Assembly (NCBI RefSeq): GCF_950100655.1
Contig: NZ_CATNLY010000023.1
Span: forward strand, 372,001-436,000
Direction of reading: 5' to 3'
Length of the DNA: 64,000 nt
From: Pleomorphomonas sp. T1.2MG-36
GTDB lineage: Bacteria; Pseudomonadota; Alphaproteobacteria; Rhizobiales; Pleomorphomonadaceae
A program made the translations under genes and the position numbers. Below the pieces are notes generated by a model. The model was not told where the DNA came from. It did not search any database and was given only the letters and a program-made list of their open reading frames with translations. Positions 1-64,000 of this stretch are shown one piece after another (the stretch's first letter is position 1; each line of letters opens with the position of its first letter).

Positions 1-1
1 C

Positions 2-994
2 GGCAATGAGCGATCGCACATGATCGGCATGACCTTCGTCGACTTGCTGGCGCCGGAAAGCCACCGCTCCGCTCTCGACTATCTCGACGGTCTTAGCCGG
101 AACGCCCTTTCAAGCGTGCTCAACGACGGACGCGAAGTGATCGGCCGTGTGGCCGGTGGCGGGCTGGTGCCGTTGTTCATGACCGTGGGGCGGGTGTCGA
201 CGACCAAGTTCTGCGCCGTGCTGCGCGACATCACCCAGTGGAAGCGGGCCGAGGAGGAGCTGACCTCCGCCAAGAAGGCCGCAGAAAACGCCTCGTCCCA
301 GAAATCCGACTTCCTGGCCAAGATGAGCCACGAGATCCGGACGCCGCTCAATGCCATCATCGGTTTTTCCGAGGTGATGATGGAAGAGCGCTTCGGTCCG
401 GTGGGCAACGACCGCTACAAGGAATACCTGCGCGACATCCACGTGTCGGGCACCCACATCATGAGCCTGGTCAACGATCTTCTCGATCTTTCGAAGATCG
501 AGGCGGGCAAGCTCGAGCTGACATTCGAGGCGGTGGGGCTCAACGACGTGGTGCGGGAATGCGCGGCGCTGATGCAGCCGCAGGCCAACCGCGAGCGGAT
601 CATCATCCGCACGTCGCTGTCCTCGAGCCTGCCGCCCGTGGTGGCCGACAACCGCAGTCTCCGGCAGATCATCCTGAACCTGCTGTCCAACGCCGTGAAG
701 TTCAACTCGGCCGGCGGACAGGTGATCGTCTCGACGCTCTATGAAGAGTCCGGCGAGGTGGTGCTCAGGGTGCGCGACACCGGCCAGGGCATGAGCGAGG
801 GCGACATCGTCAAGGCCATGGAGCCGTTCCGCCAGCTGTCGACGTCGCGGACGGGTGGCGGCACGGGGCTCGGCCTGCCGCTGACCAAGGCGCTGGTGGA
901 AGCCAATCGCGCCTCGTTCCAGATCGACTCGACGCCCGGCCAGGGAACGATGATCCAGATCACCTTCCCCTCGACGCGCGTCCTCGCCGAGTAA
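2..994 (+). CDS. PAS-type sensor histidine kinase, C-terminal part (5' truncated by window)
   Basis: The reading frame is open from base 2, so the gene begins outside the window; the first ATG in view (base 20) lies inside the PAS fold and is not a credible start. Counting from that ATG, residues 1-75 resemble the end of a PAS domain, followed by a short helical linker. The dimerisation/phosphoacceptor box HEIRTPLNAIIGF has the phosphorylated His at residue 104. The HATPase_c domain follows with an N box (LLSNAVKFN), G1 (DTGQGM) and G2 (GGGTGLGL). It would autophosphorylate and pass phosphate to a response regulator not seen here. It resembles the large PAS kinases of Rhizobiales, such as the PdhS group, but the sensory half is missing, so no signal can be named. 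Confidence 0.85.
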   Translation, partial: GNERSHMIGMTFVDLLAPESHRSALDYLDGLSRNALSSVLNDGREVIGRVAGGGLVPLFMTVGRVSTTKFCAVLRDITQWKRAEEELTSAKKAAENASSQKSDFLAKMSHEIRTPLNAIIGFSEVMMEERFGPVGNDRYKEYLRDIHVSGTHIMSLVNDLLDLSKIEAGKLELTFEAVGLNDVVRECAALMQPQANRERIIIRTSLSSSLPPVVADNRSLRQIILNLLSNAVKFNSAGGQVIVSTLYEESGEVVLRVRDTGQGMSEGDIVKAMEPFRQLSTSRTGGGTGLGLPLTKALVEANRASFQIDSTPGQGTMIQITFPSTRVLAE

Positions 995-1022
995 CGGCGA
1001 AGCCAAGAACGGTCGAAATACG

Positions 1023-1057
1023 ACGCCCGGCGGACACTCCGCCGGGCGTTTTGCTTT
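1023..1057 (+). terminator. Rho-independent terminator of the histidine kinase
   Basis: A 12-base arm (ACGCCCGGCGGA) pairs perfectly with TCCGCCGGGCGT across a CAC loop and is followed by a T-rich tail (TTTGCTTTT). It lies 28 bases after the kinase stop codon. Confidence 0.85.
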
Positions 1058-1158
1058 TGGGGCGTGGCGACCGGCGACACGGGTTGCGCAGCTCTGCATC
1101 CATCGACCGGCAGGCCTGCGCCGCCGATAGCGGGTTTTCACGTGCTTGAAAATGAAGT

Positions 1159-1173
1159 TGAGAATGATTATCA
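1159..1173 (+). promoter_or_regulatory. Fur box upstream of bfd
   Basis: TGAGAATGATTATCA matches the 7-1-7 Fur consensus TGATAATNATTATCA at all but one position. It lies 92 bases upstream of the bfd start codon in an otherwise non-coding stretch. The expected effect is repression of bfd when iron is plentiful. The regulator binding it is inferred; Fur-family proteins in Rhizobiales may instead be Mur. Confidence 0.7.
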
Positions 1174-1264
1174 ACAAGGACGTGGCGGCGAGGAGTTCAA
1201 TCTCTCCTTCCCGAGCGAGCCACGGAGAGCCACGGGCGCCCACAGGCACCCCCGGAGTTCATCG

Positions 1265-1558
1265 ATGATCGTCTGTCATTGCAACGTCCTGACCGTCGAA
1301 GACATCCAGGGAGCCGTCGACGAACTGCTGACCGAGATGCCGCTCCGCGTGATCACGCCGGGCCTTGTCTATCGTCGGCTCGGAACCCGCGGCCGCTGCT
1401 GCGGCTGCTTCCCCTTGGCCATCGACGTCATCAACGCGCATATCGAAAAGCGTCTCGCCACCGACGATCTGGCCGAACGCCGGCAGCAGATCGTCGAGCA
1501 GCAGCGCGCCTATCGCGAGAACATGCCGACGCGCCGACGCGTTACCGCGCCGGCTTGA
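1265..1558 (+). CDS. bfd: Bacterioferritin-associated ferredoxin (BFD-like [2Fe-2S] protein)
   Basis: This is a 97-residue protein starting MIVCHCNVLT. Cys4 and Cys6 (CxC) with Cys45 and Cys48 (CCGC) form the BFD-type [2Fe-2S] ligand set. Bfd binds bacterioferritin and passes it electrons so that stored ferric iron is reduced and released. The start was chosen because the CxC motif begins at residue 4, as in the family; a longer frame upstream would run through the Fur box. The C-terminal tail (about residues 65-97) is charged and longer than in the 64-residue E. coli protein. The convergent neighbour is bfr, its expected partner, and the upstream Fur box fits induction under iron starvation. 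Confidence 0.88.
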   Translation: MIVCHCNVLTVEDIQGAVDELLTEMPLRVITPGLVYRRLGTRGRCCGCFPLAIDVINAHIEKRLATDDLAERRQQIVEQQRAYRENMPTRRRVTAPA

Positions 1559-1573
1559 GCCGGACACCGAAAC

Positions 1574-1608
1574 GAGGGCGCGCCGCGACCGAAGCCGAGG
1601 CCGCCCTC
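1574..1608. terminator. Possible bidirectional terminator between bfd and bfr
   Basis: GAGGGCG (1574-1580) pairs with CGCCCTC (1602-1608) in the 60-base gap between two convergent stop codons. The loop is GC-rich and there is no clear T tract, so the assignment rests mainly on position. Confidence 0.35.
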
Positions 1609-1618
1609 CTTGCGGGGA

Positions 1619-2104
1619 TCAGTCTGCGCTGTCGGTGCTGCCTGCATTGAGCTGGATGTAGGCGGCTTCGCCGATCTTGTCATAGAGGGAGATCTGCGAC
1701 TCCAGGAAGTCGATGTGTCCTTCCTCGTCCTTCAGAAGATCGGTGAACAGCTCCATCGATACGTAATCGCCTTCCTCGGCGCACAGCAGCCGCGAGGCGC
1801 GATAGGAGTTGCGCGCATCGAGCTCTCCCGCAAGGTCGGCTTCCAGGATCTCGCGAACCGTCTGGCCAATGCGAAGCGGCGGAATGGTCTGAAGGTTGGG
1901 GTGACCCTCAAGAAAGATGATGCGGGAAATCAGCCTGTCGGCGTGCTGCATCTCCTCGATCGACTCCTCGCGCTCCTTCTTGGCGAACTTGGTGACGCCC
2001 ATATCCTCAAGGAGACGATAGTGGAGCCAATATTGGTTGACGGCGCCGAGTTCGAGGAACAACGCCTCGTTCAGCCGCTCGATGACCTTCTCATTCCCAC
2101 GCAT
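1619..2104 (-). CDS. bfr: Bacterioferritin
   Basis: This 161-residue four-helix ferritin oxidises Fe(II) and stores it as a mineral inside a haem-containing 24-mer in the cytoplasm. All ferroxidase ligands are present at the classical positions: Glu18, Glu51, His54, Glu94, Glu127 and His130. The haem-ligand Met52 is also present, so this is a haem bacterioferritin and not a plain ferritin. The start is supported by a strong AAGGAGG ribosome site. An Irr-type element lies 15 bases upstream of the start codon. The gene is convergent with bfd. Confidence 0.96.
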
Positions 2105-2118
2105 GAAAACCTCCTTGG

Positions 2119-2133
2119 TTAGAATTCTTCTAA
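2119..2133 (-). promoter_or_regulatory. Iron control element (Irr box) upstream of bfr
   Basis: TTAGAA-TTC-TTCTAA is a perfect palindrome matching the core of the rhizobial iron control element TTTAGAA-N3-TTCTAAA bound by Irr. It ends 15 bases before the bfr start codon. In Rhizobiales, Irr acts under low iron and represses storage genes, so bfr would be shut off in starvation. Irr itself is not in the window. Confidence 0.75.
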
Positions 2134-2325
2134 CTTACGGCAAGTCGGCAGAAATGCAAGCTGTCTTCGCGGGGCGCTCCCGTCCGGCTCACCCGACCAT
2201 CACTCTAAAAGCAAAAGACCACCCCGGGCAATTGATCCGAGGTCGGAACCACTCCGGCAGCACCGGGTGCGGAAGCCACTCCGTGGCTCTCGGGTCGGGG
2301 CCGGACTCCGGCCGCCGCCTCAGGC

Positions 2326-3147
2326 TCAGCCGCCAAGGAATACGGCCCGCTCGGCCTTTTCCCTCTCCACCTGCGAGCGGTGCGACAGCACCGAAGCCAC
2401 GATGACGCCGACAGCGATCACCGAGATCAGGATGGTGGAGATGGCGTTGATCTCCGGCGTCACGCCCAGGCGGACCATGGAATAGATCTTGATCGGCAGC
2501 GTGGTGGCACCGGGGCCGGTGTTGAACGAGGCGATGACGAGGTCGTCGAGCGACAGCGTGAAGGCCAGCATCCAGCCCGCGACCACGCCGGGCAGGATCA
2601 GCGGCAGGGTGATCAGGAAGAAGGTCTTCACCGGTGGGCAGCCGAGATCGAGGGCCGCCTCCTCCAGGCTGCGATCGAGCGTGACGAGACGCGACTGCAC
2701 CACGACGGCGACGAAGCACATGGTGAGCGTCGTGTGGGCGATCACCACCGCCCAAAAGCCACGGTCGAAGCCGATGGCGACGAACAGCAGCAGGAGCGAC
2801 AGGCCGGTGATCACCTCCGGCATGACCAGCGGCGCATAGACCATGCCCGAAAACAGGGCGCGACCATGGAATTTGCTGTAGCGGTCGAGAACCAGCGCCG
2901 CCATGGTACCGAGGACAGTGGCGAACGACGCCGACAGGATGCCGACGCGGATGGTCACCCAGGCGGCGTCGATGATCGCCTGGTCGCGAACCAGCTCGAC
3001 GTACCAACGCGTCGAAAAGCCACCCCAGACCGTCACCAGCTTGGACGCGTTGAAGGAGTAGACCACAAGGATGAGGATCGGCACGTAGAGGAAGGCGAAA
3101 CCGAACACCAGGGAGGTGACGTTGAACCAGCTCGTCGACTTGTTCAT
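2326..3147 (-). CDS. potI: Putrescine ABC transporter permease PotI
   Basis: This 273-residue inner-membrane permease is the second membrane subunit of a PotFGHI putrescine importer. It has about six hydrophobic segments. The EAA coupling motif, which contacts the ATPase, is visible as EEAALDLGCPPVKTFFLITLP. It starts 10 bases after potH ends and is the last gene of the potF-G-H-I operon. Family length is about 280 residues, so it is complete. PotB/PotC-type spermidine permeases are the alternative, but the PuuA-linked context favours putrescine. Confidence 0.9.
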   Translation of the reverse strand: MNKSTSWFNVTSLVFGFAFLYVPILILVVYSFNASKLVTVWGGFSTRWYVELVRDQAIIDAAWVTIRVGILSASFATVLGTMAALVLDRYSKFHGRALFSGMVYAPLVMPEVITGLSLLLLFVAIGFDRGFWAVVIAHTTLTMCFVAVVVQSRLVTLDRSLEEAALDLGCPPVKTFFLITLPLILPGVVAGWMLAFTLSLDDLVIASFNTGPGATTLPIKIYSMVRLGVTPEINAISTILISVIAVGVIVASVLSHRSQVEREKAERAVFLGG

Positions 3148-3157
3148 GGCGCGCTCC

Positions 3158-4066
3158 TCAAACCTTCTTCTGCTGGTTCTGGAAGATGACGATCGGCACC
3201 ACCAGGATGATCAGGAGCACCACCGCCACGGCCGACGATACCGGCCAGTCGCGATTGTTGAAGAACTCGGCCCAAAGCGTCTTGCCAATCATCAGCGTCT
3301 CGGAGCCACCAAGCAGGTCGGGGATGACGAACTCGCCGACGATCGGGATGAAGCACAGGAAGCAGCCGGCAATGACGCCGGGCAGCGACAGCGGAAAAGT
3401 GATCACCCAGAAAGACTTGGTCGGCGGACAACCGAGGTCGGCGGCCGCCTCGAGCAACGTCGTGTCGAGCTTCTCGAGGGCCGCGTAGAGCGGCAGCACC
3501 ATGAACGGCAGGTAGGAGTAGACGATGCCGATGAACACCGCGATCTCGGTGTTGTAGACGTGGATCTGCTCGTTCGGCCCGAGGATGCCCAGGCCCTGGA
3601 GGGCGATGGTGATGAGCCCTTCAGGCTTCAGGATGCCGATCCAGGCGTAGACGCGGATCAGGAAACTCGTCCAGAACGGCAGGATCACCGCCATGACCAG
3701 GGCGTTGCGTAGGCTCTTGGGCGCGCGCGCCATGCCATAGGCGATCGGATAGCCGACGATGAGCAGCAGTATCGTCGAGACGAGAGCGATCCGCAGGCTG
3801 GAGAGATAGGCCGAATAGTAAAGCGGGTCTTCGGTCAGGAAGACATAGTTGTCGAAGGTGAAATCCGTGAGCTTCGACCAGAGATCGCCGAGGCCGCCGA
3901 TCACCGGCACGTAGGGCGGCATGGCGATCGCGGTCTGCGACAGCGAGATCTTGAAGATGATCAGGAACGGCGCAAGGAAGAACAACAGGCTCCACAGATA
4001 GGGAACCGCCACCAACGCCCACTTGGCGAGGAAGGGCCTCATCTCTTGCGTCCAGCGCTCCGCCAT
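3158..4066 (-). CDS. potH: Putrescine ABC transporter permease PotH
   Basis: This 302-residue integral membrane protein has about six hydrophobic helices and the EAA motif (LEAAADLGCPPTKSFWVITFP), typical of PotH/PotB permeases. The start at MAERWTQEM was chosen because it has an AAGGA-like ribosome site and lies 11 bases after the potG stop. The frame stays open a further 62 codons, but that would overlap potG heavily and encode an Arg/His-rich segment unlike the family. It is expected to pair with PotI to form the channel. Confidence 0.9.
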   Translation of the reverse strand: MAERWTQEMRPFLAKWALVAVPYLWSLLFFLAPFLIIFKISLSQTAIAMPPYVPVIGGLGDLWSKLTDFTFDNYVFLTEDPLYYSAYLSSLRIALVSTILLLIVGYPIAYGMARAPKSLRNALVMAVILPFWTSFLIRVYAWIGILKPEGLITIALQGLGILGPNEQIHVYNTEIAVFIGIVYSYLPFMVLPLYAALEKLDTTLLEAAADLGCPPTKSFWVITFPLSLPGVIAGCFLCFIPIVGEFVIPDLLGGSETLMIGKTLWAEFFNNRDWPVSSAVAVVLLIILVVPIVIFQNQQKKV

Positions 4067-4077
4067 GGCCGGGTCCT

Positions 4078-5232
4078 TCACTTCAGCAGGATGATGCCGG
4101 CGTCGGCCGGCCAGGTCAGGTACACCTTGTCTTCCCAGGTGATCGGCCGTTCGACGATGCGGGTCAGGTTGGCAACGGTGGCCTTGACGATGGAACCACC
4201 GGCAAGGCGGACGCGATAGACCGAGATGTCGCCGAGATAGCCGATATCCCATACTTCGCCGGAGAGCACATTGGATGCGCCGGCCGGCGGCGCCTCGAGC
4301 GAGATCTGCACCTTTTCCGGGCGGATGGCGAAGCCGGCCTTGGCCCCGACGGCGACCTCGCCCGGCCCGGCCTCGGCGACGATCAAAGTCTCGACACCGG
4401 CACAGTGGAGCGTGACGGTTCCGTCGCCGACGGCCGCTACCGTCCCGTCAATCAGGTTGATGTCTCCGACGAAATCGGCGACGTAGCGGGACGATGGCTG
4501 TTCGTAGATTTCGGAGGCCGTGCCGATCTGGGCGATGACGCCGTGGTTCATGACGGCAATGCGATCTGAGACCGTCATCGCCTCTTCCTGATCGTGGGTG
4601 ACGATCAGGAAGGTCATGCCGAGCTCCATCTGGATGTCCATGAGCTCGAACTGCGTCTCCTCGCGCAGCTTCTTGTCGAGTGCGCCGAGCGGTTCGTCGA
4701 GCAACAGCACCTTCGGACGCTTGGCAAGCGAACGGGCGAGCGCCACGCGCTGGCGCTGCCCGCCGGACAGCTGATGCGGCTTGCGCTTGGCAAACTTCTC
4801 AAGCTTGACCAGCTCCAGCATCTCGGCGACGCGGGTGTTGATGTTGGAGGTGTCCATGCCTTCCTGCTTGAGGCCGAAGGCGATGTTGCCTTCCACCGTC
4901 ATGTGCGGGAACAGCGCATAGGACTGGAACATCATGTTGGCCGGCCGCTTGTAGGGCGGAATGCCGGACAGATCCTTGCCGTCGAGCAGAATGCGTCCCT
5001 CGGTCGGCTGCTCGAAGCCAGCGAGCATGCGCATCAGCGTCGTCTTGCCGCAGCCCGACGGCCCCAGAAGGGCAAAGAACTCGCGCTCGTAGATGTCGAG
5101 CGTCAGATTGTCGACGGCGGTGAAGTCGCCGAACCGTTTGGTGACGTTCTCAAAGCGGATGAACGGCTTGAGCGTCGGATCGTCCCAGGGCGCAAACTTG
5201 CGTTTGATCGGCCCAACCGCCTCGATCATCAT
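4078..5232 (-). CDS. potG: Putrescine ABC transporter ATP-binding protein PotG
   Basis: This 384-residue ATPase of the importer has Walker A GPSGCGKTT (residues 57-65), the Q-loop in MMFQSYALFPH, the signature LSGGQRQR (from residue 155), Walker B VLLLDEP (175-181) and the H-loop His213. A C-terminal TOBE region (about 290-380) is typical of the PotA/PotG/UgpC type. It acts at the cytoplasmic face, powering PotH-PotI. The N-terminal extension of about 25 residues before the ATPase fold is normal for PotG. It is preceded by potF across a 103-base gap holding a hairpin. Confidence 0.93.
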   Translation of the reverse strand: MMIEAVGPIKRKFAPWDDPTLKPFIRFENVTKRFGDFTAVDNLTLDIYEREFFALLGPSGCGKTTLMRMLAGFEQPTEGRILLDGKDLSGIPPYKRPANMMFQSYALFPHMTVEGNIAFGLKQEGMDTSNINTRVAEMLELVKLEKFAKRKPHQLSGGQRQRVALARSLAKRPKVLLLDEPLGALDKKLREETQFELMDIQMELGMTFLIVTHDQEEAMTVSDRIAVMNHGVIAQIGTASEIYEQPSSRYVADFVGDINLIDGTVAAVGDGTVTLHCAGVETLIVAEAGPGEVAVGAKAGFAIRPEKVQISLEAPPAGASNVLSGEVWDIGYLGDISVYRVRLAGGSIVKATVANLTRIVERPITWEDKVYLTWPADAGIILLK

Positions 5233-5287
5233 CGGACCCTCGTTTTAACCAGCCTGACGTGCCACCGCCATCCGTCACATGCAAGCA

Positions 5288-5305
5288 CCCGGCCAGACGG
5301 CCGGG
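5288..5305 (-). terminator. Intercistronic hairpin between potF and potG
   Basis: CCCGGCC pairs with GGCCGGG across the loop AGAC. Read on the minus strand, no T tract follows, so it is more likely an mRNA-stabilising or attenuating hairpin than a full terminator. That would fit the usual need for more binding protein than transporter. Confidence 0.45.
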
Positions 5306-5335
5306 CGCTTTTCGACAGTTCCTTGTGGACTGCTC

Positions 5336-6436
5336 TTACATGCCCGTCTTGACCGAGGTCCAGACGCGGGTCAACACGCGCTGTGCCTTGGCGTCGTAAG
5401 GCGTGGTCGAGAACAGGTTGGCCAGGGTGTCCTTGTCGGGATAGATCGAGGCATCCGACAGGATGGCCGGGTCGACGAACTTCTGCGAGGCGAGGTTGCC
5501 GTTGGCGTAGGCGACGTAATTGGTCGACTTGGCGATGACGTCAGGCTTCATCATGAAGTTCATGAAGGCATGGGCGGCATCCGGATTCGGCGCATCCTTG
5601 GGGATCGCCATGATGTCGAACCACATGTTGGCGCCCTCCTTGGGAATGACGTAGTTGACGGTGACGCCGTTCTTGGCCTCGGCAGCCCGGTTGCGGGCTT
5701 GCAGGATGTCGCCGGAGTAGCCCACCGCCAGGCAGATGTCGCCGTTGGCGAGCGCGTTGATGTACTCCGACGAATGGAACTTCTGCACGTAGGGCTTGAC
5801 CGACGCCAGCAGCTTGCCGGCTTCGTCGATGTCGGCGGCATTCTTGGAATCGGGGTTCTTGCCGAGATACTTGAGAGCGGCCGGGATCAGCTCCTCTGAA
5901 GCGTCGAGGAACTGCACGCCGCAGTCCTTGAACTTCGAGACGATCTCCGGCTTGAACACCATGTCCCAGCTGTTGACCGGAGCGTCGGGCATGATCGCCT
6001 TGATCTTCTCGACGTTGTAGCCGATGCCCGTTGTGCCCCACATGTAGTCGATGCCATACTGGTTGCCCGGATCGTACTCGGCAACGCGGCTCGTCACTTC
6101 CGGCCACATGTTGGAAAGATTGGGCAGCTTGGACTTGTCGAGCGGCTGGTAGACGCCGGCGGCGATCTGGCGAGCCAGGAACGGACCGGTGATCACCACG
6201 ACGTCGTAGCCCGAGCCACCGGCCAGCATCTTGGTCTCGACGATGTCCTGATTGTCGAACACGTCGTAGACCACCTTGATGCCGGTCTCCTTGGTGAACT
6301 CTTCCAGCACGGATTCGTCGATGTAGTCCGACCAGTTGTAGACGTTGACGACCTTGTCCTGGGCCGCGGCCCCCGTCGCGAGCGCGACCGTCAGCGCGGC
6401 GGCACCCAGAAGACGCTGTCTCACCATTTTCGTCAT
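5336..6436 (-). CDS. potF: Putrescine-binding periplasmic protein PotF
   Basis: This 366-residue extracytoplasmic polyamine-binding protein delivers ligand to PotGHI. The start at MTKMVRQRLL has an AGGGAG ribosome site. It gives a signal peptide with a basic N-region, a hydrophobic core and a likely cut after Ala25 (ATGAAA|QDK). The mature protein opens with VVNVYNWSDYI, the hallmark of the PotD/PotF family, where the Trp and following acidic residues contact the polyamine. It is the first gene of the minus-strand operon and is divergent from puuA, which suggests joint regulation of uptake and breakdown. Confidence 0.93.
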   Translation of the reverse strand: MTKMVRQRLLGAAALTVALATGAAAQDKVVNVYNWSDYIDESVLEEFTKETGIKVVYDVFDNQDIVETKMLAGGSGYDVVVITGPFLARQIAAGVYQPLDKSKLPNLSNMWPEVTSRVAEYDPGNQYGIDYMWGTTGIGYNVEKIKAIMPDAPVNSWDMVFKPEIVSKFKDCGVQFLDASEELIPAALKYLGKNPDSKNAADIDEAGKLLASVKPYVQKFHSSEYINALANGDICLAVGYSGDILQARNRAAEAKNGVTVNYVIPKEGANMWFDIMAIPKDAPNPDAAHAFMNFMMKPDVIAKSTNYVAYANGNLASQKFVDPAILSDASIYPDKDTLANLFSTTPYDAKAQRVLTRVWTSVKTGM

Positions 6437-6791
6437 GCTCCCTGTTCCCTGTCGCGGCCGCCCCTCGCCCTCGCAATCGCAAAGCTGGCGGGGTCGCTCC
6501 GGCACTCTCATTCGTAGACCGGCGGGGGAATCCGGCGTTCTACGCACTCGGTAGTCGCGCGCATTTATGCACAGCGAGGGGGGGACGACAACTGGTCGCT
6601 GCCTATTTTCTGGCACGTGGCATTTTGTCACCACTGCCGGCACCGGCCGCATCCAAAATGCGATTGCGCCAGCGGGAAAATGTCATCACAAATAAAGGGT
6701 CTGCATTTTCCGAAACACAAAGGCGTGCGTTCGGACGGGCGGGATGGAAGAGGCTCCCGCCTTCGCGCGCCAGCAACGAAAGAAAGCGATC
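6437..6791. promoter_or_regulatory. Divergent promoter region potF / puuA
   Basis: This 355-base non-coding interval separates the two putrescine operons. It includes AT-richer stretches around 6550-6730 suited to promoters. I could not identify a convincing operator palindrome or a standard -35/-10 pair by eye. Confidence 0.5.
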
Positions 6792-8207
6792 ATGAGTCTG
6801 ATTTCGGCCGAGCCCAAGGACACGCCGAGGGTCGGCGAACGCAACCCGGAGCGGGGCGTTGAAACCCTCGCCGAGGCCAAGATGTGGCTCAAGGAGCGGG
6901 GCATCGAAGATATCGAGTGCATCACGCCGGATCTGGCCGGCGTCGCCCGCGGCAAGCTGATGCCAGCCGACAAGTTCTTCTCCTCCACCGTCATGGCGAT
7001 GCCCTCGTCGGTCTTCACCACGACCATCACCGGCGAGTATCCCGAGGAAGACGACGCGTTTCAACACGACCCGTCCGACGGAGACGTGTTCCTGAAGCCG
7101 GACTTCTCGACGCTGACCGCCGTACCCTGGGCATCGGAGCCGACGGCGCAGATCATTCACGACGCCTTCCACCGCGACGGCCGGCCGTTCGATCTCGGGC
7201 CGCGCCAGATCCTCAGACGGATCATCGGCCTTTACGAGCGCGAAGGCCTTCGGGCGGTGGTGGCGCCGGAAATTGAGTTCTATCTCGTCAAGCAGAACCT
7301 CGACCCGGACTATCCGCTGGAGCCGCCGATCGGCCGTTCCGGCCGTGCCGAAGCGAGCCGGCAGTCCTACTCGATCCAGCACGTCAACGAGTTCGACGAC
7401 CTGTTCGACGATATCTACGAATTTTCAGAGAAGCAGGGCCTGGAGATCGATACGCTGATCCACGAGGAGGGGGCCGCGCAGATGGAGATCAATCTGCGCC
7501 ATGGCGAACCGCTTGCCCTCGGCGACCAGGTGTTCAGCTTCAAGCGAACGATCCGCGAGGCGGCGCTCCGGCACAACATGTACGCCACCTTCATGGCCAA
7601 GCCGATGAGCCGCGAGCCGGGATCGGCCATGCACATCCACCAATCGGTCGTCAACATCGAGACCGGGCGCAACATCTTCTCCGACGACGAGGGAAATCCC
7701 ACGCCGGCCTTCTTCGCCTTCATCGCCGGACAGCAGAAATATCTGCCGGCGGTGATGTGCATCCTCGCCCCTTACGTCAACTCCTTCCGTCGTCTGACGC
7801 GCGGCACGGCAGCGCCGATCAACGTTCACTGGGGATACGACAATCGGACCGTCGGCATCCGGGTCCCCAACTCGGGGCCCGGCTCGCGGCGGGTCGAGAA
7901 CCGGGTGCCGTCTTCGGACGCCAACCCCTATCTCGCCATTGCCGCATCGCTGGCCTGCGGGCTCCTCGGGATGCAACAGCGCCTCGGTCCGGAAGAGCCG
8001 ATCGCCGGATCGGCGCGTGACCTGCCCTTCGGGCTGCCGCGCGGTCTTCTGGAAGCGCTGGCGCTCTTCGAGGACAATGACGATCTCGCCGAGGTATTCG
8101 GACCGCGCTTCATGGCCACCTACCGGGCGATCAAGCAGCAGGAATACGAGACCTTCATGAACGTTATCTCCAGCTGGGAGCGGCAGCATCTCCTGCTGGC
8201 GGTTTGA
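6792..8207 (+). CDS. puuA: Gamma-glutamylputrescine synthetase (glutamine synthetase-like)
   Basis: This 471-residue protein of the glutamine synthetase fold is predicted to ligate glutamate to putrescine with ATP, the first step of the Puu pathway. GS features include the beta-grasp domain with DLAGVARGK (about 45-55), metal-binding APEIEFYLV, GAAQMEINLRHG, AMHIHQS, and NRTVGIRVP / RRVENRVPSSDANPYLA at the C-terminal side. It lacks the adenylylation loop of true GlnA. I chose ATG 6792; an in-frame ATG at 6744 would add 16 residues. Linkage to potFGHI and puuB supports putrescine as substrate over other amines. Confidence 0.85.
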   Translation: MSLISAEPKDTPRVGERNPERGVETLAEAKMWLKERGIEDIECITPDLAGVARGKLMPADKFFSSTVMAMPSSVFTTTITGEYPEEDDAFQHDPSDGDVFLKPDFSTLTAVPWASEPTAQIIHDAFHRDGRPFDLGPRQILRRIIGLYEREGLRAVVAPEIEFYLVKQNLDPDYPLEPPIGRSGRAEASRQSYSIQHVNEFDDLFDDIYEFSEKQGLEIDTLIHEEGAAQMEINLRHGEPLALGDQVFSFKRTIREAALRHNMYATFMAKPMSREPGSAMHIHQSVVNIETGRNIFSDDEGNPTPAFFAFIAGQQKYLPAVMCILAPYVNSFRRLTRGTAAPINVHWGYDNRTVGIRVPNSGPGSRRVENRVPSSDANPYLAIAASLACGLLGMQQRLGPEEPIAGSARDLPFGLPRGLLEALALFEDNDDLAEVFGPRFMATYRAIKQQEYETFMNVISSWERQHLLLAV

Positions 8208-8282
8208 GAATGTGCCGGCGCGCGCGAGCGCAAGGGCCGGGCATCTGATGCGGCGGTTGCCGTGATTGCCCTCAACACAAAT

Positions 8283-8309
8283 GCCGGCGTCCCCATCAAG
8301 GACGCCGGC
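8283..8309 (+). terminator. Hairpin between puuA and the aminotransferase gene
   Basis: GCCGGCGTCC pairs perfectly with GGACGCCGGC around a 7-base loop. No T tract follows, so partial attenuation or mRNA processing is more likely than full termination. Confidence 0.5.
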
Positions 8310-8362
8310 GACGCTTATTGATCTGCCGCCCTGCGAGCGGCCGCCTTTATTCAGAGGCTTCC

Positions 8363-9748
8363 ATGCTTACCCACAACAAGTATCCCACCGAGCACTATCG
8401 CGCCCTCGACGCAGCGCATCACCTTCACCCGTTCTCCGACACCCGTTCGCTCAATGCCGGCGGCGTCCGCGTCATCGTCAAGGGTGAGGGCGTCTGGCTG
8501 ACCGACAGCGAAGGCAATCGCATTCTCGACGGCATGTCCGGCCTGTGGTGCGTCAACATCGGCCATGGCCGGCCGGAGATCGCCGAGGCTGTGCAGCGGC
8601 AGATGGGCGAGATTTCCTACTACAACACCTTCTTCAAGACGACGCACCCGCCGGCCGTCGAGCTCGCCGCGCTGATCGCCGAGGTGACGCCCGAAGGGTT
8701 CAACAGGGTCTTCTTCTGCGGCTCGGGCTCGGAAGCCAACGACACCATCTTGCGGATGGTGCGAACCTACTGGACGACGCTCGGCAAGCCGGGCAAGCAG
8801 GTGATCGTCGCCCGCCGCAACGCCTACCATGGCTCGACGGTGGCCGGCGCCTCGCTCGGCGGCATGACGCCGATGCACGCGCAGGGCGGCCTTCCCATTC
8901 CCGGCATCCAGCACATCGGCCAACCCTACTGGTTCGACCACGGCGGCGACCTGACGCCGGCCGAGTTCGGCCTCAAGGCGGCGCGCGAACTCGAAACGGC
9001 AATCGACGAGATCGGTGAAGACAAGGTGGCCGCCTTCATCGCCGAGCCGATCCAGGGCGCCGGCGGCGTCATCATTCCCCCGGACACCTACTGGCCGGAG
9101 GTCGCCCGCATCTGCCGCGAGCGCGACATCCTGTTCATCTCCGACGAAGTGATCTGCGGCTTCGGCCGGCTCGGCACCTGGTTCGGCGCCGAGCATTTCG
9201 GCATGAAGCCGGACCTGATGCCGGTCGCCAAGGGGCTCTCGTCGGGCTACCTGCCGATCGGCGGCGTGCTGGTTTCCGACAAGGTGGCCGGGGTGATCGA
9301 GGACACCGGCGAGTTCAACCACGGCTTCACCTACTCGGCCCACCCCGTCTGCGCGGCGGCGGCCATCGCCAACCTCAAGATCCTGCGCGAGGAGAAGCTG
9401 GTGGAGCGCGTCCGCGACGACATCGGGCCCTATCTGCAAGAGCGCTGGCTGAAGCTCGCCGACCATCCGCTGGTCGGCGAAGCGCGGATGACCGGCCTGA
9501 TGGGAGCGCTGGAGCTCGTTCCCGCCAAGCCGGCGCGCAAACGCTTTGCCGGCGACGGCAGCATCGGCCTCCGTTGCCGCGAGCACTCCTTCCGGAACGG
9601 TCTCGTCATGCGGCACGTCCACGACACCATGGTGATCGCGCCGCCCTTCGTGCTGAGCCACGAGGAGGCCGACGAGTTGATCCGGCTTGCCACCCTGACG
9701 CTCGACATGACGCACGCCGACCTGAAGCGCGACGGCCTCATGGGCTGA
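8363..9748 (+). CDS. Class III PLP aminotransferase (putrescine/omega-amino acid type)
   Basis: This 461-residue fold-type I aminotransferase shows CGSGSEANDT (phosphate-binding, about 119-128), AYHGSTVAG, the PLP-ring Asp261 in SDEVICGFGR and the Schiff-base lysine Lys290 in PVAKGLSSGYLP. It resembles the SpuC / taurine-pyruvate / beta-alanine-pyruvate group. Between puuA and puuB it most likely transaminates putrescine (or a downstream aminobutyrate) to the aldehyde, using pyruvate as acceptor. The start at MLTHNKYP has an AGAGGCTT upstream site; an in-frame start 45 bases earlier is weaker. Substrate is inferred from neighbours only. Confidence 0.82.
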   Translation: MLTHNKYPTEHYRALDAAHHLHPFSDTRSLNAGGVRVIVKGEGVWLTDSEGNRILDGMSGLWCVNIGHGRPEIAEAVQRQMGEISYYNTFFKTTHPPAVELAALIAEVTPEGFNRVFFCGSGSEANDTILRMVRTYWTTLGKPGKQVIVARRNAYHGSTVAGASLGGMTPMHAQGGLPIPGIQHIGQPYWFDHGGDLTPAEFGLKAARELETAIDEIGEDKVAAFIAEPIQGAGGVIIPPDTYWPEVARICRERDILFISDEVICGFGRLGTWFGAEHFGMKPDLMPVAKGLSSGYLPIGGVLVSDKVAGVIEDTGEFNHGFTYSAHPVCAAAAIANLKILREEKLVERVRDDIGPYLQERWLKLADHPLVGEARMTGLMGALELVPAKPARKRFAGDGSIGLRCREHSFRNGLVMRHVHDTMVIAPPFVLSHEEADELIRLATLTLDMTHADLKRDGLMG

Positions 9749-9763
9749 ACCTGCACATGGCTT

Positions 9764-9781
9764 GGGCGGCAATCGCCGCCC
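9764..9781 (+). terminator. Hairpin after the aminotransferase gene
   Basis: GGGCGGC pairs with GCCGCCC around AATC, 16 bases past the stop codon. It lacks a T tract. The remaining 170 bases before puuB hold no gene that I can recognise. Confidence 0.45.
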
Positions 9782-9955
9782 CTGCCCAACTTTCGGATTC
9801 CTTAGCGCCGAGCGTTTCGGCTAGGGTGCGGCCAACGTAACGCGGACGACGCTGATGCGACCGGGAGGACGGCCCCGTGGCGCAGTTTTGGCCGGCCTTC
9901 CAACCGATGACGGAAGCCCAAAGCTTCCGGCAGACATGACTTCGAGACAACTCGC

Positions 9956-11251
9956 ATGTTTTCCGCGCCAACCTTCATGCCCGCCGAGGGGCGGGCTCCG
10001 CATGCCGCTTCCTGGTATGCCGCCTCCTCGGGGGAAATTCCGACCTATCCGTCCCTGAAGGGCCATTGCCGGGCCGACATCGCCATCATCGGCGGTGGCT
10101 ATACCGGGCTTTCGGCGGCTCTCTCGCTGTCGAAGGCCGGCTACAAGGTCGTCGTGCTCGAAGCCAACAAGATCGGTTGGGGGGCCTCGGGGCGAAACGG
10201 CGGCCAGATCCATCCCGGCCAGCGCCAGGATCCCGACTGGCTGGCAGCGCGGATCGGCGAGGGAGCGACGCGCGACCTTCTGCGGCTCGCCGACGAAGCG
10301 CGCGCCCATCTCGATCGGCTGATCGCCGAGCATGCCATCGACTGCGACTTCCGGCCGGGGCTCATCCACACCGTTCACAAGCCGCGCTGGGTCGAGGCGG
10401 AAAAGCGCCACGTCGATCACCTCCAGAAAAAATGGGGCATCGAGCGCCAGTTCCTCGATCGGGATGAAACGGCGCGACGGATCGGCACGGACATCTATCA
10501 CGCCGGCACCTTCGACCCGCAGGGCGGCAAGCTGCACCCGCTGAAATTCGCTCTGGGCCTTGCCAGGGCGGCGGTCGCAGCCGGTGCGACGCTTTACGAA
10601 GACAGCCGGGTCACGCAAATCAGGCACGCGGCGAAGCCTATCGTCGTCACCGCCGACGGCGAGGCGATGGTCGACACGGTCATCGTGGCCGGCAATGGCT
10701 ATCTCGGCGGCCTCGACGCCGAGACCGACGCCAGCGTTCTGCCGATCAACAACTTCGTGGTCGCTACCGAGCCGCTCGACGAGGTGCTGATCCCCGGCGA
10801 GGAAGCGGTGAGCGACAGCCGCTTCGTCGTCTACTACTGGCACCAGACGCCCGACCGGCGGCTGGTGTTCGGCGGCGGCGAGACCTACAGCCACGCCTTT
10901 CCCGAGGACATCGCGGCCTTCGTCCGGCCGCATCTCGCCCGCGTCTATCCGAAACTCGCCAACACGCCGATCAGTCACGCCTGGGGCGGCACGCTGGGCA
11001 TCACCTTCAACCGCATGCCGTTCATCCGCCGGCCGAAGCCCAACGTGTTCATCGCCGCCGGCTACTCCGGACAGGGCGTGATGCTGGCCCCCTTCGTCGG
11101 GCACGTCATCGCCGAGGCGGTGGGCGGCAGCATGGGTAGGTTCGATGCGTTCGCCAAGGTGCCGGTGATGCCGTTCCCCGGCGGCACGCTGCTTCGCTGG
11201 CCGACCCTCGTTGCCGCCATGACCTGGTTCAAGCTGCTCGACAGCATCTGA
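9956..11251 (+). CDS. puuB: Gamma-glutamylputrescine oxidoreductase (FAD-dependent)
   Basis: This 431-residue DAO-type flavoenzyme has the dinucleotide-binding motif IIGGGYTGLSAA at about residues 44-55 and the second FAD contact EANKIGWGASGRNGG at about 69-83. The C-terminal FIAAGYSGQGVMLAPFVG is the flavin-closing segment. PuuB oxidises gamma-glutamylputrescine to gamma-glutamyl-aminobutyraldehyde, producing H2O2. It is the third gene of the plus-strand catabolic set. The aldehyde dehydrogenase (PuuC) and gamma-glutamyl-GABA hydrolase (PuuD) of the E. coli route are not in the window. Confidence 0.85.
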   Translation: MFSAPTFMPAEGRAPHAASWYAASSGEIPTYPSLKGHCRADIAIIGGGYTGLSAALSLSKAGYKVVVLEANKIGWGASGRNGGQIHPGQRQDPDWLAARIGEGATRDLLRLADEARAHLDRLIAEHAIDCDFRPGLIHTVHKPRWVEAEKRHVDHLQKKWGIERQFLDRDETARRIGTDIYHAGTFDPQGGKLHPLKFALGLARAAVAAGATLYEDSRVTQIRHAAKPIVVTADGEAMVDTVIVAGNGYLGGLDAETDASVLPINNFVVATEPLDEVLIPGEEAVSDSRFVVYYWHQTPDRRLVFGGGETYSHAFPEDIAAFVRPHLARVYPKLANTPISHAWGGTLGITFNRMPFIRRPKPNVFIAAGYSGQGVMLAPFVGHVIAEAVGGSMGRFDAFAKVPVMPFPGGTLLRWPTLVAAMTWFKLLDSI

Positions 11252-11280
11252 CCGAATCCGGCCATTTTTTCGAGATAAAT

Positions 11281-11301
11281 AGACTATACACCTTGTAGTC
11301 T
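11281..11301 (+). promoter_or_regulatory. Inverted repeat upstream of the sulfur assimilation operon
   Basis: AGACTA (11281-11286) and TAGTCT (11296-11301) form a perfect 6-base inverted repeat separated by 9 bases, in an AT-rich stretch about 130 bases upstream of the first gene. Size and position suit an operator for a dimeric sulfur regulator, which I cannot name. Confidence 0.45.
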
Positions 11302-11428
11302 TTCAATAATGCGGCGGCGGCGGGATGTTTTTTTCGCCGCCGTTGCGCTTTTTGAAATGATGACGCAGGCCCTTGGCGAAGCAATCGACTATGTGTCAGT
11401 CAGGATTGCTAGCTTCGCGGACACCGGA

Positions 11429-11725
11429 ATGCCAATGCCCGAGATTCTGACCGCCAACAGACTTTACGACGGCGACGTCGTCTATCGCACCGCCTTGGGC
11501 GAGTGGGTCGCCGATGTGGACGCCGCCGAGCTGATCGACGACGCCGCGCAGCTTGCGGTGGCCGAGACCGCCGCGCAGGCCGACGTCAAGGCGTCCAGGG
11601 TGCTCGATGTCGTCACCATCCCCGTCGAGGTGACGAACGGGCGCATCGTGCCCAAGCGCCTCCGCGAGCGCATCCGCGCCTTCGGCCCCACCGTCAAGTC
11701 CGACCACCGGCCCGGTGCCGTCTGA
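11429..11725 (+). CDS. DUF2849 small protein of the sulfite reductase operon
   Basis: This 98-residue protein (MPMPEILTANRLYDGDVVYR) matches the DUF2849 family, which alphaproteobacteria commonly encode just upstream of cysI. No enzymatic motif is visible. Its constant partnership suggests a role in sulfite reductase assembly or electron delivery, which is inference. ATGs at 11429 and 11435 are both possible. Its stop lies 14 bases before cysI, whose ribosome site fills the gap, so the genes are co-transcribed. Confidence 0.75.
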   Translation: MPMPEILTANRLYDGDVVYRTALGEWVADVDAAELIDDAAQLAVAETAAQADVKASRVLDVVTIPVEVTNGRIVPKRLRERIRAFGPTVKSDHRPGAV

Positions 11726-11739
11726 AGAAGGAGGCCGCC

Positions 11740-13395
11740 ATGTATCGCTATGACGAGTTCGATGCCGCCTTCGTCCAGCAGCGCGTCGCCCAGTTCGCCG
11801 ACCAGGTGGAGCGCCGCCTCAAGGGCGAGATCACCGAGGACGAGTTCAAGCCGCTGCGCCTGATGAACGGCGTCTATCTGCAGCTCCATGCCTACATGCT
11901 GCGGATCGCCGTTCCCTACGGCACGCTGTCGTCCGTGCAGATGCGCCGCCTCGCCCACATCGCCCGGACCTATGACAAGGGCTACGGTCACTTCACCACC
12001 CGGCAGAACATCCAGTTCAACTGGCCGGCGCTCAAGGACGTGCCGACCATCCTCGCCGAGCTGGCCGAAGTGGAGATGCACGCCATCCAGACATCGGGGA
12101 ACTGCATCCGCAACGTGACGGCGGACCACTTCGCGGGCGCCGCCTTCGACGAGGCCGACGATCCCCGTCCCTATGCCGAAATCCTGCGCCAGTGGTCGTC
12201 GCTGCACCCGGAATTCTCCTTCCTGCCGCGCAAGTTCAAGATCGCGGTGACCGGCGCCGCTCACGACCGCGCGGCCATCCGCCTGCATGACATCGGCCTT
12301 GAGGTGAAACGCGGAGACGACGGCGGCATGGGCTTTGCCGTCCATGTCGGCGGCGGCCAGGGGCGGACGCCGATGCTGGCTCGCGAGATCGCCGGATTCG
12401 TGCCGGAGGCCGACATTCTCGCCTACGTCGACGCGATCCTGCGCGTCTACAATCTGTTCGGCCGGCGCGACAACAAGTTCAAGGCGCGCATCAAGATCCT
12501 CGTCCACGAGACCGGCATCGACGAGATCCGGCGGATGGTGGAGGAAGAGTTCCAACAGATCCGGGGCGGCGTTCTCGGCTTGCCGACCGAGGAAGTCGAG
12601 CGTATCCGCGCCTATTTCGCGCCGCCCGCCTTCGAGGATCGGCCGGCGGTTTCGGCCAAGCTGGACGCGGCCCGCGCCGCCAATCCAGCGCTCGACCGCT
12701 TCGCACGGCAAAATCTCCATCGCCACAAGGCGCGCGGCTACACCTCGCTCACCATTTCGCTGAAGCCGATCGGCGGCATTCCCGGCGACGCGTCGGCCGA
12801 CCAGATGGACGCCGTCGCCGACATCGCCGAGAAATGGGCCTTCTCGGAAATCCGCGTCAGCCACGAGCAGAACCTCATCCTGCCGCATCTGGCGCTCGAC
12901 GACGTGCCGGAGGTCTACAAGGCGCTCGCCGCCGCCGGGCTCGCCACCGCCAACGCCGGCGCCATCACCGACATCATCGCCTGTCCCGGCCTCGACTACT
13001 GCGCACTCGCCAACGCCCGGTCCATCCCGATCGCCTCGGAACTGTCCGAGCGGTTCGGCGCGCCGGAACGGCAGGACGAGATCGGGCCGCTGTCGATCAA
13101 GATTTCCGGCTGCATCAACGCTTGCGGCCACCACCACGTCGGCCACATCGGCATTCTCGGCGTCGACCGCAAGGGCGAGGAGTTTTATCAGATCAGCCTT
13201 GGCGGCAACCCGGACGAAAGCGCGTCGATCGGCGAGATCATCGGGCCGGGCTTTTACGCCGACGGCATCATCGACGCGGTCGAGACAGTTGTCGACACTT
13301 ACATCAAGCTCCGCACCTCACCGGAGGAAACCTTCCTCGCCGCCTATCGCAGGCTCGGCGAGGCGCCGTTCAAGGAGGCCCTCTATGGTGCTTGA
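11740..13395 (+). CDS. cysI: Assimilatory sulfite reductase hemoprotein (nitrite/sulfite reductase family)
   Basis: This 551-residue sirohaem/[4Fe-4S] enzyme reduces sulfite to sulfide with six electrons in the cytoplasm. The cluster and sirohaem ligands are Cys415 and Cys421 (CPGLDYC) plus Cys458 and Cys462 (CINAC). Two ferredoxin-like/NIR_SIR half repeats can be followed, with TTRQNIQFNW and NCIRNVTADH in the first half. The start has a near-perfect AAGGAGG site. Its stop overlaps the start of cysH by 11 bases. No flavoprotein CysJ is adjacent, so ferredoxin is a likely donor. Confidence 0.93.
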   Translation: MYRYDEFDAAFVQQRVAQFADQVERRLKGEITEDEFKPLRLMNGVYLQLHAYMLRIAVPYGTLSSVQMRRLAHIARTYDKGYGHFTTRQNIQFNWPALKDVPTILAELAEVEMHAIQTSGNCIRNVTADHFAGAAFDEADDPRPYAEILRQWSSLHPEFSFLPRKFKIAVTGAAHDRAAIRLHDIGLEVKRGDDGGMGFAVHVGGGQGRTPMLAREIAGFVPEADILAYVDAILRVYNLFGRRDNKFKARIKILVHETGIDEIRRMVEEEFQQIRGGVLGLPTEEVERIRAYFAPPAFEDRPAVSAKLDAARAANPALDRFARQNLHRHKARGYTSLTISLKPIGGIPGDASADQMDAVADIAEKWAFSEIRVSHEQNLILPHLALDDVPEVYKALAAAGLATANAGAITDIIACPGLDYCALANARSIPIASELSERFGAPERQDEIGPLSIKISGCINACGHHHVGHIGILGVDRKGEEFYQISLGGNPDESASIGEIIGPGFYADGIIDAVETVVDTYIKLRTSPEETFLAAYRRLGEAPFKEALYGA

Positions 13396-14137
13396 CGCGC
13401 TCGGCCTTGCCGTCGATCCCGATCAGGGGCTCGCCGCCGAGGCACGCCTCCTCTCCGCTCGCCACGAGGGAGAGGAAGCGGAGGCGATCGTCGCCGCCGC
13501 GCTGGATCTTTACGCCGGCAGAATCGCCCTGGTCTCGAGCTTCGGGGCCGACAGCGCCGTGCTGCTGGCCATGGTGGCCGACATCGACCGGTCCCTGCCC
13601 GTGATCTTTCTCGACACCGGCAAGCTCTTTCCGGCGACCTTGGCCTATCGCGACAGATTGCTGGAGACGCTCGGCCTGACCGGCACCGTCTCCCACGGTC
13701 CGGACACCTCGGACCTTGCCGCCGCCGACCCGGCCGGCGCGCTGTGGATGGCCGATACCGACGCCTGCTGCGACATCCGCAAGGTAAGGCCGCTCGCCGC
13801 CGCCCTCGCGCCCTATGACGCCTGGATTTCCGGCCGCAAGCGCTATCAGGCCGAGACGCGGACGCACTTGCCGCTGTTCGAGGCGGCAAGCGGGCGCATC
13901 AAGGTCAACCCGCTGCTCGGCTGGGACCGGGCGCGCATCGAGGCCTATCGCGAGGCGCGCCACCTGCCGCCGCATCCGCTGGTTGCCGAGGGTTACCCGT
14001 CGATCGGGTGCCTGCCCTGCACAGACAAGGTGCGGCCGGGCGAAGACGAACGAGCCGGCCGTTGGCGCGGCAAGGCCAAGACCGAATGCGGTATCCATCT
14101 CGGCCAGCCGTCGGGCGCGGCCATTCCGGGGATTTGA
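13385..14137 (+). CDS. cysH: APS/PAPS reductase with [4Fe-4S] cluster
   Basis: This 250-residue thioredoxin-dependent reductase converts adenylyl sulfate to sulfite. The PP-loop is SSFGADSAVLL (51-61). Cys128-Cys129 and Cys209/Cys212 make the CC...CxxC [4Fe-4S] set, which marks adenosine-5'-phosphosulfate (APS) rather than PAPS specificity. The catalytic Cys235 sits in KTECGIH. The ATG inside the end of cysI was chosen because the preceding frame has no family similarity. Its product feeds CysI directly. Confidence 0.93.
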   Translation: MVLDALGLAVDPDQGLAAEARLLSARHEGEEAEAIVAAALDLYAGRIALVSSFGADSAVLLAMVADIDRSLPVIFLDTGKLFPATLAYRDRLLETLGLTGTVSHGPDTSDLAAADPAGALWMADTDACCDIRKVRPLAAALAPYDAWISGRKRYQAETRTHLPLFEAASGRIKVNPLLGWDRARIEAYREARHLPPHPLVAEGYPSIGCLPCTDKVRPGEDERAGRWRGKAKTECGIHLGQPSGAAIPGI

Positions 14138-14140
14138 GCC

Positions 14141-14686
14141 ATGGTTGCCACCGCCATCGTGCCGCAAGGCGCCGCCACCAGCAGCTCGACGCCGGACGTC
14201 TATCGGGCGGGGCGATTCGAGCCCAACGACTTTGCCATCGCAGGCGAGGACAATGGCGGCGACGGCCTGATCCTCCCGCTCGCGGCGCTCAGGGCGACGC
14301 TCAATGGGAACAGCGCCGGCAATCGTCGGCTGGGACTGCTGTTCTCGCCGGCCGATCGCTTCGATGAGGTCTTGCCGCTCCTCGGCAACATCGCCGTCGT
14401 TGCAGTGGACTTCCCCAAGTTTGCCGACGGGCGTGGCTTCAGCCATGCCGCCCGCCTCGTCCGAGCGGGCTTTGCCGGAGAGATCCGGGCGGTCGGCGAC
14501 ATTCTGATCGACGAGATCCCGCTCATGCGGCGCGTCGGCATCTCGGCGTTCGAGGTCAGGAACGCGACCGCCCGCCGCTACCTCTCAGAGAAGCGCGACC
14601 CGTCCCCCAACCTTCACTACCAGCCCGGCGCCCTGCCCGAACCCGCGGCCGGCACGCGCCCCTGGCTTCGCCGCCGCACAAACTGA
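14141..14686 (+). CDS. DUF934 protein of the sulfur assimilation operon
   Basis: This 181-residue protein belongs to the DUF934 group, found almost always beside cysI/cysH in proteobacteria and sometimes labelled oxidoreductase. Features seen are the conserved core VDFPKFADGRGFSHAARLVR and the C-terminal RYLSEKRDPSPNLHYQPG. No cofactor motif is evident. It starts 3 bases after cysH and closes the operon. A helper role in sulfite reduction is inferred from co-occurrence. The first 20 residues are low-complexity, so the true start could be slightly downstream. Confidence 0.75.
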   Translation: MVATAIVPQGAATSSSTPDVYRAGRFEPNDFAIAGEDNGGDGLILPLAALRATLNGNSAGNRRLGLLFSPADRFDEVLPLLGNIAVVAVDFPKFADGRGFSHAARLVRAGFAGEIRAVGDILIDEIPLMRRVGISAFEVRNATARRYLSEKRDPSPNLHYQPGALPEPAAGTRPWLRRRTN

Positions 14687-14824
14687 TATCCGCGAGCCCT
14701 TGCACAGGCTGATCCGATGGAGCCGCACAGGCTTCACGTGTTACACTTGCGTACATTTCGCCGCTTTCATAACTCAAGTTATCCGGATTATCCCTTGGGC
14801 TACATCGCCGAAACGGAGCCGGAC

Positions 14825-16024
14825 ATGGCCTTCTGGAAACAACTGGTACTCGCCCTGCTCCTGGGGTTGGCCGGGATCATCGGCTGGGGCGCATTCGACC
14901 CGGCTGCGCGTCCCCGACTGACCGAGGCCGGCGTGCCGGGCGCCTTGCTGCCGGAATGGCTCTTTCTGGCGGCGGCCGACAACGCGGCGGCCGCGACGCC
15001 AAGGCCTGAAGGTGGGCGCAACGGAGCCGCGGGCGGCGGCGGTGGCAGGACCGCTCTGGTCGTGACGGCTCCCGTCGTCTTGACCGAAACCGCCGACCGC
15101 GTCAGCGCCATCGGCACCGCCGAGGCCGCGCGCACCGTTGTCGTCTTCCCGCGCGCCACCGGCATGGTGACCGAGGTCGCCTTCACCTCGGGCGAACGGG
15201 TCGAGGCCGGAGCCACGCTCGTCCGTCTCGACGACGACAGCGAGAAGATCGCGCTGGAGCAGGCGAAGGTCGCCTTGCAGGATGCCGATGCCAAGGCGAC
15301 CCGTAACGAAAGACTTGCCGAGACGCGGGCGATTTCCGCCGCGGAGCGCGACACAGCCCGCTTCGAGCTCTCCAAGGCGCGTCTGGCGTTGCAGGAGGCC
15401 GAACTCAACCTCAGCCGCCGCACCATCACTGCGCCTTTTGCCGGCATCGTCGGCCTGACTTCGGTCGAAGTGGGTGACATGGTGTCGACGTCGACCGAGA
15501 TCGCGACGGTCGATGACCGCTCGGACATCAAGGTGGAGTTCCGTGTTCCCGAGGCTTTCGCGGCCCGCGTCGCCATCGGCCAACCAATCGAAGTGGCGAC
15601 GCCGTCGCAGCCCGGCGCCACCTTCAAAGGCAAGGTCACCGCCGTCGGCAGCCGCATCGAGGCCGACAGCCGGACCCTGGTCGCTCAGGCGACTGTGGAC
15701 AATCCCGACGACGTGCTCCGGCCCGGCATGTCATTCGCCGTCACCCTCCGCTTCCCCGGCCAGCAGAAGCCTGCCGTGCCGGCGACCTCCGTGCAATGGG
15801 ACCGGGACGGTTCCTATGTCTGGTCGATCGACGACGGCAAGGCAAAGCGAACCGGCATCGCCATCATCGAACGCAATGCCGACACGGTGCTGGTCAGTGG
15901 CGACCTCAAGCCAGGCGATCCGGTGGTGATCGAAGGCATTCAGTCGGTGCGGGCCGGCGCACCCGTGCGGATGGCCGGCGAGCCCGAGCAGCTCGCCGAC
16001 AAGGCTCGGGACACAAAGCCATGA
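14825..16024 (+). CDS. RND efflux periplasmic adaptor (membrane fusion protein)
   Basis: This 399-residue protein has an N-terminal hydrophobic anchor (about 5-22) and a Gly/Ala-rich linker. It continues with a biotinyl-lipoyl half motif (about 85-135), a coiled-coil hairpin (about 140-200), then beta-barrel and membrane-proximal domains. It would bridge the inner-membrane pump to an outer-membrane channel. The start MAFWKQLVLALLL has a GGAG site. Its stop overlaps the permease start as ATGA. No TolC-like gene accompanies it. Confidence 0.88.
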   Translation: MAFWKQLVLALLLGLAGIIGWGAFDPAARPRLTEAGVPGALLPEWLFLAAADNAAAATPRPEGGRNGAAGGGGGRTALVVTAPVVLTETADRVSAIGTAEAARTVVVFPRATGMVTEVAFTSGERVEAGATLVRLDDDSEKIALEQAKVALQDADAKATRNERLAETRAISAAERDTARFELSKARLALQEAELNLSRRTITAPFAGIVGLTSVEVGDMVSTSTEIATVDDRSDIKVEFRVPEAFAARVAIGQPIEVATPSQPGATFKGKVTAVGSRIEADSRTLVAQATVDNPDDVLRPGMSFAVTLRFPGQQKPAVPATSVQWDRDGSYVWSIDDGKAKRTGIAIIERNADTVLVSGDLKPGDPVVIEGIQSVRAGAPVRMAGEPEQLADKARDTKP

Positions 16025-19000
16025 GCGGCCGCAGCCATGCCCTCACCGCGCTGTTCGTTCGCCGGCCGGTATTGGCGCTGGTGGTCAACGCCCTGGTGAT
16101 CGTGGCGGGCCTTGCCGCCTACCGCGACGTGGAAGTGCGCGAGCTGCCCGACGTCGACCGCCCCGTGGTGACGGTGACCGTCGGCTATGACGGCGCCGCA
16201 CCGGAGACCATCGACACCGACGTGACCGCCCGCGTCGAGTCGGCAGTGGCGCGGGTTGCCGGCGTCACCTCGATATCCGGCCGGTCGAGCTTCGGCCGAT
16301 CGCGCGTCACCATCGAGTTCTCGGAAAACACCGACCTCAACGTCGCCGCCAACGACACGCGCGACGTGGTGAGCCGCATCCGAAATCAGTTGCCGGACGG
16401 CATCAACGAGCCGCAGATCGTCAAGGCCGACGCCGATGGCGATGCCATCATCCGGCTCGCCGTCACGTCCGACCGCGTATCGCTCGAGGAGTTGACCAGC
16501 CTCGTCAACGACAAGATCGCCGACGCGCTTGCCGCCGTCGACGGTGTCGCCGACGTCCAGGTGTTCGGCGACCAGGAGCCGGTATTCCGCGTCGACATTG
16601 ACCAGACGGCGCTGGCGGCGCGCGGCCTCACCGTCGCCGATCTCACTCAGACGCTGTCCACGGTATCGATGGACAGCCCGGCCGGCGCACTGGCCAACCG
16701 CGACCTCAGCATGGTGGTGCGCGCCGACGCACGCGTCACCGATGCCGCCGGCATGGCCCGCCTCATGATCAACGGCACCACGCGCCTCGGTGACGTGGCG
16801 ACCGTGTCGCTGGCACCCGACACCGGCACCTCGCAGCTCAAGATCAACGGCAAGGCCGGCATCGGCATGGGCATCGTCCGCGCCGCCCGGTCCAACTCCA
16901 TCCAGATTTCCAGCGATGTCGCCCGTGTGGTCGCCAACCTGAAGCCGACGCTGCCGGACGGGGTCGAACTCGCCATCACCTCCGATGAGGCGCGCTTCAT
17001 CAACGGCGCCCTGCACGAGGTGATCCTGGCCCTCGGGCTCGGTGTCGTCATCGTGGTCGCCGTCATCTACCTGTTTCTCGCCAACTGGCGGGCGACGCTG
17101 ATCCCGGCCATCACCATTCCGGTGTCGCTCATCGGAACGCTGGCCGCGATGTGGCTGGTCGGCTTCTCGATCAACATCGTGACGCTTCTGGCCCTGGTGC
17201 TCGCCACGGGCCTTGTGGTCGACGATGCCATCGTCGTCCTGGAGAACATCGTCCGTCGGCGCCACATGGGCATGCAGCCACGCGCCGCGGCGGTGCTCGG
17301 CACCGAGGAAGTGTTCTTCGCCGTGCTCGCCACGACGGCAACCCTCGCCGCCGTGTTCGTGCCGATTTCCTTCCTGCCGGGAACCGCCGGCAGCCTGTTT
17401 CGCGAGTTCGGCTTCGTGCTGGCCATCGCGGTCACCATTTCAGGCATCACGGCGCTGACGTTCGCACCGATGCTGGCCGCGACCATCCTGCCGGCGGAAG
17501 ACAAACAGAGGCGGGCGATCATGCCGCGTCTGCTCGGCTCGATCGGCCGGCCGCTCGCCGCGGTCTACGGCCGGGTGCTCCATGCGGCGCTGGCCGCCCC
17601 TCTCGTGGTGGTCGCCCTGTCGGTCGGCTTCGCCGCCGTTGCCTGGGGCGTCTTCCAGAGCCTGCCGAGCGAGCTGACGCCGCGTGAGGACCGGGGTTCG
17701 GTGATGCTGATGGTCACCGCCCCGCCCGGGATCTCCATCGACAACATGGGACGGCAGATGGACAAGGTTGCCGCCGTCGTCCAGCCCTATCTCGACAGCG
17801 GGGAGGCCACCGCCAGCTTCGCTATCGCCGGGCGCGGCGACGCCAACTCCGGCTTCATGATGCTGACGCTCGCCCCATGGGAAGAGCGGTCGCGCAGCCA
17901 AGCGGCGATCGCCGCCGAAATCAACGGCAAGCTTGCCGCCATCCCGTCCATCCAGGCGCGAGCCTTGAGCTCCAACTCGCTCGGCATTCGCGGCGGCGGC
18001 CAGGGCTTGCGCCTCTCTCTCGTCGGTCCCGATTTCGAGGGCCTTGCCAAGGTCGGCGACGCGTTCATCAAGGCGCTGGAGACGCGGCCGGAGGTCCGGA
18101 ATGCCACCCTCGACTACCAGCCGACGCAGCCGCAGCTGTCCGTCCGCATCGACCGCGATCGGGCGCAGGATCTCGGTATTTCCGTCACCGGCCTCGCCCA
18201 GGCCTTGCAAGCCGTTCTGGACGGCCGCGAGGTGGCCGACGTTTCGATCGGCGACCGGATCATTCCGGTCAAACTGGTGTCGTCCGCCACGCCGATCGAC
18301 GACCCGACCGACCTCGGCAACGTCTTCCTCCGGACCGGCGATGGGCGGATGGTGCCGATGAGCGCCATCGCCACGCTGGTCGAGGGCTCCACGGCGCCCG
18401 GCCTGTCGCGCGACGGCCAGCAAAGGGCGGTGCCCATCTCCATCGAACCGGCTCCCGGCGTGGCCCTGAGGCAGGCGATGGCGGTGGCCGATGACGTCGC
18501 GGCCTCGGTCCTGCCAGCCGGCTACGGCATCAAGCAGACCGGTGAGGCGGCGGCGCTCGCCCAGACGTCGGCCGGGCTTGCCACCACCTTCGGCTTCGCG
18601 CTGATCGTCGTGCTGCTGGTGCTCGCGGCCCAGTTCGAAAGCTTCGTGGCGGCCTTGATCATCATCACAACCGTTCCCTTCGGCCTCGCCGCCGCCGTAT
18701 TCGCCATCCGCTTCACCGGTGGCACGCTCAACATCTACAGCCAGATCGGCCTCGTCATGGTGGTCGGCATCATGGCCAAGAACGGCATTCTGATCGTCGA
18801 ATTCGCCAATCAATTGCGCGACGAAGGTCGTAGCGTCCGCGAAGCGATCGAAGCGGCGGCCCGCATCCGGCTGAGACCCGTGGTGATGACCATGATCGCC
18901 ACCATCGTGGGAGCGGTGCCGCTGGTTCTCGCTTTCGGCGCCGGAGCCGAGGCGCGCGTCGCCCTTGGCTGGGTGCTGGTGGGCGGCCTTGGCTTTGCGA

Positions 19001-19173
19001 CCGTGTTCACGCTGTTCCTGACGCCGGTCGCCTACCTGATGCTGGCGGGCCTTGCCAAACCGCGCGGCCACATCGAGCGCCTGCTGTCGGGCGAGCTCAG
19101 CGACGCCGAAAAGCTCGGCCTCACCGAGGACGAGATGGTTGGTCCGGAAAAGCCGAAGCTCGCCGCGGAGTGA
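16021..19173 (+). CDS. RND efflux permease (HAE1/AcrB-like)
   Basis: This 1050-residue proton-driven efflux pump subunit of the inner membrane shows the twofold RND architecture, with transmembrane clusters near residues 15-35, 335-560 and 850-1020 and two large periplasmic loops. The proton-relay motif LVVDDAIVVLEN of helix 4 carries the paired Asp. The second-half counterpart GIMAKNGILIVEFAN is also intact. It is translationally coupled to the adaptor. Substrates cannot be read from sequence; family members export drugs, detergents or natural products. Confidence 0.92.
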   Translation: MSGRSHALTALFVRRPVLALVVNALVIVAGLAAYRDVEVRELPDVDRPVVTVTVGYDGAAPETIDTDVTARVESAVARVAGVTSISGRSSFGRSRVTIEFSENTDLNVAANDTRDVVSRIRNQLPDGINEPQIVKADADGDAIIRLAVTSDRVSLEELTSLVNDKIADALAAVDGVADVQVFGDQEPVFRVDIDQTALAARGLTVADLTQTLSTVSMDSPAGALANRDLSMVVRADARVTDAAGMARLMINGTTRLGDVATVSLAPDTGTSQLKINGKAGIGMGIVRAARSNSIQISSDVARVVANLKPTLPDGVELAITSDEARFINGALHEVILALGLGVVIVVAVIYLFLANWRATLIPAITIPVSLIGTLAAMWLVGFSINIVTLLALVLATGLVVDDAIVVLENIVRRRHMGMQPRAAAVLGTEEVFFAVLATTATLAAVFVPISFLPGTAGSLFREFGFVLAIAVTISGITALTFAPMLAATILPAEDKQRRAIMPRLLGSIGRPLAAVYGRVLHAALAAPLVVVALSVGFAAVAWGVFQSLPSELTPREDRGSVMLMVTAPPGISIDNMGRQMDKVAAVVQPYLDSGEATASFAIAGRGDANSGFMMLTLAPWEERSRSQAAIAAEINGKLAAIPSIQARALSSNSLGIRGGGQGLRLSLVGPDFEGLAKVGDAFIKALETRPEVRNATLDYQPTQPQLSVRIDRDRAQDLGISVTGLAQALQAVLDGREVADVSIGDRIIPVKLVSSATPIDDPTDLGNVFLRTGDGRMVPMSAIATLVEGSTAPGLSRDGQQRAVPISIEPAPGVALRQAMAVADDVAASVLPAGYGIKQTGEAAALAQTSAGLATTFGFALIVVLLVLAAQFESFVAALIIITTVPFGLAAAVFAIRFTGGTLNIYSQIGLVMVVGIMAKNGILIVEFANQLRDEGRSVREAIEAAARIRLRPVVMTMIATIVGAVPLVLAFGAGAEARVALGWVLVGGLGFATVFTLFLTPVAYLMLAGLAKPRGHIERLLSGELSDAEKLGLTEDEMVGPEKPKLAAE

Positions 19174-19179
19174 AGCGGA

Positions 19180-20469
19180 TCAGCCGATCCGGAACCGGCG
19201 AGCCTCGGCGGGATTGGAGAAGACCTCGCGGTCGAGGCGCGTCAGCATGTAGGAGATGAGGCCGGTCATGATCATGTCGGTCTGCCAGGGCAGCGTCTCG
19301 ATCACCGTCGATCGGCGCAGATCCTCGACCAGCGCCGCTTCGATCGCCGTCTTCAGCCCCGTCTCGAACAGCGGATAGGCGCGAACCGAGCCGCCGGTCA
19401 GCACGATGCGGCTGGGGTTGATCAGCGCCATCAGCCGGGCGAGCCCGTAACCCAGCGTCTCACCGGCCCGATGATAGATCGCCCGCATGGTTTCGTCGCC
19501 GGCATAGGCGGCCGCCTCGTGGGCGATCAGTTCCCCCTGCGTGGGGCGGACACTGAGCGGAGGAGCATCCTCCGGCAAGCCAAGCGCCTGACGATGAATG
19601 GCGTAATCGGCGATATAGGCTTCAAGGCAGCCGCGCCGGCCACACTGGCAAAGGGCTCCATCGGGCAGGTGATTCATATGGCCGAACTCGGCCGCCGAGC
19701 CGGCGGCGCCATGGTGCAGCCGGTCGCCGACGAACAGGCCGGCACCAACGCCCTGATCGACGAAGATCACGGCGAAGGTGCCGCTATAGATATCCGGGTT
19801 GGCCTCGTGCAAGGCCTGGGCGATCATGTTGGCGTCATTGGAAAGAATGCAGTTGCGGCCCGTCAGCACCCTGAGCGGCTCGACGAGGCGCATGTCGCGA
19901 ACGTTGAAGGCCGGCGACCACATGACCGATCCGGTATTGGTGTCGACGAAACCTTGCGCGCCGATGGCAATCTCGGCCACCTGCCGGAAATCGATGCCGT
20001 TGTCGGCGACGATGCGACCGAGGAGATCGGCGAGCTTGACGGGAAAGCTGTCGCGCGTCTCCTCGAAGGTCGGCACGATGGCTTCCTGACGATCGATGAG
20101 GCGGCCGTCGAAATCGGCGAGCTGCAATACGACGCTGTCGCGCGAAATCTTGGCGGCCAGCACGTAGCCCGCCGTCGGATCGAGGCGCAACATGACGCGA
20201 GGACGACCGCGCCGCACCGGTTCGGCCTGGGCCTCGCCGCTGTCCACCTCGTCATCGCTGGCCTCGACCAGTCCCTCGGCGATCAGATCGGCGGTGATGG
20301 CGGTGATGGTGGCCGGTGACAGATGCGTTTCGGCGCCGAGATCGACGCGGGCGATCGGCTCGCGTCGACGCAGCGCCGACAGCACCAGGGATCGGTTTTG
20401 CCGCCGAACATGATCGCTGTCGGCCTTGCCGACGGAAGCGCGCCGCGATCCATCTCCACGCACGGTCAT
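19180..20469 (-). CDS. ROK-family transcriptional repressor (XylR/NagC-like)
   Basis: This 429-residue regulator has an N-terminal winged HTH (about residues 18-75, LRRREPIARVDLGAETHLS) and a C-terminal ROK sugar-kinase-like domain. That domain holds the zinc-binding cluster CQCGRRGCLEAY, as in XylR/Mlc. The start at MTVRGDGSRR was chosen for its GGAGG site, about 12 bases upstream. It is divergent from an orphan sugar-binding protein gene, the obvious candidate target. The effector is probably a sugar, unidentified. Confidence 0.88.
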   Translation of the reverse strand: MTVRGDGSRRASVGKADSDHVRRQNRSLVLSALRRREPIARVDLGAETHLSPATITAITADLIAEGLVEASDDEVDSGEAQAEPVRRGRPRVMLRLDPTAGYVLAAKISRDSVVLQLADFDGRLIDRQEAIVPTFEETRDSFPVKLADLLGRIVADNGIDFRQVAEIAIGAQGFVDTNTGSVMWSPAFNVRDMRLVEPLRVLTGRNCILSNDANMIAQALHEANPDIYSGTFAVIFVDQGVGAGLFVGDRLHHGAAGSAAEFGHMNHLPDGALCQCGRRGCLEAYIADYAIHRQALGLPEDAPPLSVRPTQGELIAHEAAAYAGDETMRAIYHRAGETLGYGLARLMALINPSRIVLTGGSVRAYPLFETGLKTAIEAALVEDLRRSTVIETLPWQTDMIMTGLISYMLTRLDREVFSNPAEARRFRIG

Positions 20470-20846
20470 AATAACGCCTGTCCTCCGCCATCGGCAGGGG
20501 ACATCCCTGGCCTCGGCGCCCATTCTCTATTTCATCGAAGCCTTTCCCAGCCTGACAGATCAGACGGGATGCTCTGGGGCCGAAACCTTTTCGGATTCCT
20601 CCGCCCCCTCCCCTTACCGCACGACCCCGGGTGGAAACCACCCCGAAGTCCGGTCCGCTTCCCCCAAAGCGGCCGGCCAGATCGGCACGGGATATTGACA
20701 TTGCCCATGGCCCCGGTCCACGCTTTTTTTGGGCTTCAAAGATAATCAATGGGTCAACTGGGCCAAGCGGCCCGCTTCACAATCCCCAACCCGACGCGTA
20801 TTGTCCGCGCGCCCATGGGAACGACATTCGGGGGGACGTCTTCGGC
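20470..20846. promoter_or_regulatory. Divergent region ROK regulator / sugar-binding protein
   Basis: This 377-base stretch has no credible gene. It holds a small hairpin GGGTGG-AAA-CCACCC at 20629-20643 and an AT-richer patch at 20690-20760. No clear ROK operator was identified by eye. Confidence 0.45.
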
Positions 20847-21866
20847 ATGTGGAGGGTGCTTCCGACAATCGTCTTCGGCCTGTTCTGCCAGGCGGCAACC
20901 GCGGCGCCGGTGATCGGCGTGAGCTGGCCGGGCGATACCACGCACCAGTGGAAAGTGGATTCCGAGGCAATCCGCGACGCGATATCCGCCGGCGCCGGCG
21001 CGGTGATCGAAACCGATGCGCGCCTGTCGGCGGGCAAGCAGATCCTCGACGTCAAAAGCCTGATCGATGCCAAGGTCGACGTGCTGATCGTCGCCGCGGT
21101 CGATGCCCGCGCCCTGGAAATGCCGATCAAGGCGGCGGTCGCGGCCGGCATCCCGGTCATCGGCTATGACCGGCCCATCAGCCTCGACGGCGTGCTTTCG
21201 ATCGGCTTCAATCAGGCCGATGTGGGACGCCTGCAGTCGCTGGCCCTGTACGCGGCGCGGCCGCGCGGCGACTGGGTGCTGCTCAAGGGCGATTTCGACG
21301 ACCCGCAAACCGCCCGCCTTTACGCCGGACAGATCGGCGTGCTCAGGGATTCGATCAGTGCCGGTCTGATCCGGATCGCCGGCGAGGCCTACACGCCCGG
21401 CGGATTGTCGCTGAATGCCCGCCGCGCCTTCGGCAACATTCTCGATTCCACCCGCAACGCCGTCGATGCCGTGCTGACGCCAGACGATGCCAGCGCCGGA
21501 GAGGCGATCTCGGTTCTCGAAGAACGGGGCCTCATCGACAAGGTCGCCGTCGTCGGTCAGGGGGGAGATCCGGAAACGCTGAACCGCATCGCGCGCGGCC
21601 AGCAAACCGCCACCATATGGGAGGACCATGAGGCGTTGGCCCGCAAGACAGCGGACGTGGCGCTGCAACTGGCCGCCGGCCGAACGCCGCACGAACTCGG
21701 GGTCACAAGACAGCTCGACGACGGACAGGGGACGACCTACGAGCTGCATCTGCAGCCCTTCACCATCACCGTCGATGCGCTCGGCCTCGCGCTGACGGCG
21801 GGCTGGATCGATGCCGAGCGCCTCTGTCGTCACGTACCGGCCGGCCGCGTCGTCGATTGTCCCTGA
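20847..21866 (+). CDS. Periplasmic sugar-binding protein (RbsB/XylF type), orphan
   Basis: This 339-residue protein has a short signal peptide (MWRVLPTIVFGLFCQAATAA) and a Peripla_BP_4 fold. Visible features are VIGVSWPGDTTHQW at the first strand, ALEMPIKAAVAAGIPVIGYDRP in lobe 1, and DAVLTPDDASAGEAISVLEERG in lobe 2. It resembles xylose/ribose-type binding proteins and is a distant relative of the ChvE protein encoded about 4 kb away. No ATPase or permease adjoins it, so it may borrow GguA-GguB or feed a sensor. The ROK neighbour suggests sugar induction. Confidence 0.8.
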   Translation: MWRVLPTIVFGLFCQAATAAPVIGVSWPGDTTHQWKVDSEAIRDAISAGAGAVIETDARLSAGKQILDVKSLIDAKVDVLIVAAVDARALEMPIKAAVAAGIPVIGYDRPISLDGVLSIGFNQADVGRLQSLALYAARPRGDWVLLKGDFDDPQTARLYAGQIGVLRDSISAGLIRIAGEAYTPGGLSLNARRAFGNILDSTRNAVDAVLTPDDASAGEAISVLEERGLIDKVAVVGQGGDPETLNRIARGQQTATIWEDHEALARKTADVALQLAAGRTPHELGVTRQLDDGQGTTYELHLQPFTITVDALGLALTAGWIDAERLCRHVPAGRVVDCP

Positions 21867-21881
21867 CAGATAGAAACAGGT

Positions 21882-22490
21882 TCAGGCAAACAGCTCCGGA
21901 CGGCGCCGACGCAGCGCCTCGACCAGAAGACGCGTCTTGAGATCGAGCGCCTCGCCGGTGTCGGCAATCTCGGCCAGTTCCGCCAAGGGCAGCTCGACCA
22001 CTTCGATCTCCTCGCTTTCCTCCGCGAGGCCACCGCCCTTGCCGCGCTGTGCCGATGCGTCGATCTCGCCGAGATAGAGCCAGACCCGTTCGGTAAGCGA
22101 TCCCGGAGAAGAATAGGGCCGGCCGAGATACTCCAACTTGCCGACCACGCATCCCGCCTCTTCCCAGGCTTCGCGGCGCACCGCCGTTTCGCCGTCTTCA
22201 CCGTCGTCGACGATGCCGGCGATCGCCTCGAGCGTTACACCCTTGCCGTCGGCCAAAAGCGCGGCGGCACGCACTTGCCGGACCAGAATGGCCGTCCGGT
22301 GAACCGAATCGTAGACAAGAACCGCCGCGCCATCGCCGTGGTCGTGCACCTCGCGCCGCACGAGCCGGGGCTCGCCATGCACCGTTGTTTCGAGAACCGC
22401 GACTTCCAGCGTCAGCCAGCCATCGTAGACGGTACGACGCTCCTTGACCGACACGGGAGGCAAGCGGTTCTCGGTCAATCGGTCCGCCAT
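21882..22490 (-). CDS. NUDIX hydrolase (NudK/ADP-ribose pyrophosphatase-like)
   Basis: This 202-residue pyrophosphohydrolase has a complete NUDIX box fitting GX5EX7REUXEEXGU, with the catalytic REAWEEAG. It cleaves a nucleoside diphosphate linked to another moiety, in the presence of Mg2+. Overall layout, with an N-terminal beta-rich extension and a PYSSPGSLTERVWLYLGE segment after the box, is like GDP-mannose hydrolase NudK and ADP-ribose pyrophosphatases. The start has a GGAG site 8 bases upstream. It is convergent with the sugar-binding gene, with 15 bases between the stops. Substrate not determinable. Confidence 0.85.
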   Translation of the reverse strand: MADRLTENRLPPVSVKERRTVYDGWLTLEVAVLETTVHGEPRLVRREVHDHGDGAAVLVYDSVHRTAILVRQVRAAALLADGKGVTLEAIAGIVDDGEDGETAVRREAWEEAGCVVGKLEYLGRPYSSPGSLTERVWLYLGEIDASAQRGKGGGLAEESEEIEVVELPLAELAEIADTGEALDLKTRLLVEALRRRRPELFA

Positions 22491-22720
22491 ACTGGTGTCT
22501 CCCTGTCGTCAGCGATCCGCTCCTTGATAGCCGCCCGCCACCGGGCTCGCCAGCATCCAAGGCCGGCCGGCGCAACCATGCACCACCGGTGGACCATCGC
22601 TGTCGCGCGCGAGCAACAGTCGGCTCTCCGGCACCGCTTTGCGAGCGTTGCACTGTCTACGCTTGACCGGCGGCCCTCGCCTCGGCCAAATGCGGCAACC
22701 GTCGTTTGGGAGCCCCCACC

Positions 22721-24088
22721 ATGATCGATCCGTCCTGTCTCGCCGTCATCCTCGCGGCCGGAGAAGGCACGCGCATGAAATCCGACCTGCCGAAAGTGCT
22801 GCACGCAGTGGGCGGCAGGCCGCTCATCGACGCAGTCCTGGAGAGCGCCCGAGCCGGTGGCGCGAACCGCGTCGCCGTGGTGATCGGCGCCGGCGCCGAC
22901 AAGGTGCGCGCCTATCTCGGGAACGCGGCTCCCGACGCGCAGGTGTTCGAGCAGCGGGAGCGTCTCGGCACGGCGCATGCGACGCTGGCGGCGCGCGAGG
23001 CGCTCGCCGACCACCGAGGACCCGTGCTCGTCCTGTTCGGCGACACGCCGCTCGTCCGCCCGGCAACCATTTCCGCCCTGACGGACCGCCTGTCGACCGG
23101 CGCCGACATCGCCCTTCTCGGCTTCAAGACCGAGGTGCCGACCGGCTATGGCCGGCTGATCGTCCGTGACGGGCGGCTCGTCGCCATCGTCGAGGAGAAG
23201 GACGCCGACGCGGCAACCAAGGAGATTCGTCTCTGCAATTCGGGAATCATGGCCTTCAGGCCGGGCCTGTTGCCGGAGCTGCTCGAAGCGATTGGCAACG
23301 CCAATGCCAAGGGCGAGTACTACCTGACCGACGCCATAGCGGTAGCCGCGGCTCGCGGTCTCAGGGCCGAGGCGGTCATCGGGGATGACGAGAGCGAGTT
23401 CGTGGGAATCAACGACCGCGCGCAGCTCGCGGCGGCCGAAGGCATCTTCCAGCACCGGATGCGCGCCGAGGCGATGGCTGCCGGCGTGACGCTCGCAGCG
23501 CCCGAGACGGTCTTCTTCTCCTTCGACACCAAGCTGGATCGAGACGTGGTGGTGGAGCCCAACGTGGTGTTCGCCCCCGGCGTCAGCGTGGCGTCCGGCG
23601 CGACAATCCGCGCCTTCAGCCATCTCGAAGGCGCAAAGGTCGCCGGCGGGGCGATCGTCGGCCCCTATGCCCGACTGCGGCCGGGCGCCGACCTTGCCGA
23701 GAACGTTCACGTCGGCAACTTCGTGGAGATCAAGAACGCCCGCGTCGACCGGGGAGCCAAGGTCAACCATCTCACCTATATCGGCGACGCCTCGATCGGC
23801 GCCCGCACCAACGTCGGCGCCGGCACCATCACCTGCAACTATGACGGCTTCTTCAAGCACAAGACGGTCATCGGCGCCGATGTCTTCGTCGGCTCCAACA
23901 CCGTCATGGTGGCGCCGGTCACGGTCGGCGACAACGCGCTGACGGCGGCCGGCTCGGTGATCACCTCCGACGTGCCCGGCGACGCCATGGCGTTCGGGCG
24001 TGCCCGCCAGGAGGTGAAGGAGGGAATGGGAGCGGCAAAGAAGGCCATGCTGGCCGCCAAGAAGGCGGCAGCGAAGTCCGGCGGCTGA
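22721..24088 (+). CDS. glmU: Bifunctional GlmU (GlcNAc-1-P uridyltransferase / GlcN-1-P acetyltransferase)
   Basis: This 455-residue enzyme makes UDP-GlcNAc for peptidoglycan and LPS. The N-terminal nucleotidyltransferase domain has LAAGEGTRMKSDLPKVLH at about residues 12-29. A left-handed beta-helix C-terminal domain of hexapeptide repeats (about 250-430) has the acetyltransferase residues in NFVEIKNAR and NYDGFFKHKT. The ATG at 22721 gives the family N-terminus; an in-frame TTG 15 bases earlier is unlikely. Here it stands alone rather than with glmS. Confidence 0.95.
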   Translation: MIDPSCLAVILAAGEGTRMKSDLPKVLHAVGGRPLIDAVLESARAGGANRVAVVIGAGADKVRAYLGNAAPDAQVFEQRERLGTAHATLAAREALADHRGPVLVLFGDTPLVRPATISALTDRLSTGADIALLGFKTEVPTGYGRLIVRDGRLVAIVEEKDADAATKEIRLCNSGIMAFRPGLLPELLEAIGNANAKGEYYLTDAIAVAAARGLRAEAVIGDDESEFVGINDRAQLAAAEGIFQHRMRAEAMAAGVTLAAPETVFFSFDTKLDRDVVVEPNVVFAPGVSVASGATIRAFSHLEGAKVAGGAIVGPYARLRPGADLAENVHVGNFVEIKNARVDRGAKVNHLTYIGDASIGARTNVGAGTITCNYDGFFKHKTVIGADVFVGSNTVMVAPVTVGDNALTAAGSVITSDVPGDAMAFGRARQEVKEGMGAAKKAMLAAKKAAAKSGG

Positions 24089-25415
24089 CCGGCGGTCCTT
24101 TTCGCGCCGTTTCGGTGCTTGAAGACGGCCGGGAGCGTCATCGGGTGCTCTCGGCGTGACGGACTCATTCCCTTTTGTCCCAATTGCGGTGTCCGGCAAG
24201 GCGGTCGCGTACACGCTACGCGCGCCTTCTATCGGTCATGAAGAACAATTTTCAGTAGAACGTTTCGACAGGACACCGTCTCCATAGCGGAGCGGGACAA
24301 GGGCCCGATCGACCCGCGATCAAGCCCGACAAGCGCAAATCCCGGCCCAGCCCTGCTACCTTCGAACGCCCGCCAACGTTTCCGGAGCGAGGACTTGACC
24401 GAAACGTTCATCAAAACATGGACGATCCTGCGCACTTCAGTCTGACGACTGCAATTCTTCGAGCCAACCTTCCCGGAAAAAACTCCATCCGAAGGGTGGC
24501 TGGGGACACCTCTTGGAAGCCCCGTCAACACCTTTAAGTTTTAATCAATCTACAAATCTCCTCCATAGATTGATGAATTGTATTTTACCTATAAAAATTT
24601 TGTTCGATATTCGAATTTATAATTGAAACTACCCGCAAAACCGCTCAAGATTCTCCTAAAGTGGAATTTTCTCTTTTAGTTACGGTAGTTTGTGAGAGCA
24701 CCGTATTCCCCGTCCTGGAAAATGCAAGGGATTGCACGGATAAAAGCAGGCTTGCAGAGCCGTAGGCGCTTGGCTAAACTATTACATAAAGTCGATCCGG
24801 CGCCTGGGAAGAGGACCGGAGTTCTCGGCTGATTTGGGGGAAAAATCAGGTATGACAGGGAGTTGCGAGCGTGATGCCTGCGGCGGTGCGCGGCCTCGGC
24901 GCAATACCGTACGGTTGTTTACGGCGCATCGTCCCAACAGGCAGCAGTCGACCTCGATCTGGCAAGGCATTTCGTCCACGGACAAAGATGTCATCCCCAA
25001 TGTCCCGAAGGTGAGGGTGGCGGGAGGATTATCCTCTTTGCTCCGTAGCGAAGGGGCCGGCGGTGTCGGCCGAGTTGAGATCACCCGGACCCCGATGGCC
25101 GACGTCGCGTTAGTCGATGGTCGGTACCGGCGAGGTCTGGACAGCGGCCTGGTTTCGGTGAAACTGCCGCTGGGAGTGCAGGATGCGTGCGCCGTCCCCG
25201 TGGCGGGTTTGGCACACGTCCGGACGAGTTCCGGAACAGGGGATTCGCTGCCCCCGGGGCAGCTTCGCGACGGCGGCCGAACGGCCGTCCTTCGCGTCAA
25301 GGAGGTCCTTCCGCCCGTTCGGCACCAGCCGGTTCGGATGGAAGGTATGGATCCGGTGGCGCCCGTTACCGGACCCGAAATGGGAATAAGGCGGGGATGT
25401 CCTGCTTTATGAGGA

Positions 25416-25440
25416 CGTCAGGAGCGGAAAGCGCCTGACG
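25416..25440 (+). promoter_or_regulatory. Stem-loop in the chvE leader
   Basis: CGTCAGG (25416-25422) pairs with CCTGACG (25434-25440); an inner GC/GC pair closes a GGAAA loop after one A-G mismatch. It lies 80 bases upstream of the chvE start and could shape the mRNA leader or end an upstream transcript. No T tract follows. Confidence 0.45.
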
Positions 25441-25443
25441 AAA

Positions 25444-25454
25444 TTGGTCACCAA
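25444..25454 (+). promoter_or_regulatory. Palindrome TTGGTCACCAA upstream of chvE
   Basis: A perfect 5-1-5 palindrome lies 66 bases upstream of the chvE start codon. Shape and place suit a repressor site; the regulator is unknown. Confidence 0.4.
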
Positions 25455-25519
25455 CTCACACGGAGTTCCCGAAGAGGCGTGGCAGGTCGCCAACCCTCGC
25501 GGGATTGAAGGGGGAGAGA

Positions 25520-26581
25520 ATGAAGCTTACCAAGATTCTGGCTGCCACGCTCGTGATCGGCGTTTCCGCCATGGCCACCGCGTCCTACGCCGCCGAGAAG
25601 GGCAAGGTTGGCATTGCCATGCCGACGCAGTCCTCGTCGCGCTGGATTTCCGACGGCCATAGCATGGTCGAGCAGTTCAAGGCTGCCGGCTTCGAGACCG
25701 ACCTTCAGTACGCTGAAGACGACATCCCGAACCAGCTGAACCAGATCGAGAACATGGTGACCAAGGGCGTCAACGTCCTCGTTGTCGCCTCGATCGACGG
25801 CACGACGCTCACCGACATTCTCGCCAAGGCCCACGAGGCCGGCGTCAAGGTGTTCGCCTACGACCGCCTGATCCGCAACTCGCCGAACGTCGACTATTAC
25901 TCGACCTTCGACAACTTCCAGGTCGGCGTGCTTCAGGCCTCGTCGCTTGAGACCCCGCTCGGCCTCAAGGACGGCAAGGGCCCGTTCAACGTCGAACTGT
26001 TCGCCGGCTCGCCCGACGACAACAACGCCACCTTCTTCTTCAATGGCGCCATGAGCGTCCTGAAGCCCTACATCGACAGCGGCAAGGTCGTCGTTCAGTC
26101 GGGCCAGACGGAGTTCGCCCAGGTCGCCACGATGCGTTGGGATGGCGCCACCGCCCAGGCTCGCATGGACAACATCCTGTCGGCCAACTACACCGACAAG
26201 CATGTCGACGCCGTGCTGTCGCCCTATGACGGCATCTCGATCGGTATCATCTCGTCGCTGAAGGGCGTCGGTTATGGCACCGAAGGCACGCCGATGCCGT
26301 ACGTCTCCGGCCAGGACGCCGAGCTGCCGTCCGTCAAGGCGATCATCGCCGGCGAGCAGTATTCGACGATCTTCAAGGACACCCGCGAGCTCGCCAAGCA
26401 GACCGTGAAGATGGTCTCGCAGGCTCTTGAGGGCAAGGAAGTCGAAGTCAACGACACCAAGACCTACGACAACGGCGTGAAGGTCGTTCCGTCCTTCCTG
26501 CTGAAGCCGGTTCTGGTGACCAAGGACAACTACAAGGAGATCGTGATCGACTCCGGCTACTACAAGGAATCGGACCTCTGA
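25520..26581 (+). CDS. chvE: Sugar-binding periplasmic protein ChvE (MmsB/XylF type)
   Basis: This 353-residue binding protein for monosaccharides has a signal peptide with cleavage near residue 24 (ATASYA|AEK). The mature part begins [18 protein letters not shown], characteristic of the ChvE group that binds glucose, galactose, arabinose and xylose. Lobe motifs include [30 protein letters not shown] and [19 protein letters not shown]. The start has a GGGGGAGAG site. It is the first gene of an operon with gguA and gguB. In Agrobacterium ChvE also signals to VirA; no vir genes are seen here, so transport and perhaps chemotaxis are expected. Confidence 0.92.
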
Positions 26582-26751
26582 TCAGGTCCTGATATCCCGA
26601 CATTCCGCGCGGGGCACGTTCCCCGCGCGGTCTTCAAAATCTGCCCGCTGCGCGGATCGGCGCGCCCTTGCGGCGCCCTGGCGGCAACACACCAACAACA
26701 AGACTATTCTGCCTGTCGCCCATCGGAGATCGGCGGACAAAGGAGCCTCGC

Positions 26752-28290
26752 GTGAGCACGAACGTGATCCTCGAGATGCGCAACATCACCAAGACGTTTC
26801 CGGGCGTCAAGGCGTTGAGCGACGTCAGCTTTTCGGTAGAGGAAGGCGAAATCCACGCGCTCTGCGGTGAGAATGGCGCCGGCAAGTCGACGCTGATGAA
26901 GGTGCTGAGCGGCGTCTATCCCCACGGCACCTATGACGGCGAGATCTACTACAATGGCGAGCTCAAGAAATTCGGCTCGATCAAGGATACCGAGGAAGTC
27001 GGTATCATCATCATTCACCAGGAACTCGCGCTGATCCCGATGCTGTCGATCGCCGAGAACATCTTCCTGGGCAACGAGGTCGCCAAGGGCGGCGTCATCA
27101 ACTGGGCCGAGGCGACGCGCCGGACCACCGAGCTCTTGGCCAAGGTCGGCCTCAAGGAAAATCCCTCGACGCTGATCACCAACATCGGCGTCGGCAAGCA
27201 GCAGCTGGTCGAGATCGCCAAGGCACTGTCCAAGAAGGTGAAGCTGCTGATCCTCGACGAGCCCACGGCCTCGCTCAACGAAAGCGATTCCAACGCGCTG
27301 CTCGACCTCCTGCTCGAGTTCAAGAAGCAGGGCCTCACCTCGATCATCATCTCGCACAAGCTCAACGAGATCTCCCGCGTCGCCGACAAGATCACCGTCT
27401 TGCGCGATGGCGCCACCGTCGAGACGCTCGACTGTCATGCCGAGAAGATCTCCGAAGCGCGCATCATTCGCGGCATGGTCGGCCGCGAGCTCAGCGACCG
27501 CTTTCCCAAGCGCGTGTCTAAGGTCGGCGAGACCATCTTCGAAGTGCGCAACTGGACGGCCTATCACCCGATCCACTCCGACCGGAAGATCTCCAACGGC
27601 ATCAACCTCAACGTCAAGCGCGGCGAGGTGGTCGGCATCGCCGGCCTGATGGGCGCCGGCCGTACCGAGTTCGCCATGAGCGTGTTCGGCCGGTCCTACG
27701 GACAGAAGATTTCCGGCGAAGTGCTGATCAACGGCAAGCCGGCCGACGTTTCCACCGTGGAACGGGCGATCAAGTCGGGATTGGCCTACGTTACCGAGGA
27801 TCGCAAACAGCTTGGTCTGGTGCTGATCAACAACGTGATGCACAACAACACGCTGGCCAACCACAAGGGCATCTCGAAGAACTTCGTCATCGACGAGTAT
27901 ACCGAGCGCAAGGCGGCCAACGAGTATCGCCAGAAGCTTCGAATCCGCACACCCAGCATCTACCAGGATGTCGTCAACCTCTCCGGCGGCAACCAGCAGA
28001 AAGTCGTGCTGGCCAAGTGGCTGTTCGCCAATCCGGACGTGCTCATTCTCGACGAGCCGACGCGCGGCATCGACGTCGGCGCCAAGTACGAGATCTATAC
28101 CATCGTCAACGACCTCGTCGCCGCCGGCAAGGCGGTCATCTTCATCTCCTCGGAAATGCCGGAGCTTCTCGGCACCTGCGACCGCATCTACGTCATGAAC
28201 GAAGGCGCGATCGTGGCCGAAATGCCCGTAGCCGAGGCCAGCCAGGAAAACATCATGGGCGCCATCATGCGCTCGGGGGAGAAGGTTTGA
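26752..28290 (+). CDS. gguA: Sugar ABC transporter ATP-binding protein GguA
   Basis: This 512-residue protein with two fused ATPase domains is typical of the RbsA/XylG/MglA class. The first domain has Walker [10 protein letters not shown] (39-47). The second has the usual degenerate Walker A (GLMGAGRTE) but an intact signature LSGGNQQKV and Walker [11 protein letters not shown]. The start is GTG at 26752, preceded by AAGGAG at ideal spacing; an in-frame ATG 84 bases earlier has no site and adds an atypical Arg-rich leader. It energises GguB for monosaccharide uptake. Its stop overlaps the gguB start by one base. Confidence 0.93.
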
Positions 28291-29483
28291 TGAATACGCC
28301 CAACGAAGCCACCCAGACGGCCGCGCCGTCGCTTGCCGTCTTCCTCCGGCAGAACATGCGCGAGTATGGCATCCTCATCGCGCTCGTGGTGATCATGGTC
28401 TTCTTCCAGATCATCACCGGCGGCGTCCTGTTCCGCCCGGTCAACCTGACCAACCTCGTGCTGCAGAACTCGTTCGTCGTCATCATGGCGCTGGGCATGC
28501 TGCTGGTCATCGTTGCCGGCCACATCGACCTCTCCGTCGGCTCGATCGTCGCCATCATCGGCGCCGTGGCCGCGGTCATGATGGTGAACTACAAGATCGA
28601 CCCATGGACGACCTCGCTCGTCTGCCTCATCCTCGGCGGTGCCATCGGCGCGGCGCAGGGCTACTGGGTGGCCTATCACCACATCCCGGCGTTCATCGTG
28701 ACGCTGGCCGGCATGCTGGTGTTCCGTGGCCTGACGCTCTGGCTCCTGGGGGGCATGAACATCGGTCCGTTCCCGAGCGAGTTCCAGAAGCTCTCCACCG
28801 GCTTCCTGCCCGACCTGTTCGATATGGGCGGCCTGCACTCCACCTCGATCATCCTGACCATCGCCATTCCGGCTCTCCTGGTCTTCCTGTCGTGGCGCAG
28901 CCGCAAGCTCAACGAGTCGCATGGCATCGAGGTCGAGCCCTTCGCCTTCTTCTTCACGCAGAACGCCGTGCTCGTCGCCGTCATGGTCTACCTCGGCTAC
29001 CAGCTCTCGACCTACAAGGGCTTCCCGAACATCCTGGTGATCATGGGCGTGCTGATCGCCTTCTACACCTTCGTGACCACCCGCACGACCATCGGTCGCC
29101 GCATCTACGCGCTCGGCGGTAACGAGAAGGCGACGAGGCTCTCCGGCATCAACACCGATCGCCTCAGCTTCTACACCTTCATCAACATGGGCGTTCTCGC
29201 GGGCTTTGCCGGCCTGATCGTCGCCGCCCGCCTCAACTCCTCGACCCCGAAGGCCGGTAACGGCTTCGAGCTCGACGTCATCGCCGCCTGCTTCATCGGC
29301 GGCGCCTCGACAACGGGCGGTGTCGGCAAAATCACCGGCGCGGTGGTCGGCGCCTTCATCATGGGCGTGCTGAACAACGGCATGTCGATCATGGGCCTCG
29401 GCATCGACTTCCAGCAGATGGTCAAGGGCCTGGTGCTGCTCGCCGCCGTCGTGTTCGACCTCTACAACAAGCAGAAGGGCTGA
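28290..29483 (+). CDS. gguB: Sugar ABC transporter permease GguB
   Basis: This 397-residue membrane permease of the XylH/RbsC type has about ten hydrophobic segments. Family landmarks include GHIDLSVGSIVAIIGA near residue 70, the YALGGNEKATRLSGI cytoplasmic loop that contacts the ATPase, and FIGGASTTGGVGKITGAVVGA near the C-terminus. It is translationally coupled to gguA (TGATG). A strong terminator follows, so the operon ends here and the gguC gene found next in Agrobacterium is not present. Confidence 0.93.
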   Translation: MNTPNEATQTAAPSLAVFLRQNMREYGILIALVVIMVFFQIITGGVLFRPVNLTNLVLQNSFVVIMALGMLLVIVAGHIDLSVGSIVAIIGAVAAVMMVNYKIDPWTTSLVCLILGGAIGAAQGYWVAYHHIPAFIVTLAGMLVFRGLTLWLLGGMNIGPFPSEFQKLSTGFLPDLFDMGGLHSTSIILTIAIPALLVFLSWRSRKLNESHGIEVEPFAFFFTQNAVLVAVMVYLGYQLSTYKGFPNILVIMGVLIAFYTFVTTRTTIGRRIYALGGNEKATRLSGINTDRLSFYTFINMGVLAGFAGLIVAARLNSSTPKAGNGFELDVIAACFIGGASTTGGVGKITGAVVGAFIMGVLNNGMSIMGLGIDFQQMVKGLVLLAAVVFDLYNKQKG

Positions 29484-29512
29484 GGCTCCCCCTCCTCCCT
29501 CCAACCTGCGAG

Positions 29513-29543
29513 CCGGGACCGAAAGGCCCCGGTTTCTTTTTTT
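29513..29543 (+). terminator. Rho-independent terminator of chvE-gguAB
   Basis: A GC stem (CCGGGACC with GGCCCCGG, one mismatch, GAAA loop) is followed by TTTCTTTTTTT. Confidence 0.88.
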
Positions 29544-29667
29544 GCCGGACGAGTCCTCTCCGGCACCGGCGCCATGGACGCCCTGGCAGGAAGTATCGAA
29601 GCAACGGGAATAAACGTCGTCGCGGCGTGTTGTTGAGGCTGGGGCATGCCGCCCCGGAGCCGAACCG

Positions 29668-30285
29668 ATGCGACACCTCCTGCCCGATCACATCTCACGC
29701 CATGTCCGGCAGTCCCTGACCCTCCTCTTCCTGCCGCTCCTGCTCGCCACTGCGCCGGCAGGCGCTGCTAGTTTCGACGATCTCGCCGGCCGCTATGCCA
29801 TCGGCGATCAATCGAGCGTCACTTTCTCGATCTCGGGCACACTCGTTCCAACCGTGCATGGCAGCTTTCACAGCTTCTCCGGAGATTTTCGCCTCAATCC
29901 AGAGCATGTCGAGCGATCGTCGGTGACCTTCTCCGTCGCCTCGAGCTCGATTACCACCGGGATCGCCCCGCTCGACAGCTTGCTCCGATCATCCGTGGTG
30001 TTCGATGCGGTGGACCATCCGGACATCCGCTTCGCGTCGACCGCAGTACGCCGAACATCGGAGACCACCGCCGAGGTGGATGGCCTTCTGGAACTTAAGG
30101 GGCAGACACTGGCCGAACATTTCACCGTGACGCTGACGGGGCACGGCGACAAACGGCCGGAGTTTCACGTGATAGGCCGCGTGGCTCGTTCGGCTTTCGG
30201 GATGAACATCGGCCGACCGGTCTATTCGGACGACGTGGTGTTCAACCTCGACGTCCAGGGCCGTCACGTGCGCGCCGCCGGTTGA
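29668..30285 (+). CDS. YceI-family periplasmic protein
   Basis: This 205-residue secreted protein has an N-terminal basic region, a hydrophobic core and a likely cut near residue 34 (APAGAA). The YceI lipocalin-like beta-barrel follows: YAIGDQSSVTFSISGTLVPTVHGSF, VDHPDIRFASTAV, ELKGQTL, and ARSAFGMNIGRPVYSDDVVFNLDVQ. The family binds isoprenoid-type lipids in the periplasm; the cellular role is mostly unknown. It stands alone between two terminators, so it is probably monocistronic. Confidence 0.87.
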   Translation: MRHLLPDHISRHVRQSLTLLFLPLLLATAPAGAASFDDLAGRYAIGDQSSVTFSISGTLVPTVHGSFHSFSGDFRLNPEHVERSSVTFSVASSSITTGIAPLDSLLRSSVVFDAVDHPDIRFASTAVRRTSETTAEVDGLLELKGQTLAEHFTVTLTGHGDKRPEFHVIGRVARSAFGMNIGRPVYSDDVVFNLDVQGRHVRAAG

Positions 30286-30316
30286 TGGAGAGCTGCCGCT
30301 GCCCTCTCTGCTGACG

Positions 30317-30354
30317 AAAAAGGCCGCGCCCCCCCTGGACGCGGCCTTAGCTTT
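30317..30354. terminator. Bidirectional terminator between yceI-like gene and galM
   Basis: A perfect 9-bp stem AAGGCCGCG / CGCGGCCTT with an 11-base loop is flanked by an A run on the left (T run for the minus strand) and CTTTT on the right. It separates two convergent genes. Confidence 0.85.
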
Positions 30355-30368
30355 TCCCGACGCCGGAC

Positions 30369-31331
30369 TCAGAAGCCCGAGAAGCGCCACTCGATGCGAT
30401 GATGATAGGTCTCGCCCGGGCGCAGCACCGAACTCGGATAGCTCGCCTCGTTGGGGGCGTTGGGGAAGGTCTGCGGCTCAAGCGCGAAGCCGGCGTTCTT
30501 CAGCAGTTCGGAGAACGGCGCCTTGATCGCCGGCGTGAAGTGCTCACCGGTGTAGAGCTGAATGGCCGGCTCGGTCGTCCAGACCTCAAGCGTGCGGCCG
30601 GTGACCGGCTCGATCGCGCGAGCGCCGAGATGCAATTCGCCACGGCCGGCATCGAGCACGAAGTTCTGGTCGTAGGGACCGGCAATCGGACGCTTCTCAC
30701 GGAAGTCGAAACGCGTCCCGACCACATCGGCCAGCGGGCCGAGGGGAATGAGATCGGCGTCGACCGGTGTATAGCGGCTCGCCGGGATCTGCATCAGATG
30801 ACCGAGAATATCGCCCTTGCCCAGCAGGTTCCAGTAGACGTGATTGGTCAGGTTGACCACCGTGGGCTTGGTCGTGGTGGCGGTCATGTCCAGATAGAGC
30901 GTCTGCCCCTTGAAGCCGTAGGCCGCCTTGACAGCCAGCGCGCCGGGAAAGCCCATGTCCCCATCGGGGGAATCCAGCCGGAACACCACTTCACCGCCGG
31001 CCTCCTCGACCTCCCAGCTCAAGTGTCCGAAGCCAAGGGCACCGCCATGCAACTGCTTGGAACCTTCGTTGGCCGGCAAGCTGTAGGTGGCGCCGTCGAG
31101 CGTGAAGCTCGCTCCGGCGATGCGGTTGGCAAAGCGACCGCAGATGGCACCGGCCCAGCCATCGCCGTCGGGAGCATTGAGGCGGCCGGACGAACCGACC
31201 ACCGTCTGCACCGGTCCGCCGGAGCTCGTCGGCACGTAGAGCGCCACGAGCTGCGCGCCGGCCGGGCTGAAAATGGCCTTGAAGCCGTCGCCGCCATCAA
31301 GCGTGATGAAGTCTTCAACCGGATGTGTCAT
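30369..31331 (-). CDS. galM: Aldose 1-epimerase
   Basis: This 320-residue GalM-fold mutarotase interconverts alpha and beta anomers of aldoses. Catalytic histidines appear in KQLHGG and in VNLTNHVYWNL, with a Glu near the C-terminus in FALEPQTFPNAPN. The start at MTHPVEDF has a GGGGAGAG site; an in-frame start 16 codons earlier is unlikely. It is divergent from the FadR-type regulator and near a lactonase and dehydratase of sugar oxidation. It would supply the anomer needed by a sugar dehydrogenase. Confidence 0.9.
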   Translation of the reverse strand: MTHPVEDFITLDGGDGFKAIFSPAGAQLVALYVPTSSGGPVQTVVGSSGRLNAPDGDGWAGAICGRFANRIAGASFTLDGATYSLPANEGSKQLHGGALGFGHLSWEVEEAGGEVVFRLDSPDGDMGFPGALAVKAAYGFKGQTLYLDMTATTTKPTVVNLTNHVYWNLLGKGDILGHLMQIPASRYTPVDADLIPLGPLADVVGTRFDFREKRPIAGPYDQNFVLDAGRGELHLGARAIEPVTGRTLEVWTTEPAIQLYTGEHFTPAIKAPFSELLKNAGFALEPQTFPNAPNEASYPSSVLRPGETYHHRIEWRFSGF

Positions 31332-31460
31332 GCTTCTCTCCCCGCGCTCTCCTGGAGCGGTCCTCGAAATATCCGTCAATCTCGCTCAAGTTCGCGAAAA
31401 ACAAAAGGTTTTTTCGTCGTTGACCTTTCGGCTGGCTCCCAAGGCCGCAAGGTTGTGGCA

Positions 31461-31471
31461 TAGTCGCACTA
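31461..31471 (+). promoter_or_regulatory. FadR-type operator between galM and its divergent regulator
   Basis: TAGTCGCACTA is an inverted repeat (TAGT-N3-ACTA) that fits the FadR-subfamily GntR consensus TNGT-N3-ACNA exactly. It lies in the shared promoter region of galM and the FCD regulator, where autoregulation would be expected. Confidence 0.55.
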
Positions 31472-31536
31472 GCCTCACAATTTCAGGCGCAATGGCTTGA
31501 TTCGTGGAGGTCGCCGGGCGGTTTGTGGGGAGTTGC

Positions 31537-32253
31537 ATGACACGACGGACGGCTCAAAAGCGTTCGCGCCAGGATGAGATTGTGCGCGAACTGGCCCACG
31601 AGATTGTCAGCGGTCACCGGCCGGAGGGCAGCCTGCTGCCATCCGACGCCGAACTGATGTCACGCTTCGGCGTGTCGCGGACGGTGTTGCGGGAATCGTT
31701 GAAGACATTGGCCGCAAAGGGCCTGATCCAGCCCAAGACGCGCGTCGGCACCCGCGTGGTCGAGCGGACGAACTGGAACCTCTTCGACCCGGACATGCTG
31801 CGGTGGCATCTCGACTGCGGCATCGGGCTCGAGCTGCTTGCCCATCTGTCCGACGTACGCCTTGCCCTCGAACCGGTCGCCGCCTCGCTCGCGGCGCACC
31901 GACGGAGCGAAGCGGATGTTGCCGCGCTCCATGCCATCGTCGATCGCATGGAGGCGCCCGACGCCTCACCGGAGATTTTCGCAGCCGCCGACCTCGACTT
32001 TCACCTCGCCGTCGCCCGTCTCAGCGGCAACCCATTCTTCCGCACGGCGTCGGCCCTGATCGAGGTGGCGCTGGCCGCCACCTTCGCCATCACCACCCCG
32101 GTCAACGACCCGAAGGCCAAGGCCGCCTCTTGCGCCGCCCACCGCCGCGTCGTGACGTCGATCGGCGATGGCGACGGCGATGCAGCGGCGGCGGCCATCG
32201 TCGAAACGATCCGCTCGGGCGCGGCACGCGTGGCAGCGGCCGCCGGCCGCTGA
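31537..32253 (+). CDS. FadR-subfamily GntR transcriptional regulator (FCD domain)
   Basis: This 238-residue regulator has a winged HTH (about 10-75, LLPSDAELMSRFGVSRTVLRESLKTLAAKGLI) and an all-helical FCD ligand domain. Metal-binding type residues are visible in DLDFHLAVARLSGN and in the final AHRRVV helix. The start ATG has a GGGGAG site; a GTG 33 bases upstream is in frame but less likely. FCD regulators of sugar-acid pathways respond to organic or sugar acids. The tail-to-tail neighbour is a sugar-acid dehydratase, and candidate operators lie upstream of both flanking operons. Confidence 0.88.
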   Translation: MTRRTAQKRSRQDEIVRELAHEIVSGHRPEGSLLPSDAELMSRFGVSRTVLRESLKTLAAKGLIQPKTRVGTRVVERTNWNLFDPDMLRWHLDCGIGLELLAHLSDVRLALEPVAASLAAHRRSEADVAALHAIVDRMEAPDASPEIFAAADLDFHLAVARLSGNPFFRTASALIEVALAATFAITTPVNDPKAKAASCAAHRRVVTSIGDGDGDAAAAAIVETIRSGAARVAAAAGR

Positions 32254-32272
32254 CAGCGTCGTTCTCCGGCGC

Positions 32273-34039
32273 TTAGTGGCTGTCGCGCGGATCGGTATCG
32301 GCCACCTTCTGGTACTTCACCGCCATCTCCATGACGGCGCCGTCGGCGAGCTGGCCGACCGTTGCCCGGTAGAGTTCCTGCCAGGGCGTCTGGCTGGCCG
32401 GGTAGACCGGCGTGAATGCGGCGCGGCGGCGCTCCCACTCATCGACATCGACGAGCGCATCGGCGGTGCCTGCGTTGAGATCGACCCGGATGCGATCGCC
32501 CGTCTTGAGTAGGCCGAGCCCGCCACCCACCGCCGCTTCGGGCGACGCGTTGAGGATGGACGGCGATCCGGACGTGCCGGACTGCCGGCCGTCGCCCATG
32601 CAAGGCAATTCACGGACACCGCGTTCGATGAGCGAAGCCGGCGGCTGCATGTTGACCACCTCGGCCGAGCCGGGCCAGCCGACCGGGCCGGCATAGCGGA
32701 TCACCAGGATGGTTTCCGGCGTGATGCCAAGCGCCGGGTCCTCGATGCGATGGTGATAGTCCTCCGATCCATCGAAGACCACGACCGGTCCCTCGAAGAC
32801 GTTTTCCGCTCCCGGCCTCGACAGGTAGCGGGCGCGAAACTCGTCGGAGATCACCGACGTCTTCATGATGGCGGCGTCGAACAGGTTGCCCTTCAGCACG
32901 ATGAAACCCGCCTTGTCCTTCATCGGGGCATCGTAGGGCTTGATCACCTCGCCGTCGGGAGCTGGGAACGGGGCGAGGTTGTCGGCCATCGTACGGCCTG
33001 AGACGGTCAAGGCATCGCCATGAAGGCGACCATTGTCGAGCAGCGCCTTCATCACCACCGGCAGGCCGCCGGCCCGATGGAACCCCTCTGACAGATGGCT
33101 GCCGGCCGGCTGCATGTTGACCATCAGCGGCACGTCGTAGCCGACGCTCTGCCAGTCCATCGGTTCGATCGGCACGCCGGCATGGCGGGCGATGGCAACA
33201 ATGTGCGGCTGGGCATTGGTGGAGCCGCCGATCGCCGAGTTGACGACGATGGCGTTCTCGATCGCCTGCCGCGTCAGGATCTTCGACGGTCTCAGGTCTT
33301 CCTCGACCATGGCGACGATGCGCTCGCCGGTGCGGTAGGCCATCTGCCCGCGCTCGCGGTAGGGAGCCGGGATGGCGGCATTGCCGGTGAGGCTCATGCC
33401 GAGCGCCTCAGCAAGGCAGTTCATGGTGGAGGCGGTGCCCATGGTGTTGCAGTAGCCGTCGGACGGGGCCGAGGCCGCCGCCGCCTCGATGAACTCCTCG
33501 TAGTCGATCTCGCCGGTGGCCAGTTGCAGCCGCTTCTGCCAGATGATGGTGCCGGAGCCGGCCAGCTTGCCCTCGTACCAGCCGTCGAGCATCGGCCCGC
33601 CGCTCAGCACAATGGCCGGCAGATCGACGGTGGCGGCGGCCATGATCAGCGCCGGCGTCGTCTTGTCGCAGCCGGTGGTCAGCACCACGCCATCGAGCGG
33701 GTAGCCGTGCAGGATCTCGACGAGGCCCAGATAGGCGAGGTTCCGGTCAAGCGCCGCCGTCGGCCGCCGACCCGTCTCCTGAATCGGATGCACCGGAAAC
33801 TCGAAGGCGATGCCGCCGGCCGCCCGGATACCCTCGCGCACTCTTTCGGCCAGGCGCAGATGGACCCGGTTGCATGGCGACAGGTCCGAGCCGGTCTGGG
33901 CTATGCCGATGATCGGCCGATCGGATCGCAGCTCCTCGATGGTCAGGCCATAGTTGAGGTAGCGCTCGAGATAGAGCGCCGTCATCGAGGGATTGTCGGG
34001 ATTGTCGAACCAGAGCTTGTGGCGGCGCGGTCGGGACAT
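32273..34039 (-). CDS. xylD: Sugar-acid dehydratase, IlvD/Edd family (XylD-type D-xylonate dehydratase)
   Basis: This 588-residue [Fe-S] dehydratase closely follows, from memory, the Caulobacter XylD pattern: [47 protein letters not shown]. Cluster ligands are expected at Cys56, Cys124 and Cys197. It converts D-xylonate (or the epimeric L-arabinonate) to 2-keto-3-deoxy-pentonate. The lactonase gene is 28 bases upstream in the same operon and produces the acid substrate. The dehydrogenase and the later Weimberg/Dahms enzymes are not in the window. Substrate is inferred; arabinonate and other aldonates remain possible. Confidence 0.85.
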
Positions 34040-34067
34040 CGATCATTCTCCAGTCGGTGCGATGCGG

Positions 34068-34937
34068 TCAGCCAATCAGAACGGCCGGTTGCGGCAGCCC
34101 GCGGAACGGCCCATCGACAAGGTAGGTCAGGCCGGCCTCCGGCTCCGCGGCGCGCTTCTCCGCGTCGTAGCCCTCGAAAGCCGAGGTCACGAGAAGGCGG
34201 TCGAGGTTGGCTCCGACGAAAGCCGGACAGCTTACCTGCCGAGCAGGCAATGAAATGGTCCTGACGAGATGGCCGTCGGGATCGTAGGCATCGACGGCCG
34301 AGCCACCCCAGCGGGCGTTCCACAGGAGACCGTCGGCACCCACCGTGGCGCCATCGGGGCCGCCGCCGCTCACCTTGCAGAACACCTGTCGTTCGCCGTT
34401 CGGGAGCCCGGTGAGCGGATCGACGGCGAGCCGGTAGATGACGTGTTCCGTAGTATCGGAGAAGTAGGCCGTGCCGCCATCGGGAGAGAAGGAGATGGCG
34501 TTGGGAATGGTCAGTCCATCGACGATCAGCCTGAGTTCGCCGGCGCGATACCACCAGATACGCCCGAATCCCGGTTCGAAGCGCCAGCCCATGGTGGAGA
34601 TCCAGAGGGCGCCGGCCGGATGCACGGCGCCATCGTTGCTGCGCGTGCCGGGTCGCTCGTCCCAGAACGGCCGAAGCTCTTGCAACGTGCCGTCGTCGAT
34701 CGACCTGAGGTGCAGCCCGGCATCGCTGGCGATCAGATGCCGGTCGTTGTCGACGCGGGCAGCGACGGTGGCATGAAAGGGAAGATCGTGGATTTGCGGG
34801 GCAGCGTCGTCGAGCCCCATCTCCAGCAGCTTGCGGTCGAGGATATCGAACCAGAACGCCTTGGCGCGTCCGGGGTGCCAGCTCGGCCCCTCGCCAAGAT
34901 GACAGGCATGACTGGACAAGACGGAAACAGTCGGCAT
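34068..34937 (-). CDS. SMP-30/gluconolactonase-family sugar lactonase
   Basis: This 289-residue six-bladed propeller lactonase contains the metal-site Glu in HLGEGPSWH, and SNDGAVHPAGALWISTMG and IPNAISFSPDGGTAYFSDT supply further metal ligands. It opens an aldonolactone to the aldonate. The start at MPTVSVLSSH has a GAGGAG site; eight upstream codons are also open. It is first in an operon with xylD, matching XylC (xylonolactonase) in function. A FadR-like operator candidate lies about 90 bases upstream. Confidence 0.87.
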   Translation of the reverse strand: MPTVSVLSSHACHLGEGPSWHPGRAKAFWFDILDRKLLEMGLDDAAPQIHDLPFHATVAARVDNDRHLIASDAGLHLRSIDDGTLQELRPFWDERPGTRSNDGAVHPAGALWISTMGWRFEPGFGRIWWYRAGELRLIVDGLTIPNAISFSPDGGTAYFSDTTEHVIYRLAVDPLTGLPNGERQVFCKVSGGGPDGATVGADGLLWNARWGGSAVDAYDPDGHLVRTISLPARQVSCPAFVGANLDRLLVTSAFEGYDAEKRAAEPEAGLTYLVDGPFRGLPQPAVLIG

Positions 34938-35025
34938 GCACTCCTCCTCGTCGGTGGGCACCTCCGCCTGTCACCGAACATGACAATAGCCTTCCGGTTC
35001 AGGCCTGACCAGCCGGAGCGGACAT

Positions 35026-35036
35026 AAGTCATACTA
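35026..35036 (-). promoter_or_regulatory. Candidate FadR-type operator upstream of the lactonase-xylD operon
   Basis: AAGTCATACTA differs from the TNGT-N3-ACNA consensus at one outer position. It shares its half-sites (AGT...ACTA) with the perfect site at 31461-31471 and lies about 90 bases before the lactonase start. Confidence 0.45.
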
Positions 35037-35054
35037 ATTGATCGATGGCCGCAT

Positions 35055-35666
35055 CTACTCGTGCGGCCAGGCCTGGAAAAGCGCGGTCCGCTCGGCGGCG
35101 GCGGTTAGCGCGGCAAGACGAGGATAGTCGGCCAAGGACACCACGTCCGGCACCAGGGCAGAAATGAAGGTTCCCGCCACGGCCAGCGTGATGCCCGCCT
35201 CGCTCGGGGGCGGCCCCAGCAGCCAATCGGCGCCGCCGATGTCGGCCTCGATGGCCGAAAGAGCTGCCTTGAGCTGTCCGGCGACACGATCGAGCCATGG
35301 CTGGTGCTGCTTTTCGGCCGGGCGGAGCTGGCGCTCGTAGACGATCTGGACCGCCTTCTCACACGCTGCAAGGCCCAGCCCGGTCAGGCGAACGTCGAGA
35401 CCGGCCAATCGCCCGTCAGCCGGACCGAGGGTTTTGCCGCCGGCTAGCACCTTCAGGGCATAATCGATGATCAGGGTGGAATCGAGCAGCACGACGCCAT
35501 CGTCGGTCACCACAGTGGGCGCCTTGACCACCGGGTTGATGGCGGCAAAGGCGTCATAGTGACGAAAGACCGAAAGCGGCTCGTGGGCGAAGGGAACATC
35601 GAGGGCGGCGAGCGTCAGCGCGGTACGGCGGACGTAGGGCGAATCGAGCATGCCAATAAGGCGCAC
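35055..35666 (-). CDS. Glutathione S-transferase-like protein
   Basis: This 203-residue protein has an N-terminal thioredoxin-like domain (MRLIGMLDSPYVRRTALTLAALDVPF), where the Ser near residue 9 is the usual glutathione-activating position. NPVVKAPTVV (cis-Pro loop) and LLDSTLIIDYA precede a helical C-terminal domain (about 85-200). Family role: conjugation or thiol redox in the cytoplasm; substrate unknown. It lies upstream of the lactonase gene on the same strand, but a 117-base gap with an operator candidate suggests a separate transcript. Confidence 0.85.
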   Translation of the reverse strand: MRLIGMLDSPYVRRTALTLAALDVPFAHEPLSVFRHYDAFAAINPVVKAPTVVTDDGVVLLDSTLIIDYALKVLAGGKTLGPADGRLAGLDVRLTGLGLAACEKAVQIVYERQLRPAEKQHQPWLDRVAGQLKAALSAIEADIGGADWLLGPPPSEAGITLAVAGTFISALVPDVVSLADYPRLAALTAAAERTALFQAWPHE

Positions 35667-35798
35667 GGCAAACCTCCGATGAATACGGAATCGCGTTCAG
35701 CGCGACGACGCGCCGCTACCGTAAGGCAAAAGCGAGGTGGAGTGGAGCAGACTTCGGCACCCGAGCGACGGATGTGGCCAACGCCGCAGGATCGAAGC

Positions 35799-37346
35799 TC
35801 ACCCAGCGACGGCGCGCCGCTCCCTCTCCAGCGACGCCGGCGAGGTGACCACGTCCGGCAGGGAGGCCGGCCGGCCGAAATAGTAGCCCTGGAAGCACTG
35901 GCAGCCGGCAGCCTTCATGAGGAGATACTGTTCCTCGGTCTCGACGCCCTCGGCAAGAACGCGGGTGCCGAGCGCGCGAGCAAGCTCGGTGATCGCCGTG
36001 ACGAAGGTCATGTCGACGTCGCTTGACCCGGCTGCGTGGACGTAGCTCTTGTCGATCTTCAGGCAGTCGAAGTGGAACTTCCGCAAATACTGCAAGGAAG
36101 CGAAGCCGGACCCGAAATCGTCCAGCACGATCATCACGCCGGCCGCCCTCAGGCCGTCGAGGTTTGCCCGTTCGACCGAGCCGAAATCCAGGAACACGGT
36201 TTCAGTGATTTCGAGCACGAGACGGCTGGCCGGCAAGCCGGAGGATGCCAGTTCGCCGGCAACGAAGGCGGCAAAGCCCGGCTGCTTCAGCTGGACGGCG
36301 GAGACGTTGATGCCGAATTGATACCGGCCGTAGCGGACCGCATCGCGAATGACGCGGCGGATCACCCACTCGCCGACCTCTTCGATCAGCGTGGACTGCT
36401 CGGCAACGGAAATGAACTCGGCCGGCGGAATGGTGCCGCGCAACGGATGGTGCCAGCGAATGAGGGCTTCGAAGGCGGTCTGCTCCTCGCCGTCCTGCGC
36501 CATGATCGGCTGGTAATGCATGTCGAGCTGGTTGAGGTAGATGGCGGCCCGCAGTTCGCGGGTGAGGAGCCGGGTATAGCGGTCGTCGACCAGCATGCGG
36601 GCGTTGTAGGACAGCACCGTGCCACGCGCCTGCTTGGCCTTGTAAAGGGCGAGGTCCGCAAGGTTGACCAGTTCGAGCGCGATATGCGTGTCGTCGGGCG
36701 CCATGGCGATGCCGGCCGTTGCGGACAGGCGCATGGTGCGGCCGTTGATCTGCACCGGCTGCCGCAGCCGGTCGAGCAAGGCCTTTACCCTCTGAACCAC
36801 CTCGCCGCGCGAGGAGCAGTCGGTGAGGAGCAGCGCGAACTCGTCGCCGCCAAGCCGACCGACGACGGCGCCGGGCAACTCTTCGCGGCAGATGCGGACC
36901 ACCTGGGCCAGCGCCTCATCGCCGGCGGAATGGCCGAAGGTGTCGTTCAGAGCCTTGAGGTGGTCGAGATCGAGCATGACATAGGCATGCCGACGCTCGC
37001 CGGACGTTTGCACCCGACGCCGCAATTCCTCGAGAAAATCGGCGCGCGTCAGGGCCGACGTGACGGGGTCGACCCGGGCCGAGCTTTCGGCGCGCTCCTC
37101 GCCCTGCATCAGAGCGAGACTCTTGCGCATCAGCACGAAGCCCACGGCGACGATCAGCAGAAGAAGCAGGGTTTCCGAAACGAGCCCTGTCAGCAGGCCG
37201 GGCTGCCAGGAGACCGGCAGCGTGCCCAGGCGGACGAGCATCAAGGCCATTGCAGTAGCAAGACAGGAGGCCGCGAGCGCTCCGACGAGCAACGAAACGC
37301 GCCGACTGACGCTCAGCGCGGTCTGAAGTTGTTTTCCGAGCGCCAT
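35799..37346 (-). CDS. Membrane GGDEF-EAL cyclic-di-GMP protein
   Basis: This 515-residue protein has two hydrophobic helices (about 18-40 and 50-75). A GGDEF domain (active-site GGDEF at 166-170) and an EAL domain (EAL at 293-295, with DDFGSG and EGVETEEQ) follow. The active-site motifs of both domains look complete, so synthesis and hydrolysis of c-di-GMP are both possible. No RxxD inhibitory site is evident before GGDEF. The short region between the helices offers little sensory domain. It is followed on its right side by a 310-base gap without genes. Confidence 0.9.
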   Translation of the reverse strand: MALGKQLQTALSVSRRVSLLVGALAASCLATAMALMLVRLGTLPVSWQPGLLTGLVSETLLLLLIVAVGFVLMRKSLALMQGEERAESSARVDPVTSALTRADFLEELRRRVQTSGERRHAYVMLDLDHLKALNDTFGHSAGDEALAQVVRICREELPGAVVGRLGGDEFALLLTDCSSRGEVVQRVKALLDRLRQPVQINGRTMRLSATAGIAMAPDDTHIALELVNLADLALYKAKQARGTVLSYNARMLVDDRYTRLLTRELRAAIYLNQLDMHYQPIMAQDGEEQTAFEALIRWHHPLRGTIPPAEFISVAEQSTLIEEVGEWVIRRVIRDAVRYGRYQFGINVSAVQLKQPGFAAFVAGELASSGLPASRLVLEITETVFLDFGSVERANLDGLRAAGVMIVLDDFGSGFASLQYLRKFHFDCLKIDKSYVHAAGSSDVDMTFVTAITELARALGTRVLAEGVETEEQYLLMKAAGCQCFQGYYFGRPASLPDVVTSPASLERERRAVAG

Positions 37347-37656
37347 CCTACACCTTTATGTCTAGGCAGATTTACCGCGCTCTTATGAATTTTTCGCAAA
37401 TTCCAAGTCGAGATTTTGAACAGATCAGCCAAAAGTCTAACAAATGTCATGACTTGAGTGACGGGTAACGAGAAGCGGCAATACTTCGTTGCCGGCTAAG
37501 CAAAGCCGTGTCCGGTTCGGCCGGCGCCACGCCCGTTTTCCCCGCCCGGTCACGAAAAAGGACGGTCCCGCCCGAAGGGGGACCGTCTATATCGGGCGCG
37601 CTGCCCGAGGGAGGGGAAATGACGCGCCCCGACATAATATCCGGGAAGAGTGAGCG
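37347..37656. other. Non-coding interval with one terminator
   Basis: This 310-base gap holds the promoter side of the GGDEF-EAL gene (AT-rich at about 37350-37470) and the terminator of the DUF892 gene at 37555-37587. I see no gene in it. Confidence 0.6.
37555..37587 (-). terminator. Rho-independent terminator of the first DUF892 gene
   Basis: GACGGTCCC pairs perfectly with GGGACCGTC. On the minus strand the stem is followed by CTTTTT. Confidence 0.85.
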
Positions 37657-38154
37657 TCAGGCAGCCTTGAGAGCCGCCTGGTTGGCCGACCCCTCGGCGA
37701 TCTTCGTCAGGCCGAGATCGGTCGCCTCTTCCTCGGCCAACGTCTCCTTGAGGAGCTTGGCGGCCTGCTTCTGTCCGATCAGCTCCGCCCAGCGGCACAT
37801 CGTGCCGTAGCGCGCGATCTCGTAATGCTCGACCGCCTGCGCGGTGGCGATCAGGCCGGCATCGATGGCGTCGGAACCGGCGAAGGACTCAAGAACCTCC
37901 TCGCCTTCCTCGATGATGCCCTCGATGGCGGGGCAGGTCTTGCCGCGCGCGGGCTTGCCGATGAGTTCGAACACCTGCTGCAGGCGCTCGATCTGGACTT
38001 CGGTTTCCTCGCGGTGCTTCTCAAAAGCGGCCTGGAGCTCCGGCGACTGCGCGCCCCGGGCCATTTTCGGCAGGGCCTTCAGGATCTTGCGCTCGGCGTA
38101 GTAGACGTCCTTGAGCATGTCCAGGAAAAGATCGTCGAGTGACTTGGTCTTCAT
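37657..38154 (-). CDS. DUF892 (YciE/YciF) ferritin-like stress protein, copy 1
   Basis: This 165-residue four-helix protein has ferritin-like acidic/His positions in KDVYYAERKILKALPKMA, HREETEVQIERL, AVEHYEIARYGTM and LAEEEATDLGL. DUF892 proteins are small ferritin-like proteins, commonly stress-induced; no enzymatic reaction is established. A GAGGTG site supports the start. A GGAAC-N16-GGTT promoter-like pair lies about 40 bases upstream, placing it in the presumed EcfG regulon. It ends at a strong terminator, so it is monocistronic. Confidence 0.85.
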   Translation of the reverse strand: MKTKSLDDLFLDMLKDVYYAERKILKALPKMARGAQSPELQAAFEKHREETEVQIERLQQVFELIGKPARGKTCPAIEGIIEEGEEVLESFAGSDAIDAGLIATAQAVEHYEIARYGTMCRWAELIGQKQAAKLLKETLAEEEATDLGLTKIAEGSANQAALKAA

Positions 38155-38193
38155 GGCTTCACCTCTGGGGCTGAAAGGAAGTTGCCCCTTTCA

Positions 38194-38218
38194 AACCGGC
38201 GGCGGGACGGATTGTTCC
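38194..38218 (-). promoter_or_regulatory. EcfG-type promoter of DUF892 copy 1
   Basis: Read on the minus strand: GGAAC, 16 bases, GGTT. The consensus for EcfG sigma factors is GGAAC-N16/17-CGTT. The -10 element is about 40 bases from the start codon. Confidence 0.6.
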
Positions 38219-38263
38219 AGGCGGTCATGACGCCGAAGCCGCGTTCATTCCACCGGCCGTACG

Positions 38264-38288
38264 GGAACAATCGATGGCTTGGGCGATT
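38264..38288 (+). promoter_or_regulatory. Weak EcfG-type promoter candidate of the GlgC-like gene
   Basis: GGAAC followed after 16 bases by GATT. The -35 matches and continues identically to the promoter at 40501 for 12 bases (GGAACAATCGAT), but the -10 is poor. Confidence 0.3.
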
Positions 38289-38317
38289 TCACTACCTCCA
38301 ACCACCGGAGGTCAAAA

Positions 38318-39448
38318 ATGCATTTTCCGTCCTTCCCTTCGTTCCCGGCTGCCGACGCTTTCTGCATTCTGCTCGCGGGGGGACAGGGAACGCGGCTTCA
38401 CGAACTCACATCGACCGAATGCAAGCCCGCCATGCCCTTTGCCGGCGGCAAGCTGGTCGATTTCACGATTGCCAATGCCATGCGGTCGGGAATGCCGCAG
38501 GTCCTGGTGGCGACGCAATACCTGCCGGCCAGCCTGACCCGACACCTTGAAACCGAGTGGCGGCACCAGTTTCCGGGCGGCATCGAAATACGCGATGGGT
38601 ATCGGCTGCGGTCCAACGGCTATCGGGGCACGGCGGATGCCGTGCGCGCCAATCTCGCGGAGATCGCGGCAAGCGGCGCCGAGGAAATCCTCGTTCTCTC
38701 CGCCGATCATGTCTATCAGATGGACTATCGCGCCATGCTCGAAAGCCATCGAGCTTCCGGCGCCAAGGTGACCGTCGCCGTGACGAGAGCGCCGCTGGCG
38801 CAGGCGTCCAGCTTCGGCGTACTGTCGGCGGACTCGGACGGGGTGATCGCCGATTTCGCCGAGAAGCCGGCGCGCCCGCATCCCACCCCCGACGATCCCA
38901 CGCATGCGTTGATCAGCATGGGCGTCTACGTGCTGGACCGCCGGTGGCTGTCCGAGATGCTGGCTTTCGAAGACGGCATGGACGACTTCGGACAGGACAT
39001 TCTGCCCGAAGCGGTTCGCCAGGGCGTGGCGCGGGTGCACCAGCCCACTACGAACGGTACCTTCTATTGGCGCGACGTCGGCACGCTCGACAGCTATCGC
39101 CTCGCGCAGTTGGACTTCATCGATCCCGCCAGGGCGCCCCTTCCGCTGCCGGCCGCCACCGTCAAGCCCTCGCGGCAGATGCTGCTGGCCGCCGAGCGAG
39201 GCTCGGTGCTGCTGCCGGGCGCCCGTCTGGGCTACAGGACGCGCGTCGAGCGCGCCATCATCGCCCCCGGTGCGATCGTGCCGGACGGTCTCGTCATCGG
39301 CGAAGATCCTGAAGACGATCAGCGCTGGTTCCGCGTCACGCGCGGCGGCACCGCCCTGGTGACCGCAGCCATGCTGGACCGGTATCGCGAGGAGCGGCCA
39401 CGGCTCCACCTCATCACCCTGCCCTTCCTGCCGGCACGAAGCTCCTAG
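38318..39448 (+). CDS. GlgC-like sugar-1-phosphate nucleotidyltransferase
   Basis: This 376-residue protein has the nucleotidyltransferase signature LLAGGQGTRLHELT at about residues 17-30, SADHVYQMDYRAM, and GVYVLDRRWLSEML. TFYWRDVGTLDSYRLAQLDF, characteristic of ADP-glucose pyrophosphorylases, precedes a shortened C-terminal beta-helix. It would make ADP-glucose from glucose-1-phosphate and ATP. It is shorter than typical bacterial GlgC (about 420), and no glgA, glgB or glgP lies nearby, so it may serve trehalose, another glucan or a different nucleotide sugar. The start has a CGGAGG site. It is probably co-transcribed with the SDR 58 bases downstream. Confidence 0.75.
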   Translation: MHFPSFPSFPAADAFCILLAGGQGTRLHELTSTECKPAMPFAGGKLVDFTIANAMRSGMPQVLVATQYLPASLTRHLETEWRHQFPGGIEIRDGYRLRSNGYRGTADAVRANLAEIAASGAEEILVLSADHVYQMDYRAMLESHRASGAKVTVAVTRAPLAQASSFGVLSADSDGVIADFAEKPARPHPTPDDPTHALISMGVYVLDRRWLSEMLAFEDGMDDFGQDILPEAVRQGVARVHQPTTNGTFYWRDVGTLDSYRLAQLDFIDPARAPLPLPAATVKPSRQMLLAAERGSVLLPGARLGYRTRVERAIIAPGAIVPDGLVIGEDPEDDQRWFRVTRGGTALVTAAMLDRYREERPRLHLITLPFLPARSS

Positions 39449-39506
39449 GCTTCGCGTCGCCCCTCGGTCGGCGTCCTCGCCGGCCAGACCAACACGGAGA
39501 TATCCC

Positions 39507-40397
39507 ATGAGCAGCGAGACCCCATCGGGCGCGCCCCGCTATCCGGACTACCCGAAACCGCCCTTCCCCAAGCAGACCCAGCAGCTTCCGGGCAGCTTCA
39601 GGCTTCTTGAGCCGGCACCCGACCATGGCGAGGAGAGCTGGCGCGGCGCCGGCCGGCTGGAAGGCATGGTCGCCCTGATCACCGGCGGCGACAGCGGCAT
39701 CGGCCGTGCCGTTGCCATCGCCTATGCCCGCGAGGGCGCCGACGTCGCGCTTTCCTTTCTGGAGGAGCGTGAAGACGCCACCGACACCGCGCGCCTCGTG
39801 ACCGACTGCGGGCGCCGCTGCCTGCAGCTGCCGGGCGACATCGCCGATCCAGCCCACTGCCGCGACATCGTCAAGCGGGTGGTCGACGAGTTCGGCCGCA
39901 TCGACATCCTCGTCAACAACGCCGCCCACCAGGACACATTCGACAGCCTGGAGGAGATTCCCGACGAGGAATGGCAGCGGACGTTCGCCGTGAACATCCA
40001 TGCCATGTTCTACCTGGCCAAGGCGGCCGTGCCGCACATGCAGCCGGGCGCATCGATCATCAACACCGCCTCGATCAATGCCGATAGCCCGAGCCCCAGC
40101 CTGCTCGCCTATGCCACCACGAAGGGGGCGATCCAGAACTACACCGGCGGCCTCGCGCAACTTCTCGCCGAGAAGGGCATTCGCGTGAACTGCGTCGCGC
40201 CCGGGCCGGTTTGGACACCGCTCATTCCGGCCAGCATGTCGGCGGAGAAGACCTCGCAGTTCGGCGCCAACTATCCCATGAAGCGGCCGGCGCAGCCGGT
40301 GGAGCTCGCGTCGGCCTACGTGATGCTGGCCGAACCCATGTCGAGCTATGTATCGGGTGCCACCATCGCGGTGACCGGCGGCAAGCCGCTGATCTAA
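39507..40397 (+). CDS. Stress-type short-chain dehydrogenase (YghA/YhdF group)
   Basis: This 296-residue SDR has a 45-residue N-terminal extension rich in Pro/Tyr (YPDYPKPPFPKQTQQLPG), a mark of the YghA/YhdF/general-stress SDRs. The cofactor loop is TGGDSGIG (59-66), followed by NNAA, the active-site Ser/Tyr/Lys with YATTK, and VAPGPVWTPL. It reduces a carbonyl with NAD(P)H; the natural substrate is unknown. Operon position behind the GlgC-like gene and a strong terminator afterwards define a two-gene unit in the stress island. Confidence 0.87.
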   Translation: MSSETPSGAPRYPDYPKPPFPKQTQQLPGSFRLLEPAPDHGEESWRGAGRLEGMVALITGGDSGIGRAVAIAYAREGADVALSFLEEREDATDTARLVTDCGRRCLQLPGDIADPAHCRDIVKRVVDEFGRIDILVNNAAHQDTFDSLEEIPDEEWQRTFAVNIHAMFYLAKAAVPHMQPGASIINTASINADSPSPSLLAYATTKGAIQNYTGGLAQLLAEKGIRVNCVAPGPVWTPLIPASMSAEKTSQFGANYPMKRPAQPVELASAYVMLAEPMSSYVSGATIAVTGGKPLI

Positions 40398-40422
40398 GGC
40401 GAGAAGCCCCTTCCAAGACGTC

Positions 40423-40465
40423 GGCCCGCGCCCATCCGGCCAAGTGCCGGAGCGCGGGCCTTTTC
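40423..40465 (+). terminator. Terminator of the GlgC-SDR operon
   Basis: GGCCCGCGC pairs with GCGCGGGCC (9 bp), with an inner CCGGC/GCCGG stem, followed by TTTTC. Confidence 0.85.
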
Positions 40466-40500
40466 TCGACATGGCGAACAGACAACCAGAGCGACAAACC

Positions 40501-40525
40501 GGAACAATCGATCGATCCGCCTGTT
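40501..40525 (+). promoter_or_regulatory. EcfG-type promoter of the BON-domain gene
   Basis: GGAAC (40501-40505), 16-base spacer, TGTT (40522-40525), 50 bases before the start codon. It matches GGAAC-N16-nGTT. Confidence 0.65.
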
Positions 40526-40575
40526 GTTGATTGAGGCCGGTCCGAGGCCGGAGATCGACGAGAGGAGAGATGACA

Positions 40576-41424
40576 ATGGCATACGGGCGAGATGACCGCG
40601 ATTATCCCCGCAACCGGGGCGACGATCGGCAGCGGCTCAGCGGACGCTGGGTTCAGGACGATGACACCGGCTATCTGCGGCGGCGCTTCGAGGACTTCGG
40701 TCCCGGCGAGGACTCCCATGATGGCAGAAGCGATCGGGAAGGCTTGGATTATGGCGACCGGCGATATGGCCGCGGCGCAGGCGGCTACTACGGTGGCTCC
40801 GATCGGCCCTTCGAACGGGAGGGAGGCCACGCCTTCGACTTTGCCCGGCGCGATTCCGGCCGGTCCGATATTGGCGGGCGGGTTGGAGATCCGTCTCTCG
40901 GCGAGACGGACCGCTTCTCCGACGGCGAGGGATATGGCTCGCGTTTCGGCAGCGGCCCTGATCCGCGCTACGGCGACCGGACCGGCCAGGATCCCTCGCG
41001 CAGCTCGCCGCGAGGGGGCTGGCCGCAGAGAGACAACTGGATCAGCCGCTACGTGGCCACCGACGCCCGATCCGGCGAACAGGGTTCGTCGGGACAATCG
41101 GGGTCGTTCCGCGGCAAGGGGCCGAAGGGGTATGTGCGTTCAGACGAGAGGATCCGGGATGACGTCAGCGACCGGCTGAGCGATGAGGATCGCCTGGACG
41201 CTTCGGACATCACCGTCGAAGTCTCGGGAGGGGAAGTCACCCTTTCCGGCTATGTCGACTCACGGCTGGCCAAGCGAATGGCCGAGGATTGCGCCGAACA
41301 GTGCGCTGGCGTCGGCCATATCCAGAACAATCTTCGTGTGCGTTCGGCCGTCGATTCAGGTGCGAACCCAACCGGCTCGGCAACCGAACAATTCGGCGAT
41401 AAGCCAAAGACAACAGACGTCTAG
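40576..41424 (+). CDS. BON-domain protein with long disordered charged N-terminus
   Basis: This 282-residue protein has two parts. Residues 1-180 are low-complexity, very rich in Gly, Asp, Arg, Ser and Tyr, and likely disordered. Residues about 187-256 form a BON domain like that of OsmY (SDERIRDDVSDRL, ITVEVSGGEVTLSGYV, GHIQNNLRV). BON domains are thought to bind phospholipid or act as periplasmic chaperones, but no signal peptide is seen here. The second ATG (40576) was chosen since the AGAGGAG site then has normal spacing. It is probably expressed under general stress. Confidence 0.82.
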   Translation: MAYGRDDRDYPRNRGDDRQRLSGRWVQDDDTGYLRRRFEDFGPGEDSHDGRSDREGLDYGDRRYGRGAGGYYGGSDRPFEREGGHAFDFARRDSGRSDIGGRVGDPSLGETDRFSDGEGYGSRFGSGPDPRYGDRTGQDPSRSSPRGGWPQRDNWISRYVATDARSGEQGSSGQSGSFRGKGPKGYVRSDERIRDDVSDRLSDEDRLDASDITVEVSGGEVTLSGYVDSRLAKRMAEDCAEQCAGVGHIQNNLRVRSAVDSGANPTGSATEQFGDKPKTTDV

Positions 41425-41439
41425 GCGTCCTCTCGCCAA

Positions 41440-41474
41440 CCGCCCCGGTTCGCGATCCGCACGAACCGGGGCGG
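41440..41474 (+). terminator. Long hairpin after the BON-domain gene
   Basis: CCGCCCCGGTTCG pairs perfectly over 13 bp with CGAACCGGGGCGG around a 9-base loop, 15 bases after the stop codon. No T tract follows. Confidence 0.65.
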
Positions 41475-41584
41475 CGAATTGAAACCGACCGAAGATAAAC
41501 CGACCATTTCGCAGGAGATTCCGGTTTCGGCGCGCTTTGCCAGGTAATAAGGTTTTCAGACGGTGCGCCTATGCTGTAGCGATC

Positions 41585-41791
41585 ATGTCTTCAAACCATC
41601 TTCTCCCAGACGACCCATGCGGCGAACAACGACCTGAGGGTGACCTTGACCAGTTGAAGGCGACAGCCCGACGACTCGTCGATGCCATCGCCGCCGAGCC
41701 GGTGCCGGAGCGCTTGCGCGAGCTGGCCGTGCAGCTCGGCGAGTTGATCGACCGCCAGCGGGAGAAGGGCGACACCCAGCGATCAGAGTGA
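41585..41791 (+). CDS. NepR-like small anti-sigma protein (candidate)
   Basis: This 68-residue protein contains QLKATARRLVDAI and EPVPERLRELAVQLGEL. It resembles the two-helix core of NepR, which usually reads like VYDDVVNEPVPDRFLDLLNQL. NepR holds EcfG sigma factors inactive until phosphorylated PhyR binds it. An EcfG-like sigma gene lies about 1 kb away on the other strand, although nepR and ecfG are normally adjacent in one operon. The ribosome site is weak. Resemblance is by eye; paralogous NepR proteins are common in Rhizobiales. Confidence 0.5.
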   Translation: MSSNHLLPDDPCGEQRPEGDLDQLKATARRLVDAIAAEPVPERLRELAVQLGELIDRQREKGDTQRSE

Positions 41792-41862
41792 GCCGCTGAG
41801 GGGGCCGCCGCCGCGAGATACGCGACGGCTTGTTCAATCGACCTGCTACAATCCGGGTCACA

Positions 41863-42369
41863 TTACCGGCGTGCCGGCAGACCGGCTTCGTCGCGAGCCA
41901 GGAAAATGCGCGTCGTCTGATCGAGATGATCGAACAACCAGTCGGCCATATCCTGTTCTTCGGCGAGGTTCTCTTCGAAAATCGAGATCGCCGTGGTGTC
42001 TTCAAGAACGGCGGCCGTCGAGATCAACACCTTGTAGGCGGCGATTTCCATCTGCTCGAAAGTGTAGCTCGCCATCACGCCCTTGATCACCTCGTCGTCG
42101 GCAAACATGCCGCCGAGAGCCTGACCGAGGGCCGTCGCTTTGCCAAGCGTGTCCTTGACCACGGAGGCGCCGCTATCGCGCCCTTCAAGCAGCTTCCGGA
42201 GGGATTCGGCCTGGCGCTCAGTTTCGGCGACGTGCTTTTCCATCCGGGCACAAAGGACCGGATAGTTCTCGAGGCGCGACAACATGCCGCGCATCATCGT
42301 CAGGGCCTGTTCTTCCATGGCATGGGCGTCGCGAAGCCAGGCCAGATAGTGTTCACGGATATCGTCCAT
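41863..42369 (-). CDS. DUF892 ferritin-like stress protein, copy 2
   Basis: This 168-residue ferritin-like protein starts MDDIREHYLAWLRDAHAMEEQAL with an AGGAGG site. Acidic/His positions typical of the fold appear in HAMEEQALTMM, KHVAETERQAESLRKLLEG, YTFEQMEIAAYKVL and NLAEEQDMADWLFDHL. It is clearly different from copy 1 at 37657, so this is an old divergence rather than a recent duplication. A GGAAC-N16-GGTT promoter sits 163 bases upstream. Function in the family is unproven; a stress role is inferred. Confidence 0.82.
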   Translation of the reverse strand: MDDIREHYLAWLRDAHAMEEQALTMMRGMLSRLENYPVLCARMEKHVAETERQAESLRKLLEGRDSGASVVKDTLGKATALGQALGGMFADDEVIKGVMASYTFEQMEIAAYKVLISTAAVLEDTTAISIFEENLAEEQDMADWLFDHLDQTTRIFLARDEAGLPARR

Positions 42370-42531
42370 GGTCTTGCCCTCCTGGGGGATGTGGCGATGA
42401 ACTCGTTCGGCGTGCACCTCGGAGAAGGAAAGCAAGGCTGTCTTCCTCCAACCGCCGGCGCTTGAAACCGTTGCGGCTTGCCGTTCACGAGACGGCAGCC
42501 TCGGCGCATCCTCACGGCGCGCGAATAATCC

Positions 42532-42556
42532 AACCGATAACCCCTAGAGAAGTTCC
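42532..42556 (-). promoter_or_regulatory. EcfG-type promoter of DUF892 copy 2
   Basis: Read on the minus strand: GGAAC, 16 bases, GGTT, the same element arrangement as in front of DUF892 copy 1. It lies between the sigma gene stop and the DUF892 start. Confidence 0.6.
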
Positions 42557-42614
42557 ATCCCGATTGGTTCGCTGTTGGCGTTGCCAGCTCTCGGTCGACC
42601 GCCTGAGCCGATAG

Positions 42615-43091
42615 CTAGATTTCCTCGCCCATGGCGGTGCGCAGCATTCGGCGGCCACGATTGATGCGACTTTTGATCGTGCCGATGTCGCATTCGAGGA
42701 TTTCGGCGGCCCTGGCGTAACTCTCCTCGAGCACCACCACCAGCACGATCGCCTCGCGATAGTGGACGGGCAGCTCCTCCAGGGCCTGCTCAAGCTCCCT
42801 GATGCGCACCTGCCATTCCTGGGGCGCCGAGATCGTCGGTTGCTGGGAGGCGCAGTCCTCGTCGCCCGTTCGTTCCCGGTTTCGCTTGATGCAGTTGGAA
42901 TAGAAGCGATTGCGCATGATCGTGAACAACCAGGCCCGCAAGTTGGTGCCGGGCGTATAGCTGGAGATGTTCTCGATCGCTCTCAGCAGGGTTTCCTGGA
43001 CCAGGTCGTCGGCATCGGTGGCGTTGCCACACAAGGAGCGCGCAAAGGCACGCATAGCCGGCAAGTAAGAAAGAATATCATCGGACATCAT
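42615..43091 (-). CDS. ECF sigma factor, EcfG-like
   Basis: This 158-residue sigma-70 family protein has only regions 2 and 4. Region 2 (about 10-75) contains DADDLVQETLLRAIE and LRAWLFTIMRNRFYSN, the -10 recognition part. Region 4 (about 95-150) contains LEELPVHYREAIVLV and the HTH AAEILECDIGTIKSRINRGRRML. The NLRAWLFTI..N.FYS pattern is like EcfG/RpoE2 of the alphaproteobacterial general stress response. Two adjacent ATGs (43091, 43088) are possible starts. Four promoter matches and a NepR-like gene nearby support the assignment. No EcfG promoter precedes the gene itself. Confidence 0.82.
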   Translation of the reverse strand: MMSDDILSYLPAMRAFARSLCGNATDADDLVQETLLRAIENISSYTPGTNLRAWLFTIMRNRFYSNCIKRNRERTGDEDCASQQPTISAPQEWQVRIRELEQALEELPVHYREAIVLVVVLEESYARAAEILECDIGTIKSRINRGRRMLRTAMGEEI

Positions 43092-43449
43092 GATGCGCTT
43101 TTGAGTTTCGAGCCGATATGGACCAACGGGCGGTCGCAAGATCGGCCACCCGCTGAATTGGACGAAACGCTTCCAACTGAATTCCTCAGACACGAAACGG
43201 TTCCGTCTTGCATCCCATTCACACGAAAATTGCCGCCGGACGCAGACAACCATCAGTGTACGTCAAGGTGTGTTCCGGTTGAGGCGAAATACCCTGGCAC
43301 CGGCAGTGGAACTATTGCCGCTGCGGGACGTTGAAAAGGCGGTGCGGTGAGGTCGAAACATCGCCTCCGCCGCTCTCCAAAGTCACCGGCAGGTGCCGTC
43401 TCTCGGCTCCGCTTGACCGGCAATAACCCCAACGTCCGAGGAGATTCCG
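43092..43449. other. Intergenic region sigma factor / PepSY-like gene
   Basis: This 358-base region has no gene. It holds a direct repeat CGAAACG[C/G]TTCC at 43163-43174 and 43193-43204 (30-base period) upstream of the sigma gene, and an EcfG promoter at 43308-43332 facing the other way. Confidence 0.55.
43308..43332 (+). promoter_or_regulatory. EcfG-type promoter, perfect consensus
   Basis: GGAAC (43308-43312), 16-base spacer, CGTT (43329-43332). This matches the EcfG consensus at every position and faces the PepSY-like and glycine-zipper stress genes. Confidence 0.75.
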
Positions 43450-43788
43450 ATGAAGCTCGCCTCACTCTGCATGGCCACCGCTCTTGCCTTCAGCACCAGC
43501 GCGTTTGCCCAGACCTCCACCGAACCGGCCACCCCTGCGCCGGACCCCGCCGCGCCGACGGCACCCAACACGCCTCCGGCGCAGACGAGCCCGTCCGACG
43601 AGAACCTGACGCCGGGCGCCAACAGCTTCACCGAGGCGCAGGCGAGGTCCTGGCTCGAAGAGGCCGGCTATACCGAAGTGACCGGCCTCGTTCAGTCCGA
43701 GGACGGCATTTGGCGCGGCCATGCCCGCCGCAACGGCGCAACCGTCGCCGTGGCCGTCGACTACAAGGGCACCATCAGCACTGAATAA
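43450..43788 (+). CDS. Small secreted PepSY-like protein
   Basis: This 112-residue protein has a clear signal peptide (cut near residue 20, STSAFA|Q), then a Thr/Pro/Ala-rich linker to about residue 55. A single PepSY-like module follows (FTEAQARSWLEEAGYTEVTGLVQSEDGIWRGHA). PepSY-like modules occur in secreted proteins and peptidase propeptides and are thought to be inhibitory or binding units. A perfect EcfG promoter lies 118 bases upstream. It is followed 69 bases later by another stress gene on the same strand. Confidence 0.75.
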   Translation: MKLASLCMATALAFSTSAFAQTSTEPATPAPDPAAPTAPNTPPAQTSPSDENLTPGANSFTEAQARSWLEEAGYTEVTGLVQSEDGIWRGHARRNGATVAVAVDYKGTISTE

Positions 43789-43857
43789 GTGCGGCGCCTC
43801 CCGACCGGACAGCCTCTAAGCCACAGTCAAAAGCGACACACTGGGAAGGATAGCATC

Positions 43858-44436
43858 ATGAGCACGCACACCCGACTTTACGACACTTGGTCCGACGCCA
43901 TGGCGGTCGTTGATCGTCTCCGCGCAGCCCGGATCTCCAATGACGACATTTCCGTCATCTCCCCCGAAAGCGAAGACAATCGCGTGAGCGACGGCGCCGA
44001 AGCCACGGCTGCCGGGTCCGGCATCGGCGCGGTGCTCGGCGGAGGCGCCGGCGCGCTTGCTGGCGTCGGCATGCTCGCCATTCCGGGCCTCGGCCCGATC
44101 GTGGCGACCGGCTGGTTCGTATCCACACTGGCCGGCCTCGCGGCCGGCGCGGTGGCCGGCGGCGTGGCGGGCGGCATCGTCGACGCGTTGACCAGTTCCG
44201 GCCTCACCGCGGAAGAGGCGCAGGTCTATGCCGAGGCCATCCGGCGCGGCGGCACCATGGTGACGGTGCGCGTCGACGACAGCGAGGACGCCATGGTGGC
44301 GCGCCTTCTCGATGAAACGCCACCGGTCAATCTCACCGAGCGCGAACAGCTCTACCGCGAGAGCGGGTGGACGGGCTTCGACCCGACGCTGGACCCGCGC
44401 GTCGACGACCTGACGCGCCGGCCGCCGCCGGGCTGA
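43858..44436 (+). CDS. General stress protein with central glycine-zipper membrane segment
   Basis: This 192-residue protein has an N-terminal alpha/beta segment (TRLYDTWSDAMAVVDRLRAARISNDDISVIS), like the general stress protein 17M / DUF1269 group. A Gly/Ala-rich hydrophobic stretch (about 52-115) with repeated GxxxG spacing follows, then a soluble tail. The hydrophobic part could insert in membrane. A GGAAGGATAG site supports the start. It is likely read from the EcfG promoter of the gene before it. Function unknown. Confidence 0.78.
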   Translation: MSTHTRLYDTWSDAMAVVDRLRAARISNDDISVISPESEDNRVSDGAEATAAGSGIGAVLGGGAGALAGVGMLAIPGLGPIVATGWFVSTLAGLAAGAVAGGVAGGIVDALTSSGLTAEEAQVYAEAIRRGGTMVTVRVDDSEDAMVARLLDETPPVNLTEREQLYRESGWTGFDPTLDPRVDDLTRRPPPG

Positions 44437-44463
44437 CGCACCGCTCCCCTGCCTTTTGTTGGG

Positions 44464-44530
44464 CGGCCGCATCACGGAGCGGCCGTTCGACACACACCGT
44501 CGCCCGTCTCGCCCCTTTCCCGGGGCGGGC
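44464..44530 (+). terminator. Two consecutive hairpins after the glycine-zipper stress gene
   Basis: CGGCCGC/GCGGCCG (44464-44470 with 44479-44485) is followed by a GC stem around CGCCCC/GGGGCG (44510-44515 with 44522-44527). Neither has a long T tract, but their position right after the stop suggests termination. Confidence 0.5.
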
Positions 44531-44609
44531 GGGCTGTCGTGTGCGCCCACGCCACCGGCCGCTAGCTTCCACTTTCCCGTGTCACTGGTTCCCAGATCGG
44601 GAGACGTCC

Positions 44610-45377
44610 ATGTTCCCGCAACCCATCGACCACGCCGACCGCTTCGACGCCATTCGCCGGGCCAATCGGCGCCGCCCTGCCACGGTTGTCGGGGCTTTCG
44701 ACCTGACCCCGCATATGCGCCGCATCGTCCTGCGGGAACTCGAACCCGTCTCAGACAGGCCGGCCAAGCCCGCCGAGTGGATCAAGCTGCACGTTCCCTG
44801 GTCCGGCGAGGGGCGCAAGCATGGCCGGGCCTACACCGTCCGCGACCGCTCCAACGGCCGGATCACCATCGACATGGCGATGCATGACGGCCTCTGCGCA
44901 AGCTGGGCGCGCCGCGCCCGCCCAGGCGATCGGGTGGAGATTTCCGGACCCCGGCATGGCTTCAGGCTGGCTTGGCCACCGGACGAGTTGTTGCTGGGCG
45001 CCGACGAGACCGGCCTTGCCGCAGTTGCGACCATCGTCGCCGGTCTGCCGCATGACACGCGCGGCAAGGTGTGGCTGGAAGTGCCCGACGAGCGCGACGT
45101 TCTGCCGCTCGACGCGCCACCGTCCGTTGCCGTGCGGTTTCTGCCGCGCGGCGCGGCTGAGCCCGGGCACCTGTTGATGCGGGCCATGCGCACCGCAGCC
45201 ATAACACCGACGACGGCGGTCTGGGTGGCGGCCGAGCGCGCCGCCGCGCTGGAACTGCGCGAGCATTTCGAGGCGGCGCTGCCGCCCCACCAGGTTGTCA
45301 CATCCGGATATTGGCGTGTGCCCTGCCGCGAGCCGGCCGTCCACGATCCTTTCCCAGAACATGCGAGGCCGGCATGA
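44610..45377 (+). CDS. Siderophore-interacting protein (FAD ferric-chelate reductase)
   Basis: This 255-residue SIP/ViuB-family flavoprotein reduces ferric siderophores in the cytoplasm to release iron. An FAD-binding barrel with GRAYTVRDRSNGRITIDMAMH (the RxYTxR motif) is followed by an NAD(P)H-binding half with LLGADETGLAAVATI. Further C-terminal features are WVAAERAAALELREHFE and SGYWR. The start has a GGGAGA site. Its last four bases overlap the next gene (ATGA), so the two are translated together. No Fur box was found immediately upstream. Confidence 0.88.
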   Translation: MFPQPIDHADRFDAIRRANRRRPATVVGAFDLTPHMRRIVLRELEPVSDRPAKPAEWIKLHVPWSGEGRKHGRAYTVRDRSNGRITIDMAMHDGLCASWARRARPGDRVEISGPRHGFRLAWPPDELLLGADETGLAAVATIVAGLPHDTRGKVWLEVPDERDVLPLDAPPSVAVRFLPRGAAEPGHLLMRAMRTAAITPTTAVWVAAERAAALELREHFEAALPPHQVVTSGYWRVPCREPAVHDPFPEHARPA

Positions 45378-45790
45378 GCGGAGCGAGTTCCACGACCCTC
45401 TTTGCGCGCTTTGCTTCGGTCCTCTCCGAATGGTCGGGACGACCGCCGACCTTCGCCCTTGCCGTGGCGATCCTTCTGATCTGGGCGATTTCCGGCCCCG
45501 TCTTCGGCTTTTCGGCAACGTGGCAGCTCGTCATCAACACCCTGACGAGCATTGCCACGTTCTTGATGGTGTTCATCCTGCAGAGTTCGCAGAACCGGGA
45601 TGGCAAGGCCTTGCAAGCCAAGATCGACGAACTGATCCTCAGTTCGGAGGCGCGCAACCACTTCGTCGGTATCGAAAGGCTCGACGAGGAGAGGCTGCAA
45701 GACATCTGCGCCACGCTGCCCGATCCGGCCAGGGACGACTGCGAGGGTGAGATACCGGCGCTGAACGTCGGCCTCGCCCGGTCGGGGTGA
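45374..45790 (+). CDS. Low-affinity iron permease-like membrane protein
   Basis: This 138-residue protein has two hydrophobic helices (about 25-45 and 52-72). The conserved QLVINTLTSIATFLMVFILQSSQNRDGKA segment is followed by ALQAKIDELIL, the pattern of the low-affinity iron permease (Fet4-like, PF04120) family. Bacterial members are short, and iron transport is not demonstrated for most. Translational coupling to the siderophore reductase supports an iron link. The stop faces the convergent DUF305 gene 15 bases away. Confidence 0.78.
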   Translation: MSGASSTTLFARFASVLSEWSGRPPTFALAVAILLIWAISGPVFGFSATWQLVINTLTSIATFLMVFILQSSQNRDGKALQAKIDELILSSEARNHFVGIERLDEERLQDICATLPDPARDDCEGEIPALNVGLARSG

Positions 45791-45805
45791 GGCCGACGTA
45801 TAGGC

Positions 45806-47209
45806 TTACTCGGAGATACCGCGCTGGCGCAGCCAGGCCCGCATTTCCGCAATCTCGCGCGTCTGCATGTCGATGATCTCGCGGGCGAAGTGCTGGTTCT
45901 GCGGGTCCTTGCCGAACTTGAGCACGATGTCCGCCATGTCGATAGCGCCCTGGTGGTGCGGGATCATGCCGCGCACGAAGGCGGCATCCGGATCCGCATC
46001 GGCAATGCCGCTCATCATCGGTCCGTGCATTCGGTCCATGGCGAGGCGATAGGCCTCCTCGGCGGTGGCGGCGTCGGACACGCCGCTCATGCCGGTGACG
46101 CCATGAGGATGCTCGGCATTGGGCGTGTGGGTGAGATACTCGGCCGGCGCCGCGCCGACGTTGCCCTCGGCACCGTAGATCGCCACGTGCAGCCCCCAAT
46201 ACCCGGAGGCGAAGACGACCAGCGCCGCCGCGATGCCGGCCGGCACGCCGGCCAGCGCCCGTTTCACCGCAGGCAGGAAATGCACCTCGCGGGTCCGATC
46301 GGCGGCGATGGCGACGATGATCGCCATGATCAGGGCATGGCCGATCAGGTCGACGCGCCCGAAGGGATAGACGGCGGCATTGAAGATGACGAAGAGAGCG
46401 ATGGCCGACAGGCGACGCACCAGTGGCGTCCAGATCAGGCCGAAGCCCATGGTGAACTCGGCGACGCCGGCCATCGGAATGAACACGTCGCGTGGCATGC
46501 CGAAGGTCAGGAAGGGCTTCTCCACCACCAGCGGATAGAACCAGTCGGGATAAGCGAACTTCTCAAGGCTCGACCACATCAGCGCGATGGCGACGCCCCA
46601 GCGCAGCACCTCGAAGCGACGCGCCCGCAACTCCGGGTTCGGCAGCGCCTCCAGCACCAGATAGGCGGCGACGCCGACGCCCAGCGCCAGATAGTCCAGA
46701 AGGTGGAAGATGTCGTAGTCGCGCAGGGCCAGCAGCCACAGGCCGATGATGCCGGCGGCGGCTAGCGGCTGCGTGCGGCGCGAGAAGATCAGCGCGGCGA
46801 TCAGGAGCTGCATCCACGACACCCACTCCGCCGGCGTCTTGAGATCGGGCGTCAGATAGACGCCGCCGATGGCGAAGATGGCGACGAAGAAGGCGCCGAT
46901 GACGACGCGGACGAAATCGTCGAGCCGCAGCCAGAGCGGATCGGTGGCACGATCGAGGCCCTGCAGGATGGCCTCCCCAGCCGACGACCGCTCGACGAGG
47001 CGGGTGGCAAGGAAAAACACGAGGACGAGGAGAATGCCGGTCCAGAACCAGACGTTGCCCAGCGTCGCCGCGATCGGCTGCGGCGGCGCGCCGACAATGT
47101 AGGGCGCGAACCATTTAACGTGGGCGGCGGCGGGCGAGGCGGCGATGAGGGGCAGCAGCATGGCGCCGCCAAGGAAAAGGACGAGTTTCGGGGAAAATGG
47201 CCTTCGCAT
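45806..47209 (-). CDS. Multipass membrane protein (DoxX-like) fused to a C-terminal DUF305 domain
   Basis: This 467-residue protein has a signal/anchor helix (about 8-28) and about eight or more hydrophobic segments up to residue 350, with a DoxX-like module near LEKFAYPDWFYPLVVEKP. A DUF305 domain (about 370-467) carries AFVRGMIPHHQGAIDMADIVL and a metal-binding-type HMHGPMM-like run. DUF305 proteins are usually separate periplasmic, often metal-linked proteins. A GGAGAG site supports the start. Two Fur-like palindromes 150-205 bases upstream suggest iron or manganese control. Confidence 0.8.
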   Translation of the reverse strand: MRRPFSPKLVLFLGGAMLLPLIAASPAAAHVKWFAPYIVGAPPQPIAATLGNVWFWTGILLVLVFFLATRLVERSSAGEAILQGLDRATDPLWLRLDDFVRVVIGAFFVAIFAIGGVYLTPDLKTPAEWVSWMQLLIAALIFSRRTQPLAAAGIIGLWLLALRDYDIFHLLDYLALGVGVAAYLVLEALPNPELRARRFEVLRWGVAIALMWSSLEKFAYPDWFYPLVVEKPFLTFGMPRDVFIPMAGVAEFTMGFGLIWTPLVRRLSAIALFVIFNAAVYPFGRVDLIGHALIMAIIVAIAADRTREVHFLPAVKRALAGVPAGIAAALVVFASGYWGLHVAIYGAEGNVGAAPAEYLTHTPNAEHPHGVTGMSGVSDAATAEEAYRLAMDRMHGPMMSGIADADPDAAFVRGMIPHHQGAIDMADIVLKFGKDPQNQHFAREIIDMQTREIAEMRAWLRQRGISE

Positions 47210-47358
47210 CGCAGCTCTCCGTCGCTGGTTTCGCACTCCCGGCGTAGCGGCCGGGTGCCGTCTTGTCCGAACCCTTGGGTCGTCGGCTGAGTTCCAGCCC
47301 GACGATCCGTTGGCCGGATCGGCATCACGCGTTCATCGGCGGCGATCTAACGATAATA

Positions 47359-47373
47359 TGAGAATCATTCTCA
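47359..47373 (-). promoter_or_regulatory. Fur box 1 upstream of the DUF305 fusion gene
   Basis: TGAGAAT-C-ATTCTCA is a perfect palindrome of the 7-1-7 Fur type, 150 bases from the start codon. Confidence 0.75.
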
Positions 47374-47393
47374 AGTTAGCAGTAACCCGCACT

Positions 47394-47414
47394 TGTTTGG
47401 AATCATTCCTAACA
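47394..47414 (-). promoter_or_regulatory. Fur-like palindrome 2 upstream of the DUF305 fusion gene
   Basis: A 21-base inverted repeat centred at 47404 (core GGAAT-C-ATTCC, outer TGTT/AACA, one mismatched pair) lies 38 bases centre-to-centre from box 1. The same AATCATT core suggests the same regulator. Confidence 0.6.
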
Positions 47415-47428
47415 GGAAGAGGAAGGGT

Positions 47429-47998
47429 CTACGCCGCTTTCACGAGAAGGCCGGAGGCGAGGGCCAGGAAAGCCTCGGTGGCCTTCGGCAGAACCTCCTG
47501 CGGCCTGTCGCTGGCGGCGATCCACAGCGCGGCGTTGAGCGCGCCCCCGCTCAGAAGCCTTGCCACCGCCTCAGCATCGAGAGGCTTCACGACCCCTTGC
47601 TCGATGAGCCGCTCCACCGCCTGTTTGGTGACCTGAAGGCAACGCCCCTGGCTCGGCCATTGCGAGGGGTCGCCCAGCACGGCAGGGCCGTCGAGAAGCA
47701 CGATGCGCTGGACCTCGGGGTCGAGCGCCATCTCGATATAGGCCACGCCCTCGGCCAGCATGCCCAGCCAGGCGTCCGCCGACCGGGCGCCGACCCTTTG
47801 GGCGCGCGAGGCCATTTCCGTGTCGATCTGGTCGACCACCGCCGCCATGAGGCCGCGCTTGTCGCCGAAGTTATGGTAGAGCGCGCCGCGCGTCAGCCCG
47901 ACGCTGGCGGTCAGCTCATCCATGGACGCGGCGGAATAGCCCTTCTCCGCGAAGGCCTTGCGCGCTGCCGCGATCAGCTTGCCGCGGTTCTCCTCCAT
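47429..47998 (-). CDS. TetR-family transcriptional repressor
   Basis: This 189-residue regulator has an N-terminal HTH (KLIAAARKAFAEKGYSAASMDELTASVGLTRGALYHNFGDKRGLM) and a helical ligand domain whose C-terminal part resembles TetR_C regulators. I chose the start at MEENRGK because it has an AGGAG site. A longer frame starts at 48043, but that ATG lies within an operator palindrome and lacks a ribosome site. Three copies of CATACG-N3-CGTATR fill the region between it and the divergent RidA gene, indicating autoregulation and control of that gene. Confidence 0.9.
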   Translation of the reverse strand: MEENRGKLIAAARKAFAEKGYSAASMDELTASVGLTRGALYHNFGDKRGLMAAVVDQIDTEMASRAQRVGARSADAWLGMLAEGVAYIEMALDPEVQRIVLLDGPAVLGDPSQWPSQGRCLQVTKQAVERLIEQGVVKPLDAEAVARLLSGGALNAALWIAASDRPQEVLPKATEAFLALASGLLVKAA

Positions 47999-48040
47999 CG
48001 TCTCCTGACGCCGCCGTGCCACCGGTTCCGCTCCATTTCG

Positions 48041-48106
48041 CATACGTCACGTATATGAACTTGACATACGGATCGTATGCGAGTTAGTTCACATACGCAT
48101 CGTATA
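48041..48106. promoter_or_regulatory. Three tandem TetR operator palindromes
   Basis: CATACG-N3-CGTATA (48041-48055), CATACG-N3-CGTATG (48065-48079) and CATACG-N3-CGTATA (48092-48106) stand 24 and 27 bases apart between the divergent TetR and RidA genes. Confidence 0.8.
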
Positions 48107-48179
48107 TCAAATGATGACGCGCGGGAAGCCGAGCCATGGCCGCGCCCGCATCCCTATCCAGCAGCAAAGCGAGATCGAC

Positions 48180-48584
48180 ATGGCCCAACGTGACGCCATC
48201 TTCCCGGCCAACCGGCACACCCTTTATGAAGCGCACGGATACTCCGCCGCCATTCGCTCCGGCGATCTGCTGTTCGTGTCCGGACAGGTCGGCAGCCGTC
48301 CGGACGGATCGCCCGAGCCCGACTTCGGCCGCCAGGTTCAGCTCGCCTTCGACAACCTCAAGGCCGTGCTGGAAGCAGCCGGCTGCACCGTCGACGACAT
48401 CGTCGACGTCACGACGTTCCACACCGACCCGGAACAGCAGTTCGGGGCGATCATGGCCGTCAAGGAGCAGGTGTTCAGCCAGCGCCCCTACCCCAACTGG
48501 ACGGCCGTCGGCGTAACCTGGCTGGCCGGCTTCGACTTCGAGATCAAGGTAATCGCCCGGATTCCCGCTTCGGCAAAAGCGTAA
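48180..48584 (+). CDS. RidA/YjgF-family protein
   Basis: This 134-residue Rid-superfamily protein has SGDLLFVSGQVGSRPDG, QVQLAFDNLKAVLEAAG and VTTFHTD. RPYPNWTAVGVTWLAGFDFEIKVIARI occurs where true RidA has the catalytic Arg. The usual R-V-E-I-E-x-x-A ending is altered to FEIKVIARI and the Arg105-type residue is not obvious, so it may belong to a Rid subgroup without imine deaminase activity. Divergent TetR control with three operators implies induction by a small molecule. Confidence 0.85.
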   Translation: MAQRDAIFPANRHTLYEAHGYSAAIRSGDLLFVSGQVGSRPDGSPEPDFGRQVQLAFDNLKAVLEAAGCTVDDIVDVTTFHTDPEQQFGAIMAVKEQVFSQRPYPNWTAVGVTWLAGFDFEIKVIARIPASAKA

Positions 48585-48966
48585 GGCGCCCGAACCTCGG
48601 GGCGCCGGCTTCTCCAAAACAGAACCCCGTTGGTGGCAGACAAGCTCCAACGGGTTCTTTCCGCGTCCGGCACGCCGAGGGGAAAACGACGGATGGAAGG
48701 GCTTTTCGAAGCATCCCGCCCCGACGGCCCTGTTCCGCTCTTGGACGACGACCCGACACTCTGCGAGAGGAGCACCGTGGGCACGGCGGGATAGAGGCTA
48801 CATCAAGCGGTGCGGTGGTGCTCCAGCCTGCTATGGCGCACTTCGGTGTGAACGAAGGGCTCGCTGTTGAAGCGCTCAGCATGTCCCGAAAGATGAGGCA
48901 AAACAGGTAAAGCGAGCGAAACAAACGCTGCTAATCTATTGTCTCATCAACGTTGAATTGGAGAAA
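48585..48966. other. Non-coding interval RidA gene to tRNA-Phe
   Basis: This 382-base gap contains the terminator at 48623-48660. A frame on the minus strand is open through most of it, but its translation has no family pattern. I see no gene. Confidence 0.55.
48623..48660 (+). terminator. Terminator of the RidA gene
   Basis: AACC-C-CGTTGG pairs with CCAACGGGTT (10 bp, one bulged C), followed by CTTT. Confidence 0.55.
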
Positions 48967-49042
48967 TGGTGCCTGAGGGCGGAATTGAACCACCGACACT
49001 ACGATTTTCAGTCGCATGCTCTACCAACTGAGCTACTCAGGC
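48967..49042 (-). tRNA. tRNA-Phe (GAA)
   Basis: This 76-base tRNA has an encoded CCA. Acceptor arms GCCTGAG and CTCAGGC pair, with A as discriminator. The D-arm is GCTCAGTTGGTAGAGC. The anticodon loop CTGAAAA holds GAA on a 5-bp stem (TGCGA/TCGTA), and the T-arm reads GGTGGTTCAATTCCGCC. It sits downstream of yacG on the same strand. Confidence 0.97.
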
Positions 49043-49227
49043 ACTTGCCGCGATCCACTGGGCGTTTGGTGTCGTCCAACGGCGAAGCACGGGCCTTATA
49101 GATAGTCCTTGCGGACCTGTCCAGAGGGTTTGACGGGAAAAATCAACTACGCCGGCAAGGAATGGAAAGACGAGCCATTTCAAGGGCGAAGCGCAGCCCA
49201 CCTCGCCGCATCTGGGCGAGGGCCGCC

Positions 49228-49416
49228 TCAGGGACGGCCATCGCCCTCGTCATCGGGCAAGGGAAGATCGTCGTATTCGACGACGGGGATCGAATAGGCC
49301 CCCTTCAGCCACCTGTTGAGGTCGACATCCTTGCAGCGCTTGCTGCAGAAGGGCTTGAAGACCGGATCGGTCGGTTCGCCGCAGTTGGGGCAGCGGGGGC
49401 CCTTCGGCGCGACCAT
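49228..49416 (-). CDS. yacG: DNA gyrase inhibitor YacG (zinc-binding)
   Basis: This 62-residue protein has a four-Cys zinc site: Cys9, Cys12, Cys24 and Cys28 (CPNC...FCSKRC), followed by DVDLNRWLKGAYSIP, the family core. YacG binds GyrB and blocks gyrase. The C-terminus is acidic. It overlaps the maf stop by one base (TGATG), so the pair is translationally coupled. Confidence 0.92.
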   Translation of the reverse strand: MVAPKGPRCPNCGEPTDPVFKPFCSKRCKDVDLNRWLKGAYSIPVVEYDDLPLPDDEGDGRP

Positions 49417-50045
49417 CAGGCGATCGCTCCGTCGGCCCAGCGCGCACGCACCGGGTAGCGGGCGGCTTCGAGCAGGTTGGCCGTCTCGTGCAGGGGCAGG
49501 CCGACCACGGAGGAATAGGAGCCGGACACCGAGGCGACGAAGGCGCCGGCGAAGCCCTGGACGGCATAGCCGCCGGCCTTGCCCTGCCACTCGCCGGAAG
49601 CGAGGTAGTCGGCCATCTCCTGCGACGACAGGCGCTTGAAGCGGATACGCGTCTCGACCAGCTTTTCGCGCAGGCCGGACGGTGTGGCCAGCGCCAGACC
49701 GGTGAAGACGCGGTGCGTGCGGCCGGACAGCAGAGCGATGCAGCCTTCGGCATCGGCGAAGGTTTCGGCCTTCGGCAGGATGCGGCGACCGACGGCGACC
49801 ACCGTATCGGCGGCGAGCACCAGCACCTCGCGGCCCGGATAGTCCTGCAGCGGCACGCGATGGGCGGCGACCTCCGCCTTGGCGCGGGCGAGACGGCGGG
49901 CAAGACGGCGCGGCAGCTCGGCCCGACCCGGCGTCTCGTCGATGTCGGCCGGCAGCAGCAGGTCGGGCGCTATGCCGATCTGGTTGAGCAGCGCCACGCG
50001 GCGCGGACTCGCAGATGCCAGAACCAGGACGGGACGGTTGGTCAT
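49416..50045 (-). CDS. maf: Maf-family nucleoside triphosphate pyrophosphatase
   Basis: This 209-residue protein has the Maf signature LASASPRR at residues 9-16, DETP near residue 36, the catalytic AADTVV at about 78-83, and [23 protein letters not shown] near the C-terminus. It hydrolyses dTTP/UTP or modified nucleotides and limits their misincorporation. Coupled to yacG and downstream of infA, as in many Rhizobiales. Confidence 0.93.
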
Positions 50046-50132
50046 CGGGAGCGCACCCTAGACAGCTCGGCGTGGAGACAGCCGCCCGCATCCCGGATCG
50101 AGCCGGGGCGGCTCGCCGCCTCCTTGCGCCGC

Positions 50133-50351
50133 TTACTTGAAGCGATAGGTGATGCGGCCCTTGGTGAGGTCGTAGGGCGTCATTTCGACCAGAACCTTGT
50201 CGCCAGCCAGGACGCGGATGCGGTTCTTGCGCATGCGGCCGGCCGTATGAGCGATGATTTCATGGTCGTTCTCGAGACGAACGCGGAAAGTCGCGTTGGG
50301 CAGAAGTTCCGAAACGACGCCTGGAAACTCCAGGACTTCTTCCTTGGTCAT
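50133..50351 (-). CDS. infA: Translation initiation factor IF-1
   Basis: This 72-residue OB-fold protein has the standard family length and pattern: [49 protein letters not shown], and the C-terminal [10 protein letters not shown]. It binds the ribosomal A site of the 30S subunit during initiation. Complete and unremarkable. Confidence 0.98.
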
Positions 50352-50484
50352 GCGGGCATTGATCCGTTTTCGGGAATTGGTGGCGGATAACTATCCGAAA
50401 TGCGCCGCAAAATAAACCACCCAGGCCGAAAAACGCAGAGAAAAGCGAGTGGAAGGACAGACGTAGCGGTCGGCGCCCCCTCGA

Positions 50485-51000
50485 TCAACCGTTCTCCGCC
50501 TTCGCCCCCATCTCCCGCACGCCCTCGCGACGCGGTTCGAAGGACGGCGTCCAGCCGAGTCGCTTCTTGATGCGGGCCGTGAGCTGGTCGCGAACGGCCC
50601 GATATTCGTCGAGAATGCGCTCGCGTGAGCCGGAAGCCAGCGTCGGGTCGGCGGTGGGCCAGTATTCGGCCTCCACCGAATTGTAGCGTGTGTATTCGAG
50701 GGCCTTGTGGTGGGCTTCCGGGGCAAGCGATATGATCAGGTCGAAGTTGCTGTCCTCGAGATCTTCGAAGGTCTGCGGCTTGTGACGGGAGATATCGAGG
50801 CCGATCTCGTCCATCACGGTCACGGCGAAGGGATCGAGCTCGCCACGGCGGGCGCCGGCGGAATCGACGAAGATCTTGCCGGGAAACAGATGGCGGGCGA
50901 TGGCCGCCGCCATCGGCGAGCGCACCGCATTGAACGAGCAGGCGAACAGCACCGCGCCGGGCTGCTTCACCTCCGCCTCTGTGTCCTCCTCGTCCGTCAT
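50485..51000 (-). CDS. Low-molecular-weight protein tyrosine phosphatase / arsenate reductase-like protein
   Basis: This 171-residue protein has the phosphatase P-loop variant CSFNAVRSPMA near residue 21. FVDSAGAR, GLDISRHKPQTFED and DLIISLAPEAHHKALEY follow. The usual C-x5-R-S loop is kept, with the nucleophilic Cys. Family members act on phosphotyrosine or arsenate; the substrate is unknown. The start at MTDEEDTEAEV has a GGGAGG site. It lies between UPF0262 and infA, as is usual in this order. Confidence 0.85.
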   Translation of the reverse strand: MTDEEDTEAEVKQPGAVLFACSFNAVRSPMAAAIARHLFPGKIFVDSAGARRGELDPFAVTVMDEIGLDISRHKPQTFEDLEDSNFDLIISLAPEAHHKALEYTRYNSVEAEYWPTADPTLASGSRERILDEYRAVRDQLTARIKKRLGWTPSFEPRREGVREMGAKAENG

Positions 51001-51138
51001 GAGCCTCCCATCGGCCAAGCCCGCGCTTCGATCAGACGGCGAACCCTGTGTCGCCCGGCATGTTCCATCCCTTTGTTGTCACGCAACTCCGGAGGCAAAA
51101 CCGGTCCCCCTTCTGCTGGAGTTGCTCCAGGCTTCGGT

Positions 51139-51624
51139 TCAGCCCTTCCAGCGCAGCACGGCGATCAGCGTGAACAGCCGCCGGGCTGTCAGCTTGTCGA
51201 TGGCGATCTTGTCGGCCAGCTTGTCGCGCAGGATCTGCGCGCCCTCGTCATGCAGCGCTCGCCGGCCCATGTCGATGGCCTCGATCTGGCTCGGCGTCGA
51301 AACCTTGATCGCCTCGTAATAGCTGTCGCAGACGAGATAGTAGTCGCGGATGATGCGGCGGAAGGGCGTCAGCGACAGGATGTGGGTGGTGACGGGCTCG
51401 CCGTCGGCGCGGAAGATCTGCAACACGAGGCGATTGGAGACCAGCGACAGCCGAAGGACGAACTCGCCGCCGGGCGCGCCCACCGGCTCGAAGGAGTTCT
51501 GCTCCAGAAGATCGAAGATCGCGACTTGCCGTTCGTGCTCGACCTCGCGCGAAATCTGGCCGATCGAGGCGGCATCGAGGGTCACCGATACGAGGCGCCC
51601 GGTGATACTGTCGGTGTCGGTCAC
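51139..51624 (-). CDS. UPF0262 family protein
   Basis: This 161-residue protein is restricted to alphaproteobacteria as far as known, with the core [21 protein letters not shown] and [36 protein letters not shown]. The start is GTG at 51624, chosen because GGAGG precedes it at proper spacing and the family N-terminus begins there; upstream codons are Arg-rich and open but not family-like. Function unknown. Constant neighbours are hisD and the tyrosine phosphatase; here hisD is displaced by a 4.2-kb insertion. Confidence 0.88.
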
Positions 51625-51843
51625 GACTGTCCTCCGCGAAAAACGTCGCCGAGGCATAGCACGGTCGACCCGCCCCACGAAGCCGGCAAAAGTCGACCCG
51701 GGCAGGAGTTTTACGCATGCCTCGTCCCTGCCGCCCATCGCGCCCCGCGAAGGCTCGACACCGCTTGACACCGGCCCTGCCTAGCAACACATAGCGGACG
51801 CGCGCCGGTTTTTCCGGCCCCCATCATCCACAAGAGCGAGACC

Positions 51844-53700
51844 ATGACGCAAACGGAACGTCACAGCTTCGAGGCCGAAGTTTCCCGCCTGCTGCACCTC
51901 ATGGTGCATTCCGTCTATTCCAACAAGGACATCTTCCTGCGCGAGTTGATCTCCAACGCGGCCGATGCCTGCGAGAAGCTGCGCTATCTCTCCATCGCCG
52001 AGCCGCAGCTCGCCGGAGAAGGCGGCTTTGCCATCACGCTATCGGCCGACAAGGACAAGAAGACGCTCACCGTTGTCGACAATGGCATCGGCATGAGCCA
52101 CGACGAGCTCAAGGACAATCTCGGCACCATCGCCCGCTCGGGCACCCGCGCCTTTCTCGACGGCCTTGCCGACAAGGCCGAGGGACAGGCGCTGATCGGC
52201 CAGTTCGGCGTCGGTTTCTATTCGGCCTTCATGGTGGCGAACCGCGTTCGCGTCGTTTCGCGCAAGGCTGGCAGCGAAGAGGCATGGGCCTGGGAGTCGG
52301 ATGGCGCCGGCACCTTCGAACTGACGCCGGTCGAGCTTGCCGACGCGCCGGCACGCGGCACCGTGGTCGAGCTGTTCCTCAACGACGACTCGCTCTCCTA
52401 CGCCGAAGAGCACACGCTAGAACGCATCGTACACGAGTATTCGGCGCACGTGCCGGTACCGATCCGCTTCGGCAGCGGCGAGGACGCGCGCGAGCTGGCC
52501 GACGGTTCGGCCCTCTGGGTGAAGCCCAAGTCCGCCGTGACGGCCGACGAGTACAAGGAGTTCTATCACCACGTCGCCACCGCCTGGGACGAGCCGGCGC
52601 TGACGCTGCACTACCGCGCCGAAGGACGGCAGGAGTACAACGTGCTGCTGTTCGTGCCGCGCGAGAAGCCGTTCGACCTGTTCGACCCCAGCCGCAAGGG
52701 CCGGGTGAAGCTCTACGTGCGGCGCGTGTTCATCACCGACGAGGCGGACATCCTGCCGGCCTGGCTGCGCTTCGTGCGCGGCGTGATCGACAGCGAAGAC
52801 CTGCCGCTCAACATGTCGCGCGAGATGCTGCAGAAGAACCCGGTGCTGGAGACGATCGCCAAGGGCGTCACCGGCCGCGTGCTGTCGGAGCTCTCCAAGC
52901 TGGCCGAGACCGACGCCGACCTGTTCCAGAAGGTGTGGTCGTCCTTCGGCGCGGTGATCAAGGAAGGCCTCTACGAGGCGCCGGAGCGCCGCGACGAGCT
53001 GTTCAAGGTCGTCCGCTTCAAGACCACCACCTCGGGCGACGGCTGGCGGTCGCTCACCGACGTCGTCAAGGACTTCAAGGAAAACCAGACCGCGATCTAC
53101 TACGCCCTCGGCGAAGACGAGAAGCAGGTGCTGGCCTCGCCGCATCTCGAAGGATACGCGGCGCGCGGCCTTGAGGTGCTGATCCTCACCGATCCCGTCG
53201 ATGCCTTCTGGGTGCGCACGGCGCTCGGCTTCGAGGGCAAGCCCTTCAAGTCGGTAACGCAGGGCGAGGCGGACCTCGACAACGTCAAGCCGCTCGAGGC
53301 GGACAAGGCCGAGAAGCCCGGCGCCGAGATGGCCGGCCTCGTCGCGGCGCTCAAGGACGCGCTGAAGGACGACGTGGCCGACGTGCGCCCGTCGGTCCGC
53401 CTCGCCACCAGTCCGGTCTGTCTCGTCGCCTCCGATTTCGGCCTCGACCGCATGACCGAGAAGCTGGTCGCCCGCCAGGAAGGCAAGGCTGCCCTCGGCA
53501 AGCCGGTGCTGGAACTCAACGCCGGGCACAGCCTGATCAAGGCGCTGGCGGCCAAGGCGGCGGCCGGCGATACGGCGGCGGTGACGGCGGCAGCGCCGCT
53601 CCTCTTCGGACAGGCGCGCATTCTCGACGGCGAAGCGCCGAGCGACCCGGCGGCTTTCGCAGCCTCCGTCGCGTCCCTGCTCGAAAAGAGCCTCACCTGA
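51844..53700 (+). CDS. htpG: Molecular chaperone HtpG (Hsp90)
   Basis: This 618-residue cytosolic Hsp90 has a GHKL ATPase N-domain containing ELISNAADACEKLR, DNGIGM and GQFGVGFYSAFMVA. A middle domain (YVRRVFITDEADILPAWLRFVRGVIDSEDLPLNMSREMLQ) with the catalytic-loop Arg and a C-terminal dimerisation domain follow. Length is standard. It is transcribed from a 72-base gap containing a small GCCGG/CCGGC hairpin, opposite to the block it interrupts. No confident heat-shock promoter was identified. Confidence 0.97.
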   Translation: MTQTERHSFEAEVSRLLHLMVHSVYSNKDIFLRELISNAADACEKLRYLSIAEPQLAGEGGFAITLSADKDKKTLTVVDNGIGMSHDELKDNLGTIARSGTRAFLDGLADKAEGQALIGQFGVGFYSAFMVANRVRVVSRKAGSEEAWAWESDGAGTFELTPVELADAPARGTVVELFLNDDSLSYAEEHTLERIVHEYSAHVPVPIRFGSGEDARELADGSALWVKPKSAVTADEYKEFYHHVATAWDEPALTLHYRAEGRQEYNVLLFVPREKPFDLFDPSRKGRVKLYVRRVFITDEADILPAWLRFVRGVIDSEDLPLNMSREMLQKNPVLETIAKGVTGRVLSELSKLAETDADLFQKVWSSFGAVIKEGLYEAPERRDELFKVVRFKTTTSGDGWRSLTDVVKDFKENQTAIYYALGEDEKQVLASPHLEGYAARGLEVLILTDPVDAFWVRTALGFEGKPFKSVTQGEADLDNVKPLEADKAEKPGAEMAGLVAALKDALKDDVADVRPSVRLATSPVCLVASDFGLDRMTEKLVARQEGKAALGKPVLELNAGHSLIKALAAKAAAGDTAAVTAAAPLLFGQARILDGEAPSDPAAFAASVASLLEKSLT

Positions 53701-53708
53701 GACGGATC

Positions 53709-53736
53709 GGGGCGGAGGGGCATGCCCTTCCGCCCC
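53709..53736 (+). terminator. Hairpin terminator of htpG
   Basis: GGGGCGGA...TCCGCCCC with an inner GGGCATGCCC forms a nearly continuous stem, 8 bases after the stop codon. There is little T tract. Confidence 0.6.
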
Positions 53737-53893
53737 CCAGGTGCTTGGACCGGCCGGTCTACTTCTGTTGATACTTTCAGATTTCAGCATATTTCCGGGC
53801 GGAGGAGAGAACTCTACGCTTTTGGTCAAGAAAAGCACGTAGTATTACCCGCGCTCTCCGATCCGAAATCCTTCGTTAACAAAGCAAGCTTGT

Positions 53894-53928
53894 AATACCC
53901 CTCAGATGCATTTTGCCTCGGGGGTATT
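53894..53928 (+). promoter_or_regulatory. Stem-loop covering the ribosome site of the chemoreceptor gene
   Basis: AATACCCC (53894-53901) pairs with GGGGTATT (53921-53928). The right arm contains the only purine-rich ribosome-binding candidate (GGGGG) just before the ATG at 53930, so folding would mask it. Confidence 0.5.
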
Positions 53929-53929
53929 C

Positions 53930-55612
53930 ATGACTATTTCCCTCAAGACTTCGCTGATGGCGACCATTGTCGCGCTGCTGCTGATGACTTGCGGCCTCGG
54001 ATGGGTGGCCGTCTCCCAGCTGTCGGCCGCCAACGAGCGGATCAGCGAGTTCGCGGATCACAAGCTGCCGCTGGTCAGAAGCCTCGGAGAAATCCGCTAT
54101 GCGACGACGCGCCTGCGCGTCCGTTCGGCCCGCCTTGCCCAAATCACCGATGCCGGCGAACGGCAGAAGGCCAAGGATCTTGCCGACCAGTCGATCGCCG
54201 ACGTCGACAAGGCGGTGACCGAGTTTGCCGGCCTGATCGCCGACCTGCCGAAGCAGCAGGAGGTGCTGGCGGCCTTCAAGGCGAACTGGCCGACCTATGT
54301 CGCCATGCACAACGACATCTACCAGAAGATGGTCGACGGCAAACCGGATGAAGCCTCGGCGATTCTCAACAAGACGTCGCAGCCGCCGTTCAACGCCGTC
54401 ATCGCGGCGCTGCAGTCGGGCATCGATCAGATCAATGCCGACACGGCCGTAGCCCAGGCCGAGGCGGTCGCCGATTATCGCAGTGCCTTCGTCCTCACGG
54501 CCGGCACCATCACGGCGGGCCTCGTCCTGGCGCTCGGCGCGCTTGCCTTCGTCTTCTACGGCGTGGTCCGGCCGCTGCATCGGATTACCGACGCGATGGG
54601 CGAGGTGGCCGGCGGCAATCTCTCCGCCGCCATTCCCCATGCGGATGCGAAGAACGAAATCGGCAAGATGGCCGGTACGCTAAAGGTGTTCCGCGACGGC
54701 CTCATGGAGACGGAACGGCTGCGGCTCGCCAGTGCCGAGGCCGAGGCGAGCAACCGCGAGCGGCTCATCGCCGAGCGCGCCGCCATCGCCGACCGCTTCG
54801 AGGAGGCTATGGGCACGCTGGCCGAAGGCTTCGTCCACTCGTCGAGCGAGGTCGCCGACGCAGCCCGCAACCTCGCTTCGACCGCCGAGGAGACCAGCCG
54901 GCAGGCCCAGGCCGTCGCCGGCGCCGCCGAGACCGCGTCGGAGAACGTCCAGACGGTGGCGGCCGGCACCGAGGAGCTTTCGGCGTCGGTGCGCGAGATC
55001 ACCACCCAGGTGACGCGTTCGGCCGATATCGCCCGCACGGCCGCTGGCGAAGCCCAGCGCTCAAGCGAAAACGTCAAGGCGCTGTCCGCCTCGGCGCAAG
55101 GCATCGGCGAGGTGGTCGAGCTGATCCGGGCGATCGCCGAGCAGACCAACCTCCTCGCCCTCAACGCCACCATCGAGGCGGCTCGCGCCGGGGAAATGGG
55201 CAAGGGTTTTGCCGTCGTCGCCTCAGAGGTGAAGAACCTCGCCGGCCAGACCGCGAAAGCCACGGAAGAGATCGCCAGCAAGATCCAGGAAATGCAGGCG
55301 GCGACATCCGTCACCGTCGACAGCATCTCGCTGATCGTCTCGACCATCGGCACCATCCAGGGCGTCACCCAGTCGATCGCCGGCGCCGTCGAGGAGCAGG
55401 GCGCCGCGACGACGGAGATTGCCGGCAACACTCACAAGGCCGCCAACGGGGCGAGCGACGTCACCGAGAACATTTCCGGTGTCGGTACCGCCGCCGAGAT
55501 GACGGGGTCGGCCGCGACGCAGTTGATGTCACTCTCCGGCGCGCTGCAAACGCAGGCGGCCGACCTGAAGGGCGAGGTTGCCAACTTCGTCAAGAGTCTC
55601 AGGGCGGGTTGA
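53930..55612 (+). CDS. Methyl-accepting chemotaxis protein
   Basis: This chemoreceptor of about 560 residues has a first transmembrane helix (about 8-28), a periplasmic four-helix ligand domain (about 30-185) and a second helix (about 190-212). A HAMP domain ([25 protein letters not shown]) and a signalling domain with the conserved hairpin tip [33 protein letters not shown] follow. It signals to CheA/CheW, which are not in the window. The start at MTISLKTSL is preferred; an in-frame ATG at 53906 is possible. No CheR-docking pentapeptide at the C-terminus. Confidence 0.93.
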
Positions 55613-55636
55613 GCGAGGCCACTACACCCAGGCAGG

Positions 55637-55663
55637 AATGCGCGGCTTCAGTCGCGCATTTTT
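55637..55663 (+). terminator. Rho-independent terminator of the chemoreceptor gene
   Basis: AATGCGCG pairs with CGCGCATT around an 8-base loop, followed by TTTTGTT. Confidence 0.85.
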
Positions 55664-55759
55664 GTTGAGATTCTCGCACTTTGGCGCGTTGCCGACCGTG
55701 TCGGCGAGGACTACCTCTTTACTGCGGATTGAAGATCCGAGGCAAAAAAGGAGCGTGCC

Positions 55760-55984
55760 ATGATCAAGAACGTCGGCTCGACCGACCGCCTCGTCCGGCT
55801 CATCGCCGGTCTCATCCTTCTCATCATCGCAGTGCCATCGCTCGCCGGCATGGCCTTCGCCGGCCTCGGCGGCTGGGCATGGCTCGTGGGTCTCGTCGGC
55901 GTCGTCCTGGTGGCGACCGCGCTCCTGAACTTCTGCCCGGCCTACACGCTCATCGGCGTCAACACCTGCAAGACCGACAAGTAG
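55760..55984 (+). CDS. DUF2892 small membrane protein
   Basis: This 74-residue protein has two hydrophobic segments (about 12-33 and 38-58). The family start IKNVGSTDRLVRLIAG and the C-terminal NFCPAYTLIGVNTCK, with two conserved Cys, are both present. DUF2892 members are inner-membrane proteins of unknown role, sometimes fused to rhodanese domains. An AAGGAG site precedes the ATG. Its stop is only 3 bases from the convergent hisD stop. Confidence 0.87.
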   Translation: MIKNVGSTDRLVRLIAGLILLIIAVPSLAGMAFAGLGGWAWLVGLVGVVLVATALLNFCPAYTLIGVNTCKTDK

Positions 55985-55987
55985 CGA

Positions 55988-57277
55988 TCACTCGAGCCGG
56001 ATCGAGACGCTCCGCGCATGTCCGCCGAGGCCTTCCACCTCGGCGAGCGTGATGGCGGCTGGTCCGATCTGCTTCAGCGCGGCGGGCGGGACCTTCAGGA
56101 GCGAAGTGCGCTTCATGAAGTCGAGCACGCCGAGGCCCGATGAGAAGCGGGCCGAACGGGCGGTCGGCAAGACGTGGTTGGACCCACCGACATAGTCGCC
56201 GACCGCTTCCGGCGTGTGATGGCCGACGAAGACGGCACCGGCATTGCGAATACGGGCGAGCATGGCTTCGGGATCGGCGACGGCGAGCTCGAGATGTTCT
56301 GGAGCGATGCGGTCGCTGAGCGCCACAGCGCGGTCGAGCCTATCGACATGGATGATGGCGCCGTAATCGCGCCAGGAGTCGGCGGCAATGCCGCCGCGCG
56401 GCAGCGCCGCGAGCTGACGCTCCACGGCCCGCTCGACCGCGACGGCCAAAACCGCATCATTGGTGATCAGGATCGACTGCGCCGCCTTGTCATGTTCGGC
56501 CTGGGCGAGAAGGTCGGCGGCGAGCCATTCGGGATCGTTGTCGCCGTCGGCGATGATCAACACTTCCGACGGCCCGGCGATCATGTCGATGCCGACGGTG
56601 CCGAACACGCGGCGCTTGGCGGCGGCGACATAGGCGTTGCCCGGGCCGACGATCTTGGCCACCGGCCGGATGGTGTCGGTGCCATAGGCGAGCGCCGCCA
56701 CCGCCTGCGCCCCGCCGACCCGATAGACCTCATCGACGCCAGCCAGGCGAGCGGCGGCCAGCACCAGCGGATTGACCTCTCCGCCCGGCGTCGGCACCAC
56801 CATGACGAGGCGATCGACGCCGGCCACCTTGGCCGGCACGGCATTCATCAGCACGCTTGACGGATAGCTCGCCGTGCCGCCCGGCACGTAGAGACCGACG
56901 GCCTCGATGGCTGTCCAGATCGACCCCAGCTCGACGCCGATGGCATCGATGTAGCGATCATTTTTCGGCTTCTGGCGCGCGTGGTGGCTTTCTATGCGGT
57001 CGCGGGCGAGCTTCAGCGCCTCCATCACCTCGGGCTTGACCGCGGCGATGGCCTTGTCGATCTCCGCCTCGGAAACGCGGAGGCCTGAGGCGCGGCTGTC
57101 GAAGCGGTCGAGCTTCTGCGTCCAGTCGTGCAGCGCTGCGTCGCCGCGGGCACGCACGTCGGCGATGATGTCGGCGACGGCGGCATCGACATCGGCCGAC
57201 ACTTCGCGCTTGGTGGTCAGGAAGGCGGCAAAGCGGGCCTCGAAATCGGGCTCGCAGTTATCGAGGCGGATAGCCAC
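55988..57277 (-). CDS. hisD: Histidinol dehydrogenase
   Basis: This 429-residue zinc enzyme catalyses the last two NAD-dependent oxidations of histidine synthesis. Landmarks are VGLYVPGGTASYPSSVLMNAVPAKVAGV, GPGNAYVAAAKR, DMIAGPSEVLIIAD, AEHD, PEHLEL and GSNHVLPT; the last three carry zinc and base residues. Length is standard. It lies 36 bases after DUF2948. No other his genes are nearby, which is usual for Rhizobiales. Confidence 0.96.
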   Translation of the reverse strand: MAIRLDNCEPDFEARFAAFLTTKREVSADVDAAVADIIADVRARGDAALHDWTQKLDRFDSRASGLRVSEAEIDKAIAAVKPEVMEALKLARDRIESHHARQKPKNDRYIDAIGVELGSIWTAIEAVGLYVPGGTASYPSSVLMNAVPAKVAGVDRLVMVVPTPGGEVNPLVLAAARLAGVDEVYRVGGAQAVAALAYGTDTIRPVAKIVGPGNAYVAAAKRRVFGTVGIDMIAGPSEVLIIADGDNDPEWLAADLLAQAEHDKAAQSILITNDAVLAVAVERAVERQLAALPRGGIAADSWRDYGAIIHVDRLDRAVALSDRIAPEHLELAVADPEAMLARIRNAGAVFVGHHTPEAVGDYVGGSNHVLPTARSARFSSGLGVLDFMKRTSLLKVPPAALKQIGPAAITLAEVEGLGGHARSVSIRLE

Positions 57278-57313
57278 GGGTCTCTCCAGCGGAAGAACGA
57301 AAGGGGCGGGCGG

Positions 57314-57745
57314 TCAGTTGAGATCGTGGCTGGGCTGGTGCTCGGTAGCCCAGGCAGCGCCGAGATCGGTCAGGCTCGCCTCGATGCACTCGACATCGAG
57401 CCGCATCGAGCCGCCGCCGGCAAACTCGAGGAAGATCCGCCCCGACGGGTCATCGTCCTGCCCCTCGAAGCGAATGGTGAGCAGGCTGACGATGGCGTCG
57501 GGAAAATCGCGCCGGATATGGGCCGACTTGACCGCCTCGACACGGGCGAAGTGCAGAAGGGTGCGCCGGCGCTCCTTGCTGCGGGCGCCGGCCTTCTCCC
57601 AGGCGAAGCGATTGAGTTCCAGAGTGAGGCGATGCTCGCCGGGCCGCCAGACGATATCGCCGACCTTGCCGACGGCGTCCTGCGCGTGGGCGGCAATCAC
57701 CTTGAGGTCTTCGGCGTCGAGAGCCGCGAGTTTCAGCATGTCCAT
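57314..57745 (-). CDS. DUF2948 family protein
   Basis: This 143-residue protein of the alphaproteobacterial DUF2948 group contains LAALDAEDLKVIAAHAQDAVGKVGDI, RRTLLHFARVEAVK and FAGGGSMRLDVECIEASLTDLG. Function unknown. It is commonly found between murA and hisD, and hisD follows here. The start at MDMLKLAALDAEDL is chosen by family alignment; a second ATG two codons on is equally possible. Confidence 0.85.
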   Translation of the reverse strand: MDMLKLAALDAEDLKVIAAHAQDAVGKVGDIVWRPGEHRLTLELNRFAWEKAGARSKERRRTLLHFARVEAVKSAHIRRDFPDAIVSLLTIRFEGQDDDPSGRIFLEFAGGGSMRLDVECIEASLTDLGAAWATEHQPSHDLN

Positions 57746-57903
57746 GGAGGGCGTTCCGCTCCTGTCAGGGCGGCGGGATGCAAGTGGAAACTCGCCCCGC
57801 CGAGGTTGCCTTGAGATAGGGCGGATGAGACGGCGAAGCAAGGCTTTGCCGCCTTGGATACCGACGGAAACAGGCCGGCTCGCCTCGGTGGCGGCATCGG
57901 CGA

Positions 57904-58398
57904 TCAGAGCTGGCCGGCCATGGCCTCGACGAGTTGGTCGAGGGCGGCGCCCCAGCCGTCCTGGAACCCCAGATCCTCATGCCGTTGGCGGTCCTTGGCC
58001 GTGGCGTGCATGAGGTGCGCCCGGTAAAGCGTGCCACCGGCCTCCTCGCCCAAGGTCAGATCGGCGGTGAAGACGAAGTCGGCGTCACTGGTCGGCTGGG
58101 CGTGCGGCCGGAAGCCGGGCGTCAGCGCCGACGTCCACACCAGCCGCCTTTCTGGCTCGACGAGCAGATAGCAGTTGGCGCCGGCAACCTCGACGCCCTC
58201 GGGCGAGCGCATCACCGTGGCAAAGCGGCCACCGGGCCGGAGGTCGATGTCGCAGCTCACCGTTTCCCAAGGGCGGGGACAGAACCACTTGATCAGCGTT
58301 TCAGGTTCGGTCCAGGCCCTCCAGACGAGACGCCTCGGCGTCGGCACGACGCGTTCGAAGAGCAGATCGAGTTCGGGGTCGAAAGCGGCAGCGGTCAT
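57904..58398 (-). CDS. SRPBCC / AHSA1-domain protein
   Basis: This 164-residue helix-grip protein of the activator-of-Hsp90-ATPase-like (AHSA1/CalC) family has LLFERVVPTPRRLVWRAWTEPETLIKWFCP and FVFTADLTLGEEAGGTLYRAHLMHATAKDRQRHEDLGFQDGWGAALDQL. Members bind hydrophobic ligands; the specific role is unknown. GGAGG precedes the start. It lies within the murA-hisD block, where it is an addition. The Hsp90 gene htpG lies 4 kb away, but AHSA1 family naming alone does not show interaction. Confidence 0.83.
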   Translation of the reverse strand: MTAAAFDPELDLLFERVVPTPRRLVWRAWTEPETLIKWFCPRPWETVSCDIDLRPGGRFATVMRSPEGVEVAGANCYLLVEPERRLVWTSALTPGFRPHAQPTSDADFVFTADLTLGEEAGGTLYRAHLMHATAKDRQRHEDLGFQDGWGAALDQLVEAMAGQL

Positions 58399-58503
58399 GG
58401 CATCCGGTCCTCCCAGACAGGCGGCGCTCGGCCGAGCCGCCATTATGCCGGAGCTTTCAGCCATATCAATGCCAGACCAGCGTACCGTGGCGCCTCGCCG
58501 CGA

Positions 58504-58944
58504 TCAGGGCGTCAGCTTGTAGACGACCATGCCGCTCGCCTCCGCGAACCCGTCGTAGAGACGGCGGGCGGGATTGTCCTCTCGGGTGTGCCAGTAGAGG
58601 CGGTCCCAGCCCTTGGTCCTGGCAAGCGCCCGGATGTCCTCGATCAACGCCCGGCCGGCGCCGCGCCCCCGGCTTTCGGGGGCAACGAAGAGATCCTCGA
58701 GGTAGCAATGCGGCGTCAGCGCCCAGCTTCCCTCGTGCAGAAGACAGACGGCGAAGCCGACGACGACGCCATCCACCACCGCGAGGCGACAGAACACCGG
58801 GCTCGCCGGATCGAGAATGCGAGCCCAGGTGTGGGCCGTGACCTCGTTCGGCACGGTGGAGTCGAGATGGCCGAGATAGCCCGACCACAGGCGACGCCAC
58901 GCCCCTTCATCGCTCGCTTCTGCTTCGCGGACCACGATAGTCAT
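58504..58944 (-). CDS. GNAT-family N-acetyltransferase
   Basis: This 146-residue acetyltransferase has the acetyl-CoA loop in VAPESRGRGAGRALIEDI (motif A, R/Q-x-x-G-x-G/A), preceded by CYLEDLFV. It is followed by HTREDNPARRLYDGFAEASGMVVYKL. Substrate unknown; the pattern resembles diamine or amino acid acetyltransferases. The gene starts 5 bases after murA ends on the same strand, so the two are probably co-transcribed. Confidence 0.87.
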   Translation of the reverse strand: MTIVVREAEASDEGAWRRLWSGYLGHLDSTVPNEVTAHTWARILDPASPVFCRLAVVDGVVVGFAVCLLHEGSWALTPHCYLEDLFVAPESRGRGAGRALIEDIRALARTKGWDRLYWHTREDNPARRLYDGFAEASGMVVYKLTP

Positions 58945-58949
58945 GGCGG

Positions 58950-60239
58950 TCAGCCGCTGATCCGCTCGATGACGGCGCCGCAGCGGCCGATCTTGTCTTC
59001 CAGCCGTTCGAAGCCGCGATCGAGGTGATAGACGCGGTTGATCACCGTCTCGCCCTCGGCGGCGAGGCCGGCGATCACCAGCGACACCGAGGCGCGCAGA
59101 TCGGTGGCCATCACCGGCGCGCCCTTGAGGCGCTCGACGCCCTCGACGGTGGCGACCTGCCCTTCGAGGCTGATGCGAGCGCCGAAGCGGGCGAGCTCGG
59201 CCACATGCATGAAACGGTTCTCGAAAATGGTCTCGGTGATGCGGGCGGTGCCGCGCGCGCGCGTCATCAGCGCCATGAACTGCGCCTGCAGGTCGGTGGG
59301 GAAGCCGGGGAAGGGATCGGTGACGATGTCGGCGGCCACGATGCCCGCGCCGTTGCGCCGGATGCGCAGGCCGTCGTTGGTCTCCTCGATCTCGGTTCCG
59401 ACCCGGCGCAACACCTCGATCGGCGCTTCGAGCAGCGATGCTTCAGCGCCCTCCAGCAGCACATCGCCGCCGGTCATCGCCACGGCCATGGCGTAGGTGC
59501 CGGTCTCGATACGGTCGGCAACGACGCGGTGACGGGCGCCGCGCAGGCGATCGACGCCCTCGACGACGATGGTCGACGTGCCGGCGCCGGAGATGCGGGC
59601 ACCCATGGAGGAGAGGCAGCGGGCGAGATCGACGACCTCGGGCTCGCGGGCAGCGTTCTCGATCACCGTCTCGCCCTTGGCAAGGGTCGCCGCCATCAGG
59701 ATGACGTGCGTGGCGCCGACCGACACCTTGGGGAAGACGACGCGGTTGCCGACAAGGCCGCCCGGGGCCTTCGCCACCACGTAGCCGCCTTCGACGTCGA
59801 TCTTGGCGCCCAGCCTCTCAAGGCCCATCAGGAACAGGTCGACCGGTCGCGTGCCGATGGCACAGCCGCCCGGCAGCGACACGCGCGCCTCGTGCATGCG
59901 GGCGAGCAGCGGACCGATCACCCAGAAGCTGGCCCGCATGGTGGAGACCAGTTCGTAGGGGGCGGTGGTGTCGGTGATCGAGCGGGCGGTCAGCGAGACG
60001 GTCTGCCCGGTGAGCAGCCCCTCGCCCTGGCGCTTGCCGTTGACGCCGTAATCGACGCCGTGGTTGACGAGGATGTTGGTGAGCTGGCGCACGTCGGCGA
60101 GCCGGGGCACATTCTCGAGCGTCAGCGTCTCGTCGGTCAGCAGACTGGCGATCATCAGCGGCAACGCCGCGTTCTTGGCGCCGGAAATCGGAATGATGCC
60201 GTTGAGCGGATTGCCACCGACGATCCTGATCTTGTCCAT
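58950..60239 (-). CDS. murA: UDP-N-acetylglucosamine 1-carboxyvinyltransferase MurA
   Basis: This 429-residue enzyme makes the first committed peptidoglycan precursor, enolpyruvyl-UDP-GlcNAc. Lys22-Asn23 (SGAKNAALP) and the catalytic Cys126 in [14 protein letters not shown] are present, so it should be fosfomycin-sensitive. The start ATG at 60239 follows GAGGTG; a GTG two codons upstream is also in frame. It heads the minus-strand block leading through the GNAT gene towards DUF2948 and hisD. Confidence 0.96.
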
Positions 60240-60301
60240 CTTCACCTCTGGCCGGCAGCACCGGCAAAAATCCGCATTCGGTCTTGTCCCTTCGCGTGGG
60301 A

Positions 60302-60511
60302 CTAACCGTCGGAACCGCCCGGCGTCTCGCCAACGCCAGGCTTGGCGGCGGCCAGTCCGGCGCGCTGATCGGCTTCACCGGCGCGGCGGCCACGCGCCTG
60401 CGCCTTGCGTTTCAGGAGGTTCTCACGCAGCGCCTCGGCGAGGCGCCGCTCCCGTTCCGCCTTGGCGTCGCGTCCCGCGCCGCCCTTCGCCGTGCCGTCG
60501 TCGCTCACCAT
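60302..60511 (-). CDS. Small conserved-type basic protein upstream of murA
   Basis: This 69-residue charged protein reads [23 protein letters not shown] followed by [19 protein letters not shown] and a Gly/Ala-rich tail. The central helix resembles small hypothetical proteins found near murA in Rhizobiales, from memory. Function unknown. No hydrophobic segment or Cys is present. Coding character rests on the plausible amphipathic helix and its place; a shadow frame cannot be excluded. Confidence 0.5.
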
Positions 60512-60701
60512 GATGCCGCGCCGTTCCTTTCCGGCCTTCCTTGCGATCCTTTTCTTCGCCTTTCAAGGAATTTCATCGACAAAGCCGGCTTTTCCCGCGC
60601 TCAAGGCGTCATGATGGCCGGCGAAACGCCCTTTCGCCGACGCGCTTCTCCTCCATGAGTTGCGCGGTGGGCGGAACTATGGCGAAGGACCGGCCATGCG
60701 A

Positions 60702-61727
60702 TCAGGAAGCGGCGGCCGGCAGGGAACCGCGCGGCACAACCGACATCGGCACCAGATGCTCTCCGGCCGCCGGCTCCGCGCCGAGCAGCAGTTCGACGGC
60801 GAGCTGACCCATCTTCTGATGCGGCAGACCGATCGTCGTGAGGCCTGGGCGCAGATAGGACGCCAGTTCGTCGTTGTCGAAGGAGACCAGCGCCACATCG
60901 CCCGGAATGGACAGACGAGCCTCGCCGAGAGCCTGATAAGCGCCGAACGCCAGACGGTCGTTCAGACAGAGAAGGCCCCTGGGACGATCCTTCCTGAGCA
61001 GCCGGCGGACCAGATCGTAGCCGTTCGATACCTCCCAGTCCCACGAACTCAGCTCGGCGGCGAAAGCCAGCCCTCGGACGGCCATTTCGGAGCGAATGCC
61101 GGCGAGACGCCGCGAGATGGTTTCGGAGCGGAACTGTCCGCGCTCCTCGTCGGGATTGTGCCCGACCAGGACGAGACGGTCGGTGATGCCGGCCTCGGCG
61201 AAGAGCCGGACGGCGCTCCGCCCGCCTTCGAACTCATCGGGCAGCACCGAGGTGAGAAAGCGCGCATTGGTGCCGTTCAGCATGACGGTCGGCACGGGAA
61301 TGGCGATATCCGGAAGAAACACCTCGCGAGCTCGCATGGCGGCAAGAATCACGCCGTCGACCTGACGGTCGAGCGCCGCCTCGATGGCGCGGAGCGTCCG
61401 GGCCGGCTCGCCGCCGGTTTCCAGCACCAGCATGACGTTCCTGGCGGCATCGGCGGCGGAAAGCGCGCCACGAATGAGGCCGCTCGCAAAACGCGTGGTC
61501 GCCACGTAATCGGAAATGAAGGCGATCGACCGCGACTGGTCGGTCCTGAGAGCGCGGGCCGCCACGTTCGGCCGATAGCCGAGCTCCGCCGCCGCGGCAT
61601 GCACCCTGGCGTGCGCCTCGGCGGAAAGACGGGTATCCGGCCGGCCGGTGAGAATCATCGACGCGGCCGTCGACGACAGTCCGGCAAGGCGAGCGACGTC
61701 GGCCAGGGTGACCCGCTTTTTCTGCAA
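60702..61727 (-). CDS. LacI-family transcriptional regulator
   Basis: This 341-residue repressor has an N-terminal HTH (VTLADVARLAGLSSTAASMILTGRPDTRLSAE) and hinge helix RPNVAARALRTDQS. A periplasmic-binding-like sugar domain (about 62-335) follows, with DRPRGLLCLNDRLAFGAYQALGEARLSIPGDVALVSFDNDE. It is divergent from a glycosidase-hydrolase pair across a perfect palindrome that suits it as operator. The ligand is probably the sugar released by that glycosidase. Confidence 0.92.
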   Translation of the reverse strand: MQKKRVTLADVARLAGLSSTAASMILTGRPDTRLSAEAHARVHAAAAELGYRPNVAARALRTDQSRSIAFISDYVATTRFASGLIRGALSAADAARNVMLVLETGGEPARTLRAIEAALDRQVDGVILAAMRAREVFLPDIAIPVPTVMLNGTNARFLTSVLPDEFEGGRSAVRLFAEAGITDRLVLVGHNPDEERGQFRSETISRRLAGIRSEMAVRGLAFAAELSSWDWEVSNGYDLVRRLLRKDRPRGLLCLNDRLAFGAYQALGEARLSIPGDVALVSFDNDELASYLRPGLTTIGLPHQKMGQLAVELLLGAEPAAGEHLVPMSVVPRGSLPAAAS

Positions 61728-61826
61728 TCGCTCCCACCTCTTCCGTTGCCGCTTTTCAGTTCATTTCCATTGAGGCTGAGATAGCCGGACCTATGGCCTC
61801 TTGACAACTTTCGCCTGACATTGCAT

Positions 61827-61846
61827 TTGCTAAATGGTTTTAGCAA
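61827..61846. promoter_or_regulatory. LacI-type operator
   Basis: TTGCTAAA-TGGT-TTTAGCAA is a perfect 8-bp inverted repeat with a 4-base centre, 19 bases before the glycosidase start and 100 bases from the LacI gene start. Confidence 0.75.
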
Positions 61847-61864
61847 GGGACTGTGGGGCACGCC

Positions 61865-62809
61865 ATGGTTTTCTGCCCGCCACAAAGCTGGGTTTGGGAT
61901 TTCTGGATCGCCGATGACGGGGCGGCCTACCATCTCTATTTCCTGAATGCCCCGCGATCGCTCGGCCATCCCGATGCCCGCCATCGGAACGCCAGCATCG
62001 GGCATGCCATTTCCAGCGACCTCACGACCTGGACCGATCTCGGCCCAGTGCTGGAACATGGCGAGAACGGAGCGTTCGACGCCACGGCCGTCTGGACGGG
62101 ATGCGTGGTCCGGGACGATGCCGGACTCTGGCGCATGTTCTACACCGGTTCGCGGTTTCTCTCCGACAAGGGGCCGGCCAATGTCGAGACCGTCGGGTTG
62201 GCGGTATCCGCCGATCTCGACGTCTGGCAGAAGCGCCCCGGCTCGCTACTGTCGGCCGACTGCCGCTGGTACGAAACGCTCGGGTCATCGGCATGGCCCG
62301 AGGAAGCTTGGCGCGATCCTTGGGTCTTTCGCGGCGCGGACGGCAACTGGCACATGCTGGTGACCGCGCGAGCGCGGTATGGCGATCCCCTCGACCGAGG
62401 CGTCGTCGGCCATGCCACGTCGCGAGACCTCGACCATTGGGTGGCGGCGCCGCCACTATCGCTGCCGGGATGCGGCTTTGCCCATGTCGAGGTCATGCAG
62501 ATCGTCGCCGTCGCGGATCGCCAGCACATGGTGTTCAGCTGCGACAGCAGCAAGCTTGCCGGGCACCGTGCCGGCGGCACTGGCGGCATCTGGACGCTGC
62601 CACTGAACTCGCTCGAGCATTTCCAACTCTCGGAAGCACGGCTTCTACTGCCCGAGAGCCACTATTCCGGACGTATCGCGTTCGACAGACGGAAGCGGCC
62701 GGTCCTCCTCGCCTGCATGCAGAACGATGGCGACATTCTGGGTCTTTCCGACCCGATGCCTCTTGCGACCGGTGCGGACGGCTATCTCATCGTGGAGAAC
62801 GACCAATGA
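61865..62809 (+). CDS. GH32/GH43-like five-bladed propeller glycosidase
   Basis: This 314-residue protein has no signal peptide. Candidate catalytic residues are Asp12 in VWDFW (nucleophile position), Asp151 in WRDPWVF (the RDP transition-state motif of clans GH-F/GH-J) and Glu209 in HVEVMQI (acid/base). SIGHAISSDLTTWTDLGPVL and VVGHATSRDLDHWV are propeller repeats seen in fructosidase-like enzymes. The usual NDPNG of GH32 is replaced by WVWDFW. A GTG at 61853 is an alternative start. The cytoplasmic location implies imported oligosaccharides. It overlaps the next gene by four bases. Confidence 0.72.
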   Translation: MVFCPPQSWVWDFWIADDGAAYHLYFLNAPRSLGHPDARHRNASIGHAISSDLTTWTDLGPVLEHGENGAFDATAVWTGCVVRDDAGLWRMFYTGSRFLSDKGPANVETVGLAVSADLDVWQKRPGSLLSADCRWYETLGSSAWPEEAWRDPWVFRGADGNWHMLVTARARYGDPLDRGVVGHATSRDLDHWVAAPPLSLPGCGFAHVEVMQIVAVADRQHMVFSCDSSKLAGHRAGGTGGIWTLPLNSLEHFQLSEARLLLPESHYSGRIAFDRRKRPVLLACMQNDGDILGLSDPMPLATGADGYLIVENDQ

Positions 62810-63963
62810 TGCCCCTCGTTTCCGGCAGCGTGACATCCGGCTTCGAACCGCTGGCGGACGCCTTTGCCGCAGGCTTCGCCGGTCGGCCGACCATGGGCGC
62901 GGCCCTCTCGGTCCGGATCGACGGCGAGACGGTCGTCGATCTCTGGGGCGGCATCGCCGACGAACGCGACGGACGCGTCTGGACCGGCGATACGCCATCG
63001 GTTGTGTTCTCCTGTACCAAGGGATTGCTGTCGATCCTGTCGGCGCGCCTCGTGCAGGAAGGGCGCCTTGCCTACGACGCGCCGGTGAGCCGCTACTGGC
63101 CCGAGTTCGCCGCCGCCGGCAAGGCGGAGGTCACCGTCGGCGAGGCCCTGGCCCACCGGGCCGGCCTGTCGGCGACGCGGGCCGATCTCACCGAGGCTGA
63201 CATTGTCGACTGGGCTCGCATGGCGGCGGTGCTGGCCGCGCAGGAGCCATTGTGGCACCCCGGAACCGGTTACGCCTATCACGCCATCACCCACGGCTGG
63301 CTCAACGGCGAGGTCATCCGGCGGGTGACCGGCCAAAGCGTCGGTCGCGTTTTCAGGGAGATGATCGCCGGCCCGCTCGGCGCCGATGCTTGGATCGGCC
63401 TGCCGGACAGCGAGGCGGATCGTCCGGCTCATCTGCAAGTCAGCCCGCTGCTGACCGAGCTCTGGGTCACTGAAGCGGCAAAGCCCGAGCCCAACTGGCC
63501 CTATAAGGCGATGACGCTGGGAGGCGCCCTGCCCGCCGATCTCGTCACCCCTGACGGCGGCTTCAACGCCCGCCGCATCAGGGCGGCGGAAATCCCGGGG
63601 GCCGGCGGCATCGCGTCGGCGCGGGCGCTCGCCGCGATCTGGTCGGCGACGGTCGCCGCCACCAATGGCACCCGCCTCCTCGACGACGCGACGATCGCCG
63701 CCGCGACCGAGGAGCGCTCCGGCGGCGCTCCGGTGTTCGCCGCCATTCCGCCCTATGCGCGCTGGGGCGCCGGCTTCCAGCTCGATTCGGAAGCCCGCCG
63801 CTACACCGGGCCGAAATGCTTCGGTCACGACGGCGCCGGCGGTCAGGTCGGCTTTGCCGATCCGGAACGGAGGATCGGATTTGGCTACGTCACCAACTGG
63901 ATGATGGGGCCGGAGGATCAACGGGCGACGGCGATCATCGACGCGCTGCGTCCCTTGGTGTGA
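62806..63963 (+). CDS. Serine hydrolase (beta-lactamase class C / EstB family)
   Basis: This 385-residue protein has the S-x-x-K nucleophile motif at Ser69-Lys72 (FSCTKG), the Tyr motif in GYAYHAITHGWL and a C-terminal HDG-type box in CFGHDGAGGQ. No signal peptide is seen, so this is more likely a cytoplasmic esterase or peptidase than a drug-resistance beta-lactamase. It is translationally coupled to the glycosidase (ATGATGA), suggesting it removes an acyl group from the same sugar or glycoconjugate. That is inference. Confidence 0.85.
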   Translation: MMPLVSGSVTSGFEPLADAFAAGFAGRPTMGAALSVRIDGETVVDLWGGIADERDGRVWTGDTPSVVFSCTKGLLSILSARLVQEGRLAYDAPVSRYWPEFAAAGKAEVTVGEALAHRAGLSATRADLTEADIVDWARMAAVLAAQEPLWHPGTGYAYHAITHGWLNGEVIRRVTGQSVGRVFREMIAGPLGADAWIGLPDSEADRPAHLQVSPLLTELWVTEAAKPEPNWPYKAMTLGGALPADLVTPDGGFNARRIRAAEIPGAGGIASARALAAIWSATVAATNGTRLLDDATIAAATEERSGGAPVFAAIPPYARWGAGFQLDSEARRYTGPKCFGHDGAGGQVGFADPERRIGFGYVTNWMMGPEDQRATAIIDALRPLV

Positions 63964-63973
63964 GGAGGCCGCC

Positions 63974-63998
63974 GCGCCCGGGCCGAGGAGCCGGGCGC
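63974..63998 (+). terminator. Hairpin after the serine hydrolase gene
   Basis: GCGCCCGG pairs with CCGGGCGC around a 9-base loop, close behind the stop codon. Any T tract lies beyond the window. Confidence 0.55.
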
Positions 63999-64000
63999 GC

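Follow-up and report, generated by a model that had tools for sequence, protein, structure and literature searches.

Which sigma factor reads a group of promoter-like elements surrounding an EcfG-type sigma gene in this genome, and what holds that sigma factor off? The 64-kb stretch of DNA analysed here (the window) carries four GGAAC-N16-nGTT elements, which were found on exactly the coordinates and strands given in the first-pass annotation. As that annotation had also claimed, they face two DUF892 genes, a BON gene and a gene for a PepSY-like protein (its PepSY_2 match stays below the Pfam cut-off), and the sigma gene lies amid them. Its description of the elements as promoter-like and of the sigma factor as EcfG-type is supported by our analysis. 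The relevant features are as follows.

37657-38154, minus strand: DUF892a, ferritin-like protein of 165 aa (Pfam PF05974, 207 bits)
38194-38218, minus strand: element facing DUF892a, GGAAC-N16-GGTT, EcfG-type, promoter-like
38264-38288, plus strand: element facing the glgC-SDR genes, GGAAC-N16-GATT, -10 below consensus strength
38318-39448, plus strand: GlgC-like nucleotidyltransferase, in several relatives present in pieces only or without a match
39507-40397, plus strand: SDR oxidoreductase
40501-40525, plus strand: element facing the BON gene, GGAAC-N16-TGTT, EcfG-type, promoter-like
40570-41424, plus strand: BON-domain protein of 284 aa (Pfam PF04972, 70.6 bits)
41440-41474, plus strand: strong hairpin in the gap between BON and NepL (-32.5 kcal/mol for 41425-41490, z -3.7)
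41585-41791, plus strand: NepL, NepR-like small protein of 68 aa, proposed cognate anti-sigma factor
41863-42369, minus strand: DUF892b, 168 aa (Pfam PF05974, 145 bits)
42532-42556, minus strand: element facing DUF892b, GGAAC-N16-GGTT, EcfG-type, promoter-like
42615-43091, minus strand: non-canonical EcfG-type sigma factor, 158 aa
43180-43204, minus strand: candidate promoter of the sigma gene, GGAACCG...AATT, 113 bp ahead of the start of the sigma gene
43308-43332, plus strand: element facing the PepSY-like gene, GGAAC-N16-CGTT, EcfG-type, promoter-like
43450-43788, plus strand: PepSY-like small secreted protein of 112 aa (PepSY_2 14.1 bits, cut-off 24.3)
43858-44436, plus strand: YflT-domain stress protein (Pfam PF11181, 26.4 bits, cut-off 26.2)

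The NepR-like gene and the elements facing the sigma gene and glgC-SDR were absent from the first-pass annotation. In this genome the claimed CGTT is present at 43308-43332, the other three of the four neighbour-gene elements lack it, and the element of the sigma gene itself has AATT. In each of the 11 genomes compared, the YflT gene comes next after that for the PepSY-like protein, and the two are probably read on one transcript. The hairpin probably marks a transcription end.

Density and conservation of the elements

The window contains five GGAAC-N16-nGTT matches against 1.14 expected, a number reached by 2 of 100 shuffles; the fifth lies at 51042-51066 on the minus strand. Genome-wide the motif is only slightly enriched (166 matches versus 145 for the reversed-motif control). 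The chance that four of the window's five sites fall within 5.1 kb is P = 0.009, and that four among the 166 genome sites do so anywhere is P = 0.09. Element density alone is weak evidence; conservation is strong evidence.

In aligned Pleomorphomonas-type genomes the -35 and GTT parts of the elements at 38194, 40501, 42532 and 43308 are nearly invariant (9, 9, 11 and 11 genomes, respectively), with spacers that have diverged to a mean column identity of 0.75-0.80. The DUF892a and BON elements are each intact in 9 of 9 genomes; behind the latter, the BON match itself is absent in two of the nine (G014 and G017). At the DUF892b element GGAAC is kept in 10 of 11 genomes (GGAGC in G012) and CGGTT in all 11, and the PepSY element retains GGAAC and GTT in 11 of 11. 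The glgC-SDR element has an unchanged GGAAC in all nine aligned genomes and GATT in five of the six whose -10 falls inside the aligned stretch. Upstream of the sigma gene, all 11 genomes carry GGAACCG, with 113-117 bp between it and the ATG. The genome-wide count and the P value of 0.09 would suit a chance cluster of sites beside a spurious small ORF. This reading is highly improbable, since it is contradicted by the conservation of four sites with diverged spacers and by the coding signature of NepL described below.

Within the Pleomorphomonadaceae, every one of the 18 DUF892a matches with 45% identity or more has a sense GGAAC element 38-64 bp upstream; in this check the reading of L243, one of five distant paralogues, was truncated and wrong. 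The outcome was mixed across the genes of 80 public loci, which had been chosen for EcfG2-type sigma factors and one of which (L003) comes from the same genome as the seed G007. Sense elements precede 32 of 33 DUF892a matches with 55% identity or more (antisense, 3), 4 of 4 DUF892b genes and the single PepSY gene (1 of 1, L003). BON relatives, which outside the genus mostly have no such element, count 2 of 13 (one being L003; antisense, 2). Sigma genes have a sense element in 38 of 80 loci, but an antisense one also in 36. The reversed-motif control gave none, apart from one at a sigma gene.

The sigma factor and its canonical counterpart

The sigma factor consists of ECF sigma regions 2 and 4 alone; PF04542 and PF08281 score above cut-off and PhyR_sigma2 reaches 54.3 bits (cut-off 27). 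In a tree that contained no named reference EcfG, it groups with Paracoccaceae sigma factors (100/99) on the EcfG side, away from the rows for the canonical EcfG1 proteins of its genus. By these sequence criteria it is a non-canonical EcfG paralogue. Window-type sigma genes are present in 11 of 20 family genomes (E < 1e-90).

The open frame of the sigma gene extends to 43253. A start at 43091 is more likely, because stops fall inside the match in five of ten other same-genus copies and because the stretch 43091-43253, more likely promoter DNA than coding sequence, holds a conserved promoter-like block. The choice is not certain, since G007 and G016 keep the longer frame open.

The canonical phyR-nepR-ecfG locus of the source genome lies on a different contig (C12:747k). 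Like the island, it combines an EcfG-type sigma factor, a NepR-type small protein and GGAAC elements, here GGAAC-N16-CGTT at C12:747379 and 747435. However, its nepR overlaps ecfG on the same strand and phyR runs divergently, whereas NepL is encoded opposite to the island sigma. The genome has four PhyR_sigma2 matches, one of which was read as PhyR (C12:747141). No PhyR was found in the island, where the window's sole PhyR_sigma2 match is the sigma factor itself. A candidate third EcfG at C12:414k was discarded: the tree places it outside the EcfG rows, and the beginning of an ORF resembling, by translation, a membrane anti-sigma gene lies within its overlap with that ORF.

NepL is related to NepR

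Differences at codon positions 1, 2 and 3 of NepL number 470, 284 and 971, and the pattern upstream is flat; judged by this signature, NepL is a real gene. Pfam NepR scores 14.0 bits on NepL, below its cut-off of 25.7, and matches 10 of 28 NepL sequences at E < 0.1 (best 3.4e-4). The NepL profile also detects canonical NepR: 21 of its 31 places in 121 genomes, compared by eye, are Pfam NepR places. Against the PDB, the two top matches of the profile are NepR chains (E 0.10 and 0.13). With the single 68-aa sequence, PDB matches stayed at chance level; a canonical NepR query itself found NepR chains no better than E 0.12-0.34. AlphaFold predicts helices at residues 18-37 and 42-67, broken at an EPVP turn (mean pLDDT 79.8, pTM 0.40). 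By profile comparison, NepL is homologous to NepR.

The two proteins differ ahead of EPxP. An aromatic residue at the LRxxY/F position is found in 0 of 64 NepL rows (L076 read by eye; L003 repeating G007) and in all 20 readable canonical NepR rows. The latter derive from 30 fetched loci giving 22 rows: the script anchored 17 correctly, for three (L175, L179 and L185) the reading was done by eye, and two (L188 and L196) stood in the wrong frame. Besides this aromatic, NepL lacks the LR pair that characterises canonical NepR. In S. melonis, exchange of L32 and Y36 to alanine lowered function. With the NepL positions equated to these two by motif spacing, the position of the missing aromatic is by analogy one tied to PhyR binding in canonical NepR. 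Therefore, release by the usual PhyR is doubtful.

Further NepR-type proteins beside canonical NepR, as NepL is, are described in S. melonis (NepR2) and M. extorquens (PMC6599016, PMC4814048). NepR2 acts on PhyR (PMC6599016), and for the M. extorquens paralogues binding to any EcfG is reported as not found (PMC4814048); hence kinship with NepR does not by itself imply an anti-sigma function. For both species it was proposed that such paralogues titrate PhyR (PMC4814048, PMC6599016), and NepL might likewise act as an anti-anti-anti-sigma factor instead of binding the sigma factor. We regard this as improbable. PhyR is bound by NepR2 and by two of the three M. extorquens paralogues, and these proteins keep the PhyR-contact residues (PMC6599016, PMC4814048), whereas in NepL the counterparts of S. 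melonis L32 and Y36 are not kept. Moreover, NepL accompanies the sigma gene, and PhyR occurs in just 2 of the 80 EcfG2-type loci, each reaching at most 8 kb per side.

NepL beside EcfG2-type sigma genes

Close NepL orthologues (E <= 1.2e-9) occur in the very 11 of 20 family genomes that bear the window-type sigma factor. The profile finds a match in 55 of the 80 public loci and none in reversed ORFs; in the other 25 loci NepL was not seen by this search. It falls below E = 1e-6 in just 4 of 121 genomes sampled evenly across the order. As in the island, NepL lies on the strand opposite to the sigma gene in 51 of 54 public loci. A tblastn search of plasmids with the 68-aa sequence (E <= 10) returned nine records. 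Five are from Ketogulonicigenium (E 0.1-0.2), each with the match 84 bp from an EcfG2-type sigma gene. In the annotated plasmid records examined, the NepL-type gene is named hypothetical at most. An EcfG2-type sigma gene, a NepR-like ORF and a DUF892 gene with GGAAC are clustered in several other lineages, and the island cluster is not confined to the source genome.

Another reading would have the BON promoter drive NepL as negative feedback. This was rejected: the strong hairpin separates BON from NepL, and in Pleomorphomonas-type alignments NepL has a conserved upstream block of its own without GGAAC. Within 300 bp upstream of NepL, 52 of 54 public loci have no sense GGAAC element (sense, 2; antisense, 3). 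In G014 and G017, which lack the BON match, the element stands before NepL, so that such feedback may hold there. Rfam gave no match on L119 and L163, and a sigma-70 promoter scan of 41380-43460 found none.

Prior art consists of a single putative ORF, RsiA1-like and located next to rpoE5 of S. meliloti (Lang et al. 2018, PMC6180224). RpoE5 (SMb21484, classed there as ECF15) is encoded on pSymB, apart from the rpoE2-rsiA1-rsiB1 locus, and the small ORF lies just downstream on the opposite strand. As likely anti-sigma factor Lang et al. name the putative SMb21687, on the other strand (PMC6180224). The rpoE5 promoter resembles that of the island sigma in combining GGAAC with a non-CGTT -10 (PMC6180224). 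It was matched exactly before the sigma gene in the record of strain RCAM1750, where the NepL profile finds an ORF directly 3' of the sigma gene on the opposite strand. From its place and strand, this is presumably the RsiA1-like ORF of the paper. In Pleomorphomonas, in contrast, NepL lies between BON and DUF892b, and DUF892b separates it from the sigma gene.

R. etli EcfG2 (PF00052; Jans et al. 2013, PMC3892343) is a non-canonical EcfG like the island sigma, and presumably corresponds to the p42f sigma RHE_RS26680. A gene annotated as ferritin-like lies divergently alongside RHE_RS26680. NepL was not found by profile in the 25 kb searched there, which agrees with the authors' description of the EcfG2 vicinity as without an anti-sigma gene (PMC3892343).

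Which sigma factor reads the elements

The island genes are plausibly the putative regulon of the window sigma itself. This claim is limited, because canonical EcfG1 is encoded in the same genome at a locus with the same element type, and because S. meliloti rpoE5 is an RpoE2 target and RpoE5 has about one target (PMC6180224). Accordingly, the elements could be ordinary promoters of canonical EcfG1, with the window sigma as a minor downstream amplifier or near-silent paralogue among the EcfG1 targets. The motif at C12:747379 and 747435 suits this reading, as does the switching-on of rpoE5 by RpoE2 in S. meliloti, where overexpression of RpoE5 gave a single putative target (PMC6180224). So do DUF892a relatives in five genomes of other genera (G001, G002, G004, G005 and G006): these genomes lack the window-type sigma, though not other EcfG-type paralogues, yet a sense element is kept at all 9 of the 9 DUF892a places. 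However, in the three members of the genus that lack the window-type sigma, NepL and DUF892a are missing too, and one of them, G015, retains canonical ecfG1. Furthermore, R. etli EcfG2 has targets of its own, among them katG (PMC3892343). We consider the EcfG1 reading possible but rather unlikely.

A distinct promoter type of the window sigma, GGAACAAT-N14-GTT, was dropped as a specificity claim because its counts do not clearly track the sigma gene. The source genome has 11 matches versus 0 in reversed controls; two of the 11 lie in a 261-bp repeat and at least one inside a very long coding frame. Counts are 11, 10, 4, 8, 5, 2, 2, 6, 8, 5 and 6 in the 11 genomes with the sigma gene, 0, 1 and 1 in genus members without it, and 2, 4, 2, 5, 3 and 1 in other genera.

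Proposed mechanism and significance

The elements and their conservation were established directly, as were the placement of the sigma factor with the EcfG-type proteins and, for NepL, linkage and homology. We favour, with somewhat better than even confidence, the island as a satellite of the general stress response of Alphaproteobacteria, a module composed of an EcfG sigma factor, NepL as its dedicated anti-sigma factor and local effectors. The second, non-canonical EcfG sigma (42615-43091) would be kept inactive through binding by NepL (41585-41791). Once freed by a releasing signal, it would direct RNA polymerase to GGAAC-N16-nGTT at both DUF892 genes, BON and the PepSY/YflT unit, and perhaps also at glgC-SDR. 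The effector promoters are probably common to both sigma factors. Since the sigma gene bears a GGAAC element of its own, its product may become more abundant under stress through canonical EcfG1, through the sigma factor itself or through both. The residues of NepL suggest that the satellite module is perhaps switched by something other than the usual PhyR.

At least two EcfG-like sigma factors occur in half of the completed alphaproteobacterial genomes (PMC3892343), and published work calls the control of multiple EcfG-like sigmas open. NepL offers a concrete and cheap test of how such a sigma factor is held off. More tentatively, many 'orphan' EcfG2-type sigma factors of the Rhizobiaceae, Phyllobacteriaceae, Paracoccaceae and Pleomorphomonadaceae might carry a NepR-derived anti-sigma factor without PhyR contact, and hence a second, PhyR-independent stress switch. 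The missing PhyR-contact residue predicts a different signal for this second switch. The two DUF892 proteins, the BON protein, the PepSY-like protein and the YflT protein would make a brief inventory of the protective proteins that such a switch may deploy.

Conserved promoter-like elements in the stress island

A pattern search of the window recovered all four GGAAC-N16-nGTT elements that the first-pass annotation had proposed as the probable regulon of the EcfG-type sigma factor encoded in the same island. Two further GGAAC elements had been overlooked. The elements and two of the genes are as follows (window positions).

38194-38218, minus strand: GGAAC-N16-nGTT element facing DUF892a
38264, plus strand: GGAAC element facing glgC-SDR (overlooked)
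40501-40525, plus strand: GGAAC-N16-nGTT element facing the BON gene
41585-41791, plus strand: NepL, a NepR-like small protein of 68 aa
42532-42556, minus strand: GGAAC-N16-nGTT element facing DUF892b
42615-43091, minus strand: EcfG-type sigma factor
43180-43204, minus strand: GGAACCG element of the sigma gene, 113 bp from the sigma start (overlooked)
43308-43332, plus strand: GGAAC-N16-nGTT element facing the PepSY-like gene

Within the window, four of five sites fell within 5.1 kb in 0.9% of simulations. In the 5.2-Mb assembly (54 contigs; window at C23:372001-436000) the pattern has 166 matches versus 145 for its reverse, and 166 uniformly placed sites gave at least one group of four within 5.1 kb in 9% of simulations. 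The CGTT version has 63 matches versus 48 reversed. Without conservation, element density alone is barely more than chance; that the four elements exceed chance is settled by their conservation.

The island was compared with that of ten other genomes of the genus carrying the window-type sigma factor; locus L003, which is the G007 genome, was omitted from the counts. The DUF892a element is intact in 9/9 aligned genomes (G012 has gene fragments only, and the G017 contig starts inside the SDR gene), as is the BON element (9/9; G012 and G013 have no SDR match to mark the place). The DUF892b element is intact in 10/11 genomes, with GGAGC in G012, and the PepSY-like gene element in 11/11. In G014 and G017 the BON element is there and a BON match is absent. 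Over the four elements the commonest base has a mean share of 0.98-1.00 at -35 and 1.00 at GTT, and of 0.75-0.80 across the spacers. Not every row counts as independent, since the G014 and G017 sites are identical before both DUF892b and the PepSY-like gene. At 38264, GGAAC is invariant in nine aligned genomes, and GATT occupies the -10 place in five of the six whose alignment reaches there.

The sigma factor and its candidate promoter

The sigma factor has ECF regions 2 and 4 and a PhyR_sigma2 match above cut-off; its gene's closest named record among the matches listed is from Pleomorphomonas carboxyditropha (81%). In a tree of 111 rows, the bootstrap of which was not fully settled, it and Paracoccaceae sigmas formed a group (100/99) within a large non-canonical EcfG-type set, separate from its genus's canonical EcfG1 rows. 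The canonical phyR-nepR-ecfG locus of this genome lies at C12:747k. The reading frame is open up to 43253, and the longer frame is also open in G007 and G016. Because stops lie inside the match in five of the ten other copies from the genus (G009, G012, G013, G014 and G018) and the 43091-43253 stretch contains a conserved promoter-like block, 43091 appears the likelier start.

GGAACCG of the sigma gene element is kept in 11/11 genomes, with AATT (CATT in G018) rather than CGTT at the -10 place. The published rpoE5 promoter of S. meliloti similarly has GGAAC without CGTT (PMC6180224, Table 1), and the S. meliloti record used here has an exact match to it before its sigma gene. A block between element and start, GTTTCGTCC (43160-43168, minus strand), is kept in 10/11 genomes.

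Two members of the genus look as if the general stress response had been lost. No EcfG-type sigma was found in G019 or in G011, the latter having only a 34% match outside the EcfG rows of the tree, and GGAACC-N15-CGTT is not enriched over the control in either (G011, 3 vs 10; G019, 4 vs 7).

A NepR-like protein accompanies the sigma factor

The NepL reading frame is a real gene, because differences among 11 genomes distribute as 470/284/971 over codon positions 1/2/3, whereas the 48 nt upstream are flat (225/238/260, G009 left out). Against Pfam NepR it scores 13.8-14.0 bits, below the cut-off of 25.7. NepL occurs at E <= 1.2e-9 in exactly the 11 of 20 family genomes that have the window-type sigma (E < 1e-90), and the search of these 20 found none in the others below E = 0.01; with a wider profile a further NepL appeared in G005, where an EcfG-type sigma (45%) lies 0.6 kb away.

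An HMM built from ten same-genus sequences was applied to the best 80 of 466 relatives. The first round gave 44 reading frames (E < 0.01), and one iteration with the better matches gave 56 in 55 loci, one of which (L003) is a seed genome. The profile search found no NepL in 25 of the 80 loci, and no match among reversed frames in either round. At E < 0.001, NepL lies on the strand opposite to sigma in 51/54 cases; the distance is <200 bp in 18/54 and >1.5 kb in 18/54. PhyR is present in 2/80 loci. NepL is not common across the whole order: in 121 genomes drawn evenly from it, the profile had matches below E = 1e-6 only in G086, this genome (G000), G063 and G005.

Five plasmid regions were inspected, four from 1215 records listed and that of R. 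etli by accession. NepL adjoins sigma in S. meliloti and P. alcaliphilus and lies within 3 kb of it in Martelella and Rhizobium sp. ACO-34A. A profile search of the 25 kb around R. etli EcfG2 found no NepL, and the sections consulted of Jans 2013 (PMC3892343) report no anti-sigma gene there. With tblastn (E <= 10), the 68-aa protein matched nine plasmid records. Five of these are from Ketogulonicigenium, at E 0.1-0.2 and with the hit 84 bp away from the EcfG2-type sigma matched there; the other four have E 0.7-9.

Lang 2018, in the sections consulted, describes a putative, unannotated and apparently transcribed RsiA1/RsiA2-like frame opposite SMb21687 (PMC6180224). Among the open-access papers listed by the literature searches, none was seen, from its title, the start of its abstract or the excerpts consulted, to describe a NepR-like partner that is conserved with EcfG2-type sigmas in several families; these include Francez-Charlot 2016 (PMC4814048), papers on Sphingopyxis (PMC7083833) and S. 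melonis (PMC6599016), a review of ECF sigmas (PMC8103513) and a paper on ppGpp in R. etli (PMC3188799).

NepL is most likely NepR-derived, as suggested by three comparisons. Of the 31 places that its profile gives in the 121 genomes (E <= 0.01), 21 are Pfam NepR places (compared by eye); its two best PDB matches are NepR chains (E 0.10 and 0.13); and its AlphaFold model has two helices with a break at EPVP. At the sixth position ahead of the EPxP turn, 0/64 NepL rows have an aromatic residue (one read by eye), and canonical NepR has Tyr in 19 rows and Phe in one (20 readable of 30 fetched; three by eye). Since this aromatic residue was never found, we name the protein NepR-like and do not class it as NepR. 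In S. melonis, replacing L32 and Y36 by alanine reduced function; NepL numbering relative to S. melonis is inferred from LRxxY spacing.

Effector genes and further clusters

Among the best 80 of 466 relatives, 32/33 public loci with a DUF892a relative (>=55% identity) have a sense GGAAC within 300 bp, versus 3 antisense and 0 reversed motifs. Within the family, all 18 matches at >=45% identity, including nine from other genera, carry a sense element, as does one of the four readable distant DUF892 paralogues. A DUF892a match is absent from all three genus members without the window-type sigma. G012 has fragments only and no match. Since the G017 contig starts beyond the gene, all that is seen there is a distant paralogue. 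For BON relatives in the same set of public loci, a sense element was found in only 2/13.

Probable stress promoters also form a local cluster in L117 (G000 C1:645500-656500), where a dense GGAAC-N16-nGTT group faces frames resembling glycogen synthase, SDR and KatE-type catalase (translations read by eye). On C6 of G000, three copies of a tandem repeat with a unit of about 261 bp (L119:2414-3285) contain a minus-strand GGAACAAT or GGAACAAG element; the repeat has no Rfam match and no clear gene in front. G009 has GGAACAAT three times on one strand at 39-bp spacing (C10:177559-177661). On C12 of G000, another frame for a small secreted PepSY-like protein, about 96 aa long (L120, 811455; likeness by eye), starts 16 bp downstream of GGAACAAT-N13-TGTT. 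In L121 (G000; C12:868683 and 871111), a GGAACAAT element stands before the frame of a KGG-repeat protein, and another element before a 594-aa frame resembling a trehalose-pathway enzyme (both read by eye).

Proposed mechanism

According to the sections of the reports consulted, the S. meliloti RpoE5 regulon is near-empty (PMC6180224) and NepR paralogues elsewhere act on PhyR (PMC4814048, PMC6599016). Both points weigh against NepL-sigma binding and against assigning the promoters to this sigma factor. We nevertheless propose that the sigma gene would be transcribed from its own GGAAC promoter and that NepL may hold the sigma protein. A signal freeing sigma would then lead to transcription of the neighbouring stress genes, on which EcfG1 probably acts together with it.
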